Below are positions 1 to 64,000 of a DNA stretch of 64,000 nt, piece by piece. Position 1 is the first letter of the stretch. Each line of letters opens with the position of its first letter. This DNA is from an uncultured Opitutia bacterium. Lineage in GTDB: Bacteria; Verrucomicrobiota; Verrucomicrobiia; Opitutales; UBA953. The notes below the pieces were generated by a model. The model searched no databases, had not been told where the DNA came from, and saw only the letters and a program-made list of their open reading frames with translations. The stretch spans positions 558,001-622,000 of the forward strand of contig CAIMFJ010000005.1 of assembly GCA_903840355.1 (NCBI GenBank), read 5' to 3'. Both the position numbers and the translations under genes were made by a program.

Positions 1-1
1 A

Positions 2-784
2 TCCGCCAAACAAGGTGAGGCCGATCGTTACCCCGTACTTTTAAATGCTAAGTTCCAAGTGGCGATTCCCGCGGGTACGGAGAAAATTACTTTAAGATTT
101 CCCCCAGAACTCGGGGCGGTTTTTGCCAATCTCCGACGTGGTATGGAATTCCAAACCGTGATGGCGATTGGAGCCGGTGAATCTAGTGAGTTCGTGATCG
201 GAGAGCCCCATTTCTCCCTCGGGAATTTCCTCAAAGAAGGCTTTAACCATGTCATCCCCGAGGGCTGGGATCACTGCCTCTTCATGATGGCCATGTTCCT
301 CGGAGCCGCGTCGCTCGGCCAAGCCCTCACGCGCTCGCTCATTTTTACGGTCGGACACAGTATCACGCTTTCCCTGGTGGCCTTGGGGGCGGTAGGACAC
401 GTCACGGGATGGATTGAGCCAATCATCGCCTTCACCATCGGCGTGGGGGCAGTCCTGGCCTACCAAGGGAACGCCTCGGAGCGCTCGATGCTGCTCGTCC
501 CTGCGACTTTCGGACTCGTCCACGGTTTGGGCTTCGCCGCCGCCGTGACTGATAAGTTAAGCAGCTGGCAAAACGCTAGTTTAGTTCAAGTACTCATCGG
601 CTTTAACCTCGGCGTCGAGCTTGCTCAGGTAAGCGTCATCCTCGCCTTGGCACTCATCGTCAGGGTCATCTGGCGCACGGGCACCGTGCCGCTTCGCGCC
701 CGGCAAATGCTTTGCTTTGGCATCGCGGCCATCGGCTTTAGCGTCATGCTCAGTCGCATCTGGGAATTAATTTCGGGGCGTTAA
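2..784 (+). CDS. HupE/UreJ-family membrane protein, 5'-truncated by window edge
   Basis: The reading frame is open to the left edge, so the true start lies upstream; a GTG at 59 is in frame but need not be the start. The visible part has a soluble beta-rich stretch followed by about six hydrophobic segments. The first of these carries an N-terminal H-V-I-P-E-G-W-D-H motif like that of the HupE/UreJ_2 family. Later segments contain small-residue and His motifs (V-G-H-S near 350 and L-V-H-G-L-G-F near 520) typical of this family. HupE/UreJ proteins are thought to move nickel or cobalt, but the metal here is not shown. The stop overlaps the convergent sulfatase stop by 4 bases. Confidence 0.8.
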   Translation, partial: SAKQGEADRYPVLLNAKFQVAIPAGTEKITLRFPPELGAVFANLRRGMEFQTVMAIGAGESSEFVIGEPHFSLGNFLKEGFNHVIPEGWDHCLFMMAMFLGAASLGQALTRSLIFTVGHSITLSLVALGAVGHVTGWIEPIIAFTIGVGAVLAYQGNASERSMLLVPATFGLVHGLGFAAAVTDKLSSWQNASLVQVLIGFNLGVELAQVSVILALALIVRVIWRTGTVPLRARQMLCFGIAAIGFSVMLSRIWELISGR

Positions 785-2163
785 ATTTTGCCCACCGGAC
801 GCTTACCGGCATCCAATTTAGCCCGCTCTTTTTCGGCTAACTCTTTCAATTCCCGCACGAAATCTGGATGTTCTTCGCTCACATCGTGGCGTTCGCCTAA
901 ATCGCTTTCTAAATTATAAAGGGCGAAATCGACATGCCCTTTACGGTAAGCCATGGCATGCCCTGCGCGATCGGCGGGTTGCATGCCTTCATAACTCCGA
1001 TAATCATGAGGCAAATGAAGCTTCCACGGACCACGGCGAATTGCCTCTAATTTATCTCCGTAGTAATAAGCAAAGACCTCGCGGACTTGCTGCGCTTTAC
1101 CTTGTAACACCGGCAGGAAAGACTGCCCATCAATCGGCAACTCGGGAGATTTAGCACCACAGGCTTCTACTAACGTAGGCAGGAAATCCATGTTGGCGGC
1201 TAGAGCATCCGTCACGGAACCGGGCTTCACAACGCCAGGCCAACGGACAATCATCGGCACGCGCACCCCGCCTTCCCAGGTGGTGCCTTTACCTTCACGG
1301 AACGGCCCCGCCGAGCCCGCGTGCGAACCGAAGTTTAACCACGGGCCATTATCACTGGTAAAAATCACCAAGGTATTTTGGTCCAAGCCCTTTTCTTTTA
1401 ATAAATCTAAAAGATGGCCGATCATATCATCAATATCGGCCATGGTATCGGCGTAAGGCGTCGCCCCTTTACCTTTAAACTTTGCGGAAGCTCCCAGCGG
1501 AACGTGGGGCATCGAGGTCGCTAAATAGAGGAAGAAAGGCTCTCCCCCTTTGGCACGATCCGTGATGAATTTCGCGGCCCGAAAACCTTGTAACGTCGTC
1601 AAATTATCCATGTCGGTCCAATCTTTCACCGCCCCAAACACGTGCCCATCGACATACCATGGTAAAATCGGGAAATTCCGCATGGGATCACCGGGCACGT
1701 AACCATTCGGCCACATGTCATTAGAATAAGGCAGAATGAATGACTCTTCGAAACCGTGGGCTGGCGGCAAAAACTTTGGCTGATCTCCGACGTGCCATTT
1801 ACCCACCACGCCTGTATGATAACCACTCGCTTTCAATAAGGTAGCGAGGCTCTGCTCCTCTGGGTTTAAACCAATTTTAGCCTTGGGAGGCAGCGCCAAA
1901 CCACCCAACCCCACGCGATTGGAATAACACCCACTTAAAAGCGCCGCCCGAGAGGCCGTGCAAACTGCCTGCGTCGCATAAAAGCTCGTGAAACGCATCC
2001 CCTCGGACGCCAATCGATCCAGATTCGGCGTGTTATTACGCTTCGAACCATAACAAGTCGGATCGCCCCAGCCCATGTCGTCGCTCATAATTAAAACGAC
2101 ATTGGGACGAGCCATGCCAAAAAACGTGCATAGCAATAGGACCAAGGTTGGGGTGAACCTCAT
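781..2163 (-). CDS. secreted sulfatase (arylsulfatase family)
   Basis: This 460-aa protein has an N-terminal hydrophobic signal sequence (about residues 1-18), then the family opening N-V-V-L-I-M-S-D-D-M-G with the metal-binding aspartates. The C-T-A-S-R motif at residues 68-72 places Cys68 as the residue converted to formylglycine by a sulfatase-modifying enzyme, which is not in this window. Further conserved blocks are G-K-W-H-V-G and T-S-D-N-G-P. Sulfatases of this type remove sulfate esters from polysaccharides in the periplasm or outside the cell. The exact substrate cannot be read from sequence. The start is ATG with an AAAGGG stretch just upstream, one of the few purine-rich leaders in the window. 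The gene lies 49 bases downstream of the glutaredoxin-like gene on the same strand. Confidence 0.9.
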   Translation of the reverse strand: MRFTPTLVLLLCTFFGMARPNVVLIMSDDMGWGDPTCYGSKRNNTPNLDRLASEGMRFTSFYATQAVCTASRAALLSGCYSNRVGLGGLALPPKAKIGLNPEEQSLATLLKASGYHTGVVGKWHVGDQPKFLPPAHGFEESFILPYSNDMWPNGYVPGDPMRNFPILPWYVDGHVFGAVKDWTDMDNLTTLQGFRAAKFITDRAKGGEPFFLYLATSMPHVPLGASAKFKGKGATPYADTMADIDDMIGHLLDLLKEKGLDQNTLVIFTSDNGPWLNFGSHAGSAGPFREGKGTTWEGGVRVPMIVRWPGVVKPGSVTDALAANMDFLPTLVEACGAKSPELPIDGQSFLPVLQGKAQQVREVFAYYYGDKLEAIRRGPWKLHLPHDYRSYEGMQPADRAGHAMAYRKGHVDFALYNLESDLGERHDVSEEHPDFVRELKELAEKERAKLDAGKRPVGKI

Positions 2164-2212
2164 AGCCCTTTTTTAAAAGAATATTTTACAAAACCAAGTA
2201 AAAAAGCCACAC

Positions 2213-2488
2213 CTAAACTTTTAATCCCAACGCCTGACAAACCTCCGGACGTTTTTGGGCTTTGGCCTTAAACTCATCGACCGAGAAATCAGCGACGATA
2301 AAATCGCCGTAACGAAAACTCGGACACTTGGATTGTCCCGTGCAGGCAATCAATTCGCGCATATCATGCATCCGCGTGACCACATCACGCACGTCCAACT
2401 TCACACCCTGTTGGGCAAAAAAGGCGAGCGCCTCGGTGCACCAAGGGCACTGGGGCTTAACATAAAGGATTGGGAGTGCTTGAGACAT
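2213..2488 (-). CDS. glutaredoxin-like protein
   Basis: A 91-aa cytoplasmic protein whose strand I-L-Y-V-K leads into a C-P-W-C active site at residues 14-17, the dithiol motif of the glutaredoxin/thioredoxin fold. The length matches small glutaredoxins. A second pair of cysteines lies further on (C-T-G-Q-S-K-C), followed by a C-P-S-F-R stretch where glutaredoxins have the cis-proline T-V-P segment. Such proteins reduce disulfides or glutathionylated proteins. The ATG start is preceded by an AT-rich leader. It is divergent from the mutarotase-like gene and upstream of the sulfatase on the same strand. Confidence 0.8.
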   Translation of the reverse strand: MSQALPILYVKPQCPWCTEALAFFAQQGVKLDVRDVVTRMHDMRELIACTGQSKCPSFRYGDFIVADFSVDEFKAKAQKRPEVCQALGLKV

Positions 2489-2536
2489 AAAATTATAATA
2501 AAGACCCTAGGCTCCAGAGGCAAGTCCCCCTAGACA

Positions 2537-2564
2537 TTGTCAGACTTGCAGGTCTTAATAAGAT
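2537..2564 (+). promoter_or_regulatory. candidate promoter for the mutarotase-like gene
   Basis: TTGTCA (2537-2542), a 16-base spacer, then TAAGAT (2559-2564). The downstream ATG at 2582 is 17 bases from the -10-like box, so the predicted leader is only about 10 bases. The TTG of the -35-like box is in frame with the gene and can be mistaken for a start codon. Inference from pattern only. Confidence 0.35.
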
Positions 2565-2581
2565 ACCTTTCATCCCGATTT

Positions 2582-3685
2582 ATGGAAACCATCCACGGTG
2601 CCCCTTCTTTTATCCTTCGTTCCAACGAAGTTGAGTTAGCCATCACCGAAACGGCGGGGCACCTTGCTCCTGTTGCTTTTCACCTAGGCTCAAACACGGT
2701 TTCCCCCTACGCCCTCGCCCCTTGGACCCCTGCCCAGTCGGACTCCAACCTGCCTAATTTACTCCGCTACTTACGCGGCGACTTCATGTGCTTGCCCTTT
2801 GGCGGGCAAGAACAAGGCCCGCCTCACGGCGAAACGGCGAATGCACCTTGGCGCCTCACCCATGTCTCGCCCCACGCCCTTTCGCTCACGCAAGATTCCC
2901 GCGACACGGGAGCCCGTGTGACGAAAACGGTTTCGTTGGTTGAAGGCCATCACGCGGTCTATGTTGAACACCTGATTGAAAACCTCTCGGGAGCTTGGAA
3001 TTACGGCAACCATCCCATCCTCGATCTCTCTAAAGTGCCCGCTGGCGCAGCACGCATCGCCACGAGTCCTTTCCGCTTCGGCTCCGTTTACCCCGGGGAA
3101 TTCTCTAACCCCGATCAAGGCGAATCTGGGATTCTAAAACCGAATGCGACGTTTACTTCCCTAAAAGAAGTCCCCACGAAAAACGGCACCCTCGCCGACC
3201 TGACCCATTACCCCGCCCGCGAAGGCTACGATGATTTAATCATGCTGGTGAATGCCCCAGCGACCGAACAACAACCCTTTGCTTGGACGGCTGTCACCTT
3301 CCCGGGCTACATCTGGTTCTCCTTAAAGATGGTCGCCGACTTCCCCTCCACCTTATTCTGGATGTCCAACGGGGGTCGCCCAGGCCACCCTTGGGAGAAG
3401 CGCCACCTTGGACGTCTCGGACTCGAGGAGGTTTGTTCACATTTCTGTGACGGCGTAGCTACGGCCCGCGAAAATCGCCTCGCCCATTTAAAAATTCCTA
3501 CCTGTCGGACGTTCCAACGCCACCAACCCGTCCGACTCCCCATTATCCAAGGGATTGCGGCGGTTCCCAAGGGCTTCGGGCAGGTCCAAAGCATTACCCC
3601 AGCTGGCAATCACCGCATCCAAATCACGGGTGAAACGCAGCCCCCCCTCTCGGTGGCGATTAATTGGCAGTTTTTGAAGGGTTAA
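2582..3685 (+). CDS. galactose-mutarotase-like hypothetical protein
   Basis: With ATG at 2582 the protein has about 367 residues. The frame extends to a TTG at 2537, but that triplet coincides with a promoter-like box, so I prefer the ATG. The opening L-R-S-N-E-V-E-L-A-I-T-E-T-A-G-H-L-A-P-V and the beta-rich sequence resemble the mutarotase-like superfamily that acts on free sugar anomers. I cannot assign a known family with certainty. No signal peptide is visible, so it is probably cytoplasmic. It begins a same-strand run with a PMI-like cupin, a TIM-barrel isomerase and a Gfo/Idh/MocA oxidoreductase, which supports a role in sugar handling. Confidence 0.7.
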   Translation: METIHGAPSFILRSNEVELAITETAGHLAPVAFHLGSNTVSPYALAPWTPAQSDSNLPNLLRYLRGDFMCLPFGGQEQGPPHGETANAPWRLTHVSPHALSLTQDSRDTGARVTKTVSLVEGHHAVYVEHLIENLSGAWNYGNHPILDLSKVPAGAARIATSPFRFGSVYPGEFSNPDQGESGILKPNATFTSLKEVPTKNGTLADLTHYPAREGYDDLIMLVNAPATEQQPFAWTAVTFPGYIWFSLKMVADFPSTLFWMSNGGRPGHPWEKRHLGRLGLEEVCSHFCDGVATARENRLAHLKIPTCRTFQRHQPVRLPIIQGIAAVPKGFGQVQSITPAGNHRIQITGETQPPLSVAINWQFLKG

Positions 3686-3748
3686 ATCCCCTACTCAATT
3701 CTTGTCCCCGCAAGGATAGTCCCCTAAATCGGACGTCCCCCTCCTCTT

Positions 3749-5020
3749 ATGTTCTCCCCTCAGACCACTCATGATTTGACCACGAAGAAAAGCGGCGTCG
3801 CTTCGCTCGTGCGCAAAGAGCTCACGCGCACCGGAGGCTTGCTGCGTCTCGCCCCCTGCTGGGTGCCTCGGTCTTTCTTGCAGCCAGGCAAGCGCCTCAA
3901 ACTGCACCCCGATGATTTATACGCTTTTGGTTTAAACCGTGGTGGTATCGACGAACGCTGGTTCGCTTCGACGACTGAAGCAGCCAACGACAACCGTACG
4001 CCTGATGAAGGCCTATCGTATGTGATCATCGACAACACGCGCTTCACCCTCAAACAAGCGGTGCAAGAATGTGGTGCCGAATTAATCGGTAGCAAAATTT
4101 GGAGCAAGTATCGCAAGTGGCCTGTCTACTCGAAGTTCTTCGATAACATGGGTCCCATCCCTCACCACATGCACCAAGACGCCAAGCAGGCGAAATTGGT
4201 CGGCCAAGAAGGCAAGCCTGAGTCCTACTACTTCCCACCTCAGCACAACAACGTGGGCAACAATTTCCCTTACACGTTCATGGGCTTCGAGCCCGGTACG
4301 ACCAAGGCCCAAGTGCGCGAGTGCATCGCGAACTGGAACAAGGGTGATAACAAAATCCTCGCCCTGTCTAAAGCTTACAAACTGGAACCCGGCACGGGCT
4401 GGCTCATCGATCCCTGTATCTTGCACGCCCCTGGTTCGCTCTGCACCTACGAACCACAATGGGGTTCGGACGTTTTCGGTATGTACCAAAACCTCGTGGA
4501 AGGCCGCGAAGTACCCTGGTCTCTCCTCGTTAAAGACATGCCTAAGTCCAAACACAAAGACGTCGATTTCATCGTCGACCAATTGGACTGGGAAAAGAAC
4601 GTGGATCCTAACTTCAAGGACAACCACTACCTCGAACCCGTGGTTTCGGAAGAAGGCGAAGGCTACGTCGACAAGTGGATCGTTTACGGCAAGGTCGACA
4701 AATTCCAATACTTCACGGCGAAAGAGCTCACCGTTGCCCCGGGTGCGGAGTGCACCATCAAGGACCACGGCGCTTATGGTTTAATCTGCGTTCAAGGTTC
4801 GGGCTTCATCAACGATGAGCCCCTCAACAGCCCGAAGTTAATTCGTTTCCATGAACTGACGGAAGACGAATACTTCTGCACCGAAGCCGGTGCTAAGGCT
4901 GGCATCACCTTCCAGAACACTTCCTCCACGGAACCCCTCGTGTGCTTGCGTTACTTCGGCCCCGAAGTAAACCCACATGCGCCTGCGATGGGTGCCTATA
5001 AGAAGAATAAAAAGAAGTAA
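3749..5020 (+). CDS. phosphomannose-isomerase-like cupin protein
   Basis: A 423-aa protein without signal peptide. Residues 139-158 hold H-H-M-H-Q-D followed by G-K-P-E, the arrangement of metal ligands (two His, one Glu) seen in class I mannose-6-phosphate isomerases. An H-P-D-D-L-Y motif lies near residue 53 and a second cupin-like half ([11 protein letters not shown]) lies near the C-terminus. Class I enzymes interconvert fructose-6-P and mannose-6-P, but this protein is diverged and may use another sugar. It is 23 bases ahead of the sugar isomerase/epimerase gene and probably cotranscribed. The start ATG follows a pyrimidine-only stretch (CCCCCTCCTCTT). A lysine-rich C-terminal tail is unusual. 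Confidence 0.7.
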
Positions 5021-5043
5021 CCTTCCTTCCACCCCAAACGATC

Positions 5044-6048
5044 ATGAAACTACACAACGCCATGTGGCCCGGCCTCGTCGGCAAGGAGCCAGATACCGAC
5101 CACCCACCTATCGCCCTCGAACGCATGCTAGCCATGACGGCCGCTGCGAACGTGGACGGTAAGAAGTTTGATGGGGTCGACCTCTTCCTATTCAATCCTC
5201 ACACCGATCCTGATATCAGTGATGATGACCTCAAGAAGATGGCCGATCTGATCGCTGGCCACGGCTTAAAAGTAGGTTCACTCGTGGCTCCTGTTTGGGG
5301 TGGTACGGTCGGTGACTCCGCGATGGGCAGCGACGAACAGCAGCAGAAATTCCTCCTCGCCATCGAGAAGGCCTGCCGCATCGCCAAATTGCTCAACCGT
5401 CACGGCGTCCGTCAATACGGCGTCATCCGCGTCGACTCCGCTGAATTCGGCGTCGCCAAGTGGCGCGAAAACGAGAAGGCCAACACCGCTCGCATTATCG
5501 ATACCTTCAAGAAAGCCGCCAAGATTGCGGCGGACAACGGCGAACGCCTCGCTGCGGAAGGTGAAATCTGCTGGGCCGGGATGCACTCCTGGAAAGCGAT
5601 GCTCGATACCCTCGAAGGCGTCGGCATGCCTAAAGTCTTCGGCTTCCAAGCCGACTTAGCACACACTTACCTCTACCTCATGGGCTACAACGCCCCCGAG
5701 GCCGCCTTGCTTAAAGAAGGCTACACGGATGCCGAATTCTGGCCCGCTTACCGCAACATGGTGGGCAAACTTCGTCCTTGGACCATCGACTTCCACGTGG
5801 CCCAAAACGACGGCACGGTGCACGGCACGGGTTCGCACGAAAAGACGGGGCGTCACTGCCAAGCTGATGATCCCAACGGCAAACTCAAGATTGCTGAGTG
5901 CTCCAAGATCTGGCTCGAAGGCGCTGCCGAACGCGGCATCCAGCATATCTGCTGGGATGGTTGCATGTTCCCCAACGCGACCCTCGAAAACCCCAAGACC
6001 TGGAACACCATCTTGGGCACGATGCTCAAGGTTAAACAAGCTCTCTAA
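5044..6048 (+). CDS. sugar phosphate isomerase/epimerase (TIM barrel)
   Basis: A 334-aa cytoplasmic protein of the xylose-isomerase-like TIM-barrel type. It has alternating strands and helices and carries candidate metal-binding acidic and His residues ([23 protein letters not shown]). It probably isomerises or epimerises a sugar or keto-sugar and works in the same pathway as the following Gfo/Idh/MocA oxidoreductase, a pairing common in sugar and inositol catabolism. The gene is 23 bases after the cupin gene and 14 bases before the oxidoreductase. The substrate cannot be deduced. Confidence 0.8.
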
Positions 6049-6062
6049 TCCCCTACCTCACT

Positions 6063-7214
6063 ATGTCTAAAAAAGAAATTCGCATCGGACTCATCGGCTA
6101 CGGCTTCATGGGTCGGACGCACTCCAACGCGCTCTCACAAGTCTCCCACTTCTTCAAAACCAACCACGTGCCCGTTCGTCAGGCCGTGTGCGGTCGCGAT
6201 GAAGCAAAAGTAAAAGCCTTCGCTGAACAGTGGGGCTATGCCTCCTACGAAACCGATTGGCGCAAGCTCGTGGCCCGTGCAGATATCGACGCGGTCGACA
6301 TCTGCACGCCCAATGACTCGCACGCAGAAATCGCCTTGGAGTGCATCAAGCACGGCAAGATAATCCTCTGCGAAAAGCCTCTCGCCCTCAATGGTGACCA
6401 AGGTGCTGAAATGGTCGCCGCCGTCGAAAAATCCGGTCTGCCTAACTTAGTTTGGTATAACTACCGTTTCTTGCCTGCCGTGACGTTGGCCAAGAACATC
6501 GTCGATAAGGGCGAACTGGGTCGCATCTTCCACTACCGTGCCAACTTCCTGCAGGATTGGACGATTTCGACCGACCTGCCTCAAGGCGGTGCTGGTCTCT
6601 GGCGCCTCGACGCCGCCGCCGCCGGTTCTGGCGTAACGGGCGACCTCTTGGCCCACTGTATCGACACCGCTCGCTGGATCAACGGCGACATCGTCGAAGT
6701 CTCTGCGATGACCGAAACGTTCATCAAAGAACGCACCCACACCGCCACGGGCAAGAAGCAAGCCGTCACCATCGACGATGCTTGTGCCTTCATGTGCCGC
6801 TTCGCCAATGGTTCGCTCGCGATCTTCGAGTCGACCCGCTACGCTCGCGGTCACAAGGCCTTGTACACCTTCGAAATCAACGGCGAAAAGAAGTCCTTAC
6901 AATGGGACTTACATGACCTCAATCGTTTGAACTACTTCGACCACGGCGTCCCTGGTGACCGCCGCGGCTGGAGCAGCATCCATACCACGGATGGCGATCA
7001 CCCCTACGCTGGTAACTGGTGGGTTCCTGGTCTCTGCTTGGGCTACGAGCACTCGTTTATCCACGAGTTGGCTGAGTTCCTCAAGAGCCTCGACAACCCC
7101 AGCGCCCCTAAGGCCTACCCAGACTTCCGCCACGCGCTCGGCACCCAATACGTTTGCGACGCCGTGCTCGAGTCGGCTCGCACCAAGCAGTGGGTCAAGG
7201 TCAAGCAGGCCTAA
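6063..7214 (+). CDS. Gfo/Idh/MocA-family oxidoreductase
   Basis: A 383-aa cytoplasmic protein. The N-terminal Rossmann motif G-L-I-G-Y-G-F-M-G (residues 9-17) binds NAD(P). The family signature E-K-P is at residues 104-106, where the Lys is the usual catalytic or nicotinamide-contacting residue. The C-terminal half is the beta-sheet substrate domain. Family members oxidise sugars, inositols and sugar derivatives. It is the last gene of the 3749-7214 operon, followed by a strong intrinsic terminator. The leader is C-rich (CCCCTACCTCACT) with no Shine-Dalgarno sequence. Confidence 0.9.
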
Positions 7215-7233
7215 GCGACCTCGCCATCCATAC

Positions 7234-7264
7234 AAGACCCCCAGTTACCTGGGGGTCTTTTTTT
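7234..7264 (+). terminator. intrinsic terminator of the sugar operon
   Basis: An 11-base-pair perfect stem (7234-7244 with 7249-7259) closes a TTAC loop and runs into seven or more T. It sits 20 bases after the oxidoreductase stop, between two convergent genes. Confidence 0.92.
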
Positions 7265-7280
7265 GGACGAGTTTCTAAAA

Positions 7281-8258
7281 CTAACGCTTAATAAAAGGCC
7301 GACGTTCCGCAGACGCCGCCTTGGGCGTCGTGGTGCTATTCACCAAGGCATCTTCTCCATCGACCCAGCGGCCCATCACCAAGGAGGTTTCGGAAGTAAC
7401 CTTTAAATTATAAAGTTTTTTGGCTTCGGCTTGGGCATCGGCGGTGAAATTGCCGTTGGCGACGACCAAGACAATATCACTCCCCTTCAGATTCTGAAAG
7501 GCGGTAACAATGATATGCGTCGCACCAAAAGTCTTTAATATGGGAAAGGCCTGTTCGATTTGGCGAGCCCGCATGGGAACCGTGGCAAGCTGGGGTAGCT
7601 GACCATCTTCCGCAAAAGCCTCTTTCAAGGCCTCCTCGTAAGCCTGCACGGCATCCTTTCGCGCTAGGGGCACGATATCCACCGCACAATCCGAATCACT
7701 CGCTAAGCGATGGGCCATCTGCGTCAGCCGGACAATCGGCAAAGGAGGCAACTTTGCCTCCGCCGCGATTTCTTTACCGTCCTTAAAGGAAGTAATCGTG
7801 AAAGAGTTTTCTTCACCACGATGACCCCACCCCGCAGCCTCCAACCGATCCAGAGCCGCGGGGGTAAAGGTACCAATCAGAATTAAACGAACATACTCCT
7901 CCTCTTGCTCGTTATCATGGTAAATCGCAATGAGATGGGTGGCCCCAGCGGCCTTATAATCCGCTAAGCGACTGACGATTTGCGAAGCTTGTTTGGGGAT
8001 TTCTATAGTGGGCGGATCGGTATCATCATTCCGAAAGAATCCTTGATAATACTGCTGCAGGGTCTTGCCCGCCGTTGGACTCGCCAGCGGGATAAACCCA
8101 ATCGTTGATCCACCATCGAGGGCCGCCTGTTTGGCCTCTTCAGAAGCCTGGGCCGCCTCGGCAATACCATTCAAGGGTGAGTCAGCGGCCAACAAGTAAT
8201 GCGCCGCTCCAACGGTACCAGCCAACGCCACCAGCCAAGAGCAAATGTGTTTACGCAT
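7281..8258 (-). CDS. secreted protein of unknown function with internal duplication
   Basis: A 325-aa protein with an N-terminal hydrophobic segment ending near A-H-Y-L-L-A-A-D, consistent with a cleaved signal peptide. I do not recognise a named family. Two regions resemble each other: one around residue 100 (G-A-T-H-L-I-A-I then F-T-P-A-A) and one around residue 245 (G-A-T-H-I-I-V-T then F-T-A-D-A). This suggests a duplicated alpha/beta domain. Two long acidic-helical stretches connect them. It is on the same strand as, and downstream of, the thioredoxin-like gene, but a terminator lies between them, so it may be transcribed on its own. Confidence 0.75.
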   Translation of the reverse strand: MRKHICSWLVALAGTVGAAHYLLAADSPLNGIAEAAQASEEAKQAALDGGSTIGFIPLASPTAGKTLQQYYQGFFRNDDTDPPTIEIPKQASQIVSRLADYKAAGATHLIAIYHDNEQEEEYVRLILIGTFTPAALDRLEAAGWGHRGEENSFTITSFKDGKEIAAEAKLPPLPIVRLTQMAHRLASDSDCAVDIVPLARKDAVQAYEEALKEAFAEDGQLPQLATVPMRARQIEQAFPILKTFGATHIIVTAFQNLKGSDIVLVVANGNFTADAQAEAKKLYNLKVTSETSLVMGRWVDGEDALVNSTTTPKAASAERRPFIKR

Positions 8259-8330
8259 AGAGATTAAACCCCGCTAAATTTGAAAAGATATCAAATATAA
8301 ACTAAGCCACCGCGACTTTGTTGCGCGTTA

Positions 8331-8369
8331 AAAAATAATAAAGACGCCCTTCGTTCGGAAAGGCGTCTT
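8331..8369 (-). terminator. intrinsic terminator of the thioredoxin-like gene
   Basis: Read on the minus strand, AAGACGCC (8369-8362) pairs with GGCGTCTT (8348-8341) and is followed by a T-rich run (8340-8331). It lies 18 bases after the stop of the gene ending at 8388. Confidence 0.85.
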
Positions 8370-8387
8370 ACCTCTAAGTCAGGCCAG

Positions 8388-9602
8388 TTACTTTTTGGTA
8401 ACAGGAGCGGGAGCGTAGAAACGGTTCAGCTTATCTAAAATCACATTTACCGTGTCCATACGGTTAATCGGACCGTTATGGCGCCATACAATCTCGCCCC
8501 CTGGTGCCACTAAAATCGTGTGCGGGATTGGACCTGGCATATCTTTATCGAGGGCGGCAGCGAGGTCATCCGTGCTGCCGGTAAAGAGGTAGTGATTCGT
8601 GGTGCGGCCTTCTTTCTTCACCGTGGACTCCACCTTCTTACTCATCCCGGCGGCTTGTTTAAATAAGAACGCCGTGGCCTTATCTTTGTCTTCCGCTTTA
8701 TCCAAACTGATCGTCACCAACTCGAAATCGCGCATGTCGAATTGACGCGAGATTTCCACCAAGTCGGGGAACTCTTGGACGCAAGGAGTGCACCAGGTAG
8801 CCCAAACGTTAATCAAGCGATACTTGTTCGTAGGATTAGCCCGGAGCTGAGCGAGATCCTCTTTGGTGGCAACTTGCACCGTCACCGGGGTCTTCGCCCA
8901 AGCCTCATGCTTGGCGTCATGCAGGGCCTTCTTCTCGCGCCATTTGGTCGAGCAGCCCATGGGCTTGGTGAATTCGACGGGCACTGGCTTACCCGCTAAA
9001 ATCGCATCAACCGCATTTTGGGCGTCCTTAGACTTCACCGTGCTGTCATCGTAGAAGCGCGAATCATCAAAGCGACCGGCGTAGCGTAGCTGCAGCTTCT
9101 TATCAAAAATAAACACGTGGGGCGTGGCCAAGCAGCCATAGGCACGAGCGGTGAGTTGTTTGTCACCGTCGTAGAGGTAATCAAAGGTCCAGTGATTCTT
9201 TTCCGCATAGGGCTTCATTTCCGCAAACGAATCACCAAACTCGCCGTAGCCTAACTCATCTTTACTCAAACCGTCAGGGTGATTGGGGTTAATCGCCACC
9301 AATTTGACGCCCTTGGGCTTATACTCTTCCCAAAAACGCTGGAGGCGCTTTTCGATACTATGGGACGTGGGACAGTGATTGGACGTAAACAACACGACCA
9401 AGACCTCGCCGCCCGTATACTCCGAAAGTTTATGGTTTTTGCCGTCGATGCCGGGCAAATCAAAGTCGGGGGCGGTATCGCCAACTTTTAGGGTGCGAAT
9501 ATCGGGAGGGTTACCGTTGACTAGGCCAGGAGCATCCGCGGCCCATAATCCGACGGAAACCAAGCAGGCCGTCCAAATAAGGTTGAAGGATTTTTTGAAC
9601 AT
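8388..9602 (-). CDS. double thioredoxin-fold protein (AhpC/TSA-like + TlpA-like)
   Basis: A 404-aa exported protein (signal sequence about residues 1-22, ending W-A-A-D-A). The first domain (about 38-210) opens V-G-D-T-A-P-D-F-D-L-P-G, the peroxiredoxin/redoxin signature, with a single-Cys site in S-N-H-C-P-T-S. The second domain (about 240-400) has the thioredoxin motif W-A-T-W-C-T-P-C and the P-H-T-I-L-V cis-proline region, as in TlpA/ResA. Such proteins manage thiol redox in the periplasm, often for cytochrome c maturation, which would fit the adjacent CxxCH-bearing gene upstream on the same strand. It starts at ATG after GGTTACCCCT, a C-rich leader. Confidence 0.88.
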   Translation of the reverse strand: MFKKSFNLIWTACLVSVGLWAADAPGLVNGNPPDIRTLKVGDTAPDFDLPGIDGKNHKLSEYTGGEVLVVLFTSNHCPTSHSIEKRLQRFWEEYKPKGVKLVAINPNHPDGLSKDELGYGEFGDSFAEMKPYAEKNHWTFDYLYDGDKQLTARAYGCLATPHVFIFDKKLQLRYAGRFDDSRFYDDSTVKSKDAQNAVDAILAGKPVPVEFTKPMGCSTKWREKKALHDAKHEAWAKTPVTVQVATKEDLAQLRANPTNKYRLINVWATWCTPCVQEFPDLVEISRQFDMRDFELVTISLDKAEDKDKATAFLFKQAAGMSKKVESTVKKEGRTTNHYLFTGSTDDLAAALDKDMPGPIPHTILVAPGGEIVWRHNGPINRMDTVNVILDKLNRFYAPAPVTKK

Positions 9603-9675
9603 AGGGGTAACCTTGAGAGTCTATAAGAACTCCCAAAGTTCCACCCAAAACTAATGGCCTGAACGGCTACCCGAC

Positions 9676-12270
9676 TTAGGGGGCGAAAAGCTGCAGTTCC
9701 TGAATCGCCCAAGGCTGATTATTCGCGGCATTCGTCAGCGTCAGCTTCAAGAACTTCACGGACTTGGGCTCAAAGAAGACTTCGCTCATGCCATACAAGC
9801 CGTGGGTCGTCGCAATGTTAACCCACTTCTTACCATCGACCGATCCCTCGACCTTGTAGCCCAAGGGAAAGGCGCTAGGACGACTCGGTGCCTCCATCCG
9901 GAGGCCGGCCACCTTTTGCTCCGCAGGCAACTCAATTTGATACCACATACCCTTCTTCTGGTTTTCTTTAGTCACCCACATGGTCTTGGCATCGGCATCG
10001 CAGCCATTGGGGGCCGTGTCCGCTTGATCACTGGCGCCCACCTTCCATTCCTTGCTACCACTCATAGGCTTAGGCAAAGAGGCCTGTAGCGTCGCCACGG
10101 TCCAAGGAGCGGCATTGCCCTTCAACTCCGCCCGCACGCGGGCCACGTCGACCTCGGTAACACAGGCACCATGGTTTCCAAAAGAATTACGCACATAGGA
10201 GGAGACGGCTGCAATCCAGGCATCGTCATTCATCCCCATGGCTACCATTTGGGCATCGTAGGTCTTGCCCGCAATCGGACCAGTTAAGCCATTCAAGAGC
10301 ACACGTACAATCGCGTCGCGGTGACTACGTACATCGGCCGAACCACTCAAGGGAGGGGCAATCGTCATGCCAGGTTTGCCACCTTCCATAGCCATGCCCT
10401 TGCCGTCATAACCGTGGCAGGCGAAACAGAGTTCGCGGTAAATCGCTTGTCCCTTGGCCAATTGTGCATTCTCAGCTGGCGAATACTCCCGGCCGCCAAC
10501 TTGATCCGAGCCAGTCAACACAATCGCCCCTAGCTCGCGCACGCCCTTCGAAGTCGAAGCCATCAGCGTAGCTTGCGCAAACTTCTGACCTTCGGGCCAA
10601 GCTTTAACATCATTGCTGGCGAGGTACTTGCCCGTCATCACGGCCTGCAGGACAACATTAGCATCTGCGTCTTTACCTAATTTACGGAAATCATCGAGCA
10701 ACGCTTTGTCGCCGGCCCGCACCAAGGTTTCCCCGGCTCGCATACCTTGGACCCGCAAACGCGCATCCGTATCTGTCAGGAAAGCGCGCACTACTTTAGC
10801 GTCCAACGCACCGAGACCTTCCAAGGTCCACAAAGCGTGAATACGTCCTAAGGCATCCGGGCCTTTCAAAGCTAATTCAGTCAAAGCAGGGACTACCGAC
10901 TTATCGCCGCGCACGATTAATAGTTTCTGAGCGGTGTCGCGCCACCAGCCATTTGGATGAGACAAATGGGCCACCCACTGTGCGGGCGTTTCGTCCAACA
11001 TCTTTGGCTGAGGACCAGGTTTGAAGTCCTTGTGCACGAGGCGCCAGATGCGTCCGTTGGCCGCAACCTTATCCATGCTGTATTGTTGTACCACCTTGCG
11101 CAGGTAACTACCTTCACGTACCCAATTGCCTTCTTGAATAATCCCGCGGTACATATCGACCAAGTAAAGACAACCGTCTGGACCATTGGCGATGTTCACG
11201 ATGCGGAAGTTGGGATCACTGGAGCGAATGAATTCAGTATGGCCATAGGGATTCGTGATTTTCGTAATCCCATCTTCCACCGAAACCTTGGCACGGCGAA
11301 TCAAACGACCGACCGGCTCGGAGATTAAAACGTCGCCTTGTAAATCGGCCGGCATCCGGTCGACGCGAACAACTTGTTGACCACAAGAACCCGTGAAGTG
11401 ATTCAACGTCTTATCCAAGCGCGTGCGCATGGGGCCACCTTGGTGATCAGCCAAACCAATCTTAGGCCAAACCTGCATGAAGTCCTCAGGGTACTGATTC
11501 TTCACATCAAAAGCTCCATACAAGATGGGCGTCTGGAAGTGCCAGAGCCCCTTTTCGCCCCCGGCGTTACTCCACCAAATCTTGCCTAAATTATCTTGAG
11601 CCAAGCCCCACTGACCACCGCCACCAGGGATGTTTTCCTTTAAGGGTGGCTGTGCCCCATTCCAGCGCAGTCGGTAGGCGTTATAAGTCTGATAAATCCA
11701 GTTATCGAGCCCCCATACGAGGCCGCTTTGCTGGTGCTCTAAATTGCCGTTCTTAGGTCCACCCTGAAACCAAAGGTCTTTTTTATCCGCGACGCCATCC
11801 CCCTTCGAATCCCGGTAGAGGTAAACATCCGTAGTGTCGGTCTCATTGATGAGCACCCGATCATCGAGCGGCAACACCATGCGAGGTAAGACTAACTTAT
11901 CCCGGTAGATAACGTGTTTATCAAATCGGCCGTCACCTTTGGTGCTTTCGTGACGCGAGACAACGCTCAAAGGGTCGTGCTCATTCTTACCATCAATCTC
12001 CTGCATGTACGTGCGCATCTCCGCTAGGTACATCCGGCCATTACCGTCAAAGGTAAGGTTTACGGGCTCATGAATCCCATCACGCTCGCTGAGTACCAAC
12101 TCCAGGCGATAGCCCTCGGGTAAATCAATCGTCTTCAACTCCTCTTCGGGGCTGAGCGTCTTCACGGCTGGCTGAGGCGTGAAATCGGGTTCATAAACTT
12201 TTTCCGTCGGCGCCGGAGCGGCCCACAGCGCCATCGAGACGGTCAAAAAGGACAAAGCTAGGGACTTCAT
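9676..12270 (-). CDS. PVC-type membrane-bound dehydrogenase-like protein with cytochrome c and discoidin-like domains
   Basis: An 864-aa exported protein (signal sequence about 1-18). Residues about 40-450 form a propeller-like domain of the Pirellula/Verrucomicrobium dehydrogenase type (TIGR02604-like: E-E-L-K-T-I-D-L-P-E-G-Y, N-G-P-D-G-C-L-Y-L-V-D-M-Y-R-G-I-I-Q). HEAT-like helical repeats follow. A cytochrome c module has C-F-A-C-H at residues 615-619, with a Met-rich region after it. The final 120 residues (W-K-V-G-A-S to the end) resemble an F5/8 type C carbohydrate-binding domain. It probably oxidises a sugar or alcohol and passes electrons to the haem, but the substrate is unknown. The paralogue at 60301-62862 lacks the C-terminal binding domain. 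Confidence 0.88.
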   Translation of the reverse strand: MKSLALSFLTVSMALWAAPAPTEKVYEPDFTPQPAVKTLSPEEELKTIDLPEGYRLELVLSERDGIHEPVNLTFDGNGRMYLAEMRTYMQEIDGKNEHDPLSVVSRHESTKGDGRFDKHVIYRDKLVLPRMVLPLDDRVLINETDTTDVYLYRDSKGDGVADKKDLWFQGGPKNGNLEHQQSGLVWGLDNWIYQTYNAYRLRWNGAQPPLKENIPGGGGQWGLAQDNLGKIWWSNAGGEKGLWHFQTPILYGAFDVKNQYPEDFMQVWPKIGLADHQGGPMRTRLDKTLNHFTGSCGQQVVRVDRMPADLQGDVLISEPVGRLIRRAKVSVEDGITKITNPYGHTEFIRSSDPNFRIVNIANGPDGCLYLVDMYRGIIQEGNWVREGSYLRKVVQQYSMDKVAANGRIWRLVHKDFKPGPQPKMLDETPAQWVAHLSHPNGWWRDTAQKLLIVRGDKSVVPALTELALKGPDALGRIHALWTLEGLGALDAKVVRAFLTDTDARLRVQGMRAGETLVRAGDKALLDDFRKLGKDADANVVLQAVMTGKYLASNDVKAWPEGQKFAQATLMASTSKGVRELGAIVLTGSDQVGGREYSPAENAQLAKGQAIYRELCFACHGYDGKGMAMEGGKPGMTIAPPLSGSADVRSHRDAIVRVLLNGLTGPIAGKTYDAQMVAMGMNDDAWIAAVSSYVRNSFGNHGACVTEVDVARVRAELKGNAAPWTVATLQASLPKPMSGSKEWKVGASDQADTAPNGCDADAKTMWVTKENQKKGMWYQIELPAEQKVAGLRMEAPSRPSAFPLGYKVEGSVDGKKWVNIATTHGLYGMSEVFFEPKSVKFLKLTLTNAANNQPWAIQELQLFAP

Positions 12271-12382
12271 ATAACAGGGGTATGACCTGTTAACAAACCA
12301 GCGGTTCCCAAAAACTCAAGTGCTTCAGTCCATTCTTTCCTTTTGCTAATAGGGGCTTACAAAACCCGTCATATACCCCTTT

Positions 12383-15300
12383 ATGATCCTGCGTGGTCCC
12401 CAGCGTCCCGATTTACTGTGCGACGAAACTCTTGCCGATATTTTAAGGGCTACCGCCGCCGACTGCCCCACGCAAATCGCCTTGGAATGGCACGACCAAC
12501 GCTGGTCTTATACGCAACTTCTTCAAGAAGCCCAACACCTCGCCCAGGGACTGCATGCTCAGGGGGCCCAAGTCGACGGCGTAGTAGGCCTCTGGTTACC
12601 CCGTGGAGCAGATTTATTAATCAGCCAAGCCGCGATCACGTTAAGCGGGGCGGCTTGGTTGCCATTTGATGCCGACACTCCGATTGAGCGCGTCCAGCTT
12701 TGCCTGAATTCCGCTCGAGCCCAAGGTATCCTAACCAATCGTGAACGGGCACAGGCTTTACAAAAGCTCGGTCTAACCGCATGGGCGATTGAAGATTTAA
12801 AAGCGCTGCCACGAAGCAACCTGCCCTTGCCAGCGGCTCAGCCAAATTCTCCTGCTTACGTGATTTATACTTCGGGCTCCACGGGACAGCCCAAAGGCAT
12901 CGTCATCAGTCACCGCAATATCTGCCACTTGCTCCGCAGTGAAAACGCCGTCCTCGGCGTGCAGCGAACGGACCGCGTCTACCAAGGCTTCTCGGTCGCG
13001 TTCGACATGTCGTTCGAAGAAATTTGGATTAGTTATTTAGTGGGAGCGACCCTGTGGATTGCACCGCCCACCATTGTGAGTGACCCCGAAGCGCTGACCC
13101 AACAAATCAAACAGCAAAAACTTTCGGTGGTGCATGCGGTGCCGACGTTGATGGCCCTCATCGATGATCCCCTACCAGGGGTCCGTATAATTAATCTCGG
13201 TGGCGAAGCTTGCCCCGAAGCCTTAGTGGGACGTTTAGTGCGCCCGGGTCGCCTCTTGTTTAATTCTTATGGACCGACGGAAACGTCGGTCACCGCAACC
13301 CTCACCGCCCTGCAAGTCGGCGAAGCGGTTTCCATTGGACTGCCACTTCCCAACTACGGCGTGATGGTCGTAGACGACCAACAGCGCTTAGTGCCGGATG
13401 GTGAGATAGGCGAACTCGCGGTCTTTGGCCCGGGCCTAGCCACGGGATACCTCGGCTTGCCTGAACTCACCGCCAGTAAGTTTTTGCCGAATCCCCACGC
13501 GGCTTCACCCGAGGAAGCCCGCATCTACCTCACGGGCGACTTAGCCAAAATCGTCCCCGGCGGACCCGTTTATTGCCTCGGGCGAGTGGATGACCAAGTG
13601 AAGATCCGTGGCTTCCGAGTCGAACTCGGAGAGATTGAAGCTCGCTTAGCTCAAGAACCTGGAGTCGGTGCGGTCGCCGTCGTGCTACGCAAGATTGCTG
13701 AAGTCGATCAACTCATCGCTTTCTTAGTCCCCGCGGCTGGACAAACTCTGCAAGTTGCCGCGCTCCGCCAAGCCCTCAGCCTAACATTACCAAGCTACAT
13801 GGTGCCGGCTGTATTTGAGGTTTTACCTGAATTACCTCGACTGCCTTCCGGTAAAATCGACCGCAAAAAACTCCAGCCCTCCGCCCAAAGTTTAACGCAA
13901 GTTGCCGCCTCGAGCGAACCGCGCAATGAGGATGAAGTCGCCCTCTGGGCCGCCTTACAACGCATCGTACCTGGTCAATCACTGCGCCCTGAAGCGGATT
14001 TCTTTACCGACTTAGGTGGACATTCCCTCTTAGCCGCTCGCCTCGTCTCACTCCTCCGCCAACAACCTGCTTATGCGAATTTAAGCGTCGGCGACCTTTA
14101 CCGTGAACGCACTTTAGAGAAATTTTCGGCCATTCTTCGGCAACGACGCACCCATCTTCAGCAAAAGAAAAAGTCCGTCCGACTGCCCGTAAACCGTTGG
14201 CGCCATTTCTGGTGCGGCCTAGCGCAAGCCTGCTGCTTGCCCTTCATTGTACTCTGGCACATGGCTTCTTGGCTCGCCCCTTTCTTTACTTACCATTTCA
14301 ACACTGGGGAACCTGGCGATAGCATTCCCGTAGCGGTCGCTTGGTCGCTAACAGTTTTCATCCTCGTCGAGATTCTTTCCTTCATCATTGCCATTCTCGG
14401 CAAGCGCTTACTCGTCGGAAATTTAAAACCCGGACGGTATCCACTTTGGGGCGGAACTTATTTCCGATTTTGGCTTTCTGAAAAACTTTCGACGCTCGCC
14501 CCGATCCGACTCTTTCACGGCACGCCGTGGTTAAATCTCTACCTCCGCTTACTCGGAGCCAAAATCGGCCGCCATGTTTTCATTGATAACATCATTGTCG
14601 CGGTCCCGGAATTACTGACCATTGAAGAGGGTGCGGACTTAGGCTCCGCCGTCATTATCTCCAACGCTCGAGTCTCACAGGGCTATTTAATCGTCGGCCC
14701 AGTTCGCATCGACCAAGGTGCCTTGGTTGAATCCAATACCGTGCTCGAAAATCATACGTGCGTAGGCGCCAAAGCACGCCTAGAGGCCATGTCCTGCCTC
14801 GCAGAAGGCGTGCAAATTCCAGCTGGGGAAACATGGGCTGGTGCGCCAGCCCGTGCTACGTCGCGACTCACCGAAGTTCTTCCTCCGCGACCAACTAGTT
14901 CCTTCGTCCGTCAAATTTGGCTCTACACATTCTTTGCCCTAGGCGGCTTTGGGATCGCTTGCTTATTCTTCCTGCCTGTTTTCCCGGTCTTCATGCTCAT
15001 CGATGCCCTCGATGCGCATTATTTTGATATCTTTGAAGAAGATGTCGGCTCCTTCTTCAGTTTTGGTTTCTTCTTCCTGCTATCTATCCCTGCCAGCGCG
15101 CTATTGGTACTCCTAACGACCACGCTAACGGGGCTGCTCCGGAAAATCTTACTGCCGACCCAAGTTGTTGGACGCTGGCCCATTCAGAGCGGCGCCTACT
15201 TACGCAAATGGCTGATCACCCGTATTCTTGATGCGAGTTTAGAAACCCTCCACGGACTCTACGCCTCCGTTTTCGCTGCGACTTGGCTCCGACTCATGGG

Positions 15301-16336
15301 AGCCAAAGTGGGACGGCATACCGAAGTTTCCACCGCCACAGGAGTTATTCCTGATTTACTCACTTTAGGTCACGACTCCTTTGTCGCCGACGGGGTGATG
15401 CTGGGCGATGAAGAGCAACGCGGAGGCTGGATGACCCTGAAACCTACCGTAATCGGCAACCGCTCTTTCTTGGGCAATGGTGCTTACGTTCCCGATGGTA
15501 GCGTTGTACCCGATGACATGCTCATCGGCGTCCAAACGCGCACGCCGCCCAATGAAGCCATGAAACCTGGCCAAGTCTGGATGGGCTCGCCTGCCCTACT
15601 CCTGCCCGCCCGCGAAGGGGACTTGGGCTTCAACGCGAGCTTAACGTTTCGTCCGAGCAAATTACGGTGGCTCAGCCGCGCTTTCGTCGAAACCCTGCGC
15701 ATTGTGCTCCCGATGTCCTTCGTTATCGCCACCGGTTATTTAATTGTACAAGAGACCATCCCCTACGCCGAAGAAGAACAGTGGGGCATGATGACCCTTG
15801 CCCTCGCCTTAGCAGGCTGTCTCTACGGCATCTCTTCCTTCTTACTAGTCGTTGCCCTCAAATGGTTGTGTATCGGCAAATACATCCCAACGGCACGTCC
15901 CATGTGGTCGCCGTTCGTCTGGATCAGCGAAGCCGTAACCAACGTCTATGAATCCCTCGCGGTGCCTAACTTCCTCGATTTCTTACGTGGCACGCCGCTC
16001 CTGCCTTGGGCTTTAAAACTCTTGGGCGTGAAAGTCGGTCAGCGCACCTTCCTTGATACGACTGACATGACCGAATTCGATTGTGTGACTATTGGTGACG
16101 ACTGTGAGCTCAACTACTCCTGCGGCCCTCAAACGCACTTGTTTGAAGATCGCGTGATGAAAATCGGCCATGTCATCATCGGCCATCGCGTCAGCGTCGG
16201 AGCGGCCTCAACCATTCTTTATAATACAGAAATCGGAGACGATGTCCAATTAGGCTCCCTCACGCTCGTCGCCAAAGGTGAACGCCTGCCAGCCCAGACC
16301 GCCTGGGAAGGATCGCCGGCGGCCCCCGTGGCATGA
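12383..16336 (+). CDS. Pls/PosA-type single-module NRPS with membrane-embedded C-terminal domains
   Basis: A 1317-aa protein. The adenylation domain (about 10-500) has the A3 loop Y-T-S-G-S-T-G-Q-P-K-G (162-172), Y-G-P-T-E-T, and the A10 lysine K491 in P-S-G-K-I-D-R. A carrier domain follows, with D-L-G-G-H-S and phosphopantetheine Ser548. After it come six hydrophobic segments in three pairs, each followed by a left-handed beta-helix (hexapeptide) domain (about 720-830, 975-1080, 1220-1317). This A-T-(2TM-soluble)x3 layout is that of epsilon-poly-lysine synthetase and the TIGR02353 terminal domain. By analogy it may polymerise one amino acid at the membrane. Manual alignment places acidic E212 at the pocket position that often favours basic amino acids (inference). 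It overlaps the next gene by ATGA. Confidence 0.92.
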   Translation: MILRGPQRPDLLCDETLADILRATAADCPTQIALEWHDQRWSYTQLLQEAQHLAQGLHAQGAQVDGVVGLWLPRGADLLISQAAITLSGAAWLPFDADTPIERVQLCLNSARAQGILTNRERAQALQKLGLTAWAIEDLKALPRSNLPLPAAQPNSPAYVIYTSGSTGQPKGIVISHRNICHLLRSENAVLGVQRTDRVYQGFSVAFDMSFEEIWISYLVGATLWIAPPTIVSDPEALTQQIKQQKLSVVHAVPTLMALIDDPLPGVRIINLGGEACPEALVGRLVRPGRLLFNSYGPTETSVTATLTALQVGEAVSIGLPLPNYGVMVVDDQQRLVPDGEIGELAVFGPGLATGYLGLPELTASKFLPNPHAASPEEARIYLTGDLAKIVPGGPVYCLGRVDDQVKIRGFRVELGEIEARLAQEPGVGAVAVVLRKIAEVDQLIAFLVPAAGQTLQVAALRQALSLTLPSYMVPAVFEVLPELPRLPSGKIDRKKLQPSAQSLTQVAASSEPRNEDEVALWAALQRIVPGQSLRPEADFFTDLGGHSLLAARLVSLLRQQPAYANLSVGDLYRERTLEKFSAILRQRRTHLQQKKKSVRLPVNRWRHFWCGLAQACCLPFIVLWHMASWLAPFFTYHFNTGEPGDSIPVAVAWSLTVFILVEILSFIIAILGKRLLVGNLKPGRYPLWGGTYFRFWLSEKLSTLAPIRLFHGTPWLNLYLRLLGAKIGRHVFIDNIIVAVPELLTIEEGADLGSAVIISNARVSQGYLIVGPVRIDQGALVESNTVLENHTCVGAKARLEAMSCLAEGVQIPAGETWAGAPARATSRLTEVLPPRPTSSFVRQIWLYTFFALGGFGIACLFFLPVFPVFMLIDALDAHYFDIFEEDVGSFFSFGFFFLLSIPASALLVLLTTTLTGLLRKILLPTQVVGRWPIQSGAYLRKWLITRILDASLETLHGLYASVFAATWLRLMGAKVGRHTEVSTATGVIPDLLTLGHDSFVADGVMLGDEEQRGGWMTLKPTVIGNRSFLGNGAYVPDGSVVPDDMLIGVQTRTPPNEAMKPGQVWMGSPALLLPAREGDLGFNASLTFRPSKLRWLSRAFVETLRIVLPMSFVIATGYLIVQETIPYAEEEQWGMMTLALALAGCLYGISSFLLVVALKWLCIGKYIPTARPMWSPFVWISEAVTNVYESLAVPNFLDFLRGTPLLPWALKLLGVKVGQRTFLDTTDMTEFDCVTIGDDCELNYSCGPQTHLFEDRVMKIGHVIIGHRVSVGAASTILYNTEIGDDVQLGSLTLVAKGERLPAQTAWEGSPAAPVA

Positions 16337-16875
16337 CCCGTAAAGACCCGCCGCTGCTTGTCGCCACCTGGCCCGCCCAAGTGCCCCGTCCCTGCGAGGT
16401 GCCGTGCGTGATTCAACTCCACCATTCTGGACCGAAAACTGCCCAAAGGGCCTCTATTAGAAAAGTTCTGCAAGAGGTTTTACAATCGTGGGACTGCACC
16501 CTCCCCTGGAAAGAAACACCCCAAGGACCGATACACCCGCAATATACCATCAGTGTTTCTTACACCGCGACAAGTGTTTGGCTTGCACTGCATACTAGCT
16601 CTAAACTGGGAATCGATGCGGTCGTCACCGCGAATTTCCCAGAATTAATCAGCGTGAGTCAAACTTACCTCGGACCTAGCGCGACGCAAAGTATTTTGAG
16701 CCACACTCACCCTGCAAAAGCATTCGCACGGGAGTGGACCGTCTTAGAAAGCAACCTCAAAGCCCACCGACAAGGGCTAAGCGAATTCCCGGCACAACTA
16801 CCTCAACTAGAGCACACCGTGTCATGGGATACCACCGAGGGTATCGCCATCACGGTGTGCTGGTCGCAGCAGTAA
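16333..16875 (+). CDS. candidate diverged 4'-phosphopantetheinyl transferase
   Basis: A 180-aa cytoplasmic protein translationally coupled to the NRPS gene (ATGA overlap at 16333-16336). The segment I-S-V-S-Y (73-77), L-G-I-D (92-95) and the helix W-T-V-L-E-S-N-L-K-A (135-144) follow the order and spacing of Sfp-type transferases (S-x-S-H, G-I-D-x-E, W-T-x-K-E-x-x-x-K-A). D95, E139 and K143 match metal- or CoA-binding positions. The second acidic residue of G-I-D-x-E is Val, and the Lys of W-T-x-K-E is Leu. The likely job is to attach phosphopantetheine to Ser548 of the NRPS. The family call is my inference from motifs and context. Confidence 0.6.
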   Translation: MTRKDPPLLVATWPAQVPRPCEVPCVIQLHHSGPKTAQRASIRKVLQEVLQSWDCTLPWKETPQGPIHPQYTISVSYTATSVWLALHTSSKLGIDAVVTANFPELISVSQTYLGPSATQSILSHTHPAKAFAREWTVLESNLKAHRQGLSEFPAQLPQLEHTVSWDTTEGIAITVCWSQQ

Positions 16876-16878
16876 GCT

Positions 16879-18183
16879 TTAAGCGAAGAGTCCAGGGACC
16901 ATCTTCGCCTTATTACCAATCATGAAGGGGCGACCTGAAGGAGTCAGGATTTCGGTCTCCACGGGTAAACCAGCAGCGTGCGCAATGGTCGCATGTAAGC
17001 TCCCCACCGTTACGGGATTTTCTTCGGGAGCGTAGCCCTTGGCATCACTCGAACCATAGGCGATACCTTGCTTAATCCCACCACCGGCTAATACCGTGGA
17101 GAAAACCAAGGGATGGTGCCCGCGGCCATTGCCCGAAAGTTCGGGCTTACGACCAAACTCCGTGGTCACGGCAACCAGCGTCGAATCCAGCATCCCCTTG
17201 GAATCCAGATCTTGGATTAGGGCCGCAAAGACGCGGTCGAAATCGGTGCCAAGTTCCTTCATGCGTTCCTCTAAGTTAGCGTGCATATCCCAACCGCCAA
17301 AAGAAACTTCCACGAAGCGAACGCCATTTTCCACTAAGCGCCGGGCCAGCAAGCAACCTTGGCCAAACTTCGAATTACCATAACGCGCCCGCGTCGCCGC
17401 AGGTTCCGCCGAAAGGTCGAAGGCCTTCAAGTCGGTGCTCTTCATCAACTGGAAGGTGGAATCGTAAAACTCGTTATAGGCTTTCACATTTTCGTCTTCG
17501 GCCTTGGCCCCAAAACTACCATCTAAAGCTGCTAGCAAATCGGCACGCTTAGCTTGCGTATCGGCATCCGAAAAACTCTTGGCGTTTTGTAAACCGTCAT
17601 TGGGCGATAAAATTGGCAGTGGAGAAAAAGACGCAGGGAACCAACCGTTACCATGATTGGAGGAACGTCCGACGCATACCGACGAGGGCAACGTTTTGCT
17701 ACTCGCACCCAAGAAGTGTTGGGCCCAAGCCCCTAACGTAGGGTGTTGAATGACGCCGCGTTGCTCAAAGCCGGTACGCATTAAATAGGCTGCGGAAGCG
17801 TGCACGCCGACCTTGGCGGTCATCGAACGAATCACCGCAATCTTATCCGCGACTTTGGCCGTCTCGGGCAAGAAGTCGGTTAATTGAAAACCGGCTTTCG
17901 TCGAAATCGGTGCCGCTGGTCCTTTAGTCCCGCCCGTCTTAGGATCAAAGGTGTCGATGTGCGACATCCCACCAGCGAGCTCGATGAAGATTACCCGTTT
18001 GGCCTTACCAAAACCTGGCAAACTCGCGTTAGGGGCTTTGGCACTAGGGGCCTCGGCGGCTTCCGCGAGTCGAGTGAAGAAAGGCAAGACCGTTAAACCA
18101 AACGAAATCTTAGCACAGCGCTCAATGAAAGCACGACGCGCCAAGGGATCACGCAATTGATTAGCAGAGATAGGGAGGTTCAT
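16879..18183 (-). CDS. DUF1501 family protein
   Basis: A 434-aa protein with an N-terminal twin-arginine-like signal (R16-R17, A-R-R-A-F-I-E-R-C-A-K then a hydrophobic stretch), matching Tat-exported DUF1501 proteins. The core R-V-I-F-I-E-L-A-G-G-M-S-H-I-D-T-F-D-P-K and V-A-V-T-T-E-F-G-R-K-P are family hallmarks, related to the alkaline phosphatase/sulfatase fold. The molecular role is not established. In planctomycetes and verrucomicrobia the gene almost always sits next to a DUF1549/DUF1553 partner, as here, with a 4-base ATGA overlap. It ends 3 bases from the convergent PPTase-like gene. Confidence 0.92.
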   Translation of the reverse strand: MNLPISANQLRDPLARRAFIERCAKISFGLTVLPFFTRLAEAAEAPSAKAPNASLPGFGKAKRVIFIELAGGMSHIDTFDPKTGGTKGPAAPISTKAGFQLTDFLPETAKVADKIAVIRSMTAKVGVHASAAYLMRTGFEQRGVIQHPTLGAWAQHFLGASSKTLPSSVCVGRSSNHGNGWFPASFSPLPILSPNDGLQNAKSFSDADTQAKRADLLAALDGSFGAKAEDENVKAYNEFYDSTFQLMKSTDLKAFDLSAEPAATRARYGNSKFGQGCLLARRLVENGVRFVEVSFGGWDMHANLEERMKELGTDFDRVFAALIQDLDSKGMLDSTLVAVTTEFGRKPELSGNGRGHHPLVFSTVLAGGGIKQGIAYGSSDAKGYAPEENPVTVGSLHATIAHAAGLPVETEILTPSGRPFMIGNKAKMVPGLFA

Positions 18184-20306
18184 TGGACGAAAAGAAATTC
18201 ACGAGTATTGGCGAGCACCCAGGCCAGCTCCGTTAAGCCGAGGCCATTGGAAAGGGCTTTGTTGACCTTTGCCATTTCATCCGCCCGGGGGTGACGCGAA
18301 AGGTAAGAAAGGTAGAGCGTATTGACTTGGGCTTCGCGCGTCTTCTCGGCGAGAGCCGCCACAATGGCCGAAGATTGGGCATCGGAAACCAATTTACCGA
18401 TACCACCGTTCATCATCATCAGCACTTGAGGCACACTACCATCATTGGTGGACGAATCCGCCAGAAGGCGATCCCCTTGCCCAAACACGCGCAGGAAGTG
18501 ATTTTCGGCTGCGGGTTGAGGCAATTCGCTGGCACGGGCTAAGAGCATGCCAAACCGATTCTTGGGCTTCTCCCCTTCATAACCCGTGGCTAAGCCCGCG
18601 GTCGAACCGCCAGCCTTACCCAAGGCACCTTTGGTCATGCCCACGGCTTTCATATTTTCATAAGCTTGCTTCACCGAAGCCGCGGTGATGGCGCCCTTAG
18701 GCAGGGACATTTGCTTAATGTCTTCGCCCCGACGCAGGAGGATATTATCCACCACGGCTCCAACATTAGCAACCATCAGGCTATCCCAAACTTGCTCCGC
18801 TGAGAGTCGACGCACAACCGGACCGTTAAACAGGTAGGGACCTTTCGAGAGATCAGGCGAAGGACTCGCGGCAGCTTGGTAGGTTTTGGAATTATAAATC
18901 ACGCGTTGGAATTCCCGCATATCAAAACGGGCCGAGACCATGATTTGGGTTAAGTGCGCCAAGAGTTCAGGACTACTCGACTTGCTTAAATCATCGATAT
19001 CATTGACGGGTTCTTCCACCGCCAATCCAAAGGCCTTCTTCCAGAGCCGGTTGGCAATATTCGTCGCAAAACGGGGATTTTGTGGACTAGTCATCCAATT
19101 CGCAAACTCGCTCCGCAAGTGAGCGGGTTTAGTCGTATCAACCTTATAAATTGGCAAGGCCGCGTCGGTTTTATTCCAGGTCACCAACACCGGGGAAACC
19201 AGCGAAAGTGGCTTGGCGTCTTTATATTTATAATCCTTCGGAAAGGTTAGCTTTTGACGATTTTCGTCTTCGAGCCGGAACGCATTCACATCGGCAATCT
19301 TTTTGACCATGTTCTTGGGAATCCCCTCATCTTTAGCGACTGCTTTGCGTACCATGCCTATCATTTTTTCGTCCTTCTCATCCGTTGCGCCGAAGAAGGC
19401 CGCCATTTGATAGAAGTCGCGTTGTTTCCACTCGGCCAAGGGGTGATCATGGCATTGTGCACAAGCCATATTCGTGCCCAAGAAAGTGGTCATTAAGTTC
19501 GCCACGCCATCTAAGGGCATTTCGGCATCAAAAAGTAAAAAGCCCGAAGCACCGTTATCACACAAGCGACCATCGGCCGTGAGCATTTCTTTCACCATCG
19601 CATCCCAAGGAGCATTCGTCGCCAGCCGCATTTTCAGCCAATCCTCAAAAGTGAACGCAGGAATCCCTTTAGCAAAAGCATCTTTAACGCGCAGTAAATC
19701 CGCCATCCAATCAAACATCTGCATCGTGTAACCTGGCGAATAAACAAGCTTATCAATCAACTTGGCCCGCCGATCAGAATTCCGGTCACTCAAAAAGGCT
19801 TGCGCTTCCGCCGCCGTGGGAATGCGCCCGATGGCATCAATGTAAATGCGGCGCATAAATTGCTCATCAGTCGCAGGTGCATTCAGTTTTTGACCTTGGG
19901 CCGTTAAAACCGACTCCACAATCCGGTCGATGTCGGCCGCCGCCGAAGTCACGTTACTCTGGGTGAACGAGGACGCACGCATCTTTTGGACGCAATCTTT
20001 GGCGAACTCGATATCCTCAGGGGATAAAATATTACCATTAAAATGATAGGTCTGCCCATTCCGGGTCTGCAGGGTGATAAACTCCCCGGATAGCCCGCAG
20101 AACATCGCCTCCACGGTATGACCTTGGTTATCATGCCAGACGTGCCAAATGGCGTTAGCTGGGGAGACAACCGGCAAGGGGGTCACCGGCTTGACTGAAG
20201 TGATGGCGGGAACGGACTTGTCAGCCTTGGCTGCAAAAGTCGGGATAACCCCCATTAACAAACAGGCTAAAGTAGTTGGGAACCAGGAAGCTAGGGGAAG
20301 GCTCAT
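18180..20306 (-). CDS. DUF1549/DUF1553 domain protein
   Basis: A 708-aa protein with an N-terminal hydrophobic signal (about 1-25). The DUF1549 region (about 130-330) contains R-R-I-Y-I-D-A-I-G-R-I-P-T-A-A-E-A and C-A-Q-C-H-D-H-P, a C-x-x-C-H that could bind haem or a metal. The DUF1553 region follows (A-T-N-I-A-N-R-L-W, R-R-L-S-A-E-Q-V-W-D-S). These large paralogous families of the PVC superphylum are exported and of unknown function, and are probably linked to polysaccharide use. Its TGA stop overlaps the ATG of the DUF1501 gene, so the two are a translational unit. Confidence 0.92.
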   Translation of the reverse strand: MSLPLASWFPTTLACLLMGVIPTFAAKADKSVPAITSVKPVTPLPVVSPANAIWHVWHDNQGHTVEAMFCGLSGEFITLQTRNGQTYHFNGNILSPEDIEFAKDCVQKMRASSFTQSNVTSAAADIDRIVESVLTAQGQKLNAPATDEQFMRRIYIDAIGRIPTAAEAQAFLSDRNSDRRAKLIDKLVYSPGYTMQMFDWMADLLRVKDAFAKGIPAFTFEDWLKMRLATNAPWDAMVKEMLTADGRLCDNGASGFLLFDAEMPLDGVANLMTTFLGTNMACAQCHDHPLAEWKQRDFYQMAAFFGATDEKDEKMIGMVRKAVAKDEGIPKNMVKKIADVNAFRLEDENRQKLTFPKDYKYKDAKPLSLVSPVLVTWNKTDAALPIYKVDTTKPAHLRSEFANWMTSPQNPRFATNIANRLWKKAFGLAVEEPVNDIDDLSKSSSPELLAHLTQIMVSARFDMREFQRVIYNSKTYQAAASPSPDLSKGPYLFNGPVVRRLSAEQVWDSLMVANVGAVVDNILLRRGEDIKQMSLPKGAITAASVKQAYENMKAVGMTKGALGKAGGSTAGLATGYEGEKPKNRFGMLLARASELPQPAAENHFLRVFGQGDRLLADSSTNDGSVPQVLMMMNGGIGKLVSDAQSSAIVAALAEKTREAQVNTLYLSYLSRHPRADEMAKVNKALSNGLGLTELAWVLANTREFLFVQ

Positions 20307-20453
20307 AGGTGCGATAATAGATTAACCCCACATTAAGCCCCTAAGTTTCACCCTAAAAACATTTATTATCAAAATCCTCTAAGTTTGTTTTTACAGATGT
20401 TTTGCAATTAGACTGAAAGCCCCTTTGAACCCTACCGTGGCCCCGCCCCTTTC

Positions 20454-23400
20454 ATGAATCCCTCCCGGTTATTCATCCTTCGCCCAGTGGCGACGACCCT
20501 CTTCATGGTGGCCATCCTTCTGGGTGGCATCATCGCCTACCGGAGTCTACCCGTTTCCTCCCTGCCCGAGGTAGACTACCCAACCATCCAGGTCGTGACG
20601 CTCTACCCAGGAGGTGGCCCCGAGGTGATGTCGTCCTCCATCACCGCGCCTCTGGAACGGCAATTTGGTCAAATGCCAGGGCTGAAACAGATGTCCTCCA
20701 CCAGTTCAGGAGGCGCTTCGGTAATCATCCTGCAGTTCAACCTCGCCCTGAGTCTTGATGTAGCCGAACAACAAGTACAGGCGGCCATCAATGCCGCCTC
20801 ATCGTTACTGCCGACAGACCTACCCTCTCCTCCGATCTACAGTAAAGTCAACCCCGCCGAGACTCCCGTTGTCACCTTGGCAGTCTCTTCCAAAACGTTG
20901 CCGCTGACTAAGGTTGAGGACTTAGCTGACATCCGTTTAGCCCAAAAGATTTCCCAACTCCCTGGGGTGGGCCTCGTGAGTCTTTCAGGTGGACAGCGCC
21001 CTGCCATCCGTGTCCAAGTGAACGCGCGCCAGTTAGCGGCCAAGGGACTTAATTTAGACGACATTCGCACGGTCATTGGGAGTGCGAACGTTAATTTAGC
21101 GAAAGGCAGCTTCGATGGCCCCGCCCGCGCCTCGACTCTAGATGCCAATGACCAACTGTCGTCCGCGGATGATTACCGTAACCTCATCATCGCCTACCGC
21201 AACGGAGCCCCAATCAAACTCCGCGATGTCGCCGATATTATTGATGGTCCCGAAAATATTCGTCTGGGCGCTTGGGCTAATCACGACCCAGCTATTATCC
21301 TTAATATTCAACGTCAACCCGGAGCGAATGTCATCGAGGTAGTAGACAGCATTAAAAAGTTACTTCCCCGACTTTCTTCCAGTTTACCCAATTCCGTCGA
21401 AGTTAAATTACTTACCGATCGTACCACCACGATTCGCGGTTCGGTCCATGACGTACAATTCGAACTCATGCTGTCCATTGCCTTGGTGGTGATGGTCATC
21501 TTCCTCTTCCTGCGCAGTATCCCCGCAACCATAATCCCGAGCTTAGCAGTCCCGCTCTCAATTGTGGGCACCTTCGTGGTAATGCAGTTCGCAGGCTTCT
21601 CGTTAAACAATCTTTCGTTAATGGCACTCACCATCGCCACGGGCTTTGTCGTGGATGATGCGATTGTGATGATTGAAAACATCTCGCGTTACATCGAAGA
21701 AGGCGAGACTCCCATGGAAGCCGCCCTCAAAGGCTCCAAACAGATTGGTTTCACGATTATCTCCTTAACGTTTTCGCTCATTGCGGTGCTGATTCCTCTT
21801 TTAGTGATGGGCGACGTCGTCGGTCGCCTCTTCCGCGAGTTCGCGATTACCCTCGCCGTCTCCATCCTAATTTCAGCCTTAATCTCGCTTACCTTCACTC
21901 CGATGTTATGCGCACGTCTGCTGCGCCACACCCCGGAAAACGAACAAGGATGGTTCTATCAAACAAGTGGAGCTTGGTTTGATAAAATCATTCACCTTTA
22001 CGACCGAGCTCTGACCTGGGTTCTCAACCGGCAGCGGGCTACTCTTGTCGTCGCCATTGGGACTCTTCTGGCAACCGTCCTCATCTACCTTGCTATCCCC
22101 AAAGGTTTCTTCCCCTCGCAAGACACCGGCTTGATTCAAGTTATCACCGAATCAGCTCAATCGGCCTCATACCAAAAAATGGCTGAGGTACAGCAGCAGC
22201 TATCCGAAGTCTTCCTCGAAGATCCAGCCGTTGAAAGCATTTCCTCCTTCATCGGTGTCGATGGCGTTAACACCACGCTCAATACCGGCCGGATGCTTAT
22301 CAACCTCAAGCCGCACGGCTCACGTCCCAACGCCGCGACCATCATCACCCGACTGCAAACGGCGAGCAATAAAGTCGTGGGTATCCACGCCTACCTTCAA
22401 CCGGTCCAAGACTTGACCATCGAAGACCGCGTCAGCCGCACTCAATTCCAGTTCACCGTCGAAGACGCCAACCAAGCCGAATTATCCACCCTCGTACCAC
22501 GCCTGCTGGATCGACTCCATCATGTCCCTGAGTTGAGCGAAGTTGCTTCCGACTTCCAAGAAGACGGTCTTAAAGCCTACGTTCGAATCAATCGCGACAC
22601 CGCCGCTCGCCTCGGCGTTTCCATCGCTGCCATTGATAGTGCCCTTTACAATGCCTTTGGCCAAAGACTCGTCTCCACTATCTTCACCCAAACGAATCAA
22701 TACCGCGTGGTCCTTGAGGCTAAGCCGCTTGCTCGAAAACAATTCTCCTCTGGCCCCGAAGCCCTCAACGACGTTTTTGTGCTGTCTTCCAGTGGTCAAC
22801 AAATTCCGCTTAATACCATCGCTGAAGTAGAGGAACATACGGGGGCTCTCGCCGTGATGCACCAAGGGCAATTCCCCTGCGTGACGGTTTCCTTTAACCT
22901 CGGACCCAAAACTTCACTGGGTGAAGCCGTAAGTGCCATCTACAAAGCGGAAAAAGATTTAAACCTACCGCCAAGTTTTGTGACGCGTATGCAAGGCGCC
23001 GCTCAAGCCTATGGAGCCTCGCTCAATAATACGCTCATGCTCATTCTCGCCGCGATTGTGACGATGTATATCGTGCTCGGCGTTTTATATGAAAGTTTTA
23101 TTCACCCGGTGACCATTCTCTCGACCCTTCCCTCGGCTGGGGTGGGAGCACTACTGGCCTTGTGGATTTCCGACAATGACCTTGGAGTCATCGCCGTCAT
23201 TGGCATCATCCTCCTCATCGGCATTGTAAAAAAGAATGCGATCATGATGATCGATTTCGCCCTCGAAGCCGAACGAGTTCACGGCAAGTCACCCCAAGAA
23301 GCGATTCACGAAGCGTGCTTACTCCGCCTCCGTCCCATTTTGATGACCACCATGGCCGCCTTACTGGGGGCTTTACCATTGATGATAGGGAGTGGCATGG

Positions 23401-23555
23401 GCTCGGAATTACGTCACCCCCTCGGTATCACGATGGTAGGAGGACTTATCTTTAGCCAAGTCCTGACACTCTTCACCACCCCAGTCATCTACTTAGCCTT
23501 CGATCGTTTGGTTCCTCGGAGCTCCACCCCCGAAGCGATTCATGAGTCTATCTAG
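20454..23555 (+). CDS. mdtB: RND multidrug efflux permease, MdtB type
   Basis: A 1033-aa inner-membrane permease of the HAE-1 RND family with 12 transmembrane segments and two large periplasmic loops. The N-terminus closely follows MdtB ([32 protein letters not shown]). TM4 has [13 protein letters not shown] with the proton-relay aspartates and TM10 has K-K-N-A-I-M-M-I-D. MdtB pairs with MdtC in a heteromeric proton-driven pump. Its end overlaps the MdtC-type gene by 14 bases, so the two are coupled. The leader is CCCCGCCCCTTTC with no Shine-Dalgarno sequence. Confidence 0.93.
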
Positions 23556-26500
23556 TCCATTCATTCGCCGGCCAGTCGCCACGACACTGCTCACCATCGC
23601 CGTGGCCTTCGCAGGCATTTTGGGCTTTAATCAACTCTCCGTTGCCCCCTTACCCCAAGTCGACTACCCGACCATCTCCATCTCGGCGTCCTTACCTGGT
23701 GCTAGCCCTGAAACGATGGCTGCTACGGTGGCCACGCCCCTAGAGCGAGCCCTCGGACGCATCGCTGGCGTCAGCGAAATGACTTCTTCGAGTTCGCTCG
23801 GTCAAACCAACATTTCCCTACAATTTGATTTGAGCCGCGACATCAACGGGGCGGCGAATGACGTACAAGCGGCGATTAACGCCGCCCAAAGTCTGATGCC
23901 TTCGGGCATGCCGCGGAATCCTACTTACCGCAAAGTCAATCCGGCTGACTCGCCCATCATGGTGCTCACCATGACGTCGGACACCATGACGCGCCCCCAA
24001 CTTTACGATGTGGCGGCGAGCATTCTTTCGCAAAAAATTTCCCAACTCGACGGCGTTGGTAACGTCAACATTGGTGGCAGCTCACTCCCTGCAGTCCGTA
24101 TCGAGTTAAACCCTTCCCGCATGAGTGACTACGGGATTGGATACGAAGACGTCCGGAGCATCATCGTCACCAATAACGTCAATCGTCCCAAGGGGCTTAT
24201 CGAATTCGGGGAACATAGTTGGCAGATCCAAGCCAACGACCAAGCGGTGCGGGCAGTTGATTATAAGCCACTCATTGTTTGTTACCGCAACGGCGCCCCG
24301 GTAATCCTCTCCGAAATCGCCGAAATTACCGATGGCTCCGAAGACATCCGGAATACTGGCATGGCGAGCGGTAAGCCGGCCGTGCTCCTCACGATTTTTC
24401 GTCAACCTGGTGCCAATATTATTGAAACAGTCGATAGCATTCACGCCATTCTCCCGCTGCTGCGGGCGTCTATCCCCGCTAATATCAACTTAGAAGTAGC
24501 CCTCGATCGAACGCCGACAATTCGCGCCTCCCTCCACGAAGTGGAAAAATCGTTAATCGTTTCCATCATCTTAGTGGTCATGGTGGTATTCCTCTTCCTC
24601 GGAAATCTCCGCGCAACCCTCATTCCCAGTATCGCCGTCCCGATTTCACTGATTGGGACCTTTAGCATCATGTACCTGCTGGGGTACTCTTTAAACAACA
24701 TCTCTTTGATGGCTCTCACCGTCGCCACGGGCTTCGTGGTCGATGATGCGATTGTAGTGCTGGAAGCCATTTCTCGTCGTATTGAAGAAGGCGTTAAACC
24801 CTTCCAAGCCGCCCTCGATGGTGCCGCCGAAGTAGGTTTCACGGTCGTCTCCATCACCGTCTCTTTAGTGGCTGTCTTCATCCCACTCCTCCTCATGGGT
24901 GGCATCATTGGACGTCTCTTCCGCGAGTTTGCGGTCACGCTCTCCGTGGCGATTACCGTTTCCTTACTCATTTCGCTCACGACAACGCCCATGTTGTGCG
25001 CCCTGCTCCTTAAGCCCGCCCAAGAACATCAGTCCAACCGCTTTACGGTTTTTGTTACGAACATTTTTAACGGCATCACTCGTCTCTACGAATCCAGCCT
25101 ACGCTTTGCCCTGCAACATCGACTCGCCACGATGGTGGTTCTGTTGCTCACGATTTGCCTCAACGTCTACCTCTACATCCTCGTTCCAAAGGGTTTCTTT
25201 CCACAGCAAGACAACGGCCGCATTGTGGCCAATATCATGATGGATCAGTCCTCCTCTTTTCACTCGTTGGAGGAAAAGATGACGGTCTTTAGCAATGTGC
25301 TGCGCGAAGACGAAGCGGTGGAAAATGTGGTGGGCTTTGGTGGTGGCAGTGGGGGCCGCGGGGGCTCAATGATGTTCGTCACGCTGAAACCTCTAAAGGA
25401 GCGCAAGATTTCCATCGATGAAGTGGTGGCTCGACTGCGTAAACGACTCAACCAAGTCGCTGGAGCCTCCCTCTTCCTCATGCCCGTACAAGACGTCCGC
25501 ATCGGCGGTCGCGGAAGTAACGCCCAGTTCCAATTTACGTTAATGGCCGACCGCATGGAAGATCTGCGCGAATGGGAATCCAAAATTCGGATTGCGATGA
25601 CGAACCTGCCTGAGCTCGCCGACGTAAACGGTGACACGCAAGACAAAGGCATTGAAACCTATTTAACCATCGATCGAGATGCCGTGGCTCGCTTGGGATT
25701 AACCATGAAAGCCGTCGACGCCTCGCTAGGCGATGCGTTTGGCCAAGCCCAAGTGTCTACCATCTACAACCCACTCAATCAATACCACGTCGTCCTCGGA
25801 GTCAGCGAACGCTACACGCAGAGTTCAGAATCCTTAAAGAACATCTACGTCTCGGCTCCTAACCCCCAAAATCCTAAGGCCAACATCCAGGTCCCTTTAG
25901 CGGCGATTGCCAAATACAAGACCAGCAACACCCCTCTCTCGGTTAACCACCAAGGGCAATACGCTGCCTCCACCATTTCTTTTAATTTACTACCTGGCGA
26001 ACCCCTCAGCGATGCAACGGACGCCATTGAAGAAATGATGGCTAACCTCAAAGTGCCCAACACGGTGCATGGAAGTTTTCAAGGGACGGCTAAAGTCTTC
26101 CAAGACTCACTGGCGAGTCAGCCTTGGCTAATTGCCGCCGCCCTGTTTACCGTCTACATCGTTCTAGGCATTCTTTACGAGAGTACGATTCACCCCATCA
26201 CCATTCTTTCGACCCTGCCGTCCGCTGGCATCGGCGCCATTGTCGCCCTCATGCTCTGCAATACCGAACTAAGTATCATCGCGATGATCGGCATTATCTT
26301 ACTCATCGGTATCGTGAAGAAGAACGCCATCATGATGATTGACTACGCCATCCATGCACGGCGCCAAGACGGACTCAGTGCCGAAGAAGCAATCTTCAAG
26401 GCAAGCATCCTGCGCTTCCGTCCCATCATGATGACCACCATGGCCGCCATCCTCGGAGCCGTCCCGCTCGCTATCGGTGCGGGCGATGGTGCGGAACTAC

Positions 26501-26619
26501 GCCGACCACTCGGCCTTGCTATCATTGGCGGCTTAATCTTCAGCCAAGTGCTCACCCTTTATACCACTCCGGTCGTCTACCTCTACATGGAACGCTTCTT
26601 TAAAAAATCTTCTGTATGA
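23542..26619 (+). CDS. mdtC: RND multidrug efflux permease, MdtC type
   Basis: A 1025-aa permease with the same 12-TM RND plan. The N-terminal [22 protein letters not shown] and [11 protein letters not shown] match MdtC rather than MdtB. Proton-relay residues are present in [13 protein letters not shown] and K-K-N-A-I-M-M-I-D. It forms the second subunit of the pump. It overlaps the MdtB-type gene (14 bases) and the outer-membrane factor gene (4 bases). A glycine-rich run ([11 protein letters not shown]) in the second periplasmic loop is longer than in the enterobacterial protein as I recall it. Confidence 0.93.
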
Positions 26620-28070
26620 AACTAACTTTACGCACCCTGCTCTGTGCTTCGCTCCTCACGGCTTGCACCCTCGGGCCTGATTACCAACGCCCGAGCACCC
26701 CGACGGCAGAAAGCTTTCAAATTCCCGCGGGCTGGAAGCTCGCCCAACCCACTACCACAGTTTCGACCCAAGCTTGGTGGGAAGATTACCATGATTCCGT
26801 GCTGAACCGGCTGATGGAAAAGTTGAACGTTAATAATCAAAATATTGCCAATTTTACCGCCCAATACCGCCAAGCGGTCTCCCTCGTTCAAGGAGCTGAA
26901 GCTCTGCTCTTCCCCACGGTGAGTGCGAATGCAGCCGCGAGCCGTAGTTCGAGTCGCGTCATCAACGGACAATCCACCGGGACGCAAAACAACACGAGTG
27001 TAGGCCTCAATGCGAGTTGGGAACCAGATATCTGGGGATCCGTTAGTCGCGGCGTTGAATCTCAAGTCGCGGCCGCGCGTGCCAGTGAAGCTGCCTTGGC
27101 GGCGGCCCAACTTTCGGCCCGCGTCGCCCTCGCGCAAACTTACTTCCAACTTCGTATCACGGATATTCAACGGCAGATGTACGCTGAGACTCTAACCGCT
27201 TACAAGAAATCGTTGGACATCACCCGCAACCAATACAGTGCTGGCGTGGCTCGGCAATTAGACGTCGCCCAAGCGGAAACCTTACTTAAATCAACCGAAG
27301 CACTCGCCATTGATAATGAGGTAGCACGCGGACTACTCGAACACTCCATCGCCGTGCTCATTGGTGAGCCGGCCTCGAGTTTCCACCTAGAAGCTGAAAA
27401 ACTAACAAGCAATAGCGCCACAGGTTTAGTGGATAGTGCTACTTCAGAATTAGTTGAAAAGCTACCGGCCCTACCGGTCGGGATTCCCAGCAGTCTCTTA
27501 GAACGTCGTCCTGACGTCGCAGCGGCAGAGTTTACGATGATAGCTGCCAATGCCAATATTGGCGTCACGAAGGCTGCCTTCTTCCCTTCTTTGACTATCG
27601 CTGCCAGCGGGGGCTACCAAAACAGCGTCCTGCCTGGGCTGTTCGAAACCCCCAACCGCGTCTGGTCGGTTGGCCCAAGCCTTGCGCTTTCCCTTTTTGA
27701 CGGTGGAGCACGCAATGCAGCCGAACAAAAGGCCATCGCCGCCTATGATCAAACGGCTGCGAACTATCGCCAAACGATCCTCGTGGCCTTCCAAAACGTT
27801 GAGGATTCGTTAACGACGCTCAACTTACTCGAAAAGGAAACGGTGGCTCAAATCGCGGCGGTTAAATACTCCCATGACGCCGTGAATATGACGCTCAACC
27901 AATATAAAGCTGGATTGGTGAGCTACCTCAATGTGACCACCGCCCAAGCGACCGCCTTGGCCAACGAACGCACCCTCATGACACTCCTAAGCCGCCGCTT
28001 GGTTGCGCACACGGGCTTAGTCGCTGCCATGGGTGGTGGCTGGTCCACCGCGGCACTTAAGACGAAGTAA
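26616..28070 (+). CDS. NodT-family outer-membrane efflux lipoprotein
   Basis: A 484-aa TolC/NodT-type outer-membrane factor. The signal peptide ends in the lipobox L-T-A-C with Cys17 as the lipid anchor, followed by T-L-G-P-D-Y, the usual family start. Two long alpha-helical repeats (about 60-250 and 265-470) form the periplasmic tunnel; each half has the family motifs (S-W-E-P-D-I-W-G near 145, G-P-S-L-A-L-S-L-F-D-G-G near 350). It would complete the MdtBC-like pump to the outside. Its ATG overlaps the MdtC stop (ATGA). Its stop directly abuts the stop of the convergent adaptor gene. Confidence 0.92.
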   Translation: MKLTLRTLLCASLLTACTLGPDYQRPSTPTAESFQIPAGWKLAQPTTTVSTQAWWEDYHDSVLNRLMEKLNVNNQNIANFTAQYRQAVSLVQGAEALLFPTVSANAAASRSSSRVINGQSTGTQNNTSVGLNASWEPDIWGSVSRGVESQVAAARASEAALAAAQLSARVALAQTYFQLRITDIQRQMYAETLTAYKKSLDITRNQYSAGVARQLDVAQAETLLKSTEALAIDNEVARGLLEHSIAVLIGEPASSFHLEAEKLTSNSATGLVDSATSELVEKLPALPVGIPSSLLERRPDVAAAEFTMIAANANIGVTKAAFFPSLTIAASGGYQNSVLPGLFETPNRVWSVGPSLALSLFDGGARNAAEQKAIAAYDQTAANYRQTILVAFQNVEDSLTTLNLLEKETVAQIAAVKYSHDAVNMTLNQYKAGLVSYLNVTTAQATALANERTLMTLLSRRLVAHTGLVAAMGGGWSTAALKTK

Positions 28071-29357
28071 TTACTTTGCCGCCGGAGCCATGGGCTTGGC
28101 ATCTGCATTCGGGGCTGCCGGAGCACCTCCAGCACCTTTGCCGCCGGCACCCTTAGAGCCACGACGTTTGCCAGAGGGAGCGGCCTCCCCGATTTCAACC
28201 TTAATCCCGTCGCGCAATTTATCGGCACCATCGATGACTACATTTTCGCCCACGTTTAAGCCGCTCAAGACCGCCACTCGATTGCCATTGGTGGTTCCTA
28301 ATTCCAGTTTGCGAACTTTGACGATCTTATCCTCCGTCACCACATAAGCAAAAGTACCAATACTGCCATTCTGCACTCCGGAAGTGGGAATAATCAACGC
28401 ATCTGGGATAACTTCTAAAACCGTGCGAACATTGACAAATTGGTTTGCAAACAGGTCTTCATCTTCATTGGAAAAAACGGCCCGCATCTTCACCGTGCCT
28501 GTCGTGGTGTCGATTTGGTTATCAATGCTATCCAGATACCCTTTAGCTAAAAGGTGATGGTTATCGCTATCCCAAGCCTCGACCAAAAGTTTGGTTTTCG
28601 CTTCTTTAGCCGCTTTAAAACGCGATACAAACTGGGGAATAAAAACTTGTGGTACGGCAAACACCGCCGTGGCTGGCTGCATTTGGGTAATGACTAAGAG
28701 TCCATTGGGATCAGAGGCGTGTACCACGTTACCGGCATCCACCAAACGCAAACCTACTCGGCCCGTCATCGGGGCTTTAATCTTCGTAAAGTCTAACTGG
28801 ACTTGGGCAGCCTTGACGGAGCCTTGCTCGGCCAAGACCGTACCTTCATACTGCTTCACGAGTTCCTTTTGGGCATCGTACTGCTGCGGTGCAATGGAGT
28901 CTTGTTTGAGGAGCGTTTCATAACGCTGTAAATCAATGCGTGCATTGCGCAGCGTCGCACTATCACGATCCACTTGGCCTTGGGCTAATTGCAACGCGGC
29001 CTCATAAGGACGCGGATCAATCTGGGCCAAGAGTTGGCCTTCTTTAACAATTTCGCCTTCTTTAAAATCCACGCTCACTAAACGCCCATCGACCTGAGCC
29101 CGCACGGTCACCGTGCTATAGGGCACCACCGTACCGAGGGTTGAATTAATCACCGAGATTTCACCTTGGACAACGGGAGCCACCACCACGGCAGCAGGCC
29201 GGAGAGCCCCTTTACCAAAGCCCATCCCGCCGGGAGCAGCGCCACCAGGAGTCCCTCCCGCCGTCGCTGCCACTTCTGCTGAAGGTTTCATAAAATACCA
29301 AACGCCACCGCCAATCAGGAGTACGGCGCAGATAATTTTATTTCGCAGCGAAAACAT
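28071..29357 (-). CDS. mdtA: RND efflux periplasmic adaptor, MdtA type
   Basis: From ATG at 29357 the protein has 428 aa; an in-frame TTG at 29396 falls on a -35-like box and is not preferred. One N-terminal membrane anchor (about 6-22) is followed by a Gly-rich linker, a biotinyl-lipoyl half-motif (V-R-A-Q-V-D-G-R-L-V), an alpha-helical hairpin, and the second lipoyl half and beta-barrel (A-P-M-T-G-R-V-G-L-R-L-V-D-A-G), as in MdtA. The C-terminal tail is rich in Gly, Ala, Pro and Lys. It links the inner-membrane pump to the outer-membrane factor. Unusually it is encoded convergently to mdtBC rather than ahead of them. Confidence 0.9.
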   Translation of the reverse strand: MFSLRNKIICAVLLIGGGVWYFMKPSAEVAATAGGTPGGAAPGGMGFGKGALRPAAVVVAPVVQGEISVINSTLGTVVPYSTVTVRAQVDGRLVSVDFKEGEIVKEGQLLAQIDPRPYEAALQLAQGQVDRDSATLRNARIDLQRYETLLKQDSIAPQQYDAQKELVKQYEGTVLAEQGSVKAAQVQLDFTKIKAPMTGRVGLRLVDAGNVVHASDPNGLLVITQMQPATAVFAVPQVFIPQFVSRFKAAKEAKTKLLVEAWDSDNHHLLAKGYLDSIDNQIDTTTGTVKMRAVFSNEDEDLFANQFVNVRTVLEVIPDALIIPTSGVQNGSIGTFAYVVTEDKIVKVRKLELGTTNGNRVAVLSGLNVGENVVIDGADKLRDGIKVEIGEAAPSGKRRGSKGAGGKGAGGAPAAPNADAKPMAPAAK

Positions 29358-29372
29358 AGGTATTAAATTAAC

Positions 29373-29396
29373 AACCAAGGGCTTAAGCCGTGTCAA
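29373..29396 (-). promoter_or_regulatory. candidate promoter with palindromic spacer upstream of the adaptor gene
   Basis: On the minus strand, a perfect TTGACA (29396-29391) is followed 17-18 bases later by TGTTAA/GTTAAT, about 10-16 bases before the ATG. The spacer contains the perfect 10-base palindrome GGCTTAAGCC (29380-29389), a possible repressor site. Pattern-based inference. Confidence 0.4.
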
Positions 29397-29421
29397 CTAA
29401 GGCTCGTGAAGAAATAACGGC

Positions 29422-29439
29422 AAGGCCCCGTAAGGCCTT
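29422..29439 (-). terminator. weak candidate terminator after the DUF6807 gene
   Basis: A 6-base-pair stem AAGGCC/GGCCTT with a 6-base loop starts right at the DUF6807 stop. Only a short T-containing stretch follows, so termination may be partial. Confidence 0.4.
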
Positions 29440-30428
29440 TATTTGGCTTTAGGCTTAGGAGCGGGCTTGGCGGGGTGTTCCGCAGCTAAAGGGGTCAAAG
29501 GAGCCGCTTCCCCCGACTTACCGACGAAATCTGCTTCCGACTTTAAAATGGTCTCCAAGGGAACCAACTGCCCAGCCGAAATGAGAAAGCGATAACGCAA
29601 GGTCAACTTCTCACCTTTCTTAAGATTAGTATGCGGGTAAGCTCCAAAGCGGGCATAATCACGATAAGCCGACCACTTGGTGCCGGTAGGGTTGCTGGGA
29701 TGATTAATCTCCACGACCCCGTAAGTCTTATCGGCTAACACGTAAGTCATCCCGACCCAGCGATAATCCAGATCTTTATGAGGTTGGGGATGCTCAACGG
29801 GGAAGAAATATTGCGTCTTGGTGCCATCCACCTCTTCGGGCGCCCGATAATGCACACCCCCATGCTCAGGATCGGCTTCCAAATTTAAATCCCCGGCCTC
29901 GGCCGTAATCGTCGTGGCAAAATCCACTTGTAAAAAACCTGGAGCCGCCAACGCCGCAAAGGTCATGGTGCGTTCCTCACTGACAACCAGTTGACCATTC
30001 CGCGCTTTCCAATCAATCAGCGAAACCAGCTTCGCTTCTTGGGCCTGCGCGCTTTGCTCTTTAAATGCAGTGTGAATTTGGCGCCCGGCTCCCATGGACC
30101 AAAAGTCCATGCGCTGATTTTCTAACCCAATACGCATCCACCCAAAGAAAATCCCGCGGTGGTGGGTGTAAGTTCCCCCTGGCCCCTTCGTGATGGCCTG
30201 CTCGGTGGTAGGATCGACAATTCTTAAATAAGGTTTATAAGTCTCATTCGCCCGGGCCCCATTACTCGTGTCGTTAGCCGTCAGGTAAGAGGCCACGATT
30301 TTACCTTGGTACTTCACTTCCGTTTGATCGGCCTTGGTTACTAATTCGAAGCCAACTGGATTGGCTGCGAAGGTCGTCACCGCAAGCAAACTGGTTAAAA
30401 GAACGAGACGCAATTTCGCCGAAAACAT
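29439..30428 (-). CDS. secreted DUF6807 (PmoA-like) family protein
   Basis: From ATG at 30428 the protein has 329 aa with a signal sequence (about 1-21, ending T-T-F-A-A-N). The motifs Y-L-R-I-V-D, T-H-H-R-G-I-F-F-G-W, D-P-E-H-G-G-V-H-Y-R-A and N-H-P-S-N-P match the DUF6807 family, historically called PmoA-like. It is beta-rich, and its conserved His residues suggest metal or sugar binding. The function is unknown; members are common in polysaccharide-degrading PVC bacteria and Bacteroidota. An upstream extension in the same frame would place residues before a good signal peptide and is rejected. The tail is Pro/Lys/Ala rich. The leader is CCTTTCTACCTTCTTT. Confidence 0.82.
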   Translation of the reverse strand: MFSAKLRLVLLTSLLAVTTFAANPVGFELVTKADQTEVKYQGKIVASYLTANDTSNGARANETYKPYLRIVDPTTEQAITKGPGGTYTHHRGIFFGWMRIGLENQRMDFWSMGAGRQIHTAFKEQSAQAQEAKLVSLIDWKARNGQLVVSEERTMTFAALAAPGFLQVDFATTITAEAGDLNLEADPEHGGVHYRAPEEVDGTKTQYFFPVEHPQPHKDLDYRWVGMTYVLADKTYGVVEINHPSNPTGTKWSAYRDYARFGAYPHTNLKKGEKLTLRYRFLISAGQLVPLETILKSEADFVGKSGEAAPLTPLAAEHPAKPAPKPKAK

Positions 30429-30528
30429 AAAGAAGGTAGAAAGGATTATGGATTTAAGACAGCACCGACAAGGACTAGTTCCACCCCTGCCAGCGAAGCA
30501 TAGCGTCAAGTCTGTGCGGCTTCGGCGA

Positions 30529-31296
30529 CTACTTCTTCACCGACGCATAGGCTTTACCAGTCTCCGTCAATTCACCTGTTTTCGTAAAGAGCGCCGAAGT
30601 GCCGACTCCCGAGTGATGCCAAGCATAACGCTGCACCCATGAAGTTTTTTCCATGAAGGTAGTGGTTTCCTCAATAAAGGTATTAACCTTGGCTTGCGAA
30701 AACTTCGTGGGGTTTTCCGCAGAATCTGCCGCCGTCTGGGGCGCAAACTCGGTCACCCAAATCGGCTTTTTGTAACGAGTATGAATTTCTTCGAGGTCTT
30801 TAATAAAGCGGGCAGCATCAGCCCCTTTATACCAATGCAGCGCGATGGCATCAACTTTAGGGTCTGGCTTTAAAAAAGCCGCTAACCATTCACTCTTCAG
30901 CGGGTTGCCCGCTAAAGCAGGGGCGACCATAAATTGGGTTTTATTCACTAGGCTGGGCCATTTTTCCAAAGCTTCTCCAGGCGTCATATTAGCCTGCTTG
31001 GGATGATCGGGCTCATTAAATCCCAGCAAAAACTTACAGGAGCTTTTTGGTGCCTCACGATGCGCCGAATAAACCATCGGCACAAATTCGGCGGTGGTGT
31101 GCAACTTGGTGCTGTCTCCCCAATTATAGTACCAACCTACCTTGAGTAATTCAAGGTGATGGGCGTCCATGTCCTTATGCTCCGCCAAACCAAAACCTTT
31201 CTTCGCTACGCTAGTGGGTTTTTCAGTCGGAGTATCGGCGGCACTTACTCCAACGGCATAAACCAACCAAAGCAGCGTGTTGAAAAGGCGTCGCAT
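30529..31296 (-). CDS. secreted GH128-like glycoside hydrolase
   Basis: A 255-aa exported protein (signal about 1-20). The sequence L-L-G-F-N-E-P-D (E95) and W-V-T-E-F-A (E183) are the two catalytic-Glu motifs of the Asl1/GH128 beta-1,3-glucanase family (PF11790), with L-H-W-Y-K-G between them. The domain fills the whole protein after the signal. It probably cleaves a beta-glucan such as laminarin or curdlan. The last segment W-H-H-S-G-V-G-T-S-A-L is typical of the eighth barrel strand. It lies upstream of the DUF6807 gene on the same strand with a 100-base gap. The leader is TTACCCCTTCAG. Confidence 0.85.
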   Translation of the reverse strand: MRRLFNTLLWLVYAVGVSAADTPTEKPTSVAKKGFGLAEHKDMDAHHLELLKVGWYYNWGDSTKLHTTAEFVPMVYSAHREAPKSSCKFLLGFNEPDHPKQANMTPGEALEKWPSLVNKTQFMVAPALAGNPLKSEWLAAFLKPDPKVDAIALHWYKGADAARFIKDLEEIHTRYKKPIWVTEFAPQTAADSAENPTKFSQAKVNTFIEETTTFMEKTSWVQRYAWHHSGVGTSALFTKTGELTETGKAYASVKK

Positions 31297-31432
31297 CTGA
31301 AGGGGTAAGTCTAGAATATGCTTTTATTCTGATGACCATTTACAAGCCTTCTTCAGCAGCCACCCACCCCACCGTTCTTATATCCGGGAACCTTTCAGAT
31401 TTTTCTCTGACCAACTACCACCCCTCTCTTTT

Positions 31433-32644
31433 ATGCCACGTTGCATTTTAGGCCTTCTTTTTAGTTCCGTCCTCGTCTTACAGGGAGCCGATTACTTTCC
31501 CCCACCCGATAGCCAAGGGGGCTGGCGGCAATTAGATGACGCCGCTTCCATCCGCCGCTTGGCGGGCATGGACCTCGCCCGGCTAGAAGGGGCTTACGCC
31601 GCCACGGAACACACCACGCCTAATGGAGGCTTACTGGTAGTACGCCATGGTTACTTGGTTTATGAAAAATATTTCGGACTGGCTCACCGCAACGCCAACC
31701 CCGACATGGCCTCCACGGGCAAAGCTTTCACGAGTATTGCTTGCGGCATCATGCTCCAAGAATTCGCCTCCCGTTTCCCCCAAGGCTTAAACCAAAAAGT
31801 TTTCACCCCGGAGTTCCTGCCCGAGGCCTTCCCGCTCGATGATCCGCGCAAAGCAGACATCACCCTAGGGCAATTGCTTTGCATGTCGGCAGGCTTCCAT
31901 GGCGAAGGGACTTCTCCAGGTATGGTCAAAGGTGAGACGGTTCCGCTGCAGCCCGTTCCTGGGCAAGATATACGCAACCTTGACCAATCTTCCCTGCGCA
32001 CGCCCCTGTGGTGCGCCCCAGGTGCAGGCTACTCCTATTCCTCCCCTTCACCACACATTGCTTCCATCGTCTTACGCCACGTAACTGGACAAGAGTTGCA
32101 AGATTACATTCAACGCAAACTCGCCCAACCCATGGGCTGGGGTCAGTGGAGTTATTGCCTCTATCGTGGCGACATTACGATGACCCACGTTAATGGAGCA
32201 GGCAGCACCGCCCTGCATGCGACCGATGCGTTACGGTTTGCTTATTGCCTGCTTCATCAAGGACGCTGGGAACAACAGCAACTCGTGCCCGCTGCTTACA
32301 TTCAACAATGCCACGAGGCTTCGCCTTACAACCCTCATGGTCCGTTCTCCCTTCAATTTGAACACAACGCCGATGGCCACGTGGCCGGCGCGCCTCACGA
32401 CGCTTTTTATAAATCAGGGGCAGGCGGCTTTTGCCTCTATGTTATTCCTTCGCTGGATTTAATTATCTATAAACTCGGCGGCAACGATGGACAATATAGC
32501 CAAGCACTCACTCGACTCCCCCAGCCCCTGGAAAAAAATCCCCGGCGCACGACCCCCACGCCCTACCCCAAAAATCCTTTCAACGAGGGCTATTCACTCA
32601 CGCGTATTATGGAGTTAGTCTGCTCCGCTGTGACCGAAAACTAG
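31433..32644 (+). CDS. serine hydrolase, class C beta-lactamase-related
   Basis: A 403-aa protein with a signal sequence (about 1-19). The catalytic S-T-G-K lies at residues 94-97 and a Tyr-Ser motif at Y-S-Y-S-S near 200 stands for the Y-x-N box. The motif K-S-G-A-G-G-F near 325 could serve as the third (K-T-G-like) box. The family includes esterases, peptidases and carboxypeptidases as well as beta-lactamases, so resistance should not be assumed. The protein is probably periplasmic. It is convergent with the large fusion gene, with 2 bases between stops. The leader is C/T-rich (CCACCCCTCTCTTTT). Confidence 0.85.
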   Translation: MPRCILGLLFSSVLVLQGADYFPPPDSQGGWRQLDDAASIRRLAGMDLARLEGAYAATEHTTPNGGLLVVRHGYLVYEKYFGLAHRNANPDMASTGKAFTSIACGIMLQEFASRFPQGLNQKVFTPEFLPEAFPLDDPRKADITLGQLLCMSAGFHGEGTSPGMVKGETVPLQPVPGQDIRNLDQSSLRTPLWCAPGAGYSYSSPSPHIASIVLRHVTGQELQDYIQRKLAQPMGWGQWSYCLYRGDITMTHVNGAGSTALHATDALRFAYCLLHQGRWEQQQLVPAAYIQQCHEASPYNPHGPFSLQFEHNADGHVAGAPHDAFYKSGAGGFCLYVIPSLDLIIYKLGGNDGQYSQALTRLPQPLEKNPRRTTPTPYPKNPFNEGYSLTRIMELVCSAVTEN

Positions 32645-32646
32645 AA

Positions 32647-35600
32647 TCATTCGACAATCAATGTCCCGCGCATGAGCTGCCAATGTCCAGGGAAGGAACA
32701 GAAATAGGGGTAGTTGCCAGGCTGCTTCGGGGCGTTGAAGTAAATCGTGGTCTTCTTCCCTGGCTCTAAGAGTCGGGTATGACAAATCACGTCCGGACTT
32801 TCGGGCACATAGTGACGGGCATAACCATCGGGCATCGCGACCATTCGATTGGCCAAATCTCCCACTTTCGCTTCAGTCCCAGCCTGCATTAGTACCCAAT
32901 TGTGTGGCATGCTATCCGGGTTTTCTAAAGTTAAAGCGACACCTTCTCCGGCCTTCACATGTAGAGTTTTCTGGGCAAATTGCAGCCCCGTCGCCGTAGC
33001 TAAATAAATCTCGTGGGCGGGCTGACCGCAAACTTCCGTCTCCCAGCGTACTGGTTGGATTTTACCCAACGAGGTATCGACCCCGGCGTGCACGTGCTCC
33101 TTCATAATTTTGGTATAACCAGGGTAATCTCGAAACGGTTCGCCTAAGTGATGCACCGTCAGGAAGACATCCTGCTCCCGCTCGGCGGTTACAGGCACAT
33201 GCAGGTGCACTTGGTTAGCCGGTGAGATTTGAGGAATTTCCACAAAAAGGGTTTTACCCTGATCCAACAAATGGACGCTGCGAATCGCTAAGATATCGTG
33301 ACCCACCACCCCTGGATAGCGTACCGAAAACTCGGGCGAACCATAAGCCGCACTGTAACGGTAATTCCAAGTTTGGGCAAAGTAGTGCTTCAGCTCAGTC
33401 GCCGCGGCGACCTCCAACGGCTGATGAAAATGCAGGAGCACCCCATTATCGCAAACTTCGTGCCCCACTAATACCGGCACGGTACCACCCGTGTAGCGCA
33501 GTCGATCGATAGCTCCATCACGCGGTGCATAACTCCCCCATCCAACCATCCCACTCACATACAAATGCCCATCGACGGGGTTAAAGCGGGGATGTTGCGC
33601 CCCAGCGGCAAAATTACCACTGAGCTTCACCGCCGCCCCTTGCCAAACTCCATCGACCAACTGACGCGTCACTATCCAAGCACTGCCCGTCCCAAAGGAC
33701 AGGTGTATTAAATTATTATTACCCTTAAAATTAGGCCAATTTTTGGCCGACAAATAAACCTGCCCGCCACAGGAATTATCTTCTCCACGGGGGAGCTGTA
33801 ATAAGGGTAATAAATTAGGAACATCCTTACGTGGGCCACCCGCCCCAAAATGTCCGCCTTCATTACGGCCAACTTCAATTTGGAAAAGTGCGGAAGCGGG
33901 AGTCCAATTTCCTTCCTGGCCTTGCGACGTCACCAAGTGCCCATCTTCCGTCACGCCGATGCCATTCGGATTGCGCAGGCCAGTGGCTAAAACTTCCACT
34001 TTATTCGGAGGAGTTAAACGCAAGATGCCTTGATTGCCCGACGCCGTGTAAAAACGTCCTTGGGCATCAGCATCTAATCCCACAATGAAATCATGCCCAC
34101 CAGGCGACGTGGTCATGGCGTTCGTAACGCACTCATAGAAATCAGCCTCATCATCTCCGTTCAAATCATGCAATCGGGTGATTTGATCTCGTCCCAAAAC
34201 ATAAACCTTATCGTCAATAATTTTAACCCCCAAGGCATGGTGCAATCCGGTGGCAAAGCGCTTCCACTTCACGTGTTGCAAATCAGCATCAATCCCCCGC
34301 ACGAGCCAGACTTCCCCTGTCATCGTACACACCGCGGCAGAACCATCCTTAAAGAAGTCGATTCCGGTAATAAAGAAAAGCGTTCCATAGGGATTCTTCT
34401 CAGGTACACCTAAATGATCGGTCGCAAAGGGCTGTTGCTGCCCGAGGACACCTTTAGTTTCTAACCATTGAGGCCATTGCGTTGGCCCACCCTTGGTCAA
34501 ACTTGCCAATTTTTCGGGCTCATGCTGACCTTCCCAAGCCGTAGCCAAATACTCATGCCCCGCGATAGCATAACTAAAAATCACTTGTTCGCCGTAACGA
34601 TAGAAACCGTGGTAAACCTGATTTACAGGAGGTTCTTTCACAGGCGTTACCGTTTTACGCACCACCGGACCAGCCATCAAAGCTCCGCCAGCAAACCCGT
34701 GACGCATCTCACCTAACTTCAAGAAATCACCTGACCATTCGATGGGAAATGTAAGTGATAATGGATCGAACACTGCATTACGCTGGCCCTGATGCACCCA
34801 CACGGCTTTGGGAATCGTCAAACCGTCCCCCCGAAAAACACCGCTAAATAACACGCCTTTATCCGCCGTCCCCCAACGGCCATCGCGCCACGTGACGGCA
34901 TCATTTTGATTCCCCCAGTGCCCTTGCTTGCCACCGTCTAAACCAGGATATTCTGGCAAGAGTGCTGGCGGTGGTTGCACCCCACGGAATGCATAGGCTT
35001 GTTTGGCATAAAAATCAAAAATACGGTCGCGGTTCACAAACTCCTTGGCCCACTCATTGTCCTCGGGACGCAACGGAGTTAAATTAGGCGCAAACGGTGC
35101 AGGAGCCGGACCTTTCGGAAGACTGGCCTTCGGCGCTTCTTCCTTAAGGGTGCGATACTTGGGCTTGGGCGGAACTAAGGCGTCATCCAACTGTAATGTT
35201 AACCACCTCAAGCCATCGAGATTATCCTCTAAACGTGCACGAGCATCAAATTCGGTCGTGTGATTCATGATGCCAATAGGCCCTGCATAACCACTGGCCC
35301 GCACGGCCCGTAAAAGAGTGAGATCCTGCGTCCCCACACCCAATGGTAAAATCATCCGACCCTTAGCCGGGGCATCAACGTCCATCCCATTTAAATTAAT
35401 ACAGGATAAGTACGGAGCGAGTTGAGGGAGCAGTTTCGCAATCCGCTCCAACTGCCCATGCCCATGGTGAAAGTTATAAACCAAACTGACATTATTTACC
35501 CCCTCAGTTTGGAGGGCCTTTAAAATCAGTAACTGATTCTCGGGCTCACCATACCAACCTTCATGATTATAGAGTCCCACCTTAGCACCAATCTCGGCGG

Positions 35601-36057
35601 CCGCGAGGCAAATGGGTTTTAGTCGCTTTACTTCCTGTGCCACGCGTGCGGCCTGCTCAGTCGCATCCTTGACCTGCACACTGCCGCCATGTCCTGTCAC
35701 CCAAAGTTGAGGCTTAAGGGCATGCTTCTTGAACAAAGCTAACGCGGCTTTGGCTTCCTCATTGTACTCGGTCGGAAACCACCAAGCGACTAATTCGATG
35801 TGGTGCTTTTCCAACGCCGCCAACTCCTCCTCCCAATGAGCGATGTGTTCGGGGCGATAGTCATAAGCAAACTTATGAATTCCTAATTGCTCCAACATCA
35901 CCGCACGCTCCTCTGCGTTACGATGCTTGGCATCGTAAGGTACAATACACCACGCTACTAAATTATCTTTCTGAAAAAGCGGCTCTACGGGGGCCGCCAG
36001 CGCACTTCCAACCCAAACAGCCAGCAACACGACGAGGCATTTTTTTACGAGGTCCAT
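32647..36057 (-). CDS. TIM barrel + propeller + azurin-like copper domain fusion
   Basis: From ATG at 36057 the protein has 1136 aa and a signal peptide (M-D-L-V-K-K to A-L-A-A, about 1-22). A further ATG at 36117 would add 20 residues before the signal and is less likely. Residues about 30-310 resemble an exported sugar isomerase/epimerase TIM barrel. About 330-930 resemble the NHL/sugar-dehydrogenase beta-propellers of PVC bacteria. The last about 110 residues are an azurin-like cupredoxin: H1052 in M-P-H-N-W-V-L-M, and C1120, H1125, M1129 in C-S-F-P-G-H-W-Q-L-M, with azurin spacing (C-x4-H-x3-M). The copper could accept electrons from the propeller domain. The substrate is unknown. Confidence 0.88.
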   Translation of the reverse strand: MDLVKKCLVVLLAVWVGSALAAPVEPLFQKDNLVAWCIVPYDAKHRNAEERAVMLEQLGIHKFAYDYRPEHIAHWEEELAALEKHHIELVAWWFPTEYNEEAKAALALFKKHALKPQLWVTGHGGSVQVKDATEQAARVAQEVKRLKPICLAAAEIGAKVGLYNHEGWYGEPENQLLILKALQTEGVNNVSLVYNFHHGHGQLERIAKLLPQLAPYLSCINLNGMDVDAPAKGRMILPLGVGTQDLTLLRAVRASGYAGPIGIMNHTTEFDARARLEDNLDGLRWLTLQLDDALVPPKPKYRTLKEEAPKASLPKGPAPAPFAPNLTPLRPEDNEWAKEFVNRDRIFDFYAKQAYAFRGVQPPPALLPEYPGLDGGKQGHWGNQNDAVTWRDGRWGTADKGVLFSGVFRGDGLTIPKAVWVHQGQRNAVFDPLSLTFPIEWSGDFLKLGEMRHGFAGGALMAGPVVRKTVTPVKEPPVNQVYHGFYRYGEQVIFSYAIAGHEYLATAWEGQHEPEKLASLTKGGPTQWPQWLETKGVLGQQQPFATDHLGVPEKNPYGTLFFITGIDFFKDGSAAVCTMTGEVWLVRGIDADLQHVKWKRFATGLHHALGVKIIDDKVYVLGRDQITRLHDLNGDDEADFYECVTNAMTTSPGGHDFIVGLDADAQGRFYTASGNQGILRLTPPNKVEVLATGLRNPNGIGVTEDGHLVTSQGQEGNWTPASALFQIEVGRNEGGHFGAGGPRKDVPNLLPLLQLPRGEDNSCGGQVYLSAKNWPNFKGNNNLIHLSFGTGSAWIVTRQLVDGVWQGAAVKLSGNFAAGAQHPRFNPVDGHLYVSGMVGWGSYAPRDGAIDRLRYTGGTVPVLVGHEVCDNGVLLHFHQPLEVAAATELKHYFAQTWNYRYSAAYGSPEFSVRYPGVVGHDILAIRSVHLLDQGKTLFVEIPQISPANQVHLHVPVTAEREQDVFLTVHHLGEPFRDYPGYTKIMKEHVHAGVDTSLGKIQPVRWETEVCGQPAHEIYLATATGLQFAQKTLHVKAGEGVALTLENPDSMPHNWVLMQAGTEAKVGDLANRMVAMPDGYARHYVPESPDVICHTRLLEPGKKTTIYFNAPKQPGNYPYFCSFPGHWQLMRGTLIVE

Positions 36058-36136
36058 GAGAATTTTAGACAAACCGTTTATAGATAAGTTGCTACCTTGA
36101 TTCTTACCTTTTGACATACCCAGTCACCCCCTCAGC

Positions 36137-37381
36137 GTGGCGGATGTGTCAGTTTCCAGACGTATAGCGATTGTCGGAGGCGGAGCCGCAGGCTTCTTCG
36201 CTGCCATCACCTGTGCCGAAAGACTGCGCGGTCGGGGTGAAGTGACCCTCTACGAGGCGACTTCCCACTTACTGGCTAAAGTACGCATTTCGGGCGGCGG
36301 GCGGTGCAACGTGACCCACGCCTGCTTCGAGCCCCGCACCCTGGCCGAAAAATACCCTCGTGGGGGACGAGAATTGCTCGGGGCCTTCCACCGTTTTCAA
36401 CCCCGCGATACGATTGCTTGGTTCGCAGAGCGCGGCGTGGCGACTAAAACCGAAGCCGATGGGCGCATGTTCCCCATCTCGGATGATTCTAGTAGTATCG
36501 TTGAATGCCTGCTACAAGCCGCCCGGGCTGCCGGCGTGAAAATTCGCCTCAACACAGGCGTAACTTCGCTAACGCGCTCCGCCCTTGGCTTGCAACTACA
36601 ACTCACCACGGGCGAAACGGTGCTGACGGATCGAGTCCTCTTTGCCACGGGCGGCAATAAATCATCGGCAGGCCTAACCATCGCCGCGACCTTGGGTCAC
36701 ACCATCATTCCCCCACTGCCCTCGTTATTTACTTTTAATATTCAAGATAGTCGCCTCACCGACCTCTCGGGACTCTCCGTCGCAAAAGTCGCCCTGCAAA
36801 TCCCTGGGACCAAATTAACCTCCGAAGGTCCGTTGCTAATTACCCACTGGGGCCTAAGCGGTCCCGCGATTCTAAAACTTTCTGCTTGGGGTGCGCGCAT
36901 CTTGGCCGAAAAAAATTACGCCTTCGAATTGCACGTGAACTGGGTCCCATCCTTAACGCCGACGGCCTTGCAGTCCCACCTCAGCGACCTACGCCAAACG
37001 CAGCCACGTAAACAAATTAACACCTTTAGCCCGGTAGAGTTACCCCAGCGGCTTTGGGAACGCCTCCTAACCCACCAGGGTGTCCCCTTAACCACGCCTT
37101 GGGCTCACGTGAGCAACGCCACGCTACAAACCCTCTGCCAAATGCTCCACCAGTCCTCTTTCCAAGTTCAGGGTAAGAGCACCTATAAAGATGAATTCGT
37201 AACCTGCGGTGGCGTAAAACTTTCTGAAATCAATTTCCAAACGATGGAGAGTCGCTGCTGCCCCCATGTCTACTTTGCGGGTGAAGTCATCGATGTCGAC
37301 GGCGTCACGGGCGGCTTCAATTTTCAAAACGCTTGGACAACCGGCTTCCTCGCTGGCCAAGCGATGTCGGCTGAAGCTTAG
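36137..37381 (+). CDS. HI0933/YhiN-family flavoprotein
   Basis: A 414-aa cytoplasmic FAD enzyme. The N-terminal I-A-I-V-G-G-G-A-A-G-F-F-A-A is the dinucleotide-binding motif. I-S-G-G-G-R-C-N-V-T-H and F-A-T-G-G are hallmarks of the HI0933-like family, and the C-terminal F-A-G-E-V-I-D-V-D-G-V-T-G-G-F-N-F-Q-N-A-W closes the FAD site. Members are annotated as aminoacetone oxidase-like or NAD(P)/FAD oxidoreductases; the in vivo reaction is unsettled. No ATG is available, so GTG at 36137 (or 36146) is the start. It is divergent from the fusion gene. Confidence 0.9.
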   Translation: MADVSVSRRIAIVGGGAAGFFAAITCAERLRGRGEVTLYEATSHLLAKVRISGGGRCNVTHACFEPRTLAEKYPRGGRELLGAFHRFQPRDTIAWFAERGVATKTEADGRMFPISDDSSSIVECLLQAARAAGVKIRLNTGVTSLTRSALGLQLQLTTGETVLTDRVLFATGGNKSSAGLTIAATLGHTIIPPLPSLFTFNIQDSRLTDLSGLSVAKVALQIPGTKLTSEGPLLITHWGLSGPAILKLSAWGARILAEKNYAFELHVNWVPSLTPTALQSHLSDLRQTQPRKQINTFSPVELPQRLWERLLTHQGVPLTTPWAHVSNATLQTLCQMLHQSSFQVQGKSTYKDEFVTCGGVKLSEINFQTMESRCCPHVYFAGEVIDVDGVTGGFNFQNAWTTGFLAGQAMSAEA

Positions 37382-37445
37382 ACCCCCAATATCTTCCAGC
37401 CTCTTTTCCATCGCCTCCCTCATCCAACCAAACACAAATTTACTT

Positions 37446-37904
37446 ATGTCCGAAATGTCTGAAAACCTAGATGGCCCAAAAATCGGCGAAGTCGTCGAGG
37501 GGCAAATGCTCATTGCCGTGGGCATTAACACCACTTTTACCGAAATTCACGACGACCACCGAGCCGCCTTTACGCTCTTGGACCAATGGATGGCTGGACT
37601 GTGCCTCTACTCGCTCGAGGATCTTTTTGAAATCGACGCTAATGTCTGGGACGAATTACTCGACTGTGGCTATGAAGTGGGTGAAGGCGAAGTCGATGGT
37701 GATGAGCCCGGCCAAGTCATCGCTGTCTACGATGTCTGGGCCGAAGCTTCGGCTCCACTCGGCCCCCTCGAAAATTTAAAAAATCGTCTGACCGAATTAA
37801 AAGCGATGGCCCTCGATCAACTGCCCCCTGGACTTCAGAGTGCGGCCGGCACCCATCAAAACCCGCAAGAAACGTTAAAACTCATCGCCCAACTTTCACC
37901 CTGA
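37446..37904 (+). CDS. small acidic hypothetical protein
   Basis: From ATG at 37446 the protein has 152 aa. The frame is open further upstream, but that part overlaps the flavoprotein gene in another frame. I do not recognise the family. The sequence is strongly acidic in the middle (E-V-G-E-G-E-V-D-G-D-E-P-G), with no signal peptide or membrane segment, and ends in two predicted helices. It lies between the flavoprotein and glucarate genes on the same strand. Confidence 0.65.
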   Translation: MSEMSENLDGPKIGEVVEGQMLIAVGINTTFTEIHDDHRAAFTLLDQWMAGLCLYSLEDLFEIDANVWDELLDCGYEVGEGEVDGDEPGQVIAVYDVWAEASAPLGPLENLKNRLTELKAMALDQLPPGLQSAAGTHQNPQETLKLIAQLSP

Positions 37905-37970
37905 TTTCTAGGCTTTTCACGAACGCTTGCCAGTCACCAATCCTCTGCCCACTTTAAGTTTACCTTTGTC

Positions 37971-38882
37971 ATGTCTCCCCAAGAACTAAAACAGACCATC
38001 TCCGCGGGTTTACTTTCCTTCCCCATTACTGACTTTGCACCTAACGGGGATTTTCGTGCGGACACTTATGCCCGCCGTCTGGAATGGCTCGCCCCTTATG
38101 GAGCCACGGCCTTGTTCGCGGCAGGGGGCACGGGTGAGTTTTTCTCCCTCGAGCCAACCGAGTATTCGCAAATCATCCGCACCGCCGTCCAAACCTGCCA
38201 AGGCGTCGTCCCTATCCTCGCTGGGGCAGGCGGTCCCACGCGCGTGGCCATTCAATACGCCCAAGAGGCCGAACGGCTCGGTGCCAAAGGCATTCTTTTA
38301 CTACCGCACTACCTTTCTGAAGCCCATCAAGACGGAGTAGCTGCCCACGTTGAACAAGTCTGCAAAGCCGTCAAAATCGGTGTCATCGTCTACAATCGGA
38401 ATGTTTGCCGACTCCAAGCTCATCACCTCGAAAAACTCGCCGCCACCTGCCCTAACCTCATCGGCTACAAAGACGGCCTCGGTGAAATTGAACTAATGGT
38501 TTCAATTCGCCGTCGACTCGGCGATCGCCTCAGTTACCTCGGCGGTCTGCCCACCGCAGAAGTCTACGCGATGGCCTACAAAGCCATGGGCGTGCCGGTC
38601 TACTCTTCGGCAGTGTTTAATTTCATTCCCAAAACCGCGGTCGAATTCTACCAAGCGGTGAGTCGTAACGACCACGCTACGGTCAATCGACTGCTGGATA
38701 CTTTCTTCCTGCCCTATTTAGAACTGCGTAATCGCAAAGCTGGCTATGCGGTGAGCATTATCAAAGCAGGGGCCAAAATTGCCGGCCACGATGCGGGTCC
38801 CGTGCGAGCTCCGCTCACTGACCTGACTTCCGAAGAGGCCGCCAGTTTAGCGAAGTTAATGCAGGTTCTCGGTCCGCAGTAA
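37971..38882 (+). CDS. kdgD: 5-dehydro-4-deoxyglucarate dehydratase
   Basis: A 303-aa cytoplasmic TIM-barrel enzyme of the DHDPS/NAL family (EC 4.2.1.41). It converts 5-keto-4-deoxy-D-glucarate to 2,5-dioxopentanoate (alpha-ketoglutarate semialdehyde), CO2 and water. [10 protein letters not shown] (51-60), the catalytic Tyr141 in V-Y-N-R, and Schiff-base Lys167 in G-Y-K-D-G match KdgD. So do L-L-L-P-H-Y-L and Y-S-S-A-V-F-N-F. It opens a three-gene glucarate operon with a transporter 12 bases downstream and glucarate dehydratase after it. The aldehyde dehydrogenase that would finish the pathway is not in the window. Confidence 0.93.
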
Positions 38883-38894
38883 GTCCGCCTCGCG

Positions 38895-40172
38895 ATGCCC
38901 GCCGTTGCTTCCAACCTCGACACGGCTGTGGCCAAAATCAAATGGCGCGTCCTGCCCCTGTTCCTGGTGATGTTCGTGGTCAACTACCTCGACCGGGTTA
39001 ATATTAGTTTTATCAAAGAGCAGTTGCAGACCGATTTAATGGGCTTAAACGACGAGGCGTACGGCTTAGGGGCAGGCTTATTCTTCATCGGTTACGCGCT
39101 CTTCGAAATTCCTTCGAACCTTATCCTGCAAAAAATCGGTGCTCCGCGTTGGCTCGCTTTCATCGCCCTCATCTGGGGACTCCTTGCGGCCTCAATGGCT
39201 CTGGTCCACGATGTTTCGGTTTTCTACGGGTTGCGCTTTTGCCTCGGAGCAGCAGAAGCTGGCTTCTTCCCGGGCGTGATTTTTTATTTAACCTGCTGGC
39301 TCCCAGCATCGGAACGCGGCAAAGCGATGGCAATCTTCCTCAGCGGCTCCGCCATCGGCTCCATTCTCTCCGGACCGCTTTCCGGGACGCTATTACAGTG
39401 CCATGGTCTTGGCTTCAAAGGTTGGCAATGGATGGTAGGCATTGAAGGCATCTTTTCCGTCGTGATGGCGGTGGTGACGTGGTACTGGCTCGATACACAC
39501 TACCAAGCGGCGACGTGGCTTTCGACCGAAGAAAAGTCAGCCCTCCAAACATCCTTAAGCACCCAAGATACCGCGACACGTCCCCGCGTGACTTTAACAA
39601 TGTTGCTGGATTGGCAAATCCTGCTCTTCTGCGGAATTTACTTTGCCATTCAATTAACCATTTACGCCGCGACATTTTGGCTACCCAGCATCATTCGGCA
39701 AATGGGACAACTAACCGAAAGCCAAGTGGGCTGGCTGAATTCGCTACCTTGGTTAATCTCCATCATCGGTATGTACCTTGCGGCCTTGGCCGCAAGCCGC
39801 TGGCGAAATCCCCAAGCTTGGGTTGCCGCCGCCTTGCTGATTGCGGCCCTGGGCATGTACCTCGCCACCACTGGCAATGCGGTCTTTGCTTACGTGGCCA
39901 TTTGCTTCGCCGCCCTAGGCTTTAAATCTGCCGCTTCGCTCTTCTGGCCCATCCCGCAAGGCTACCTCGACTTCCGCATCGCCGCCGGAGTCATCGCCCT
40001 GATCAATTCCCTCGGCAACCTTGGAGGCTTTGTGGCCCCCTATACTTTCGGTTGGCTCAAAACCCACACGGGTTCGATTCAAGGTGGACTCTATGGTCTG
40101 ACCATCACTTCCATCCTCGCCGCTGTCCTCGTCTTCTGGACCAAAAACAATCGCAACTCTCCAACTTCCTAA
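38895..40172 (+). CDS. MFS transporter, glucarate/galactarate (GudP-like, ACS family)
   Basis: A 425-aa inner-membrane protein with about 12 hydrophobic segments. N-Y-L-D-R-V-N-I-S in TM1, the loop P-S-N-L-I-L-Q-K-I-G-A-P-R-W, and G-A-A-E-A-G-F-F-P-G-V-I-F-Y-L mark the anion:cation symporter family that includes GudP. Placement between kdgD and glucarate dehydratase (12 bases after one, 9 before the other) makes a hexarate such as glucarate or galactarate the likely substrate, taken up with protons. Specificity is from context. Confidence 0.88.
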   Translation: MPAVASNLDTAVAKIKWRVLPLFLVMFVVNYLDRVNISFIKEQLQTDLMGLNDEAYGLGAGLFFIGYALFEIPSNLILQKIGAPRWLAFIALIWGLLAASMALVHDVSVFYGLRFCLGAAEAGFFPGVIFYLTCWLPASERGKAMAIFLSGSAIGSILSGPLSGTLLQCHGLGFKGWQWMVGIEGIFSVVMAVVTWYWLDTHYQAATWLSTEEKSALQTSLSTQDTATRPRVTLTMLLDWQILLFCGIYFAIQLTIYAATFWLPSIIRQMGQLTESQVGWLNSLPWLISIIGMYLAALAASRWRNPQAWVAAALLIAALGMYLATTGNAVFAYVAICFAALGFKSAASLFWPIPQGYLDFRIAAGVIALINSLGNLGGFVAPYTFGWLKTHTGSIQGGLYGLTITSILAAVLVFWTKNNRNSPTS

Positions 40173-40181
40173 AACGTCTCT

Positions 40182-41507
40182 ATGTCGACCCCTCTCATCA
40201 CCGAATTGCAAGTTATCCCCGTCGCCGGTCATGACAGCATGTTGCTCAACTTGAGCGGTGCCCACGGGCCTTTTTTCACCCGCAATATCGTCCTCCTCAA
40301 AGATAACTCCGGACATACGGGACTCGGCGAAGTCCCTGGTGGCGAAAAAATCCGTCAAACCATCGAAGATGCTAAACCGCTATTGTTAGGTAAGCCAATT
40401 GGGGATTTTCGCTCCCTTCTCGAGCAAGTAAATCAAGCTTTCGCTGAGCGCGATGCGGGCGGGCGCGGACTACAAACCTTCGACCTGCGTATTACCATTC
40501 ATGCAGTAACCGCCCTCGAAGCTGCCTTCCTCGACTTGCTCGGCCAACACCGCCAAGTTCCGGTGGCGGCCCTCCTCGGTCAAGGTCAACTCCGCTCCGA
40601 GGTGCAGATGTTGGGTTATTTATTCTACATCGGCGATCGCAAGAAAACGACCTTAGCCTACCGCGATGAAGCCACCTCCGCCATCGCGTGGCATCGCCTA
40701 CGCAACGAAGAAGCCCTCACCCCCGAAAGCATCGTCCGCCAAGCGGAAGCCGCCCAAGAGCGTTATGGCTTCCAAGATTTTAAATTAAAGGGAGGCGTGC
40801 TCGCCGGGGAGTCAGAAGTGCTCGCCATCCAAGCACTCGCCCGCCGTTTTCCTGAAGCACAAATCACCCTTGATCCCAATGGAGCTTGGTCGCTGAGCGA
40901 AGCCATTCGCTATGGACGTCAATTAAAAGGCGTCCTCGCTTACGCTGAAGATCCTTGCGGTGCAGAAGCGGGTTTCTCGGGACGGGAAATCATGGCCGAG
41001 TTCCGCCAAGCCACGGGCTTACGCACAGCGACCAACATGATTGCTACCGACTGGCGTCAGCTCGGCCATGCCTTAAAATTACAAGCCGTCGACATTCCCT
41101 TGGCTGACCCACATTTCTGGACCATGGAAGGTTCGGTCAAGGTGGCCGAGGTTTGCCAAAAGCACGGGCTCACTTGGGGCTCTCACTCGAACAACCACTT
41201 CGATATCTCGCTCGCGATGTTCACCCATGTCGGAGCCGCTGCACCAGGCCAAGTCACCGCCATGGACACGCACTGGATTTGGCAAGAGGGCCAACGCTTA
41301 ACCCGCGACCCGCTCCAAATTAAACAGGGCAAAGTCCGCGTGCCCCAACAACCAGGACTTGGTATTACCATCGACCCAAACCAACTCGCCGCAGCCCACG
41401 ATCTTTACTTAAAACTCCCCAGCGGAGCCCGCGACGATGCGGTGGCCATGCAGTTCCTCCTGCCCAACTGGAAGTTTGCTCCAAAGAAACCCTGTCTGGT
41501 GCGTTAA
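40182..41507 (+). CDS. gudD: glucarate dehydratase
   Basis: A 441-aa cytoplasmic enolase-superfamily enzyme (EC 4.2.1.40), close to the usual length. It dehydrates D-glucarate (and often L-idarate) to 5-keto-4-deoxyglucarate, the substrate of KdgD encoded two genes upstream. F-K-L-K-G-G holds the K-x-K catalytic pair (K201, K203). Metal ligands are D231 in L-D-P-N-G-A-W, E256 in A-E-D-P-C-G and an Asn in A-T-N-M. The general base is His339 in N-N-H-F-D-I-S. It ends the operon 14 bases from the convergent helicase gene. Confidence 0.93.
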
Positions 41508-41520
41508 GCCTTCGAGTCGT

Positions 41521-43347
41521 CTAGACGGCAAAAATCTGCTGCAAAGGGGCCGCCGCTCCCAAAATAATAAGTTTATAACGGGCCCGCGTCATCCCCACGT
41601 AAGCCTTACGGCGGGTGCGCTCATCGTCTAAGTGGTCGACATCAACCAGGATGACCACGTGCGACTCCATGCCTTTAAATTTATAAACTGAAGAAGTACG
41701 CACCACACCAGGTGAGGCTGGTTTGGTCACATCATAAGGCTCCAAGGCAAACCCACCTAATTCCGCTACACCCTCAAACAAGGCCTTATGCCCTCCGCGC
41801 ATACTCAAAATGACCACATCAGAAGCCGCATATTTTCCGTCATTAATTTCTTTCGAAACGTGCTTAGCTAAAACGGCCGCCAAGAGGGCTAACTCTTTGC
41901 CGGGTTGATAGACTGCACTTTCCACCCTGGGGCCGTGCATCCCTAAGTCGTCGGTTTCATGTGCGACCCCCAAAGCCGCACAAGCGCGTTCGATAATCTC
42001 CTCGGTATTGCGCCAATTACCAGTCACCTCGGTTACTCCTGCATCATCAATGACTTCATTCAGCTCTTGGAGAAGTTCCTCAGGCTGTGATACCGCGGGA
42101 GGGCTTAAATACTGATTCGGGTCTTCAAACCAACGCCAGCGACCTTTGGCTAATCCTCCTTTAAGCAAGGCATCAAGCAATTGTAGTCGGGGCAAACTAT
42201 CCCGAAAATCCTGCCCCTCATCAACGATGAGCACGTCAAATTTTTCCGTTTCGGGAAGTTGGCGTGCTTGGGCAATCGCTTGGCTTACCCGTTGGGTATA
42301 ATATTCCGTTTCAGCCTGCACCTCCGTTTCAGCTCCCAATAATGTATCGATGTGCGTGTAGAAGGAACCTGCCCGCACATTGGCCATTTTCTCCTGCCTT
42401 GCAACGTCCGCCAAAAAGCCTCCTAAGCTGCGATTAAAACACACCAAACCAACTTTAGCTTGGGCTTGATCGGCTAAAGCGCGACGGGCTGATTCAAACG
42501 CTAACAAGGTTTTACCAGAACCCGGCCCACCCAAGACCCGCAGACGCTTGCTCTTCTCCACAGTATCGAGGACTCGCAATTGAGATTTGGAAAGTTGTCG
42601 CAAAACCTGCTCTAGGTCAGCGACTGAAAGACTGGCAACTGGTTTGATATCGGGACGCAATGCCCGCGCGACATTCATCACTTGCTCCATTGTCAGCGTC
42701 GCCGGAAGTTCAAAGCTCTCCAACTGAGGTGGCTGAATCTCCCGAGCCTCCCGGCCTTCCGTTTTAGCTAATCGTTTCTCTTGTTTCTCGGCCTTTTCGA
42801 CTACTTTTTTCTGCCGGGCCAGTCGATACTGCTCCTCTGCAAAATCAAAAAGCCTTTCGCAGGCATGGAGCAAACTGCCTTCGCCCGTTAAATCTTGCTG
42901 ATCTAAAAACATTTCATTCGCGAACTCTCCCGTCGTGAAGGTGGCGACGAAATTAGGAAATACCACCGCTCGCCCAAAGAGCGACTTAGCCTCAAGGGAG
43001 TCCTTGGGAAAGGCTTCGCGTACCTGATTGCGAATGGAATAGGAATTAGTCCGACATTGGTGAAAAGGACACTTCCATTCCGCCACCCATTGCCCGTGGT
43101 CTAAACGATACCAAGCTCCCAACTCTCGCTTCCACTGCCCGCCTTTTATTTCTAATAACAGTCGTCCCCGACTATGTAGCACAATAAAGTCAGCTTCACT
43201 CTCGGAGATACCTTCCTGCGGTGCTATTTCCAAACTTGGCAGAATGACATAGTTGTCGGGCAACTCCCTGATGAGCCTTTCCAAAAAACGGCTCTCCAAG
43301 TGTGATTTTTTCCGACCGACAATGTAATCGGGGTAAGCACGGGCCAT
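41521..43347 (-). CDS. NERD-domain UvrD/Rep-like (SF1) helicase
   Basis: A 608-aa cytoplasmic protein. Residues about 15-130 resemble a NERD nuclease-related domain (E-A-D-F-I-V-L, L-L-L-E-I-K-G-G, with Asp and Lys where nuclease-fold residues are expected). A charged coiled linker (about 180-215, K-K-V-V-E-K-A-E-K-Q-E-K-R) follows. The SF1 motor has Walker A G-G-P-G-S-G-K-T (273-280), Walker B D-E-G-Q-D, Y-K-F-K-G-M-E-S-H, and motif VI Y-V-G-M-T-R-A-R. It may act in DNA repair or in defence against foreign DNA. Its leader carries AAGAGG, unlike most neighbours. It has no obvious partner gene. Confidence 0.85.
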   Translation of the reverse strand: MARAYPDYIVGRKKSHLESRFLERLIRELPDNYVILPSLEIAPQEGISESEADFIVLHSRGRLLLEIKGGQWKRELGAWYRLDHGQWVAEWKCPFHQCRTNSYSIRNQVREAFPKDSLEAKSLFGRAVVFPNFVATFTTGEFANEMFLDQQDLTGEGSLLHACERLFDFAEEQYRLARQKKVVEKAEKQEKRLAKTEGREAREIQPPQLESFELPATLTMEQVMNVARALRPDIKPVASLSVADLEQVLRQLSKSQLRVLDTVEKSKRLRVLGGPGSGKTLLAFESARRALADQAQAKVGLVCFNRSLGGFLADVARQEKMANVRAGSFYTHIDTLLGAETEVQAETEYYTQRVSQAIAQARQLPETEKFDVLIVDEGQDFRDSLPRLQLLDALLKGGLAKGRWRWFEDPNQYLSPPAVSQPEELLQELNEVIDDAGVTEVTGNWRNTEEIIERACAALGVAHETDDLGMHGPRVESAVYQPGKELALLAAVLAKHVSKEINDGKYAASDVVILSMRGGHKALFEGVAELGGFALEPYDVTKPASPGVVRTSSVYKFKGMESHVVILVDVDHLDDERTRRKAYVGMTRARYKLIILGAAAPLQQIFAV

Positions 43348-43426
43348 AGCCTCTTGTTACCTTGCGCCTTCTGACCATCAAGCCCCTAACCGCGACGCTC
43401 TGCTCAATACCTACGCCCCTGCCCCG

Positions 43427-43452
43427 TTTAGAGGTCAAAAACTCCCTCTAAA
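43427..43452. repeat. 8-bp perfect inverted repeat, candidate operator
   Basis: TTTAGAGG (43427-43434), a 10-base spacer and CCTCTAAA (43445-43452), in the intergenic region between the divergent helicase and small-basic-protein genes. No T-run follows on either strand, so an operator is more likely than a terminator. Confidence 0.45.
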
Positions 43453-43521
43453 ACACCTGCTTTTAACCTTGCCCCCCGCCCCTGAGACCCTTTGCTCCAA
43501 TCCCTAACGACCTTCTTGGCC

Positions 43522-43680
43522 ATGACTCAGCATAACAGTTTTAAATCCAGCGCCGCCTCCTCGGGAGCCAAGCGCAATGTCCTCAAGCGCTTTGAGCGCG
43601 TGGAATTATTGAAGAAACGCGGTGCCCTCAAGGACATCAAGCGCGTGACCAAGCTTCCAAAGACCAAGCCAGACGCCTAA
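43522..43680 (+). CDS. Chlamydia/Verrucomicrobia small basic protein
   Basis: A 52-aa basic protein from ATG at 43522. The sequence F-K-S-S, then K-R-N-V-L-K-R-F-E-R-V-E-L-L-K-K-R-G and the ending V-T-K-L-P-K-T-K-P matches a small family restricted, as far as I know, to Chlamydiae and Verrucomicrobia (TIGR04137-like). The conserved basic composition suggests RNA or ribosome association, but the function is not established. A strong terminator follows 24 bases downstream, so it is a stand-alone transcript. The frame extends 10 codons upstream to a TTG, which I reject because the family begins at the Met. Confidence 0.93.
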   Translation: MTQHNSFKSSAASSGAKRNVLKRFERVELLKKRGALKDIKRVTKLPKTKPDA

Positions 43681-43704
43681 GTCCGGGTTTTGCTCCCTTT
43701 TGAC

Positions 43705-43739
43705 AACCCACCCGGACTTCCAGGTGGGTTTTTTATTTT
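43705..43739 (+). terminator. intrinsic terminator of the small basic protein gene
   Basis: AACCCACC (43705-43712) pairs with GGTGGGTT (43723-43730), followed by TTTTATTTT. Confidence 0.92.
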
Positions 43740-43802
43740 ATAACTTCGCTACCAAAGCACGCTCGCCTGCCCCCTCCCTCTCTCCTACCTTTCTCGACCC
43801 CC

Positions 43803-45464
43803 ATGGCCCAAGTTCAGCCTAAATACCGACCCTTCCAAGCGGTCCGCCTTCCTGATCGTCGCTGGCCCGACGCCCAAATCACCCACGCCCCCCGCTGGTG
43901 CTCGGTCGACCTCCGCGACGGCAACCAAGCCCTCGCCATCCCGATGACTGTGGCCGAGAAGCACGAGATGTTCCGTCTGCTTTGTGAGATTGGGTTTAAA
44001 GAAATCGAAATCGGCTTCCCTTCCGCCTCGGACACGGAATTCAACTTCACCCGCGAGTTAATTGAAAAGGATTTGATTCCCCACGATGTCTCCGTCCAAG
44101 TCCTCGTCCAAGCACGCGAACATTTAATCCGGCGCACCATCGCCTCGTTACAAGGGGCCCGTCGAGCCATCGTCCACCTCTACACGCCCACCAATCCTGC
44201 ACAGCGTGAAATCGTCTTCGGGCTGTCCAAAGAACAAGTGCTCGAGATGGCAGTCCAAGGTGCGAAATTAATTCGCGAATTAACCAGCCAACTCCCGCAA
44301 ACCGAATGGCAGTTGGAATTTAGCCCTGAGACTTTCGTCCTCACGGAACCAGAATATGCACTGCAAGTTTGCGAAGCCGTCGCCCAAGCTTGGGGTGCCT
44401 CGGCCCAACGCAAAATCATCCTCAACTTACCCCTGACGGTCGAAGCGGGCACGCCTAATACGCATGCCGACCAGATCGAGTGGTTCTGCCGCCACCTCAG
44501 CAACCGTGACATGGCCGTGATTTCACTACACACGCACAATGACCGGGGCACGGGCGTGGCCGCTACAGAATTGGCCTTGCTGGCAGGTGCCGACCGGGTC
44601 GAGGGCACGTTATTCGGTAATGGCGAACGCACTGGCAACCTCGACATCGTGACGGTAGCTTTAAACATGTTTTCACATGGAATTGAGACGCACCTCAATT
44701 TCAGCAACCTGCCCAAAATCCGCGAAGTCTACGAGCGTTGCACACGCATGAGCGTCCACGAGCGCCACCCTTACGGCGGCGACTTAGTCTTCACGGCGTT
44801 CTCGGGGTCGCACCAAGATGCGATTAAAAAAGGCATGGATCGCCGAGCTAAACAAGGCACCGATGCCCTCTGGAATGTACCCTACCTGACGATTGACCCC
44901 ATGGATATTGGTCGTTCATACGAAGCCATCATCCGCATCAATTCGCAAAGCGGCAAAGGTGGAGTGGCCTATGTACTCGATCGCGAGTTTGGTTTCGACT
45001 TACCTAAACTCATGCACCCCGAAGTGGGCAACTTGATCGGGCAATACGCCGATAAATTAGGCAAAGAACTTTCACCGCAGGAAATTGCGGATAAATTCCG
45101 GGCTGAATTCGTCAATGTCTCACGGCCTTTAGCGCTGCTGGACTTCCGAACCGAAACGCTTTCTAAAGAATCGGTCCGTTGCCAAGCGGATGTACTCTAC
45201 CGCGACCAGAAATACACCCTTCAAGGCGAAGGCAATGGCCCCATCAGTGCCCTCGTACACGCCTTAGCGAAACAAGGTTGGGCTGATTTTAAATTAAAAG
45301 ACTACCGCTCTCATGCCCTTTCTGCGGGCTCAGAGTCCCTCGCTGCCGCCTACGTTGCTTTACAAAGCCAAGACGGTCGCACGGTATGGGGTTGTGGGAT
45401 CGACCCCAACATCGAGCTTGCCGGACTCAAAGCCCTAGTTTGTGCGGCCAATCGACTCAGCTAG
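43803..45464 (+). CDS. leuA: 2-isopropylmalate synthase
   Basis: A 553-aa cytoplasmic enzyme (EC 2.3.3.13) that condenses acetyl-CoA with 2-oxoisovalerate in leucine synthesis. The catalytic barrel has D-L-R-D-G-N-Q-A-L (R38, D39) and the metal-binding H-T-H-N-D (H243, H245) followed by R-G-T-G-V-A. L-F-G-N-G-E-R-T-G-N is the acetyl-CoA/active-site loop. The long form with a C-terminal regulatory domain (about 430-553) implies feedback control by leucine, as known for this class. No other leucine genes are nearby. The leader is TTTCTCGACCCCC. Confidence 0.95.
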   Translation: MAQVQPKYRPFQAVRLPDRRWPDAQITHAPRWCSVDLRDGNQALAIPMTVAEKHEMFRLLCEIGFKEIEIGFPSASDTEFNFTRELIEKDLIPHDVSVQVLVQAREHLIRRTIASLQGARRAIVHLYTPTNPAQREIVFGLSKEQVLEMAVQGAKLIRELTSQLPQTEWQLEFSPETFVLTEPEYALQVCEAVAQAWGASAQRKIILNLPLTVEAGTPNTHADQIEWFCRHLSNRDMAVISLHTHNDRGTGVAATELALLAGADRVEGTLFGNGERTGNLDIVTVALNMFSHGIETHLNFSNLPKIREVYERCTRMSVHERHPYGGDLVFTAFSGSHQDAIKKGMDRRAKQGTDALWNVPYLTIDPMDIGRSYEAIIRINSQSGKGGVAYVLDREFGFDLPKLMHPEVGNLIGQYADKLGKELSPQEIADKFRAEFVNVSRPLALLDFRTETLSKESVRCQADVLYRDQKYTLQGEGNGPISALVHALAKQGWADFKLKDYRSHALSAGSESLAAAYVALQSQDGRTVWGCGIDPNIELAGLKALVCAANRLS

Positions 45465-45480
45465 TCGGAGACTCTGTAGC

Positions 45481-45653
45481 CTTTAAACAACCTGAGGCCT
45501 CTCAGGCTAGTTACCTAAGTCCAACGGGCTGGGGAACTAACCTGTTAAGCGCTGTAACCGGATGACCGGTTACGTTAAGGGCTGCAATGAAGGGCTATGC
45601 CCTCGCATCATGCCTTTACAAGCGGGACATAGCCACCTACCGATAAGGACTGC
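45481..45653 (+). ncRNA. structured leader upstream of the tgt fusion gene (three hairpins)
   Basis: Three strong hairpins precede the tgt fusion gene. CCTGAG/CTCAGG (45491-45506) closes a GCCT loop. GTAACCGG/CCGGTTAC (45554-45573) closes an ATGA loop, with flanking TTAA/TTAA that could extend it. GGCTATG/CATAGCC (45593-45599 with 45628-45634) has further C-G pairs inside. A Shine-Dalgarno-like TAAGGA (45644-45649) lies 4 bases before the ATG, directly after the last hairpin. It does not resemble any riboswitch I know, including preQ1 classes. A cis-regulatory RNA is inferred; the family is unknown. Confidence 0.5.
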
Positions 45654-47702
45654 ATGTCAGCCTCGCGCCTGAACTTTAAACTCGAAGCCGTCGCCAGCGG
45701 CTCGCGTGCCCGTGCCGCCACGTTCCGAACGCTACACAACGAGGTCAAAACGCCGCTCTTCATGCCAGTCGGTACGCAAGCCACGGTTAAAGCCCAAACC
45801 ACCGAAACACTCCTCGATTCGGGTTCTCAAATCCTGCTGGCTAACACCTACCACCTGTTGCTCCGCCCAGGTCCCGAAGTTTTTAAACATTTTGGTGGGA
45901 TTCACCGCTTCATGGGCTGGGAAAAATCCGTACTCACCGATTCAGGAGGTTTCCAAATTTTCTCGCTGCCACACGCACGCTCGATGGCAGAAGAAGGAGC
46001 GGAGTTTCGCAGCTACGTCGATGGGCAGAAATTATTGTTAAGCCCGGAAATCAGCATTCAAACGCAGATGGCCATCGGAAGCGATATCATGATGGTGCTG
46101 GATCAATGCATCCCCTCGACGGCGGATAAAGCCACGGCCCTGGCGGCGCTACAAATCACCGAACGTTGGGCCAAACGAAGCCTGCTCGCCCGAGGCGACT
46201 CCCCGCAATCGATGTTCGCGATTGTCCAAGGTGCACTTTACCCCGATCTACGTAAACAGAGTGCCGACGGGTTGACGCAATTGCCGTTCGATGGTTTTGC
46301 CATCGGCGGTCTCGCCGTAGGCGAAGAAAAACACGAACGGGAAGATATGTGCGAAATCGCCGCCAATATGCTTCCCGCAGATCGGCCACGTTACCTCATG
46401 GGCGTGGGCACGCCCCTCGATTTAATAGAAGCCGTACACCGCGGGGTTGATATGTTTGATTGTATTATCCCGAACAAGGTTGCCCAATTCGGCACCGCTT
46501 TCACCTCGCGGGGGATTCTACAACTTCGTCGCTCGGTGTATAAATTCTCCGACGAAAAAATCGACGCCTCCTGCACTTGCCCCGTCTGTCAAAAATACTC
46601 GCGAGGCTATTTACACCATCTCACCAAAACGCAAGAGCCCCTCGGGTGGACGTTACTAGGTCGACATAACATTTGGTTCTACCATCAACTGATGCGGGAC
46701 ATTCGTGCGAGCATCCTAGAAGATCGTTTTCTCTCCCTCTACCACGAGCGGCGCCAATACCTACAGGGCGAGGATCTCGATAACCCTGCGGTTCACCCCA
46801 AAGTGGGCAAAGAGCGGCGCCCGCGCCAACTGGGGAACTACGAGGTGCACCTCGCCGAAGCGGGCTTTGCAAGTATTCGTCAACTTTCTTCGGGCGAAAT
46901 CATGCACTCACATACACCGCCGTTGGAAGAAGCCAAGGCACTGTATGTGGACCAATCGCGCCTCCAAGAGCGTCTAAAACTTTCGGCCGAAGAAGACCCC
47001 TCCCAAGCATCGCCACTCATCATCTGGGATTTAGGCCTGGGGGCCGCTGCCAATGCCATGGCGGCGATTCAAGCCTACGAGGCCGCCGCCACTGAGGGCC
47101 CCGTGCGTCCTCTGCACTTAGTGAGTTTTGAAAACGACCTCGATTCACTGCGCTTGGCCATCACCCATAAAAATCGTTTCACCTACCTCCGTCACTCCGC
47201 CCCCGATGCCTTACTGGCACGCTATCAATGGGCGTCTCGGCAATTCAAGGGTCTGACGTGGGAATTAAAAGTGGGCGATTTCTGGGACCTCGCTCCGATG
47301 GTCAGCGCCAAGCCAGATTTAATTTTCTTTGATTTCTTCTCCCACAAGACTGACACCGCCTGCTGGCAACCGAGCGCATTTGAAAAGTTGTATAACCTTT
47401 GCGATGCCACCAAGCCGGCCGAACTTTTTACCTATTCAGCTTCTACGGCCGTACGCGTCGCCTTACTCGGAGCAGGCTTCTACGTGGCACTAGGACAAAG
47501 CACGGGTGTTAAAAAGGAAACCATTGTAGCCCTGACACCTGGTTTCAAAACGCCCTGCCCCTACCCCTTACTCGATCAGGCTTGGCTCAAAAAGTGGCAA
47601 CGATCGTCCGCGCAATTCCCCGAAGGTCTTTCCGCCGAAGCCCAACAAATTTGGACTGAAAAAATCCTACGCCACCCACAGTTTGTGACTGGCGCAGGCT
47701 GA
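45654..47702 (+). CDS. tgt: tRNA-guanine transglycosylase fused to MnmC-type methyltransferase
   Basis: A 682-aa cytoplasmic fusion. Residues 1-375 are Tgt, which swaps G34 for preQ1 in GUN-anticodon tRNAs: D96 in T-D-S-G-G-F-Q (general acid), D269 in V-D-M-F-D-C-I (nucleophile), and the zinc site C307-x-C309-x-x-C312 with a following His. The usual P-T-R-N-A-R after the nucleophile is P-N-K-V-A-Q here. Residues about 390-680 are a SAM-dependent methyltransferase of the MnmC/DUF752 type (W-D459-L-G-L-G-A-A-A-N-A, D-L-I-F-F-D-F-F-S-H-K-T). That type acts on U34 of other tRNAs in bacteria. The fused domain's substrate is inferred. It is preceded by a structured leader with a Shine-Dalgarno-like site, rare in this window. 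Confidence 0.9.
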   Translation: MSASRLNFKLEAVASGSRARAATFRTLHNEVKTPLFMPVGTQATVKAQTTETLLDSGSQILLANTYHLLLRPGPEVFKHFGGIHRFMGWEKSVLTDSGGFQIFSLPHARSMAEEGAEFRSYVDGQKLLLSPEISIQTQMAIGSDIMMVLDQCIPSTADKATALAALQITERWAKRSLLARGDSPQSMFAIVQGALYPDLRKQSADGLTQLPFDGFAIGGLAVGEEKHEREDMCEIAANMLPADRPRYLMGVGTPLDLIEAVHRGVDMFDCIIPNKVAQFGTAFTSRGILQLRRSVYKFSDEKIDASCTCPVCQKYSRGYLHHLTKTQEPLGWTLLGRHNIWFYHQLMRDIRASILEDRFLSLYHERRQYLQGEDLDNPAVHPKVGKERRPRQLGNYEVHLAEAGFASIRQLSSGEIMHSHTPPLEEAKALYVDQSRLQERLKLSAEEDPSQASPLIIWDLGLGAAANAMAAIQAYEAAATEGPVRPLHLVSFENDLDSLRLAITHKNRFTYLRHSAPDALLARYQWASRQFKGLTWELKVGDFWDLAPMVSAKPDLIFFDFFSHKTDTACWQPSAFEKLYNLCDATKPAELFTYSASTAVRVALLGAGFYVALGQSTGVKKETIVALTPGFKTPCPYPLLDQAWLKKWQRSSAQFPEGLSAEAQQIWTEKILRHPQFVTGAG

Positions 47703-47703
47703 G

Positions 47704-48945
47704 TTAGCGCTGAACGACCCGACCCAAGCTTTTATCGTAATCCCCGCTCCAACGTGAAATCACGAAGGTAGCCACGGCATTACCAATAAAATTGGTCACC
47801 GCGCGTGCTTCCGACATAAAGCGGTCCACGCCTAAAATTAAGGCGATACCTTCCACCGGGATGGTACCCACGGTACTTAAAGTCACTGCCAGGGTGATTA
47901 AACCACTGCCCGTAACGCCAGCCGCTCCTTTAGAGGTGACCAGTAAAATTAATAATAGACTGATTTGTTGTCCAAGGGTTAACGGGGTCTGCGTTGCTTG
48001 GGCGATGAACAAAGCCGCCATGGTTAAATAAATACAGGTTCCATCGAGGTTAAACGAATACCCAGCTGGCACTAAGAGCCCTACCGAAGACTGATGACAC
48101 CCGGCTTTTTCTAATTTTTCCATCAGTCGAGGCAACGCCGACTCTGAAGAAGACGTCCCGATGACCACTAAAATTTCCTCCCGCAAGTAGCGCAGAATCT
48201 TCCACAAACTAAAACCCGCCCAATACGCAAGGGCTCCTAAGACCACAAAGATGAAGATCCCGGTGGTGAGATAGACACATAGAATGAGTTGGCCCAAGTG
48301 ACTGAGAGTATGGAAGCCATACTTACCCACCGTAAAAGCCATCGCTGCCGCAGCTGCTACGGGGGCTAAGTAGGTGACCAACTTGACCATGCCGAAACAA
48401 ACCTCCGAGAGCTTCTGCAAGGCATGTACTAAAGGCTCGGCGGTTTTACCTAGTTTGGAAAGGGCGATGCCAAAGAGCACGGCGATTAATAAAATCTGCA
48501 AGGTATTCCCTTCCACAAAGGCGGAGAAAAAAGTGTTAGGAATAATATGAACAAGGGTATCAACCAAACCCTGCTTCGAGCCCGTTGCGGTATAGCCGGC
48601 GACTGTTTGCACATCCTTCGCATCTAAAACCGCATGCACGCCCTCGCCCGGTTTAAAAACATTAGCGACCACCAAACCAATGATGAGGGCTAGGGTCGTC
48701 ACGATTTCAAAGTAAAGCAACGCCCGCCAACCAATCCGACCTGCTTTGGGTAAGTTGTCTTTGGAGACTAACCCGACCACGACGGTCAAAAAAATCACTG
48801 GGGTCACGAGCATTTTAATCAGGGAGACAAAGGCATCGCCCAAGGGCTTTAAGGTGACCCCCACCTCAGGCCAAACCACCCCCACTAACACCCCCAAGGC
48901 AATGCCGAGGAGTACTTGAACGTAAAGGTGACGCAGCAATTGCAT
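47704..48945 (-). CDS. dicarboxylate/amino acid:cation symporter (DctA/GltP family)
   Basis: A 413-aa inner-membrane protein with the hairpin-rich fold of the DAACS family. The signatures G-T-S-S-S-E-S-A-L-P-R (HP1), P-A-G-Y-S-F-N-L-D-G-T (TM7), S-K-G-A-A-G-V-T-G-S-G (HP2) and D-R-F-M-S-E-A-R-A-V-T-N (TM8) are all intact and lean towards the C4-dicarboxylate carriers (DctA). It imports succinate-type acids or glutamate/aspartate with protons or sodium. Its stop is 1 base from the stop of the convergent tgt fusion. Confidence 0.9.
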   Translation of the reverse strand: MQLLRHLYVQVLLGIALGVLVGVVWPEVGVTLKPLGDAFVSLIKMLVTPVIFLTVVVGLVSKDNLPKAGRIGWRALLYFEIVTTLALIIGLVVANVFKPGEGVHAVLDAKDVQTVAGYTATGSKQGLVDTLVHIIPNTFFSAFVEGNTLQILLIAVLFGIALSKLGKTAEPLVHALQKLSEVCFGMVKLVTYLAPVAAAAAMAFTVGKYGFHTLSHLGQLILCVYLTTGIFIFVVLGALAYWAGFSLWKILRYLREEILVVIGTSSSESALPRLMEKLEKAGCHQSSVGLLVPAGYSFNLDGTCIYLTMAALFIAQATQTPLTLGQQISLLLILLVTSKGAAGVTGSGLITLAVTLSTVGTIPVEGIALILGVDRFMSEARAVTNFIGNAVATFVISRWSGDYDKSLGRVVQR

Positions 48946-49009
48946 GAGGGTGCCTAGAATCGTGAACTTTTAGGCGGCGATGGCAATAGTTGTCGAATGA
49001 CGCGGCTCA

Positions 49010-49037
49010 TTGACTACCCCTGCGACCATGCTACAAA
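49010..49037 (+). promoter_or_regulatory. candidate promoter of the serine hydrolase lipoprotein gene
   Basis: TTGACT (49010-49015), 16-base spacer, TACAAA (49032-49037). The ATG at 49053 is 15 bases beyond, giving a predicted leader of about 9 bases. Confidence 0.45.
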
Positions 49038-49052
49038 CAGAGTCTACCCACT

Positions 49053-50279
49053 ATGCGTTTTCATTGCATTGTATTTTTGACCCTGTGTTGCCTGTGCAGT
49101 TGTGCAAAAAAAACGCCCACCCCAGCCACGAGCTCAGCCGAGACGCCTGAGGTAAGCCTCGAGGAACAAAATGCCGTCTTTAGTTACGCCCTCCAAAACT
49201 ACCTCGACGAAGCACAAATCTCCGGCGCCGTCACCGCCGTCGCCTCCGCCGATAAAACCTTAGCGCTCGAAGCATTTGGTTTAGCTGACATCCAAGGCCA
49301 ACGTTCCATGCGCAAGGACAGTGTCTTTTGGATCGCTTCCATGACTAAGCCAATCACGGCGATGGGAGTGATGATGTTAGTTGAAGAAAAGAAATTAAAC
49401 CTCGATGACCCCATCGAAAAATACCTCCCCGTTTTCAAAGGACAAAAATTACTCCAAGCCAAAACCCTCGTTAGCCCAAAGCGTCCTATCACCATCCGTG
49501 ATTTGCTCACCCACACCAGCGGTTTAGCAGGAGCATCGCCCACCGCCGCTAATCAGCCAGTCGACACCCTCCCTCTCGAAAAGATGGTAGAGTTCTACGC
49601 CCAACAACCCTTAGTCTCTGAACCCGGGACGAAGTGGGCTTATAGCAACAATGGCATGAACACCCTCGGGCGTTTGATTGAAGTCGTCAGCGGTCAATCT
49701 TATGCCGATTTCCTTCAAGCCCGCTTCTTCACTCCCCTCGGTATGAGCCATACTTCCTTTTGGCCAGATGCGGAAGATCAAGCCCGACTCGCTAAGCCTT
49801 ACCGTCGTGAAAACGATCACTTAGTGGAAGCTACGAACTTCCGCTTTAGTACCCCACTCGACAACCGGCAACGTACCCCACTGCCCGCAGGCGGTTTATT
49901 CTCGAATGCCCGCGACTTGATTAAACTTTATCAAATGATTCTACGTGGCGGCGAAAGCCACGGCCACCGCTACCTCGCTGCCTCGACGTTACAGCTGATG
50001 ACCAGCAATCAGTTGGGAGACATGCCCAAAGTAAGCTTCGCCCCAGGGATGCAGATGGGCCTGGGCTTTCACCTGGTCCACGAACCCACTGGCGTCACCG
50101 AGAGTCTCAGCCCTGGGAGTTATGGTCACGGCGGGGCTTATGGCACCCAAGCCTGGCTCGATCCAGTCAAACAGCGCATCTATCTCTTGCTGATTCAACG
50201 CGTCGATTTACCCAATTCAGACGGCAGTGAAATTCGCCGAGATTTCCAAAAAACGGCTTTAGAATCTTTTGGAAAGTAA
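49053..50279 (+). CDS. serine hydrolase lipoprotein, class C beta-lactamase-related
   Basis: A 408-aa lipoprotein. The signal ends L-C-S-C with Cys17 as lipid anchor. The S-M-T-K catalytic tetrad start is at residues 96-99. The Y-S-N motif is in K-W-A-Y-S-N-N-G, and G-H-G-G-A-Y-G serves as the third (H-x-G) box. This set matches class-C-like hydrolases (EstB/PBP4* type), which may be esterases or peptidases. A true antibiotic resistance role is not implied. It overlaps the start of a small membrane-protein gene if that gene uses its earliest start. Confidence 0.87.
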   Translation: MRFHCIVFLTLCCLCSCAKKTPTPATSSAETPEVSLEEQNAVFSYALQNYLDEAQISGAVTAVASADKTLALEAFGLADIQGQRSMRKDSVFWIASMTKPITAMGVMMLVEEKKLNLDDPIEKYLPVFKGQKLLQAKTLVSPKRPITIRDLLTHTSGLAGASPTAANQPVDTLPLEKMVEFYAQQPLVSEPGTKWAYSNNGMNTLGRLIEVVSGQSYADFLQARFFTPLGMSHTSFWPDAEDQARLAKPYRRENDHLVEATNFRFSTPLDNRQRTPLPAGGLFSNARDLIKLYQMILRGGESHGHRYLAASTLQLMTSNQLGDMPKVSFAPGMQMGLGFHLVHEPTGVTESLSPGSYGHGGAYGTQAWLDPVKQRIYLLLIQRVDLPNSDGSEIRRDFQKTALESFGK

Positions 50280-50292
50280 TTCGCTCCTTCTC

Positions 50293-50490
50293 GTGCGCCC
50301 TGTACTTCTGATTCTCTTCTTTTTCCGGCTGTGCTTTCTATTAGCCGGCTTAGGTCTCTGTGCCTATGGTCTGGTCGTTTCCTGGAAACCCAACCTGCCT
50401 TGGATTTGGCCTGCAGGTTACGCCTTTGGTTTCGCCCTTTCAGTTGTCTTACTGATTGCACTCTGGAAATCCTTCAAGGCGCTTAAATAA
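50293..50490 (+). CDS. small two-helix membrane protein
   Basis: About 65 aa from GTG at 50293 (a TTG at 50269 would overlap the previous gene). It has two clear hydrophobic segments (L-I-L-F-F-F-R-L-C-F-L-L-A-G and G-F-A-L-S-V-V-L-L-I-A-L-W) separated by W-K-P-N-L-P-W-I-W-P, and a short basic C-terminus. I do not recognise a family. It follows the serine hydrolase lipoprotein by 13 bases on the same strand and could be cotranscribed. Confidence 0.5.
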   Translation: MRPVLLILFFFRLCFLLAGLGLCAYGLVVSWKPNLPWIWPAGYAFGFALSVVLLIALWKSFKALK

Positions 50491-50567
50491 TTCAATCTGA
50501 CGAATGAGGAAGGAATTTTCAGTCGTCACGAAGTGCGGTGCTATGGCATGCATCAGCCAAAGAAGCA

Positions 50568-51986
50568 TCACTTAGGCGACTTACCGTAGTAAGGAAATTT
50601 ATCCCATCCGTCATAAGTCGGATCCATGCGTGGATCATGGGTGTCACGCATCCAGGCCTCCAAGTGCATCCGGTGTTCTGCCAGAACCTGAGCATAAGTT
50701 GAATCGGCGGCGATATTGGTAAGTTGATGGGGATCCCGACGTAAGTCATAAAGTTCTTCCGCCGGACGTTTCCCGAAAATTCGGGCAAAGAAAGGTCGGC
50801 CCAGTTCGTCATCTTGGTGCGCCAGCAAGAAATCCTTGGAAGCAGTCGTATCGACATCGCCATAAGGACGGCCATGCAAAAAATAATTATCGGGGTCACC
50901 CGCTGGCCAACGGTCGGGACGCAGGTTACGAATATACAAAAAATCCTGCGTTCGCACCGCCCGCATAGGATAGCTCAAGTGATCGTGGCGCACGTCCGCA
51001 TGGCGTTCGCGCTCAATGAAAACTACATCCCTCCCCGCGGAGGATTCACCATGCAAGAGTCCCACCAAACTGCGCATGGTCATCGGTGAAGGTGAAGTCA
51101 CCCCTGCCACCTCTAGGAAAGTAGGTGCCAGATCACCAAGATTAACCAAGGCATCGACTTTTAAACCTGCCTTAGCTTGTTTTCCCCAACGTATCGCCAA
51201 GGGAACTCGCGAACCTTGATCATAACAATTACCAAGCCCACGTGGCATTTGCCATCCATTATCTCCAGTGAAAACAATGAGCGTGTTTTCCAATTCTCCC
51301 GTGGCCTCAAGCGTCGCCAGTGCCGCCGCGGCTTCACGATCCATCCGCACCACCCCACCATAGTAATTAAGCAAATCAAGTCGGACAGCTTCACAATCTG
51401 GCAATTCTGGAGGAATCGGCAACTGAGCTGCATCAAGCCCAACTTGCTTTGCATCAGCGAGAAAATTTCGCGGCCCTCCACGGGTTGCCGTATCGGTATT
51501 GCCAAGCCAGAAAAAGAACGGCTGACCCTCACGACGTGCCTTCAAGAACGTCGCGAAATCAGAAAACTTCGGTCCTACCGGATTCTCCTTCCACCCCGAA
51601 GCCTCTGCATTACCAGGCCCCCAGGGCTTTCCTTGATAACCAATCGCATAGCCTGCTTGACGAAGTAATTGCGTAATTACTGGAGTATCCTGCGGAAAGC
51701 CGCTCCAAAGCGAAGCGCGCTCACCTAATTCATGGACGGCCCGTCCTGTCAATAAACTCGCCCGACATGGCGAACAAGAGGGCGCAGGGTTAAAGACGTG
51801 GGTGAACAAAACCCCTTCTCGAGCCAGCCGATCAAAAGCAGGCGTATGGGCGTGTACATCTCCCAAGGCCCCGGCATTCGGCCAACGCCAGTTATCGCCA
51901 AGGATAAAAAGTATATTCGGACGGGGCTCGGCACTCACAACTGCCGACACGAGGAACAACCAAAAATAATTAAAGGATTTGAGCAT
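50568..51986 (-). CDS. secreted sulfatase (heparan N-sulfatase-like)
   Basis: From ATG at 51986 the protein has about 472 aa with a signal peptide (1-19, ending V-V-S-A). Metal-binding I-L-G-D-N is followed by the formylglycine motif C-S-P-C-R (71-75), the C-x-P-x-R type. F-T-G-D-N-G-W and Y-D-L-R-R-D-P-H-Q-L-T-N-I-A near the end fit the sulfatase subclass that includes N-sulfoglucosamine sulfohydrolase. It probably desulfates a glycosaminoglycan or algal polysaccharide outside the cytoplasm. The longer GTG-start form lacks a clean signal peptide. It ends 77 bases from the convergent small membrane-protein gene. Confidence 0.87.
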   Translation of the reverse strand: MLKSFNYFWLFLVSAVVSAEPRPNILFILGDNWRWPNAGALGDVHAHTPAFDRLAREGVLFTHVFNPAPSCSPCRASLLTGRAVHELGERASLWSGFPQDTPVITQLLRQAGYAIGYQGKPWGPGNAEASGWKENPVGPKFSDFATFLKARREGQPFFFWLGNTDTATRGGPRNFLADAKQVGLDAAQLPIPPELPDCEAVRLDLLNYYGGVVRMDREAAAALATLEATGELENTLIVFTGDNGWQMPRGLGNCYDQGSRVPLAIRWGKQAKAGLKVDALVNLGDLAPTFLEVAGVTSPSPMTMRSLVGLLHGESSAGRDVVFIERERHADVRHDHLSYPMRAVRTQDFLYIRNLRPDRWPAGDPDNYFLHGRPYGDVDTTASKDFLLAHQDDELGRPFFARIFGKRPAEELYDLRRDPHQLTNIAADSTYAQVLAEHRMHLEAWMRDTHDPRMDPTYDGWDKFPYYGKSPK

Positions 51987-52167
51987 AAATATAACGTGCC
52001 AACTTAAGCCCACTTTAACGGCAAGAGATGGCAGCTTTCTATCCTAATTTATCCCAGCTATTACCGAGTCAGTGATGTAAATTTGCTTTTTCATAAGCGG
52101 TCTCGGTCATTTAAATCTTTTCGCTGGCGATGCTCTAAAAGCACCATTCTTAGTAAGTGATATTAAT

Positions 52168-53616
52168 ATGAAACGCCTCTCCACCTCCCTGCTGTGCTTG
52201 GCATTAAGCGGCTTCATCTCCGCCGTCGCCGCGATCAACCCAGCCGAAATTAACCCCCAAGTTAAAACGCCTTTCAACCCTGCGGGTGAAGCTAACCGCG
52301 AAGAACTGAACAAGGCGATTCAGGCTTACATGGCGTTGCCACCTCAAGAGGTCACGGCTCACCCTGGAGCGAAAATCTTCCCTGGTGCCGTCGAAGCCAA
52401 AGAGCGCATCCAAGCCTCGGTGAACTACGATCCTAACTTAATCCATCGCTGGGATACCGCCGCGGGCAATGCCCCTAATTTAGCAACGAGTGCCGATGTC
52501 TGGCAGGAAACCGGCCTCTACGCAGCTCCCGGCGAAATCGTCACGGTTAAAGCGACGGCGCTCCCCGAAGGTCGGACGGTGCGTATTATCGTAGGTTGCC
52601 ATCGCGATGGTTTACTAAAATTGGATAAGTGGACTCGTTTCCCGATCCTCTCGCGCACCTTTACACTGCAAGCTGGCGAAAACAAAATCGCCAATGCCTT
52701 CGGGGGCCAAATTTTCATCCAAGTACAAAACGGAGCCAAAAAAGCGACCAGCACCGCCAAGGCTAAAGAATCGGCAAGTCTTGAATTTAGCAATGCTGTC
52801 GCCGCACCGACGTTTGTTCTCGGCAAAGATAATGCGGAGTCCTGGAAAAAATCCCTGAACGCCCCAGCTCCTTGGGTCACCCTCGTCGGCAAAAACGCCA
52901 TCCTGCACGTCCGAAAGTTCGAAGTCGTTAAACTCGAAAACCCCCAAGCTCTTTTAGAATGGTGGGATAAAGCACTTGGCCTCGAAGATGACCTCGTTGC
53001 GCTCCACCGCCTCGCGCCCGAACGCGTGGTGCCTGATTTACAAATCTCGGCAGGTTTCATGCACTCCGGCTACCCATTCATGTGCTGGGTCAAACCTTCT
53101 GAACATGAAATCGTAGACCTCGCTAAATTATCTAAAGAAGGTAACTGGGGCTTCTTCCATGAGTTGGGACACAACCACCAACGCACCGATTGGACCTTCG
53201 AAGGCCAAACGGAAGTAACCTGTAATTTATTCTCCCTCTACTGCATGGAGAAACTGGTGGGGAAACCCGTCGGACAAGGCCACGGGAGTCTCAAAAACGT
53301 CGACGAACTCATGTCCAAGCGCACGGGCACCCCGCCCAACCTAGGTCCGTTTGAACAACTGGCCCCTTTCATCGTCTTGATCAAAGCCCATGGCTGGGAG
53401 CCCTTACGCCAAACTTTGCGCTCCTACGAAAAGACTCCAGCACCTAAGGGTTCAAATCGCGCCGCATTGCAAAACCTCTTCGTGGTCCGCTACGGAGAAT
53501 TAGCCAAAGTCAATGTGGCCCCCTTCTTCGCGAGCTTAGGTTACCCGCTAACGGAAGAGACCCAGCAAGCCCTCAAGTCCTTCCCAGCGTTTAATTACAC
53601 GCCGGCAGCGAAATAA
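52168..53616 (+). CDS. secreted M60-family metallopeptidase
   Basis: A 482-aa exported protein (signal about 1-22). The zinc site is H331-E332-L-G-H335, with E349 in the following T-F-E-G-Q-T-E-V-T as the likely third ligand, a gluzincin arrangement found in peptidase family M60 (enhancin/mucinase-like). The N-terminal half (about 100-210) is a beta-sandwich as in other M60 proteins. W-V-K-P-S-E-H-E and W-G-F-F-H-E-L-G-H are family features. Members cut glycosylated mucin-type proteins, so it may give access to host or algal glycoproteins. The leader is TATTAAT with no Shine-Dalgarno sequence. A bidirectional terminator follows. Confidence 0.87.
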   Translation: MKRLSTSLLCLALSGFISAVAAINPAEINPQVKTPFNPAGEANREELNKAIQAYMALPPQEVTAHPGAKIFPGAVEAKERIQASVNYDPNLIHRWDTAAGNAPNLATSADVWQETGLYAAPGEIVTVKATALPEGRTVRIIVGCHRDGLLKLDKWTRFPILSRTFTLQAGENKIANAFGGQIFIQVQNGAKKATSTAKAKESASLEFSNAVAAPTFVLGKDNAESWKKSLNAPAPWVTLVGKNAILHVRKFEVVKLENPQALLEWWDKALGLEDDLVALHRLAPERVVPDLQISAGFMHSGYPFMCWVKPSEHEIVDLAKLSKEGNWGFFHELGHNHQRTDWTFEGQTEVTCNLFSLYCMEKLVGKPVGQGHGSLKNVDELMSKRTGTPPNLGPFEQLAPFIVLIKAHGWEPLRQTLRSYEKTPAPKGSNRAALQNLFVVRYGELAKVNVAPFFASLGYPLTEETQQALKSFPAFNYTPAAK

Positions 53617-53649
53617 GCCGGCGTTAGATATTTAAGCACAGAGGCACAA

Positions 53650-53684
53650 AAAAGGCCCGATGTGAATGTCAGGCCTTTTGTTTT
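53650..53684. terminator. bidirectional intrinsic terminator
   Basis: AAAAGGCC (53650-53657) pairs with GGCCTTTT (53672-53679), loop 14 bases, followed by GTTTT on the plus strand and TTGTGCC on the minus strand. It lies between the convergent M60 and DoxX-like genes and can serve both. Confidence 0.85.
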
Positions 53685-53697
53685 ATAACTTTAATAC

Positions 53698-54150
53698 TTA
53701 CTTGCTGGAGCAGCAACCGGTGGACTCGCCTTCCGACTTACCGCAGCACTTGTCGCCGCAGCAACCCGAACCGCAACACGCCAAGCAGCAGAAACCCTGA
53801 CGACCCACAAAGGCCAAGAAGAGCGCGGCAACGATAGCGAAGATGACGGTCGGATCCTTGATGCCACCAAACAAGAAGTGGTGGATGGCCGCAATGTTAA
53901 CCACGATAGGCCCAATGATTAACAAGCCCCAGTTACGAGTGCGAGGAAGGATCACCAAAGCACCACCGATGATTTCAAAGGCTTTAACGAAGCCAAGGTA
54001 ACCCGAGGTGTACATTGCACCTAAGAAAGCCGCCGCCGGAGTGCCTTCTGGAGCAGGAGGCACAGCAATAAAGTGTGCCCAGAAATTAATTCCGAAGACG
54101 ACGAAGATGAGGCCAAGGAGGGCCGCAACGATGTGGGAGGCGATTTTCAT
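53698..54150 (-). CDS. DoxX-like membrane protein with Cys-rich tail
   Basis: A 150-aa inner-membrane protein with four hydrophobic segments of the DoxX type (A-L-L-G-L-I-F-V-V-F-G-I-N-F near the start; L-V-I-L-P; I-I-G-P-I-V-V-N-I; A-I-V-A-A-L-F-L-A-F). The last about 30 residues are unusual: F-C-C-L-A-C-C-G-S-G-C-C-G-D-K-C-C-G and then C-C-S-S-K, ten cysteines in five pairs. The tail may bind metal or an iron-sulfur cluster, or form disulfides. It is 24 bases downstream of the double-CDGSH gene on the same strand. Confidence 0.8.
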   Translation of the reverse strand: MKIASHIVAALLGLIFVVFGINFWAHFIAVPPAPEGTPAAAFLGAMYTSGYLGFVKAFEIIGGALVILPRTRNWGLLIIGPIVVNIAAIHHFLFGGIKDPTVIFAIVAALFLAFVGRQGFCCLACCGSGCCGDKCCGKSEGESTGCCSSK

Positions 54151-54174
54151 AGTTTAGTGTGTGGTGATAAAAAA

Positions 54175-54414
54175 TTAGAGAGACTTGTGGCTACCGTCGC
54201 AAAGGGCACCCTTCTTAGAGTGCTTACAACCACAGAAGTAAACCGTGCCGTTTTGCTCGGCCTTATAAGGCACAGGAGAAAATGCCGAACCTTTGTGAGC
54301 CCCGTCACAGAAAGGCTGACTTTGGCTCTTACCACAGGAACACCAATAGTAAGTTTTGCCGGCCTCCACGAGAACCGGGATGGGAGATTTTTGTGGGATG
54401 TGTGGGGCGCTCAT
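54175..54414 (-). CDS. double CDGSH iron-sulfur protein
   Basis: A 79-aa protein with two CDGSH modules. The first is C25-S-C27 ... P-F-C36-D-G-A-H40; the second is C61-G-C63 ... A-L-C72-D-G-S-H76. Each should bind a [2Fe-2S] cluster with three Cys and one His. No signal peptide is seen. Such proteins move electrons or sense redox state. It is upstream of the Cys-rich DoxX-like gene and 43 bases from the pirin gene. Confidence 0.9.
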   Translation of the reverse strand: MSAPHIPQKSPIPVLVEAGKTYYWCSCGKSQSQPFCDGAHKGSAFSPVPYKAEQNGTVYFCGCKHSKKGALCDGSHKSL

Positions 54415-54457
54415 AGGGAATGTTGCTAAGATGATGAAGTTTTAAAAGAAAAGCAAA

Positions 54458-55159
54458 TCAACCTAAGTCAAAAAGGAGCGCCTCCACCTCTTGACCCACC
54501 TTAAACTGCCATTTGCCAGACTTTTCGGTGCTTACGGCGTCACCTGGATTTAACGTTTGGTCGCCGACAACCAGTTCTCCTTTGATCAACTGCAGCCAAA
54601 GCCCACGCCCCGCGGCGAGTTGATGCTCGAATGTACTACCCGCCGGAGCCATGACGCGATAGACCGAAGCATCTTGGCTAATCGTAGCAGAACCTTCGCG
54701 GCCATCTTGGGAAATAATCAAGACCTTCGGCTCCTTTAATTTTTCGGGAGTGGGGGTCCACTCTGCATACCGAGGCTTCAAGCCGAGTCGATCTGGCTGC
54801 AACCAAACTTGCAACAGGTGCAAGCGATCCGAAGCGGAGGGATTAAACTCGCTGTGCTTCACCCCACTACCGGCACTCATCACTTGAATTTGCCCCGGAC
54901 GTAATTGGGCGTGATTGCCCATACTGTCACGGTGCTCAATTACCCCTTCCAAGACATACGTAAAAATTTCCATATCACGATGACCGTGCGTCGGAAAGCC
55001 GCAGCCTGGAGCCACGATATCCTGGTTGATGACCCGCAAGGAGCGAAAGCCCATGTGCTGAGGGTCGTAATACTCCGCAAAACTGAACGAGTGGCGGGCT
55101 TTTAACCAACCATGATCAGCGTAACCTCGTTCTGCAGAGCGACGAATGGTTAAGGACAT
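54458..55159 (-). CDS. pirin family protein (YhhW-like)
   Basis: A 233-aa cytoplasmic bicupin. F-P-T-H58-G-H60-R-D-M-E and G-V-K-H102-S-E104 are the metal-binding residues of pirin, and A-R-H-S-F-S-F-A-E-Y-Y-D is a family hallmark near the start. The enterobacterial homologue YhhW has quercetin 2,3-dioxygenase activity in vitro; the natural role is uncertain, possibly redox sensing. It is upstream of the CDGSH and DoxX-like genes on the same strand, and divergent from the tRNA-Pro gene. Confidence 0.9.
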   Translation of the reverse strand: MSLTIRRSAERGYADHGWLKARHSFSFAEYYDPQHMGFRSLRVINQDIVAPGCGFPTHGHRDMEIFTYVLEGVIEHRDSMGNHAQLRPGQIQVMSAGSGVKHSEFNPSASDRLHLLQVWLQPDRLGLKPRYAEWTPTPEKLKEPKVLIISQDGREGSATISQDASVYRVMAPAGSTFEHQLAAGRGLWLQLIKGELVVGDQTLNPGDAVSTEKSGKWQFKVGQEVEALLFDLG

Positions 55160-55233
55160 AAGACATTTTGAAGCTAAAACTTAAAAAGTCCAATAACCTA
55201 GTTTAAAGGCCGACATTCAAAGCCTAAAAAGGG

Positions 55234-55262
55234 TTGAAGTCCCCTCTTACGCAGGTTTTTAT
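55234..55262 (+). promoter_or_regulatory. candidate promoter of tRNA-Pro
   Basis: TTGAAG (55234-55239), 17-base spacer, TTTTAT (55257-55262), 12 bases before the mature tRNA 5' end. Confidence 0.4.
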
Positions 55263-55274
55263 GACCAGCCTCGT

Positions 55275-55351
55275 CGGGCTGTGGCTCAATCTGGTAGAGC
55301 GCTGCTTTCGGGTAGCAGAGGCTGAGAGTTCAAATCTCTCCAGCCCGACCA
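55275..55351 (+). tRNA. tRNA-Pro(CGG)
   Basis: The full cloverleaf is visible. The acceptor stem CGGGCTG (55275-55281) pairs with CAGCCCG (55341-55347). The D-arm is GCTC/GAGC. The anticodon stem CTGCT/AGCAG holds loop TTCGGGT with anticodon CGG. The T-arm GAGAG/CTCTC holds TTCAAAT. The discriminator A is followed by an encoded CCA (55349-55351). It reads proline CCG codons. Confidence 0.95.
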
Positions 55352-55401
55352 TGCCGATTTCCTAAGATTGCCCTCAGCGACCTAGGCATCATGCTGCGTT
55401 C

Positions 55402-57858
55402 ATGCCCCATCGCTGGATTTGTTTATTCGCAAGTGTTTGGTGCGGCCTCGCCGCGTTAGCCGAAAACCCCGCCCTGGAATTCGCAGGTCCGGCTCCTGGC
55501 GAAGCTCATGCGACGCAACAGGGGCAAACCTTCACTCTGGAAAACCATGCCTTGGCGGCGACGTGGCAACAAGATGGCAAGGTTTTGCGACTGGCTGCAC
55601 TCACCAATAAATTAACCGGCGAAACGTTCCCCCAACTCGGGACCGAACTGTTTCGTCTTACCACGCAAACCACCCCTCCCAGCGATGGCACTTTTCCCGT
55701 CGAAATCAGCCTTACGCCTGAGCGGGTAATTGTCCGCGCGACGCGTGCTGGCAAATTACTGGGCGAGATTGCGAGCTTTCCGCGCAGTGATTTCCCGGGC
55801 AACCCACGTTTGATTCGAGTCGGAAAAATGAACCTAAAAGCCGAAGCTAAGGACAGCGGAGGCGAAGCCGGCTCACTCGGAGAATGTCGAATCCTCCAGG
55901 TCACCGTAGCCCCTAACACGACCCGAGACTTCACCTTCAAAGCCGCGGCTAACCGTGCCACGGTTCAAGAATTCCCGTGGACGAATGGAAGCAACCCCTT
56001 CAGTGCCCGCATCGATAAAGGGACTGATAGTGCCATGTCATGGTCTCCGGCCGTGGCTCTCATTTGGGAAGACGGCCAACGTTTCCTGCTCGTCGGCGTC
56101 CGCGATCAACGTGGTACTTTTAATATTACGACAGCAAAGGGCGAACAAATCATCGCTCCCCACTTCGCCGAATTCCCCCAAGGGAATTTACCAGCGTCAA
56201 GTTTCTCCCTGCAAAGTCCACCCACTATCCAACGGGTAGCTCAAGGTTTTTCTATCACGGCACGTCTCCAACACCCTTCTGGTCTGCAAGCCCAATGGTC
56301 TGCGGAATTACATCACGAGGCCAATTACTTGCGCCAAACGCTGCAACTGAGTAACCCCCAAAACACCCAACGGCTTTATGGCATCGAATTCCTCGATGTG
56401 CAAATCCCCCAAACTCAAACCATCGGCAAAGTACCTGGCTGCCCGCTCGCAGGGCATGGTTTCTTCTTTGGCATCGAAATGCCAGGGTCCGAAAATCAAG
56501 TCACCGCCGAGCACGCTCGCAGCGCCTTTGCTTGCACGTTAGATATTTCACCGACGCAGACTTACCACTTTGGTTCCGCCACAGGCATCGCCGCCGAAGG
56601 CCAATTACGACGGGGCTTTCTCCGCTACCTGGAACTTGAACGTGCCCGACCCAGTCAACCTTTTCTCCACTATAATGGTTGGTATGATTTGGGTTATGGC
56701 GTCGATGAAGCTAAGATGCTGCAAGTGGTGCAGGACTATGATCGTGAGTTAGTCAAAAAACGCGGCGTACCCGTCCAAGCCTACCTGATTGATGATGGCT
56801 GGGACGCCCCTAATCAGGGATTGTGGGTCGAAAACCCGAAACGTTTTCCGCAAGGCTTTGCGGGCACGAAAAGTAAATTTGCGGCTTATAACGCCCACTT
56901 GGCGATTTGGATTTCCCCTTTAGGCGGCTACGGTGGTGCCAACGAACGCACGGCCCATGCCCAGAAAATGGGCCTCATTCCCCCGGGGGCCAAACTCGAC
57001 CTTTCTTATCCCAAATATCACGAGTGGTTTGAAAACCGTTGTCTGGAATTAATGCACACGGGAGGCGTCAACGCCTTTAAATGGGATAAAGCTGGCGAGG
57101 GCGTGAGTCCCCACTTCATGGCCCTGCTCGATGTCGCCCAACACCTCCGTCATGAAAACCCCCAACTGTTTATCAACGTAACCGTCGGCACCTGGCCATC
57201 GCCATTTTGGCTTAATCACATCGACACCACTTGGCGCAACGGCACTGCCGATGTCGGCTGGAGCGGCAAAGGCGATGATCGCGAAAAGTGGCTCACCTTC
57301 CGCGATGGTTCCTGTTGGCAAAAATTTGTCCAAGCTTCCCCACTCTACCCTCTAAATTCAGTCATGCACCACGGCATCGTGCACGGACGAGCCTTCCAGG
57401 GCGATAAGGTCGGTAAATCAGGCAATAACCTAAAAAATGAAATTCGCTCCTACTTTGCCAATGGGGCTTCGCTACAAGAACTTTATATCACGCCTTCGAT
57501 GATGACGCCGACTTCGTGGGATCAGTTAGCCGAGTCTGCTAAATGGGCCCACGCCCACGCTGATGTCTTACGCGATGCACACTGGGTTGGAGGCAATCCG
57601 CTCAAACTAGAGCCCTATGGTTATGCCGCCTGGAATAGCCACGAAGCGACGTTAATGCTGCGCAACCCTGATGACCAAAGTCGGACCATCGAACTCGAAA
57701 GCACCGCAGTCTTCGATATCCCGACTACCCAAAAGACCACCCTGACCTTAAAGACGCCTTACGGCGACCAACGGATTAAACAGTTAACCATCCCCGCAGA
57801 CCACCAAGTGACCGTAGAATTAGCCCCCTTTGAAGTTCTGGTTTTCAGCACGCAGTAG
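55402..57858 (+). CDS. secreted GH36-like (alpha-galactosidase superfamily) glycoside hydrolase
   Basis: An 818-aa exported protein (signal about 1-20). The first about 420 residues are a beta-sandwich. A TIM barrel follows with H-Y-N-G-W-Y-D-L-G, A-Y-L-I-D-D-G-W-D (D464, D465) and F-K-W-D-K with D562 as probable nucleophile, in the order expected of clan GH-D (GH27/36). A C-terminal beta domain ends the protein. The match to a specific GH family is weak; a related GH31/GH101-type enzyme is possible. It starts a same-strand run of exported sugar-related genes. Confidence 0.75.
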   Translation: MPHRWICLFASVWCGLAALAENPALEFAGPAPGEAHATQQGQTFTLENHALAATWQQDGKVLRLAALTNKLTGETFPQLGTELFRLTTQTTPPSDGTFPVEISLTPERVIVRATRAGKLLGEIASFPRSDFPGNPRLIRVGKMNLKAEAKDSGGEAGSLGECRILQVTVAPNTTRDFTFKAAANRATVQEFPWTNGSNPFSARIDKGTDSAMSWSPAVALIWEDGQRFLLVGVRDQRGTFNITTAKGEQIIAPHFAEFPQGNLPASSFSLQSPPTIQRVAQGFSITARLQHPSGLQAQWSAELHHEANYLRQTLQLSNPQNTQRLYGIEFLDVQIPQTQTIGKVPGCPLAGHGFFFGIEMPGSENQVTAEHARSAFACTLDISPTQTYHFGSATGIAAEGQLRRGFLRYLELERARPSQPFLHYNGWYDLGYGVDEAKMLQVVQDYDRELVKKRGVPVQAYLIDDGWDAPNQGLWVENPKRFPQGFAGTKSKFAAYNAHLAIWISPLGGYGGANERTAHAQKMGLIPPGAKLDLSYPKYHEWFENRCLELMHTGGVNAFKWDKAGEGVSPHFMALLDVAQHLRHENPQLFINVTVGTWPSPFWLNHIDTTWRNGTADVGWSGKGDDREKWLTFRDGSCWQKFVQASPLYPLNSVMHHGIVHGRAFQGDKVGKSGNNLKNEIRSYFANGASLQELYITPSMMTPTSWDQLAESAKWAHAHADVLRDAHWVGGNPLKLEPYGYAAWNSHEATLMLRNPDDQSRTIELESTAVFDIPTTQKTTLTLKTPYGDQRIKQLTIPADHQVTVELAPFEVLVFSTQ

Positions 57859-57880
57859 ACTCGCTAGCTACTAAAACCCA

Positions 57881-57907
57881 TTGCCAGCCTCGTTTCTTTA
57901 ATAAAAC
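57881..57907 (+). promoter_or_regulatory. candidate promoter of the DUF1080 gene
   Basis: TTGCCA (57881-57886), 15-base spacer, TAAAAC (57902-57907), 15 bases before the ATG at 57923. It has the same short-leader geometry as several other candidates here. Confidence 0.35.
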
Positions 57908-57922
57908 TGCCGGCACCCCTTC

Positions 57923-58879
57923 ATGAAATACCTCAGCCTCTTCCTCTTCGTCGCGGCCTTGAAAGCCGCGGATGCACCCAACGCCAAAACCGCAGAACCC
58001 GAAGCCTTCTTAACGATTGAAGCCGCGGGCCAAGAATACTGGCTGCAAGGCGAGTTTCAGGCGGATAAGCTAGGCGTTGATGTCATCAACCTCGGGAAGG
58101 GTAAATTCCATGCGGTGATTTTCCAGGATGGCCTGCCGGGCAGTGGTTGGGATGCAAGTAAGAAAATTGAAGTCGACGGGCAACGCGACGGGAACGTTGT
58201 CAACTTTCAAGGAGCTTGGAATGGTCAACTGAAAGACCAAACTCTTTCATTAAAAAACCCCCAAGGCGTGGTGGTAGAACTCAAGCGCATCGAACGACAC
58301 AGTCCGACAGAAGGGGCTCCAGCCCCTCAAGGTGCGGTCATCCTCTTTGATGGCAAAAACGCTGACGCTTGGAAAAATACGGTCGTCGATGAGCGCCATT
58401 GGCTACGTTGCGGGGGCCGTACCTTACAAAAATTCAAAGACTGCGCCCTTCACCTCGAATTCTATTTACCACTCAAGCCGCTCGCTCGTGGCCAAGGACG
58501 AGCCAACAGCGGCGTCTACAACCAAGATCGCTATGAAGTCCAAGTACTCGATTCCTTTGGCCTCCGCGGGCTGGATAACGAGTGTGGCGGCATCTACCAA
58601 CAATATGCGCCGTTGGTAAACATGTGCTACCCTCCCTTGCAGTGGCAGACCTACGACATTGACTTTACTGCGGCACGCTTTGGAGCTGACGGCAAGAAAA
58701 CCAGCAATGCCATCATAACCGTCCGGCACAATGGCGTGCTCGTCCAAGACCATGTGTCGCTTAAACACCAAACACCCGGTAGCGGTCTGAACGAAACCGA
58801 CACCCCTGGCCCCATCTACTTACAAGAACACGGCAACCCCGTTTACTACCGCAATATTTGGCTCGTCGAAAAACCGTAA
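57923..58879 (+). CDS. secreted DUF1080 (3-keto-disaccharide hydrolase) family protein
   Basis: A 318-aa exported protein (signal about 1-16, ending L-K-A-A-D-A). The DUF1080 domain (about 135-316) has I-L-F-D-G-K-N and R-A-N-S-G-V-Y-N-Q-D-R-Y-E-V-Q-V-L-D-S, the family hallmark, and ends N-P-V-Y-Y-R-N-I-W-L. Members have a laminarin-like beta-sandwich and some hydrolyse 3-keto-glycosides. The N-terminal about 130 residues are a small beta domain. A partner that makes a 3-keto sugar could be the PVC-type dehydrogenase encoded downstream (inference). Confidence 0.87.
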   Translation: MKYLSLFLFVAALKAADAPNAKTAEPEAFLTIEAAGQEYWLQGEFQADKLGVDVINLGKGKFHAVIFQDGLPGSGWDASKKIEVDGQRDGNVVNFQGAWNGQLKDQTLSLKNPQGVVVELKRIERHSPTEGAPAPQGAVILFDGKNADAWKNTVVDERHWLRCGGRTLQKFKDCALHLEFYLPLKPLARGQGRANSGVYNQDRYEVQVLDSFGLRGLDNECGGIYQQYAPLVNMCYPPLQWQTYDIDFTAARFGADGKKTSNAIITVRHNGVLVQDHVSLKHQTPGSGLNETDTPGPIYLQEHGNPVYYRNIWLVEKP

Positions 58880-59014
58880 GAATGTCTTAAGGCTGGGTAG
58901 GCGGTCGCTGGGCCCCGTGACGGGTTCGACAAGAGGTTATGACCCTGCTTCGGGCCAAACCTCCCATTTTCTTGCCAAATCGCAACCCGACTGGATTTTA
59001 GGTGTCTGTTAACC

Positions 59015-60262
59015 ATGCCCCTCCGCCCCTCCCTTTTGGGCTGCCTCACCTTGGCAACCCTCCCGTTGCTTGCTGGTGAAGTCAGCTTCACCAAACAAAC
59101 CCTGACCAACGACTTTGTCGCCGAGGGCTGTACGGTCGCCGATTTCGACCACGACGGTCACCTCGACATCGCGGCTGGTCCCTACATCTGGTACGGACCC
59201 GATTTCAAACGGCGTTCCAATTATACCCCAATGCCAGATCACCCCGCAGGCATGACCAAGACACCTTACAACCCGGCCACGGGCTATTCGGATTTCTTCA
59301 TCATGCACAGCTACGACTTCAATGGCGATGGCTGGCCCGACATTTTAGTCTACGGACTTCCCGGCGAACCGGCCTACCTTTACCTCAACCCCCAAGGTAA
59401 AGGCGGCGACTGGGCACGTCATAATATTTTTGATATCGCCGATGGCGAATCCCCCAGCCTCAAAGACCTCAACGGCGATGGTAAACCGGAATTACTCGTC
59501 CACACGAGCGATGCCAAAAAAACCGCCGAAAACAAAGGCGGCGGGCAATTAGGCTTCGCGGAAATCGATTGGCAGCATCCCACCGGTAAAGCTCGCTTCC
59601 ACGCCATCACCCCAAAGTCGCCCGAAAACGGTGCGAAGTATTTTAAATACACCCACGGCTACGGTGCCGGCGATGTCAATGGAGACGGGCGTATCGATAT
59701 CCTCACGAAAGACGGCTGGTTCGAACAACCCGCTGACCTCAGCAAAAATGAACCTTGGGTCTTCCACCCGGCGCACTTCGGCGACGGCGGGGCCCAAATG
59801 TACGTCTTAGATGTCAATGGCGACGGGCGTAACGATGTCATCACGAGCTACAAGGCCCACGGCTACGGTCTGGGCTGGTTTGAACAAAATGCCGACGGTT
59901 CTTTCACGGAACACAAAATCATGGGTTCGACGGCAGCCGAAAATCCTCAAGGCGTTGTCTTCAGCCAAATCCACGCGATGCAAATCGCTGATATCAATGG
60001 CGATGGTCTTCCCGATATTGTCTGTGGCAAACGTCGCTGGGCGCATGGCACCAAAGGTGACGTTGAACCGATGGCCGACCCGGTGCTTTATTGGTTTGAA
60101 TTAAAACGCGACGGCAAGGGCGGTGCGCAATTTATCCCCCACCTGATTGATAATGACAGCGGCGTCGGAACGCAATTTTGGACCGGCGACATCAACGGCG
60201 ATGGCAAAGTCGATATCGTCGTCGCGAACAAGAAGGGTGTCTTTGTATTCACCCAGAAATAA
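59015..60262 (+). CDS. secreted FG-GAP/VCBS repeat protein
   Basis: A 415-aa exported protein (signal about 1-21). Repeats with calcium-binding D-x-N-G-D-G-x-x-D motifs are spread along it: D-F-D-H-D-G-H-L-D, D-F-N-G-D-G-W-P-D, D-L-N-G-D-G-K-P-E, D-V-N-G-D-G-R-I-D, D-V-N-G-D-G-R-N-D, D-I-N-G-D-G-L-P-D, D-I-N-G-D-G-K-V-D. Seven such sites fit a seven-bladed propeller of the FG-GAP type. It is likely calcium-stabilised and binds sugars or proteins. No catalytic residues are recognisable. It lies 38 bases before the PVC-type cytochrome gene. Confidence 0.88.
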   Translation: MPLRPSLLGCLTLATLPLLAGEVSFTKQTLTNDFVAEGCTVADFDHDGHLDIAAGPYIWYGPDFKRRSNYTPMPDHPAGMTKTPYNPATGYSDFFIMHSYDFNGDGWPDILVYGLPGEPAYLYLNPQGKGGDWARHNIFDIADGESPSLKDLNGDGKPELLVHTSDAKKTAENKGGGQLGFAEIDWQHPTGKARFHAITPKSPENGAKYFKYTHGYGAGDVNGDGRIDILTKDGWFEQPADLSKNEPWVFHPAHFGDGGAQMYVLDVNGDGRNDVITSYKAHGYGLGWFEQNADGSFTEHKIMGSTAAENPQGVVFSQIHAMQIADINGDGLPDIVCGKRRWAHGTKGDVEPMADPVLYWFELKRDGKGGAQFIPHLIDNDSGVGTQFWTGDINGDGKVDIVVANKKGVFVFTQK

Positions 60263-60300
60263 TCCCTGCCTCGACAGATCGGATTAAAGTTTTCGTTTCT

Positions 60301-62862
60301 ATGAGCCTCCCCTCGCGACGTTTCCTGCTCACGCTAGGTTTAGCCCTGAGTTTGCCCGTAACCTGGGCCATTAATAAAAACAACGCAGGACCAGCGGATG
60401 CCAAGGTGAAGTTTGAACTGCCGCCGCCCAAACCACTCTCTCCTGAGGAAGAATTAAAAACCTTCCAAGTGCCCAAGGGATTCCACCTCGAGTTAGTGGC
60501 CAGTGAGCCGATGATCGAATCCCCCATCGCCCTCAGCTTCGACGAGCAGGGTCGTATGTACGTGGTCGAAATGCGCGGGTATATGCATGATATGAATGGG
60601 GCGGGAGAAAAAGAACCCACCGGACGGATCTCCTTACTCGAAGACACCCACGGCACGGGCAAAATGGATAAGGCGTCGGTCTTCGTCGACGGGCTCGTCA
60701 TGCCTCGGGCCGTCCTCGCCATGAAAGGGGGAGCGCTGGTAGGAGTGCCTCCTAATTTAACTTTTTATAAAGATACGCAGGGCAAAGGGACGGCCGATGA
60801 AAAGACGGTGGTCGCAAGCGACTTCGGAACGCCCGGCGGCCAACCCGAACACATGGCTAACACCCCCATCGTCGCGATGGATAACTGGATTTATGGGGCG
60901 GCCTACTCGATGCGCCTCAAAGCCACCGGCAACACTTGGCAGCATGGCCCAGGCTTAGGACGTGGTCAATGGGGTCTCTGCCAAGATAATGTCGGTCGGT
61001 TATTTTATAACTATAATTCGGACCTACTGCGAACGGATCTACTTCCCGCCATCGCCTACGCCCGGAATCCCTTGCTCCGCAATGCCCTAGGCATCAACCA
61101 TCAAGTCATCGTCAGTCAAACGGTCTACCCTTCGCACCCGACTCCAGGCGTGAATCGCGGTTACGAAGCACGGTCTCTCCGCCCCGACGGCACTTTAGCA
61201 AATACCACCGCGACTTGCGGTGCGGTCATCTACCGGGGGGCCGCTTACGATAAAGAATATCAGGGTAATGCGTTCGTCCCCGAACCCGCCGCTAATCTAG
61301 TGAAGCGCTTGGTGATTGAAGAAAAAGACGGCGTACTCAAAGGCGTCGACACCGCCAAGGGCATCGATTTCCTGACTTCAACCGACGAGCGGTTCCGTCC
61401 CGTACAATTAGTCAACGGACCCGATGGCTGTATCTACATTGTGGATATGTACCGAGGCATCATTCAGCACACGGCCTTTATTACCCACTACCTGGTTGAA
61501 AACATCAAGGAGCGTAAATTAGAGCAGCCCTATAACCTCGGTCGCATCTGGCGCCTCGTTCCTGACCATCAAACCAACCCGTTAAAAGTCACCGTCCCCA
61601 CGGCCACGGCAGAACGGGTCAAAATGCTAACTCACGCCGATGGCTGGGTGCGCGACACGGCCCAACGTTTATTAGTCGAAAGTGGCGATACTGCCGCGGT
61701 TCCTGCCTTACAGGAACTCGTCCTCCACCACACCCAAGCCCTGACCCGCCTCCATGCCCTGTGGACTTTAGAAGGCCTCAACGCCCTCACGCCTGAAACA
61801 CTTCGAACGGGCCTGCACGATGCGGACCCTCAAGTTAAAGCGGCAGCCATTCGGATGCTCCCCAGCGAGCTTGTGCCCGACCTCTACAACTTAGTCCATG
61901 AGACCGATATCGTTGTCCTCTCGCACCTCGCCATTCGTCTCTCCGCCGCCAACCAACCTGCCGCTGACGAAGCGTTGGCCAACTTGTTGAGTGTACACGG
62001 ACAAAACGCCCTCGTTCGCGAAGGCGCTTTGACAGGCTTACGCGGCCGCGAACACACGATGGCTAAAACCATCGCCCAACATTTTAATCCTAAAAATGCG
62101 GCCGCCAGTGATAGTGCCTTGGAAGGTTTAGCGGCCTTGGTTTCGCAAGCCGGCAAAGCCGGGCCCTTTGAAGACATGTTACAAGTTGCCGCGGACTTAA
62201 CTGGCTCAGCCGACGCGCAAACCGCCCTACTCCGTGGCTTAGCTCAAGGCAGCAATGATGCTAAAGCCAAGAAACCCAAGGTCGTAAAAACATTATGGTT
62301 CACGCAAGCCCCCGCCGCGGTGGCTACCTTAGAGAATACTTTAAGCAAAAATGCTAATAGCCCCGCTGACAAGAGCCTCAAACTCATCCAAGATCGCATC
62401 GCTTGGCCGGGTAAACCAGGTGCTCCGACCCCACCCAAAGTAGTTCCTCTAACGGCTGCACAAAAAGAATTATTCGAAAAAGGTCACAACACGTTCCTAT
62501 CGCTTTGCGCCGCCTGTCACCAACCCCATGGCTTCGGCTTAGATGGACTGGCTCCCCCACTGGTCGACAGCGAATGGGTGCTGGGTAAACCTGAAAACCT
62601 AGTCCGCATCGTTTCTCACGGCCTAGGTGGGCCGATCAGAGTTGGCAATCGGACGTGGGACTTGGCCATGCCACCCTGTCCACAACTTTCTGATGAAGAA
62701 GTTGCCGGCGTGCTCACCTACATCCGACGCGAATGGGAACACACCGCCTCGGCCGTGGAGACGAAACTAGTCCACGACGTGCGCACCCAAGAAACTGGTC
62801 GTACCAATTCTTGGACCGCAGAAGAACTCCGCCCAACCGCTAAGACGGCGACCCAGAAATAA
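60301..62862 (+). CDS. PVC-type membrane-bound dehydrogenase-like protein with cytochrome c domain
   Basis: From ATG at 60301 the protein has 853 aa with a signal sequence (about 1-24). The frame is open further upstream but overlaps the FG-GAP gene. Residues about 45-430 form the Pirellula/Verrucomicrobium dehydrogenase-like propeller (E-E-L-K-T-F-Q-V-P-K-G-F, N-G-P-D-G-C-I-Y-I-V-D-M-Y-R-G-I-I-Q-H). HEAT-like repeats follow (A-L-W-T-L-E-G-L-N-A). The C-terminal cytochrome has C-A-A-C-H at 736-740 and ends shortly after A-M-P-P. It resembles the 9676-12270 product but lacks its discoidin-like tail. Probable periplasmic sugar/alcohol oxidation; substrate unknown. Confidence 0.9.
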   Translation: MSLPSRRFLLTLGLALSLPVTWAINKNNAGPADAKVKFELPPPKPLSPEEELKTFQVPKGFHLELVASEPMIESPIALSFDEQGRMYVVEMRGYMHDMNGAGEKEPTGRISLLEDTHGTGKMDKASVFVDGLVMPRAVLAMKGGALVGVPPNLTFYKDTQGKGTADEKTVVASDFGTPGGQPEHMANTPIVAMDNWIYGAAYSMRLKATGNTWQHGPGLGRGQWGLCQDNVGRLFYNYNSDLLRTDLLPAIAYARNPLLRNALGINHQVIVSQTVYPSHPTPGVNRGYEARSLRPDGTLANTTATCGAVIYRGAAYDKEYQGNAFVPEPAANLVKRLVIEEKDGVLKGVDTAKGIDFLTSTDERFRPVQLVNGPDGCIYIVDMYRGIIQHTAFITHYLVENIKERKLEQPYNLGRIWRLVPDHQTNPLKVTVPTATAERVKMLTHADGWVRDTAQRLLVESGDTAAVPALQELVLHHTQALTRLHALWTLEGLNALTPETLRTGLHDADPQVKAAAIRMLPSELVPDLYNLVHETDIVVLSHLAIRLSAANQPAADEALANLLSVHGQNALVREGALTGLRGREHTMAKTIAQHFNPKNAAASDSALEGLAALVSQAGKAGPFEDMLQVAADLTGSADAQTALLRGLAQGSNDAKAKKPKVVKTLWFTQAPAAVATLENTLSKNANSPADKSLKLIQDRIAWPGKPGAPTPPKVVPLTAAQKELFEKGHNTFLSLCAACHQPHGFGLDGLAPPLVDSEWVLGKPENLVRIVSHGLGGPIRVGNRTWDLAMPPCPQLSDEEVAGVLTYIRREWEHTASAVETKLVHDVRTQETGRTNSWTAEELRPTAKTATQK

Positions 62863-62907
62863 GTTGCCGTGGCGACATTCGCTCGGCACAGCAAAGGGAA
62901 CTTTGCC

Positions 62908-63681
62908 ATGGATTGGCTCGCCCAAAATACTTTGCTACCCAGCGACCTCGGTCTGCTGGGTCTGGCTTTCTTAGGTGCCATCTGCATCGGACTCTCCAAA
63001 GCGGGGCTGGCTGGCACGGCGACGTTCAATGTCATACTCATGGCTAAAATTTTTGGAGCCAAACCCTCCGTCGGCATCGTCCTCCCGTTACTCGTCACAG
63101 CCGACATCATGGGCTTCTTGCTCAACCGCCAAGGCGGAAGCTGGCGCCAAGTCCTACCCATGGTGCCAGCGGCGATCCTCGGGGTTTTAGTCGGCTGGCA
63201 ATTGCTTACCTACATCGATAACACGAGTGCCCGCTGGCTCATTGGCCTAATCATTTTAGGACTCTTAGCCTTCAACCAAATCCTCGCCCGACGCGAAGAC
63301 CTGTTCCGGGCCTTAACCCAAAATCGCGGTTTTACTTGGGGCATGGGTTTACTGGGCGGCACGACCACAATGCTCGCCAATGCTGCTGGCCCGATCATGA
63401 CCGTTTATTTCTTAGCCCAACGCTGGGATAAAAAAACCTACTTAGGGGTCTTCAGTCGCTTCTTTCTTTTTATTAATCTTTTTAAACTCCCCTTCAGTCG
63501 TCACCTCGGCCTCGTGAATGCGCCCTCCTTGTATACCAATCTGGTCCTGCTACCCGGGGTGGTCGTCGGGATTGGCCTAGGGTGGTGGATTTTGCAAAAA
63601 ATCCCGCAAAAGTATTTTGAAAAAGTCCTAACGGTTCTCACCGCCCTTGCCGCCCTCTGGTTAATCCTGAGCGCCAATTAA
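62908..63681 (+). CDS. TSUP-family (TauE/SafE) membrane transporter
   Basis: From ATG at 62908 the protein has 257 aa (a GTG at 62869 is in frame). There are eight hydrophobic segments in two similar halves, each beginning with a glycine-rich motif (G-A-I-C-I-G-L-S-K-A-G-L-A-G and G-M-G-L-L-G-G-T-T-T-M-L-A-N-A-A-G-P), typical of TauE/SafE. Members export or import sulfite, sulfoacetate or other small anions. The presence of sulfatases nearby makes a sulfur anion attractive, but this is inference. It follows the cytochrome gene closely on the same strand. Confidence 0.88.
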   Translation: MDWLAQNTLLPSDLGLLGLAFLGAICIGLSKAGLAGTATFNVILMAKIFGAKPSVGIVLPLLVTADIMGFLLNRQGGSWRQVLPMVPAAILGVLVGWQLLTYIDNTSARWLIGLIILGLLAFNQILARREDLFRALTQNRGFTWGMGLLGGTTTMLANAAGPIMTVYFLAQRWDKKTYLGVFSRFFLFINLFKLPFSRHLGLVNAPSLYTNLVLLPGVVVGIGLGWWILQKIPQKYFEKVLTVLTALAALWLILSAN

Positions 63682-63817
63682 AGGCCTGCATCAGGGAGGC
63701 CTGCCGCCCCCACCCTCTTTCTATAATATTCGTTCAGAACGGACGCTTGTAGGTTGAAGTTTAGGGTTTTCAGACATCATCAGCACGGGCGACTTACCCC
63801 GCCACACCCTGCCGCTT

Positions 63818-64000
63818 ATGTTTGCCTTTGGTCTCACGATTTTTTGGGGAGCGTTTTTGCTCTTCCTCGTTCAACCCCTTATCGCCCGCTACATCTTACC
63901 GTGGTTCGGCGGAGGACCGGCCGTGTGGACAACCTGCATGCTCTTTTTCCAAATCGTGCTCTTAGGCGGCTACGCCTATGCCCACTTTATCATCAAAACA
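63818..64000 (+). CDS. spermidine-synthase-like membrane protein, N-terminal part, truncated by window edge
   Basis: Sixty-one codons from ATG at 63818 run to the right edge. The hydrophobic start F-W-G-A-F-L-L-F-L-V-Q-P-L-I-A-R-Y with L-P-W-F-G-G-G-P-A-V-W-T-T-C is the conserved first membrane segments of the fused MFS/spermidine-synthase-like proteins. These place a SAM-dependent, polyamine-synthase-like domain after a multi-span membrane part that is not visible here. The leader is C-rich (CACCCTGCCGCTT). Confidence 0.85.
   Translation, partial: MFAFGLTIFWGAFLLFLVQPLIARYILPWFGGGPAVWTTCMLFFQIVLLGGYAYAHFIIKT

Follow-up and report, generated by a model that had tools for sequence, protein, structure and literature searches.

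A PosA-group synthetase gene overlapped by a gene for a diverged phosphopantetheinyl transferase in an uncultured verrucomicrobium: a predicted two-gene cassette for a cationic homopolymer

The stretch of DNA analysed here (the window, 64,000 nucleotides from an uncultured Opitutia bacterium) carries two co-directional genes on the + strand, at 12383-16336 and 16333-16875. They share the four bases ATGA, so that the second gene starts inside the stop codon of the first, as a sequence-only reading of the window had noted. The features of the pair are as follows:

12383..16336, + strand: pls/posA-like gene, 1317 aa, in which an adenylation domain and a carrier are followed by three units of a membrane helix pair and a left-handed beta-helix domain, A-T-(TM2-LbH)x3; TIGR02353 match of 683 bits
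12446..13876, + strand: adenylation domain (residues ~22-498), with the code residues D208, M209, E212, H251, N271, G273, S295, V303, T304 and K491; 485 bits to the PosA crystal chain 8g95
13946..14131, + strand: carrier (thiolation) domain, residues 522-583, with the phosphopantetheine Ser548 in LGGHS (14024-14026)
14195..14416, + strand: membrane helix pair 1 (residues ~605-678), from the AlphaFold2 model
14561..14866, + strand: first left-handed beta-helix domain (C1), from the AlphaFold2 model
14903..15151, + strand: membrane helix pair 2 (residues ~841-923), from the AlphaFold2 model
15302..15604, + strand: second left-handed beta-helix domain (C2), with the invariant D1003 and N1032
15659..15871, + strand: membrane helix pair 3 (residues ~1093-1163), from the AlphaFold2 model
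16031..16309, + strand: third left-handed beta-helix domain (C3), where the majority of the invariant polar residues lie (E1231, Q1250, H1252, E1255, Y1280, K1298)
16333..16875, + strand: gene for a diverged Sfp-type 4'-phosphopantetheinyl transferase (PPTase), 180 aa, sharing ATGA with pls; D95, W135, E139 and K143 correspond to Sfp D107, W147, E151 and K155

On the 5' side, a DUF7133/cytochrome c gene diverges from the cassette across ~110 bases; on the 3' side, a convergent DUF1501 gene ends 3 bases past the PPTase stop. No partners for export, immunity or precursor supply are evident beside the two genes in the neighbourhood of the cassette, and scans for promoters and terminators performed no better than on shuffled sequences. 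The cassette may thus be "self-contained", as it was called in the sequence-only reading. Two genes away, at 20454-28070 of the window, genes for a pair of AcrB-type RND transporters stand in a row with one for an outer-membrane efflux protein; no tie between this efflux set and the cassette was found.

The C-terminal part of the synthetase (residues 614-1313) matches the NCBIfam model TIGR02353, "Pls/PosA family non-ribosomal peptide synthetase", over 694 of its 695 positions with 683 bits (E 4.4e-205), the curated cut-off being 423.1 bits. It is preceded by a single AMP-binding domain (residues 22-357, with a C-terminal subdomain at 417-491) and a single PP-binding domain; the core motifs of adenylation and the carrier serine are intact, and the position of Ser548 is occupied by serine in all 51 family members compared. 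No thioesterase domain was found in the synthetase, and condensation domains are absent both from it and from the whole genome. In an AlphaFold2 model of the C-terminal 720 residues, built on 29 family members (pLDDT 91, pTM 0.90), six long helices form three pairs, each followed by a left-handed beta-helix. Sequence search yielded no solved structure of the whole C-terminal domain; the closest solved folds to the beta-helix domains (Foldseek, VIA) are hexapeptide acyltransferases, namely serine, galactoside, maltose and xenobiotic acetyltransferases, with Z of 14-16 over 97-147 residues. Thus the family model, the domain search and the structure prediction agree with the layout initially read by eye: one adenylation domain, one carrier, six membrane segments with three hexapeptide-repeat domains, and no normal condensation or thioesterase domain. 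Two findings that could have spoken against that reading, an inactive adenylation domain and C-terminal domains outside the family, did not materialize, insofar as activity can be judged from intact motifs. A third, that the cassette is part of a larger NRPS cluster, is ruled out by the lack of condensation domains genome-wide together with the ordinary neighbours.

The closest known system is PosA of Acinetobacter baumannii (PDB 8G95-8G98), a proven delta-poly-L-ornithine synthetase (PMC10522769), which has the same domain order, the same length and all of the membrane and beta-helix parts; the C-terminal layout in the window likewise agrees with the published PosA model of six membrane helices in pairs plus three domains (PMC10522769). 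The two proteins are 51% identical over 100% of the length, the adenylation core aligns without gaps to the PosA crystal sequence, and the synthetase groups with PosA in a clade of 21 rows (100 SH-aLRT) that also takes in proteins of Pseudomonas gingeri, Comamonas, Polaromonas and others. Within this clade, the synthetase gene of P. gingeri (L056), Comamonas testosteroni (L082) and Polaromonas (L065) is followed immediately by one for a PPTase of the same family; in these PPTases the SxSH motif has its canonical His, which is Tyr in the PPTase of the window, and the synthetase codes read TVS where that of the window reads SVT. To our knowledge, none of these three systems has been characterized. 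A more distant relative, the epsilon-poly-L-lysine synthetase Pls of Streptomyces albulus (adenylation domain, PDB 7WEW), shares the architecture and the family model, but has Ala where the window has Met in the code, and falls on a separate branch in the published tree. The S. albulus gene likewise shares 4 bp with the gene next to it, although there the neighbour encodes a degrading protease, pldII, and not a PPTase (PMC4361855).

The pocket code obtained by alignment, DMEHNGSVTK, reproduces the one initially read by hand. That of A. baumannii PosA is DMEHNGTVSK, both as published (PMC10522769) and in our alignment of a copy from a plasmid-collection record, so that 8 of 10 residues are the same, and the remaining two, both with a hydroxyl, are simply exchanged (S for T and T for S). 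In PosA, the two substrate amines are held by D217 and E221, with T304 and S313 in contact with the delta amine; M218 restricts lysine, the use of which rises nearly 10-fold in the M218A mutant; lysine-specific family members have Ala at this position (PMC10522769). The residues of the window keep all of these roles, with Thr and Ser swapped and Met209 matching M218. Since the code differs from that of PosA by only two Ser/Thr exchanges, and in view of the 51% identity and the common clade, L-ornithine is the best substrate prediction. The earlier suggestion that a basic amino acid would be favoured was, accordingly, right in direction and is here sharpened to a predicted L-ornithine.

As for the second gene, the sequence-only reading had taken its product for a diverged phosphopantetheinyl transferase. 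The Pfam ACPS model matches this protein with 21.8 bits, under the cut-off of 25, as it does in most members of the genus (the homologues from two genomes, G002 and G070, score above it), and a phmmer search of the PDB with the single sequence gave no match. However, a model built from six homologues (pLDDT 89, pTM 0.86) retrieved only phosphopantetheinyl transferases among its 34 best Foldseek matches, headed by Sfp with CoA and carrier protein (VIA alignment to Sfp 4mrt: Z 13.4, 154 residues, rmsd 2.8), and the six-homologue profile matches human AASDHPPT (E 3.8e-9) and Sfp (E 6.8e-6). The fold and profile searches rule out that the weak Pfam match is spurious and confirm the gene as one for a short, diverged PPTase with the Sfp-type fold and a predicted activity. 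The protein has 180 aa, as compared to ~225-320 in Sfp and AASDHPPT, with which it shares the fold over ~155 residues as well as Asp, Trp, Glu and Lys in the active-site motifs. All 16 homologues agree at the four positions equivalent to Sfp D107, W147, E151 and K155. Within the motif (V/I)G(I/V)D...(F/W)(S/C/T)xKE...K, GID, W, E and K are retained and invariant, whereas the protein of the window has other residues in place of the third acidic one and of the K that precedes E. By comparison with Sfp and AASDHPPT, replacements affect the second acidic metal ligand, the Lys in WxxKE and the His in SH: the position of Sfp E109 is taken by V97 (Glu, Val, Thr, Met, Gln or Cys elsewhere), that of K150 by L138, and that of H90 is changed as well, the His of SxSH being Tyr in the Verrucomicrobiota members and His in the proteobacterial ones.

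The linkage of the two genes could be followed across the genus, where pls is present in 14 of 55 genomes, each representing a species. A PPTase of the same type lies directly downstream in all 14, overlapping in several; the most diverged of these PPTases (in G058) was matched by a profile made for the genus, not by Pfam. The 41 pls-free genomes have essentially AcpS only, a second PPTase match occurring in two of them, one of 12 bits and the other a fragment at a contig edge (32 bits, G069, C38:13-159), which may stem from contamination or from a disrupted second AcpS. The presence of the PPTase thus follows that of pls over the 55 genomes (Fisher p ~3e-11), and the pairwise identities of the PPTases and the Pls proteins are correlated as well (Spearman 0.77; 0 of 2000 permutations). 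In the genome of the window, which is 99% complete, the search for other stand-alone transferases that had been suggested as a check returned AcpS as the sole PPTase match besides the cassette gene. The possibility that the second gene is a chance reading frame or a mere frame overlap is ruled out by its retention in the 14 genomes and in other phyla.

One subclade of the genus has the pair next to the DUF1501 gene; in members of the second subclade, the neighbouring gene is amidase-like. In a pls-free member (G021, C13:15600-25000), DUF1501, a gap of ~1 kb, a redoxin and further genes of the window follow each other in the same order, the site being empty of the two cassette genes and of the DUF7133 gene. 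Because this genome shows the same flanking gene order without the cassette, the cassette is accessory and was probably gained or lost as a unit.

Taken together, these data make it likely, in our judgement, that the two genes form an operon whose product is a cationic homopolymer with isopeptide bonds, delta-poly-L-ornithine being the most likely one. An enzyme of the same type could instead polymerize another diamino acid (lysine, diaminobutyrate or a modified ornithine) owing to the exchanged pocket hydroxyls. Ser295 and Thr304 stand for the Thr and Ser of PosA, whose T304A and S313A mutants suffered 33- and 183-fold losses of efficiency (PMC10522769), and other members of the genus read TVT where the window reads SVT. 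However, the hydroxyl is preserved in both exchanges, the lysine-limiting Met is retained where lysine-specific members have Ala, and the whole protein lies within the PosA clade, so we regard a different diamino acid as unlikely, albeit the most plausible of the alternatives considered here.

Two further alternatives concern the PPTase. The identity of the 180-aa protein to its homologues is only 19-36% and the counterparts of Sfp E109 and K150 are missing, so that it may have become inactive or acquired another target. One could envisage a degenerate, inactive PPTase that now stabilizes or regulates the synthetase, the carrier being primed by AcpS; the changes at the positions of E109, K150 and H90 and the sub-threshold Pfam scores, in the window as in most of the genus, would fit such decay. 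Yet the four catalytic counterparts are invariant in 16 of 16 homologues, no genome of the genus with pls is without the gene, which goes along with pls even across phyla, and AcpS is generally known to prime NRPS carriers only rarely. Nor is the change at E109 by itself an argument against activity, because human AASDHPPT has, by profile alignment, the non-acidic Met at this position. We therefore consider degeneration improbable. Still less probable, and indeed hardly credible, is that the PPTase serves another carrier, such as a ketosynthase-linked ACP, with its position behind pls being incidental. The genome does contain a second carrier gene (C4:411256-411459), distinct from the fatty-acid ACP and adjoining a ketosynthase, and this carrier could be another target of the PPTase. 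Against an incidental position speak the co-occurrence of the PPTase with pls across 55 genomes, the adjacency in 14 of 14 cases with overlap in several, and the presence of the pair at different places in the chromosome as well as in other phyla.

Returning to the ornithine polymer as the preferred product, the action of the cassette can be envisaged in a scheme where the substrate, the product, the carrier-priming enzyme, the catalytic site in C3, export and the biological role are predicted, and which builds on the observed domain content, the PosA clade, the pocket residues, the fold and catalytic residues of the PPTase, and the linkage and co-occurrence of the two genes. The PPTase would move 4'-phosphopantetheine from CoA to Ser548 of the carrier; the adenylation domain would make L-ornithine adenylate and load the carrier; the membrane-anchored C-terminal part, a fused pseudo-trimer of hexapeptide-type beta-helix units, would extend the chain via the side-chain amine of ornithine; and the short polymer would exit at the membrane. 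Among 51 full-length members, the invariant polar residues of the polymerizing region gather in C3 (Q1250, H1252, E1255, Y1280 and K1298, with E1231 and E1300 nearly invariant), while C2 has the invariant D1003 and N1032 and the first domain mainly W689 and R695. By analogy with hexapeptide acyltransferases, the catalytic His may be carried by C3, and the conservation suggests H1252 and its neighbours as the candidate site of peptide-bond formation. The three Pls domains have reportedly been addressed in a mutational study by Kito et al. in 2013 (cited in PMC8949500); structure prediction alone has left the site of peptide-bond formation open (PMC10522769).

Beyond the genus, the Pls/PosA family is rare in the phylum (4 of 388 genomes drawn across Verrucomicrobiota), and TIGR02353 spans Pseudomonadota, Actinomycetota, Bacteroidota, Planctomycetota and Cyanobacteriota. 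We know of no product, expression or enzyme activity for any Verrucomicrobiota member. A PPTase of the same type follows the posA-like gene in P. gingeri, Comamonas, Polaromonas and another family of Verrucomicrobiota (G379), and does not in A. baumannii, Ottowia, Janthinobacterium and Xenophilus. In A. baumannii, posA is a single-gene operon that works without an adjacent PPTase (PMC10522769), in contrast to the window, where the PPTase gene overlaps the stop codon; hence the coupling is not essential to the family. Other PPTases occur within ~1 kb of pls in many Alphaproteobacteria, and, of 44 Pls/PosA loci from named genomes, at least 16 have a PPTase within this distance (18 were scored, from which we subtracted L051 as a coordinate coincidence and L074 as weak). 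These loci, along with the pairs annotated in Rhizobium, Sphingomonas and Aureimonas records, rule out a unique arrangement; the two-gene arrangement is a recurrent theme, visible in public annotation. Since genes for PPTases of another type lie just upstream of pls in a proteobacterial MAG (L052) and a Xanthobacteraceae MAG (L063), the pairing seems to have arisen more than once. In the open-licence literature we found no paper on such a system in Verrucomicrobiota or on the pairing of pls with PPTases.

The view that a two-gene system is unexpected in a verrucomicrobium should, then, be moderated, as the system is not surprising in kind: the type has been characterized in A. baumannii, it is present in 14 of 55 species of the genus, and pairs of the same type occur in Pseudomonas, Comamonas and Polaromonas. 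The cassette is a well-supported addition to the PosA group, accompanied by a diverged and probably dedicated PPTase, and not a new kind of system. More tentatively, and with some doubt on our part, the short PPTase might represent a distinct lineage that is specialized on, and co-evolves with, PosA-type carriers, with a modified metal and CoA site in which Tyr replaces His and both the second acidic residue and the Lys ahead of the catalytic Glu are missing. The pair would then be a transferable two-gene unit for polymer synthesis that has passed between Proteobacteria and Verrucomicrobiota.

A cationic ornithine polymer is thus predicted from an Opitutaceae-like genus of Verrucomicrobiota with small genomes, the genome of the window having no condensation-type NRPS, and the cassette is useful for product discovery; a synthetic 12-mer of the Acinetobacter product is antifungal in vitro (PMC10522769). 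The naturally paired, compact PPTase could serve to prime PosA-type synthetases. Two Pls-family proteins from elsewhere in the phylum have other codes. One (L040, from G189), placed near the Sphingomonas group in the tree, has the code DMETNGTITK, which is not among the codes noted from PMC10522769. The other (L042, from G336, of the same class), beside whose gene no PPTase was found, has the code DSECYGGVTK, which is identical to that of Bdellovibrionales, for which activation of L-arginine has been reported (PMC10522769); this protein is possibly an arginine-activating synthetase in Verrucomicrobiota.
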